Part shown: positions 1 through 6,000 of the stretch, in pieces | Layout of the letters: every line of letters begins with the position of its first letter | Position numbering within the stretch: position 1 is the stretch's first letter | NCBI GenBank assembly: GCA_027028665.1 | Contig: JALVIU010000053.1 | Location: 1-6,000, forward strand | Origin: Candidatus Atribacteria bacterium | GTDB taxonomy: Bacteria > Atribacterota > JALVIU01 | Direction: 5' to 3' | Length of the DNA stretch: 6,000 bases | Position numbers and translations under genes: made by a program | The notes under the pieces: generated by a model | Database searches by the model: none | What the model was told of the DNA's origin: nothing | The model's input: only the letters and a program-made list of their open reading frames with translations

Positions 1-569
1 ATATTTAGATAATATTCTAAGGGGGTTGCCCCATCAAGATATGAGATATACTTAAGCTCTTTATCAGTTGTATCCAATGCATCCTTTATTATAATAGTGG
101 TAAAGGGAAGGGAAAGTATCACCCCTACAAAGAGTATCCCAAGCCATGAATAAAAATTTGATTCAACCAGATTAAAACTTGTACTAAAAAGATTATTAAA
201 AAGTGATACTCCATCATATCCGTGAAGAAGTGCACGAAAAGAGAGTATAAAAATATACTTTGGTATAGCCCAGGGGATAAAAAAGAGTAGCTTATACCAT
301 GTCCCAAACCTTAGATCCTTTTCAAATATGATGGCAAATATAAAACCCAATAGGAATGTAAGTAAAACAGAGAGTATACCGTAAAGCAGGCTTATCTTAA
401 AAGAAAGGATAAGATTTGGATCCCCTACTACATAGCTATAGTACTTTTTACCATCGGAGAAAGTAAGAAATAGACCATATAGAAAGGGATATATCTCAAA
501 TAAGAAAAAGAGAGAAAGTACAGGGAGAGGGAAAAAGAAAAGTCCCCCCTTCCATATACTCCTTTTCAT
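1..569 (-). CDS. ABC transporter permease, MalF/UgpA-like (3' end missing)
   Basis: This is the inner-membrane permease subunit of a binding-protein-dependent importer, probably for a sugar or sugar derivative. Reading leftward from ATG at 569 gives 189 open codons to the window edge; family members are about 290 residues, so the C-terminal third is missing. Hydrophobic segments lie near residues 9-35, 55-82, 92-112 and 138-160. The stretch LLFFIPWAIPKYIF (94-107) is typical of MalF-like permeases. The cytoplasmic loop that docks on the ATPase is recognisable at 164-189 (KDALDTTDKEL then YLDGATPLEYY), but the EAA triplet reads as YIS-like residues while the following DG is kept. The start follows the TAG of the solute-binding gene directly. 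Only a weak AAGG (580-583) precedes it, so translational coupling is likely. The family call is secure; the substrate is unknown. Confidence 0.85.
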   Translation of the reverse strand, partial: MKRSIWKGGLFFFPLPVLSLFFLFEIYPFLYGLFLTFSDGKKYYSYVVGDPNLILSFKISLLYGILSVLLTFLLGFIFAIIFEKDLRFGTWYKLLFFIPWAIPKYIFILSFRALLHGYDGVSLFNNLFSTSFNLVESNFYSWLGILFVGVILSLPFTTIIIKDALDTTDKELKYISYLDGATPLEYYLN

Positions 570-1748
570 CTACTTTTGACCTTGAAGATATTTCCTTCCT
601 ACTTCAAATGCCTTATTTATAGGAACATCTTTGGAAAGTATGAGTTTCAGTACATTTGAAAGTGCCTTATTATATCGATCATAGATGGCCCCCTTTGGTG
701 CAGTGATACCTGTCTCTACTGTTACCTTTAGTCCAGAAAGGTAAGGTTCATCTTTAAACACCTGAGATAGTGCTTCATCATTATCCGGAAATTTATATAA
801 TGGTTTACAAAATTCAAGTTGAACTTCTTTCTTAGATAAAAACTTAAGAAGTGTTAGCGCTTCCTTATGTGCCCCTTTAAATAAAATAAAACCTTTGTAA
901 TCAAGATACGATGGTATCCTTACACCTGTCATATCATTTATAGGCAAAGGAAGTATGCCAAATGCGATATTGTCCTTTAAGAAATCAGGGATAGTAAATG
1001 TACCAAATATTATTATACCTATCTTTCCCTTTTTAAAGCCTGAAAGTATAGCATTCCTATCAAGGGACACACCTATCCCTTCTTTTATAAATTTCTTATA
1101 GAGAAGTATCGCCTTTTCTGTAGCAGATGTAAAAAACCTCTCTCTTGCCATGCACTTTACGCAATCTTTTCTAAAAGAGTATTCAAATCCTGCAAAATAA
1201 TAAGGGCTATACCCACCCCATCCAAAAGGAATTATGCCTTTTATACTTTTAAGTCTTTTCGCATAAGTTTCAAGATCTTTTATGGTCCAATTAATATCTG
1301 GAAAAGAAATACCTGCTTTCTTAAAGAGAATGGGATTATAATATACTACCTGTGTATCAAAATAAAATGGTAATGCATATAGCCTATCCTTATAGGTAAA
1401 TGCAAATTTACCTCTCTCTGAGGCCTCCTTTGAGACTTCCTTATCTATGGGGCTTGCCACATCTAATCTCTCTATGTCATCCACATAGCTATCCCGTATA
1501 AGTGCTATATCTGGCAGTTTGCCTCCAGCTTTTGAGATTGTTTTTAGTTTCTGTAGGATCTTTGGGACATATACTATGTTTACCTTAATATGTGTCTTTT
1601 CTTCAAATCTATTTATTATATCTTGATAGCTTTTCTTTCCCTCCCAACTTACCCATAAGGTTATGGGAGAAGCATAAGAAACGGTAGTGGCAAGTATAAA
1701 TATTATTAACAAAAAAATAAATATTATTTTATCTTTTTTGGAAAACAT
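570..1748 (-). CDS. Extracellular solute-binding protein, MalE/UgpB-like (family 1)
   Basis: This is the periplasmic binding protein of an ABC importer, 392 residues, close to the usual 400-430. Residues 1-26 form a signal peptide: a lysine-rich start (KKDK, 4-7), a hydrophobic core (8-23) and a probable cleavage after SYA at 26. No lipobox cysteine is present, so it should be a soluble periplasmic protein. Family signatures include PITLWVSWEG (28-37), LPDIALIRDS (78-87), LYALPFYFDTQVVYYNP (123-139), FGILPLP (263-269) and the helix with LLKFLSKKEVQ (300-310). Aromatic residues at 177-192 may line the ligand pocket. Cysteines 196 and 199 form a CxxC that could be a disulfide; C314 is unpaired. 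The ATG at 1748 has a GGAGGG Shine-Dalgarno (1756-1761) seven bases upstream. It is first in its operon, with the permease abutting its stop. The sequence suggests a carbohydrate-type ligand but does not identify it. Confidence 0.9.
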   Translation of the reverse strand: MFSKKDKIIFIFLLIIFILATTVSYASPITLWVSWEGKKSYQDIINRFEEKTHIKVNIVYVPKILQKLKTISKAGGKLPDIALIRDSYVDDIERLDVASPIDKEVSKEASERGKFAFTYKDRLYALPFYFDTQVVYYNPILFKKAGISFPDINWTIKDLETYAKRLKSIKGIIPFGWGGYSPYYFAGFEYSFRKDCVKCMARERFFTSATEKAILLYKKFIKEGIGVSLDRNAILSGFKKGKIGIIIFGTFTIPDFLKDNIAFGILPLPINDMTGVRIPSYLDYKGFILFKGAHKEALTLLKFLSKKEVQLEFCKPLYKFPDNDEALSQVFKDEPYLSGLKVTVETGITAPKGAIYDRYNKALSNVLKLILSKDVPINKAFEVGRKYLQGQK

Positions 1749-1750
1749 TG

Positions 1751-1769
1751 TTAAACCCTCCAGGTTTAA
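1751..1769 (-). promoter_or_regulatory. Inverted repeat embedding the solute-binding gene's ribosome binding site
   Basis: A perfect 7-bp inverted repeat (TTAAACC / GGTTTAA) flanks a 5-base loop. In the mRNA the Shine-Dalgarno GGAGGG covers the loop and the first two bases of the 3' arm, so a hairpin would partly hold the ribosome binding site just upstream of the ATG at 1748. The symmetry is seen directly. That it forms, or regulates translation, is inference; with only two G-C pairs it would be weak at high temperature. It could also be a DNA operator downstream of the promoter. Confidence 0.45.
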
Positions 1770-1794
1770 ATTTTAAGCCAAATTTTACCTTTTA

Positions 1795-1823
1795 AGTATA
1801 AGACATATTTATTGTTTAGTCAA
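1795..1823 (-). promoter_or_regulatory. Sigma70-type promoter for the ABC transporter operon
   Basis: On the minus strand a -35 box TTGACT (1818-1823) is followed after exactly 17 bp by a -10 box TATACT (1795-1800). Each differs from consensus at one position. Transcription should start near 1788, giving a leader of about 40 bases that contains the inverted repeat around the ribosome binding site of the solute-binding gene at 1748. Confidence 0.75.
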
Positions 1824-1831
1824 GATATTTC

Positions 1832-1839
1832 TATGCATA
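1832..1839. promoter_or_regulatory. 8-bp palindrome midway between the divergent promoters (possible operator)
   Basis: TATGCATA is self-complementary and lies almost exactly at the centre of the 18-bp gap between the two divergent -35 boxes (1818-1823 and 1842-1847). A regulator bound here would touch both promoters. The symmetry is short and the surroundings are AT-rich, so chance is a real possibility. No regulator gene lies in the window. Confidence 0.25.
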
Positions 1840-1841
1840 TA

Positions 1842-1870
1842 TTGATTTTATTCGGAATTTGATATATAAT
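1842..1870 (+). promoter_or_regulatory. Sigma70-type promoter for the bifurcating oxidoreductase operon
   Basis: A -35 box TTGATT (1842-1847) and a perfect -10 box TATAAT (1865-1870) are separated by 17 bp. Transcription should start near 1877, leaving a leader of about 58 bases before the TTG start at 1935. Its -35 lies only 18 bp from the -35 of the leftward promoter, so the two polymerases could not easily occupy both sites at once. Confidence 0.75.
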
Positions 1871-1889
1871 ATATTTAAAAATTTCGGAA
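1851..1889 (+). repeat. Direct repeat of TTCGGAA across the rightward promoter
   Basis: The heptamer TTCGGAA occurs at 1851-1857, inside the -35/-10 spacer, and again at 1883-1889, just downstream of the expected transcription start. The copies are 32 bp apart, close to three helical turns, so a dimeric or cooperative regulator could bind both on one face. The repeats are seen directly; the regulatory role is inference. They are relatively GC-rich words in very AT-rich DNA, which makes them stand out slightly. Confidence 0.3.
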
Positions 1890-1920
1890 AAAAGAAATAT
1901 TGTTACTTATTTTTAAGGAA

Positions 1921-1926
1921 AGGAGG
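1921..1926 (+). promoter_or_regulatory. Ribosome binding site fixing a TTG start
   Basis: A full AGGAGG, within a longer purine run, sits eight bases before the TTG at 1935. An in-frame stop (TAA, 1914-1916) lies just upstream with no ATG or GTG between, so this TTG is the first usable start codon in the frame and the strong Shine-Dalgarno supports it. Confidence 0.85.
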
Positions 1927-1934
1927 GGAAGGGT

Positions 1935-2396
1935 TTGGAAGAAAACTTGCAAGAACAGATCAAAGAAATTGTAAAAAAATTCCCTAAAGGCCAGGATTCG
2001 CTGATAGAAGTCCTGCACAAAATACAGGAAAGATTTGGATATATATCAGAAGAAGCCCAAAAGATAGTTGCAAAAGAGCTCCGCATCTCCCAGAGTAAGG
2101 TATTTGGTGTGGTTACATTTTATCACTTTTTCAGACAAGAACCTATAGGAAAACATCTCATTACAGTATGTAGGGGAACTGCGTGTCATGTAAGGGGTGC
2201 AGGCAGGGTGGCAAATGCCCTCGAAAAGACACTTGGCATAAAGGTAGGACAAACCACTAAAGACAGGAAATTTACACTTGGGGTTGCCCGATGTTTTGGT
2301 GCATGTGGCCTTGCACCAGTTGTTGATATAGACGGGAAAACCTATGGAAGGATGAATCCAAATAAGATGAAGGAGCTTCTTGCAAAGTTTGAATGA
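1935..2396 (+). CDS. nuoE: NuoE/HydC-type [2Fe-2S] subunit of a bifurcating NADH oxidoreductase (StnC-like)
   Basis: This small cytoplasmic electron-transfer subunit, homologous to the 24-kDa subunit of complex I, usually sits beside the NuoF-type flavin subunit. At 153 residues it matches the short HydC/HndA forms. An N-terminal helical part (1-70, with FGYISEEAQ and FGVVTFYHFF) precedes a thioredoxin-like domain holding one [2Fe-2S] cluster. The ligands are visible as C79-x4-C84 and C120-x3-C124 in the family contexts VCRGTACHVRG and ARCFGACGLAP. Translation begins at a TTG behind a strong ribosome binding site. It is the first gene of the operon and ends 23 bases before the fusion subunit. 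The symbol is the family-level name; in the context of the next gene, StnC is the likelier functional equivalent. The family assignment is firm; the complex assignment is inferred from the neighbours. Confidence 0.93.
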   Translation: MEENLQEQIKEIVKKFPKGQDSLIEVLHKIQERFGYISEEAQKIVAKELRISQSKVFGVVTFYHFFRQEPIGKHLITVCRGTACHVRGAGRVANALEKTLGIKVGQTTKDRKFTLGVARCFGACGLAPVVDIDGKTYGRMNPNKMKELLAKFE

Positions 2397-2419
2397 CTCT
2401 ATAATGGGAGGTTTCTACC

Positions 2420-5404
2420 GTGAATCATACAGAGATACTTGTTTGTCTTGGAGCAGGGTGTGTTTCTTCTGGTAGTCTTAAGGTTAAAGAGGCATTTGAA
2501 AACCAGATAAGGGAACTCGGCCTCTCCAATAGTGTAAAGGTTATTGGGACAGGATGTATGGGACCCTGCGAAAAAGGTCCTGTTGTAAGTATAAAGCAGC
2601 TCGGTCTATACTATCAAGATGTTACACCAGATAAGGTAGAAGATATTGTACATGCCCACTTTGTAAATAATACACCCAAAGAGGAATATCTTTTTAAAGG
2701 GGCCCAGCAGTTTTTTAAAAAACAGATGAAGATTGTGCTTGCCAATTGTGGCCAGATAGACCCGGAAAGCATAGATGATTATATAAATACAGGGGGATAT
2801 AAAGCTATAGAGCAAGTACTTAAGATGGAGCCTCAGAAGGTTATAGAGATGATAAAGGAATCTGGCCTTCGCGGAAGAGGAGGGGCAGGGTTCCCCACTG
2901 GGGTAAAATGGGGATTTGTAAGAGCCGCAAAGGGTAGTCCAAAGTATGTTATATGTAATGCAGATGAAGGAGACCCCGGTGCATTTATGGATAGAGCCGT
3001 CTTAGAGGGAGACCCTCATACTGTACTTGAGGGCATGCTCATTGCAGGTTATGCCACAGGTGCATCTCATGGTTATATATACATAAGGGCGGAATATCCT
3101 CTTGCCATAGAAAGATTGAAAAAGGCTATATCACAGGCAAGGGAGAGGGGATATCTGGGAAACAACATTTTAGGTACAAATTTCTCCTTTGATATAGAGC
3201 TTAGAATGGGAGCAGGTGCATTTGTATGTGGAGAAGAAACTGCACTTATTGCATCCATCGAGGGAAAAAGAGGTATGCCCAGACCCAAACCGCCATTTCC
3301 TGCAAATAAGGGCTTATGGGGAAAACCTACCCTTATAAATAATGTGGAGACCCTTGCAAATATACGACATATAATCTTAAAAGGACCTTATTGGTTTAGA
3401 TCTGTGGGCACAGAAAAAAGTCCTGGGACAAAGGTCTTTGCCCTATCTGGAAAGGTGAAGAATACAGGACTTATAGAGGTACCAATGGGGACTCCACTGG
3501 GAGAGGTGGTGTTTGATATAGGAGGAGGCCCTCCAAAGGATAGAAAATTTAAGGCTGCCCAGATAGGTGGGCCTTCAGGTGGGTGTCTTACCAATGTTCA
3601 TCTGAATACCCCTCTTGACTATGAACATGTTACAGAGGCAGGGGCTATCATGGGCTCAGGAGGACTTATCATATTAGATGAGGCTACCTGTATGGTAGAG
3701 CTTGCCCGATTTTTCCTGGAGTTTTGTCAGGACGAATCCTGTGGCAAATGCCCTCCATGTAGGGCAGGTACAAAGAGGATGCTCGATATCTTAGAGAAGA
3801 TTACCAGGGGAGAGGGTTCCCTTGAAGATATAAAGACTCTTGTAACACTTGGAAACAAAATAAAGGATACAGCCCTTTGTGGTCTTGGTCAAACTGCACC
3901 AAATCCGGTGCTTTCCACTATACGTTACTTTGAAAAAGAATATGAGGCACATATTATTGATAAAAAGTGCGAAGCAGGGATATGTGCAGAACTCTTTATA
4001 GCACCTTGTGAAAACAGGTGCCCTGCCAATGTAGATGTTCCAAGTTATGTAACATATATTGCAGAGGGTAGATATAAAGATGCATTTTATACACATATAA
4101 AGAACAATCCATTTCCATCCATATGTGGAAGGGTTTGCCCTGCACCATGTGAAGACTTCTGTCGCAGAGGCCAGATAGACGAACCTATTGCCATAAGACA
4201 GCTCAAGAGATTTATGTCAGATGTGGCACTGGATAGGGATTGGACCCTTCCAGAACCTGTACACTACAATGGAAAAAAAGTAGCAGTTGTGGGTGCAGGA
4301 CCTGCAGGCCTGGCAAATGCCTTTTATCTTAACCTCAAAGGATATAAAGTTACAGTATTTGAGGCTCTTTCCGAACCAGGAGGTACGATGACATATGCAA
4401 TCCCTGAATATAGATTACCAAAGGAAATTATCCTGAAGGAGATCAAACGAATTGAGGATTCAGGGGTAGAGATAAGGTTGAATCAGAGAGTAGAAGACCT
4501 TAATCCTTTAAGAGAGGAATTTGATGCAGTATTTCTGGCATGTGGATCTATGAAAGGACTTCCTCTCGGTATTCCAAGAGAAGATGTACAAGGTATTTAT
4601 GACGGAATAGAATTTCTCCATGCAATAAAGCAAGGAGAAAAGGTAGAGATAGGAGAAAAGGTGGTAATAATAGGTGGTGGAAATACAGCAATTGATGCAG
4701 CAAGATGTGCAAGAAGAAGGGGGAAAGATGTAACGGTACTTTATAGAAGAGAGAAAAAGGATATGCCTGCACTAAAGAGCGAAATAAAAGAGGCAGAAGA
4801 GGAAGGTGTAAGGTTTATATACCTTGTCACCCCTGTCGAATTTCTAACCAAACCAGATGGAAGTGTAGGGAGTATAAGGTGTATAAGGGTAAAACTTGGA
4901 GACTTTGATAAAACAGGAAGGAGAAGGCCAATACCCATAGAGGGATCAGAATTCGAAATAGAGGCAGATACGGTAATAAAAGCAATAGGGCTTACCACCA
5001 ATATACCTTTTGCAAAAGATGGAATAAAAGTGAACAAAAGAGGTTATGTAGAGGTAAATCCAAGAACCATGGAAACATCTATCCCAGGGGTGTTTGCAGG
5101 AGGAGATCTTGTAAGAGGACCATCTCTTGTAATAGAGAGTATTGCAGATGGAAGGTTAGCTGCAATAGGCATAGATAAGGCCCTTGGTGGTGATGGGGTA
5201 CTATTTTATGAGGAAAGACGACCTGTGGAGACAACATACAATGAAGAACCTTATCTGGAGAAGATGCCAAGAAGAAGACCTAAGAAGATGGATCCAGAAA
5301 AGAGGATTTACTGTTTCCGTGAGGTAGAGGAGACCTTCTTTGAACATGATGCAATTGAAGAGGCAAGAAGGTGTCTCCACTGTGACAGGAAAGAAGAGGA
5401 GTGA
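2420..5404 (+). CDS. stnB: HydB/NuoF-GltD fusion: flavin subunit with NADH and NADPH modules (StnB-like)
   Basis: This 994-residue flavoprotein should exchange electrons among NADH, NADPH and iron-sulfur partners. Domains in order: a thioredoxin-like [2Fe-2S] domain (1-85; C9, C14, C46, C50); the NuoF FMN/NADH domain (about 110-340, with GLRGRGGAGFPTG at 149-161, CNADEGDPGAF at 179-189 and CGEETALI at 270-277); an SLBB-like segment (about 340-420); and a [4Fe-4S] site (C441, C444, C447, C487). From about 511 a GltD/NfnB half follows: an alpha-helical ferredoxin region (cysteines 530, 534, 569, 573, 577, 581), an FAD fold (GAGPAG 625-630), a nucleotide fold (GGGNTA 752-757, with YRRE 775-778 suggesting NADPH) and the closing FAD motif (AGGDLVRG 893-900). 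The HydB C-terminal two-cluster ferredoxin is absent. The architecture matches Stn-type bifurcating transhydrogenase. The start is GTG behind GGGAGG (2406-2411). Domain calls are firm; the Stn role is inferred. Confidence 0.9.
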   Translation: MNHTEILVCLGAGCVSSGSLKVKEAFENQIRELGLSNSVKVIGTGCMGPCEKGPVVSIKQLGLYYQDVTPDKVEDIVHAHFVNNTPKEEYLFKGAQQFFKKQMKIVLANCGQIDPESIDDYINTGGYKAIEQVLKMEPQKVIEMIKESGLRGRGGAGFPTGVKWGFVRAAKGSPKYVICNADEGDPGAFMDRAVLEGDPHTVLEGMLIAGYATGASHGYIYIRAEYPLAIERLKKAISQARERGYLGNNILGTNFSFDIELRMGAGAFVCGEETALIASIEGKRGMPRPKPPFPANKGLWGKPTLINNVETLANIRHIILKGPYWFRSVGTEKSPGTKVFALSGKVKNTGLIEVPMGTPLGEVVFDIGGGPPKDRKFKAAQIGGPSGGCLTNVHLNTPLDYEHVTEAGAIMGSGGLIILDEATCMVELARFFLEFCQDESCGKCPPCRAGTKRMLDILEKITRGEGSLEDIKTLVTLGNKIKDTALCGLGQTAPNPVLSTIRYFEKEYEAHIIDKKCEAGICAELFIAPCENRCPANVDVPSYVTYIAEGRYKDAFYTHIKNNPFPSICGRVCPAPCEDFCRRGQIDEPIAIRQLKRFMSDVALDRDWTLPEPVHYNGKKVAVVGAGPAGLANAFYLNLKGYKVTVFEALSEPGGTMTYAIPEYRLPKEIILKEIKRIEDSGVEIRLNQRVEDLNPLREEFDAVFLACGSMKGLPLGIPREDVQGIYDGIEFLHAIKQGEKVEIGEKVVIIGGGNTAIDAARCARRRGKDVTVLYRREKKDMPALKSEIKEAEEEGVRFIYLVTPVEFLTKPDGSVGSIRCIRVKLGDFDKTGRRRPIPIEGSEFEIEADTVIKAIGLTTNIPFAKDGIKVNKRGYVEVNPRTMETSIPGVFAGGDLVRGPSLVIESIADGRLAAIGIDKALGGDGVLFYEERRPVETTYNEEPYLEKMPRRRPKKMDPEKRIYCFREVEETFFEHDAIEEARRCLHCDRKEEE

Positions 5405-5410
5405 TGGGAT

Positions 5411-6000
5411 ATGGGAAAGATAAGTGTAAAGATAAATGATAAAGAGATCGTATGTGATGAGGGGAAGAGTATCTTAGAGGTAGCAAGGGAAAATGATATA
5501 TATATTCCTACACTCTGTTATCATGAAGGACTTGAGGCCTATGGAGGATGCAGGCTCTGCCTTGTAGAGGTAAAGGGAAATCCAAAGCTCCTTGCAAGCT
5601 GCTCTACCCCTGTATCAGATGGTATGGAAGTATTCACAGAAACAGAAAGGGTAAAAAGTTCGAGGAGATTCATTCTTGATTTGCTTATGACAGAGAGAAA
5701 TCACTTCTGTATGTTTTGCGAAAAAAGTGGTCCTTATGAGACTACAGATTGTGAACTGGAAAAAGAAGCATATGAAGTAGGGCTTGATCACTTTATATTC
5801 CCTGTATATGAAAAGGGCTATAGTGTGGATGCAAGCTCTAAAGACCTTGTAATAGATCACAATAGATGTATATTGTGTGGTAGATGTGTAAGGGTCTGTG
5901 ATGAGATAGTTGCAAATTCTACATTGAGCTTTGGATATAGAGGGAGTCAAGCACTTATAGTGGTAGACATCGGACAGGAAAGAGATGAGTCTACCTGCAT
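5411..6000 (+). CDS. NuoG/HydA-type iron-sulfur subunit, N-terminal part (runs off the window; StnA-like candidate)
   Basis: This electron-wiring subunit should carry electrons between the flavin subunit and ferredoxin or an attached catalytic site. The frame is open for 196 codons to the right edge. A plant-type [2Fe-2S] domain comes first (C36, C47, C50, C64; YGGCRLCLVEV). A NuoG-type His/Cys cluster region follows (H98, C100, C103, C114), then a ferredoxin-type [4Fe-4S] motif (RCILCGRCVRVC: C153, C156, C159, C163). C196 probably begins a second such motif. The His/Cys region reads H-x1-C-x2-C-x10-C, unlike the usual NuoG H-x3-C-x2-C-x5-C. ATG at 5411 sits six bases after the upstream stop, with AGGAG (5397-5401) overlapping the end of that gene. 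Nothing in view decides between a short StnA-like protein, an [FeFe] hydrogenase HydA and a formate dehydrogenase alpha subunit. Confidence 0.85.
   Translation, partial: MGKISVKINDKEIVCDEGKSILEVARENDIYIPTLCYHEGLEAYGGCRLCLVEVKGNPKLLASCSTPVSDGMEVFTETERVKSSRRFILDLLMTERNHFCMFCEKSGPYETTDCELEKEAYEVGLDHFIFPVYEKGYSVDASSKDLVIDHNRCILCGRCVRVCDEIVANSTLSFGYRGSQALIVVDIGQERDESTC

Follow-up and report, generated by a model that had tools for sequence, protein, structure and literature searches.

A HydB-GltD fusion with an NADP(H)-binding module in place of the ferredoxin domain in a probable [NiFe]-hydrogenase operon

An operon in the 6,000-bp window (the whole stretch of DNA analyzed in this study) probably encodes the HydA-HydB-HydC diaphorase of a HydABCSL-type [NiFe]-hydrogenase, in which the ferredoxin-docking domain of HydB has been swapped for a GltD-type NADP(H) arm and by which H2 would be exchanged with both NADH and NADPH. 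Bifurcating hydrogenases have been thought to require a ferredoxin arm. If this assignment is correct, replacement of the ferredoxin arm by an NADPH arm at a fixed hinge distance would mean that the low-potential acceptor is exchangeable and that anaerobes gain a direct link between H2 and NADPH without ferredoxin or a separate Nfn enzyme.

The window is an entire contig (C53; G000:C53) of a draft genome of 1.79 Mb that is ~90% complete and comprises 413 contigs. A 994-residue open reading frame is preceded by a NuoE-like gene and followed by a NuoG/HydA-like gene, as the first-pass annotation had described, and the three genes lie head to tail on the + strand. The first gene of the operon (1935..2396) encodes a NuoE/HydC-like subunit of 153 aa with a Trx-like [2Fe-2S] domain (PF01257, E 2.3e-52; also matched by HoxE and NuoE models). 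After a gap of 24 bp, the fusion gene begins with a GTG start codon and spans 2420..5404. The HydA/HoxU/NuoG-like gene (5411..5998) follows after a further 7 bp and its product of 196 aa is truncated, since the window is the whole contig and ends inside hydA. Two minus-strand genes (3-569 and 570-1748), which lie outside the system, resemble by eye an ABC transporter permease and a sugar-binding protein.

Residues 1-526 of the fusion protein cover the full HydB core in both alignments and Pfam searches. They comprise an N-terminal Trx-like [2Fe-2S] domain (2420..2653; PF01257, residues 4-78; Cys9, Cys14, Cys46, and Cys50), the Nuo51 FMN/NADH-binding domain (2852..3367; PF01512, E 2e-51, residues 145-316), an SLBB domain, and the N3-like [4Fe-4S] B1 domain (3701..3952; NADH_4Fe-4S, PF10589, residues 428-511; Cys441, Cys444, Cys447, and Cys487). 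These are followed by the B2/Zn hinge site HIIDKKCEAGIC (3950..3985), in which His511, Cys517, and Cys522 align with His525, Cys531, and Cys536 of HydB in 7t2r. The conserved histidine and two cysteines of HydB are named a B2 [2Fe-2S] site for HydABCSL (PMC8880783) and a Zn hinge for other structures (PMC10482914). Alignments with HydB and StnB end at residue 526-527, where GltD begins, and the ferredoxin domain that would hold clusters B3 and B4 is absent. The protein had been proposed to join a complete HydB/NuoF subunit to a complete GltD-like unit; the fusion itself and a complete NuoF were found, but HydB is incomplete, its C-terminal B3/B4 ferredoxin domain being replaced by GltD.

The C-terminal half begins with a GltD/DPD_II domain for two [4Fe-4S] clusters (4004..4237; Fer4_20/DPD_II, PF14691, residues 515-606; Cys530, Cys534, Cys573, Cys577, and Cys581), which takes the place of the HydB ferredoxin domain. 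It continues with a GltD-type FAD/NADP(H) double Rossmann domain (4274..5152; Pyr_redox_2, PF07992, residues 619-911) carrying conserved GAGPAG, GGGNTA, and YRR motifs, and ends in a CxxC pair (5372..5383; Cys985 and Cys988) that is placed identically in StnC and lies at the N-terminus in NfnL. In alignments with solved chains, Lys596 (4205..4207) is the equivalent of StnC Lys170, a position occupied by Glu in NfnB, and Arg665 aligns with Arg201 of NfnL and Arg239 of StnC. The NADPH-binding residues are retained in these alignments. Thus, the proposal that NADH/FMN and NADPH/FAD modules are combined in one subunit was upheld, and the GltD part resembles that of StnC in Lys596 and the C-terminal CxxC. 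In an AlphaFold2 model of the fusion (mean pLDDT 87.6, pTM 0.80), one half resembled HydB and StnB chains, and the other half resembled the GltD regions of NfnABC/StnC and of NfnL. As the StnC-type FAD site transfers electrons without bifurcation according to PMC10482914, the GltD domain may most simply be regarded as an NADP(H) port and not as a second bifurcation site, and the shared lysine supports a HydABCSL-like enzyme.

The fusion was compared with 71 other full-length fusions. The B2 residues, the B1 cysteines, the GltD cluster cysteines, and the glycine motifs for FAD and NADP are invariant in all 72 proteins. In the N-terminal domain, Cys46 and Cys50 are invariant while Cys9 and Cys14 are present in most, and the position of Lys596 is occupied by Lys in 64/72 and by His in 8/72. 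The spacer between Cys522, the last B2/Zn ligand, and Cys530, the first GltD cysteine, measures 7 residues in 72/72. Because the key residues recur in 71 further full-length fusions, a chance fusion, a frameshift, or an assembly error was ruled out. At the level of sequence comparison, the order of the domains, the conserved ligand residues, and the placement of B2 beside GltD are well established. The absent ferredoxin domain, the fixed B2/Zn site and spacer, and the retained FAD, NADP, and YRR motifs collectively argue for an NADP(H) arm.

The third subunit points to the type of hydrogenase. Its best solved match is HydA of the Acetomicrobium mobile NiFe-HydABCSL (7t2r_A), with 195.5 bits compared to 123 bits for the next solved chain, an FeFe HydA. 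It aligns through the Nqo3-type clusters to residue 196 without a GltD insert, whereas GltD in StnC begins at about residue 102. A tree of 84 A-type subunits places it in a clade with a UFBoot value of 100 together with 7t2r_A, HoxU, three NiFe-linked proteins (L026, L030, and L037), and two contig-truncated ones (L039 and L049), and all typed members of this clade are [NiFe]-hydrogenase-linked. As judged from these matches and the tree, the third subunit is a HydA of the [NiFe]-hydrogenase type.

The rest of the genome was searched for the catalytic subunits. No PF02906 match, which would mark an [FeFe]-hydrogenase, was found in this ~90% complete genome. A single cytosolic-type NiFe large subunit is present, as a HydL-like fragment at the end of contig C280, and its best PDB match is A. 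mobile HydL (7t2r_D; 380 bits, the next being 258). The remaining NiFe-type complexes, encoded on C28 and C112, are group-4-like and membrane-bound, and for this reason HydS was judged not to come from C112. Counting against a HydABCSL-like enzyme, HydS and HydL are absent from the window contig, which is not joined to C280: a search for an overlap between the two contigs found none, and the bin yielded no small subunit of a matching type. The missing stretch, estimated from the lengths of homologues, would be ~2.2-2.7 kb. As this is shorter than any bin contig examined, loss of a short contig between the two is plausible. HydS and HydL are presumed to belong to this operon.

A survey of partners at 51 fusion loci showed that the same fusion occurs in several settings. 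The neighbors were an [FeFe]-hydrogenase at 16 loci, a formate dehydrogenase at 9, a formate dehydrogenase with methylene-THF reductase at 6, methylene-THF reductase alone at 1, a formate dehydrogenase with an [FeFe]-hydrogenase at 1, a NiFe large subunit of another type at 3, and HydL at 1; the remaining 14 loci were cut or had no assigned partner. A complete operon of this plan lies on a Desulfobacterales chromosome (L037; CP070697.1), which encodes NuoE, the fusion, a HydA of 627 aa, HydS (PF01058), and HydL (PF00374). A second case of this gene plan is probable in the L049 genome, where a C-terminal HydA fragment and HydL lie on a different contig from the fusion. Taken together, the 7t2r_A match and clade of the third subunit, the lack of PF02906, the HydL fragment on C280, and the Desulfobacterales operon argue for a [NiFe]-hydrogenase. 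Although frequent in relatives, an [FeFe]-hydrogenase partner was rejected, since the genome contains no PF02906 match and the third gene is of another type. A formate dehydrogenase partner was also ruled out: the genome carries a second set, NuoE-HydB-FdhA, on contigs C257, C286, and C297, which are joined by exact 127-bp overlaps, and its FdhA (C286/C297) adjoins its own plain HydB.

Relatives of the query are present in 47/50 genomes of the window's phylum, and the matches include ~30 complete or almost complete fusions. In the fusions, the NuoF domains fall into more than one clade, and a single origin of all fusions was ruled out for this domain by the AU test (p 0.0018). The NuoF domain of the window protein groups with unfused HydBs, and forcing it into the main fusion clade gave a borderline result (AU p 0.063), while its GltD part groups with those of L045, L013, and L051. 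Because the NuoF domains are not one clade and the two parts of the window protein group differently, the fusion has probably been made, lost, or exchanged several times. It is possible, although we put this forward only tentatively, that the enzyme is a [NiFe]-hydrogenase built on a bifurcating core of the Bfu type, with NADP(H) in the place of ferredoxin as the low-potential partner, so that H2 would be linked to both NADH and NADPH. The same module may be shared in other phyla by enzymes whose partners include [FeFe]-hydrogenase, formate dehydrogenase, methylene-THF reductase, and possibly glutamate synthase.

In the proposed mechanism, H2 would be split at the NiFe site of HydSL, and electrons would pass through the Fe-S chain of HydA to B1 and the FMN. 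There, one branch would reduce NAD+ at the FMN itself, and the other would lead via the [2Fe-2S] cluster of HydC, the B2/Zn hinge, and the GltD clusters to the FAD, where NADP+ would be reduced. The corresponding branch of HydABCSL passes via HydC and B2 into the ferredoxin domain. The net reaction, 2 H2 + NAD+ + NADP+ <-> NADH + NADPH + 2 H+, would be reversible and independent of ferredoxin. During H2 evolution, NADPH would assist NADH in driving electrons onto protons.

The coupling of H2, NADH, and NADPH is not assured, since HydABC of Syntrophomonas wolfei, whose HydB has no B3/B4, was reported to be non-bifurcating, according to a passage of PMC11406978 that cites the work. For the same reason, the main rival is an uncoupled form of the same hydrogenase, with independent FMN and FAD sites, which would act as a dual-specificity H2:NAD+/NADP+ oxidoreductase to which GltD merely adds a second carrier, NADPH. 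This explanation is unlikely but has to be taken seriously, as the window protein has likewise lost B3/B4 and its StnC-like Lys596 suggests that the FAD itself does not bifurcate. However, two parts of the bifurcating core, the B2/Zn site (His511, Cys517, and Cys522) and the NuoE partner, have been retained, and the distance from this site to GltD does not vary; in contrast, the formate dehydrogenase-linked HydB paralogue of the same genome ends soon past the B2 motif and has lost its second cysteine. With regard to the coupled enzyme, a C-terminal GltD need not be the low-potential branch, because in StnC the electrons from GltD reach the FMN by way of the NuoG side.

In NfnB, ferredoxin docks on the two-cluster part of GltD. 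Another explanation would have ferredoxin dock at an Fe-S cluster of GltD in the fusion as well, so that H2, NADH, NADPH, and ferredoxin would all be coupled. The two-cluster domain does resemble the ferredoxin-interacting part of NfnB in the alignment with 5jca_L, but the outer cluster lies 7 residues past the B2 hinge and should face HydB, and the usual ferredoxin domain of HydB is gone, which makes such docking improbable. The loss of this domain also leaves the ferredoxin pool, named as a partner by the first-pass annotation, as the least supported part of that proposal.

An Stn-type transhydrogenase, the identity first suggested for the operon, would interconvert NADPH, NADH, and ferredoxin without H2. 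Its module types are identical, the GltD part of the fusion is nearest to NfnABC/StnC chains in the PDB, and the lysine is of the StnC type. Stn consists of StnA (NuoE), StnB (a HydB-like protein of 63.5 kDa that has two [4Fe-4S] sites at its C-terminus), and StnC (NuoG-like plus GltD) (PMC7483475, PMC10482914). In the window, GltD is located on the wrong subunit, the NuoF-like one, while the HydB of Stn, StnB, is not fused; the ferredoxin domain is missing, and the third gene, of the NiFe-hydrogenase type, carries no GltD. Furthermore, an intact, separate NfnAB is already encoded on C323. In trees, the third subunit groups with A subunits of [NiFe]-hydrogenases and the NuoF domain is nearest to plain HydB and 7t2r_B, being closer to the latter than to StnB chains, which form a clade of their own. 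Grouping with hydrogenase-linked subunits is the outcome that the first-pass annotation had named as speaking against its proposal. Forcing the window protein and StnB into one clade was 52 lnL units worse, although an AU p of 0.093 is no formal rejection and not decisive. On its architecture and third gene, this very improbable identity was rejected.

The physiological potentials of NADH and NADPH are about -280 mV and -370 to -380 mV, respectively (PMC10482914, PMC9304861). By our own estimate, a 1:1 mixture of the two at about -325 mV would allow H2 evolution up to ~100 Pa, compared to ~3 Pa with NADH alone. The module may also underlie many genes that are currently annotated just as NuoF or GltD. 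The main interest of the architecture is that it offers a way to test whether the low-potential acceptor can be exchanged.

The domain swap is already known from [FeFe]-hydrogenases. It was described in 2024 for the sub-type I [FeFe]-hydrogenases of Hydrogenedentota in a study that raises the question of an additional bifurcation center at the FAD (PMC11406978). A classification of Bfu enzymes (PMC9304861) does not contain the words GltD, fused, or fusion. Among open-licence PMC papers, our search yielded neither biochemical work on such a fusion nor a report of one with a NiFe-type partner, and it brought up no HydB-glutamate synthase fusions.

The enzyme proposed here was compared to known systems. 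First, NiFe-HydABCSL of A. mobile (7t2r/7t30; PMC8880783) provides the best solved matches for the HydB core, the HydA N-terminus, and the HydL fragment, and B2 is kept; however, its HydB ends in a ferredoxin domain with two [4Fe-4S] clusters, where the fusion has the FAD/NADP(H)-binding GltD. Second, BfuB of the Hydrogenedentota sub-type I BfuABC (PMC11406978) likewise has DPD_II and FAD/NAD(P) domains replacing B3/B4, but its catalytic partner is an [FeFe]-hydrogenase, whereas the third subunit in the window is of the [NiFe] type. Third, StnABC/NfnABC (8oh5, 9bov, 9n5u; PMC7483475, PMC10482914) shares the NuoE and NuoF modules, the permuted GltD module, and the Lys that replaces the Glu ligand of NfnB, and both Lys170 and Arg239 of its GltD site are matched, by Lys596 and Arg665; unlike the fusion, it has GltD in the NuoG-like StnC, retains the ferredoxin domain in StnB, and lacks a hydrogenase. 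Finally, NfnAB (5jca) shares the GltD-like FAD/NADPH fold with the equivalent of Arg201 kept, but it has two subunits, a Glu ligand of the FAD-proximal cluster, and an N-terminal CxxC, in contrast to the Lys596 and the NuoE- and HydA-like partners of the window protein.

In the phylum of the window, an additional NuoE-NuoF pair comes after the HydB-GltD fusion at L169, L171, L174, L175, L176, L177 and L178, with an [FeFe]-hydrogenase or a formate dehydrogenase next in line, and each of these operons thus contains two FMN modules. The operon at L056 is similar except that, where the fusion would stand, it has a 553-aa HydB with neither the ferredoxin domain nor GltD (positions 7983-9644); a separate HydA-HydS-HydL cluster of this genome is found at L192.

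A glutamate-synthase-domain protein adjoins the fusion at L019 (11003-14677), L041 (11864-13447) and L046 (2607-6783), with a glutamate dehydrogenase additionally beside it in L019 and L046, and a link of the fusion module to glutamate synthesis is possible at these loci. FdhA and/or MetF are clustered with the fusion in Dehalococcoidia and deltaproteobacterial MAGs (L015, L018, L020, L021, L022, L027 and L034). A DUF5981 (MetV-like) gene is frequent in these clusters, which may encode an NADH/NADPH-linked formate and methylene-THF reductase complex.

In the draft genome of the window (G000), contigs C257 (L010), C286 (L009) and C297 (L103), which share exact 127-bp overlaps, encode another NuoE-HydB set together with the alpha subunit of a formate dehydrogenase and a FocA-like transporter. 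Because the HydB of this set stops shortly past the hinge motif and lacks both the ferredoxin domain and the second hinge Cys, this HydB is probably non-bifurcating. Complete, adjacent NfnB-NfnA transhydrogenase genes lie on the minus strand of contig C323 (L011, 7349-9573). The genome also has two membrane-bound, group-4-like NiFe/Mrp-type complexes, on C28 (L094) and C112 (L102); judging from its sequence, VCRICVPDPDPNEANY, the C112 large subunit probably lacks the normal Ni-site motif.

The record of L012 is titled as an Akkermansia muciniphila MAG, which may be a misassignment; its [FeFe]-hydrogenase operon is close to that of Kiritimatiellae (L014).
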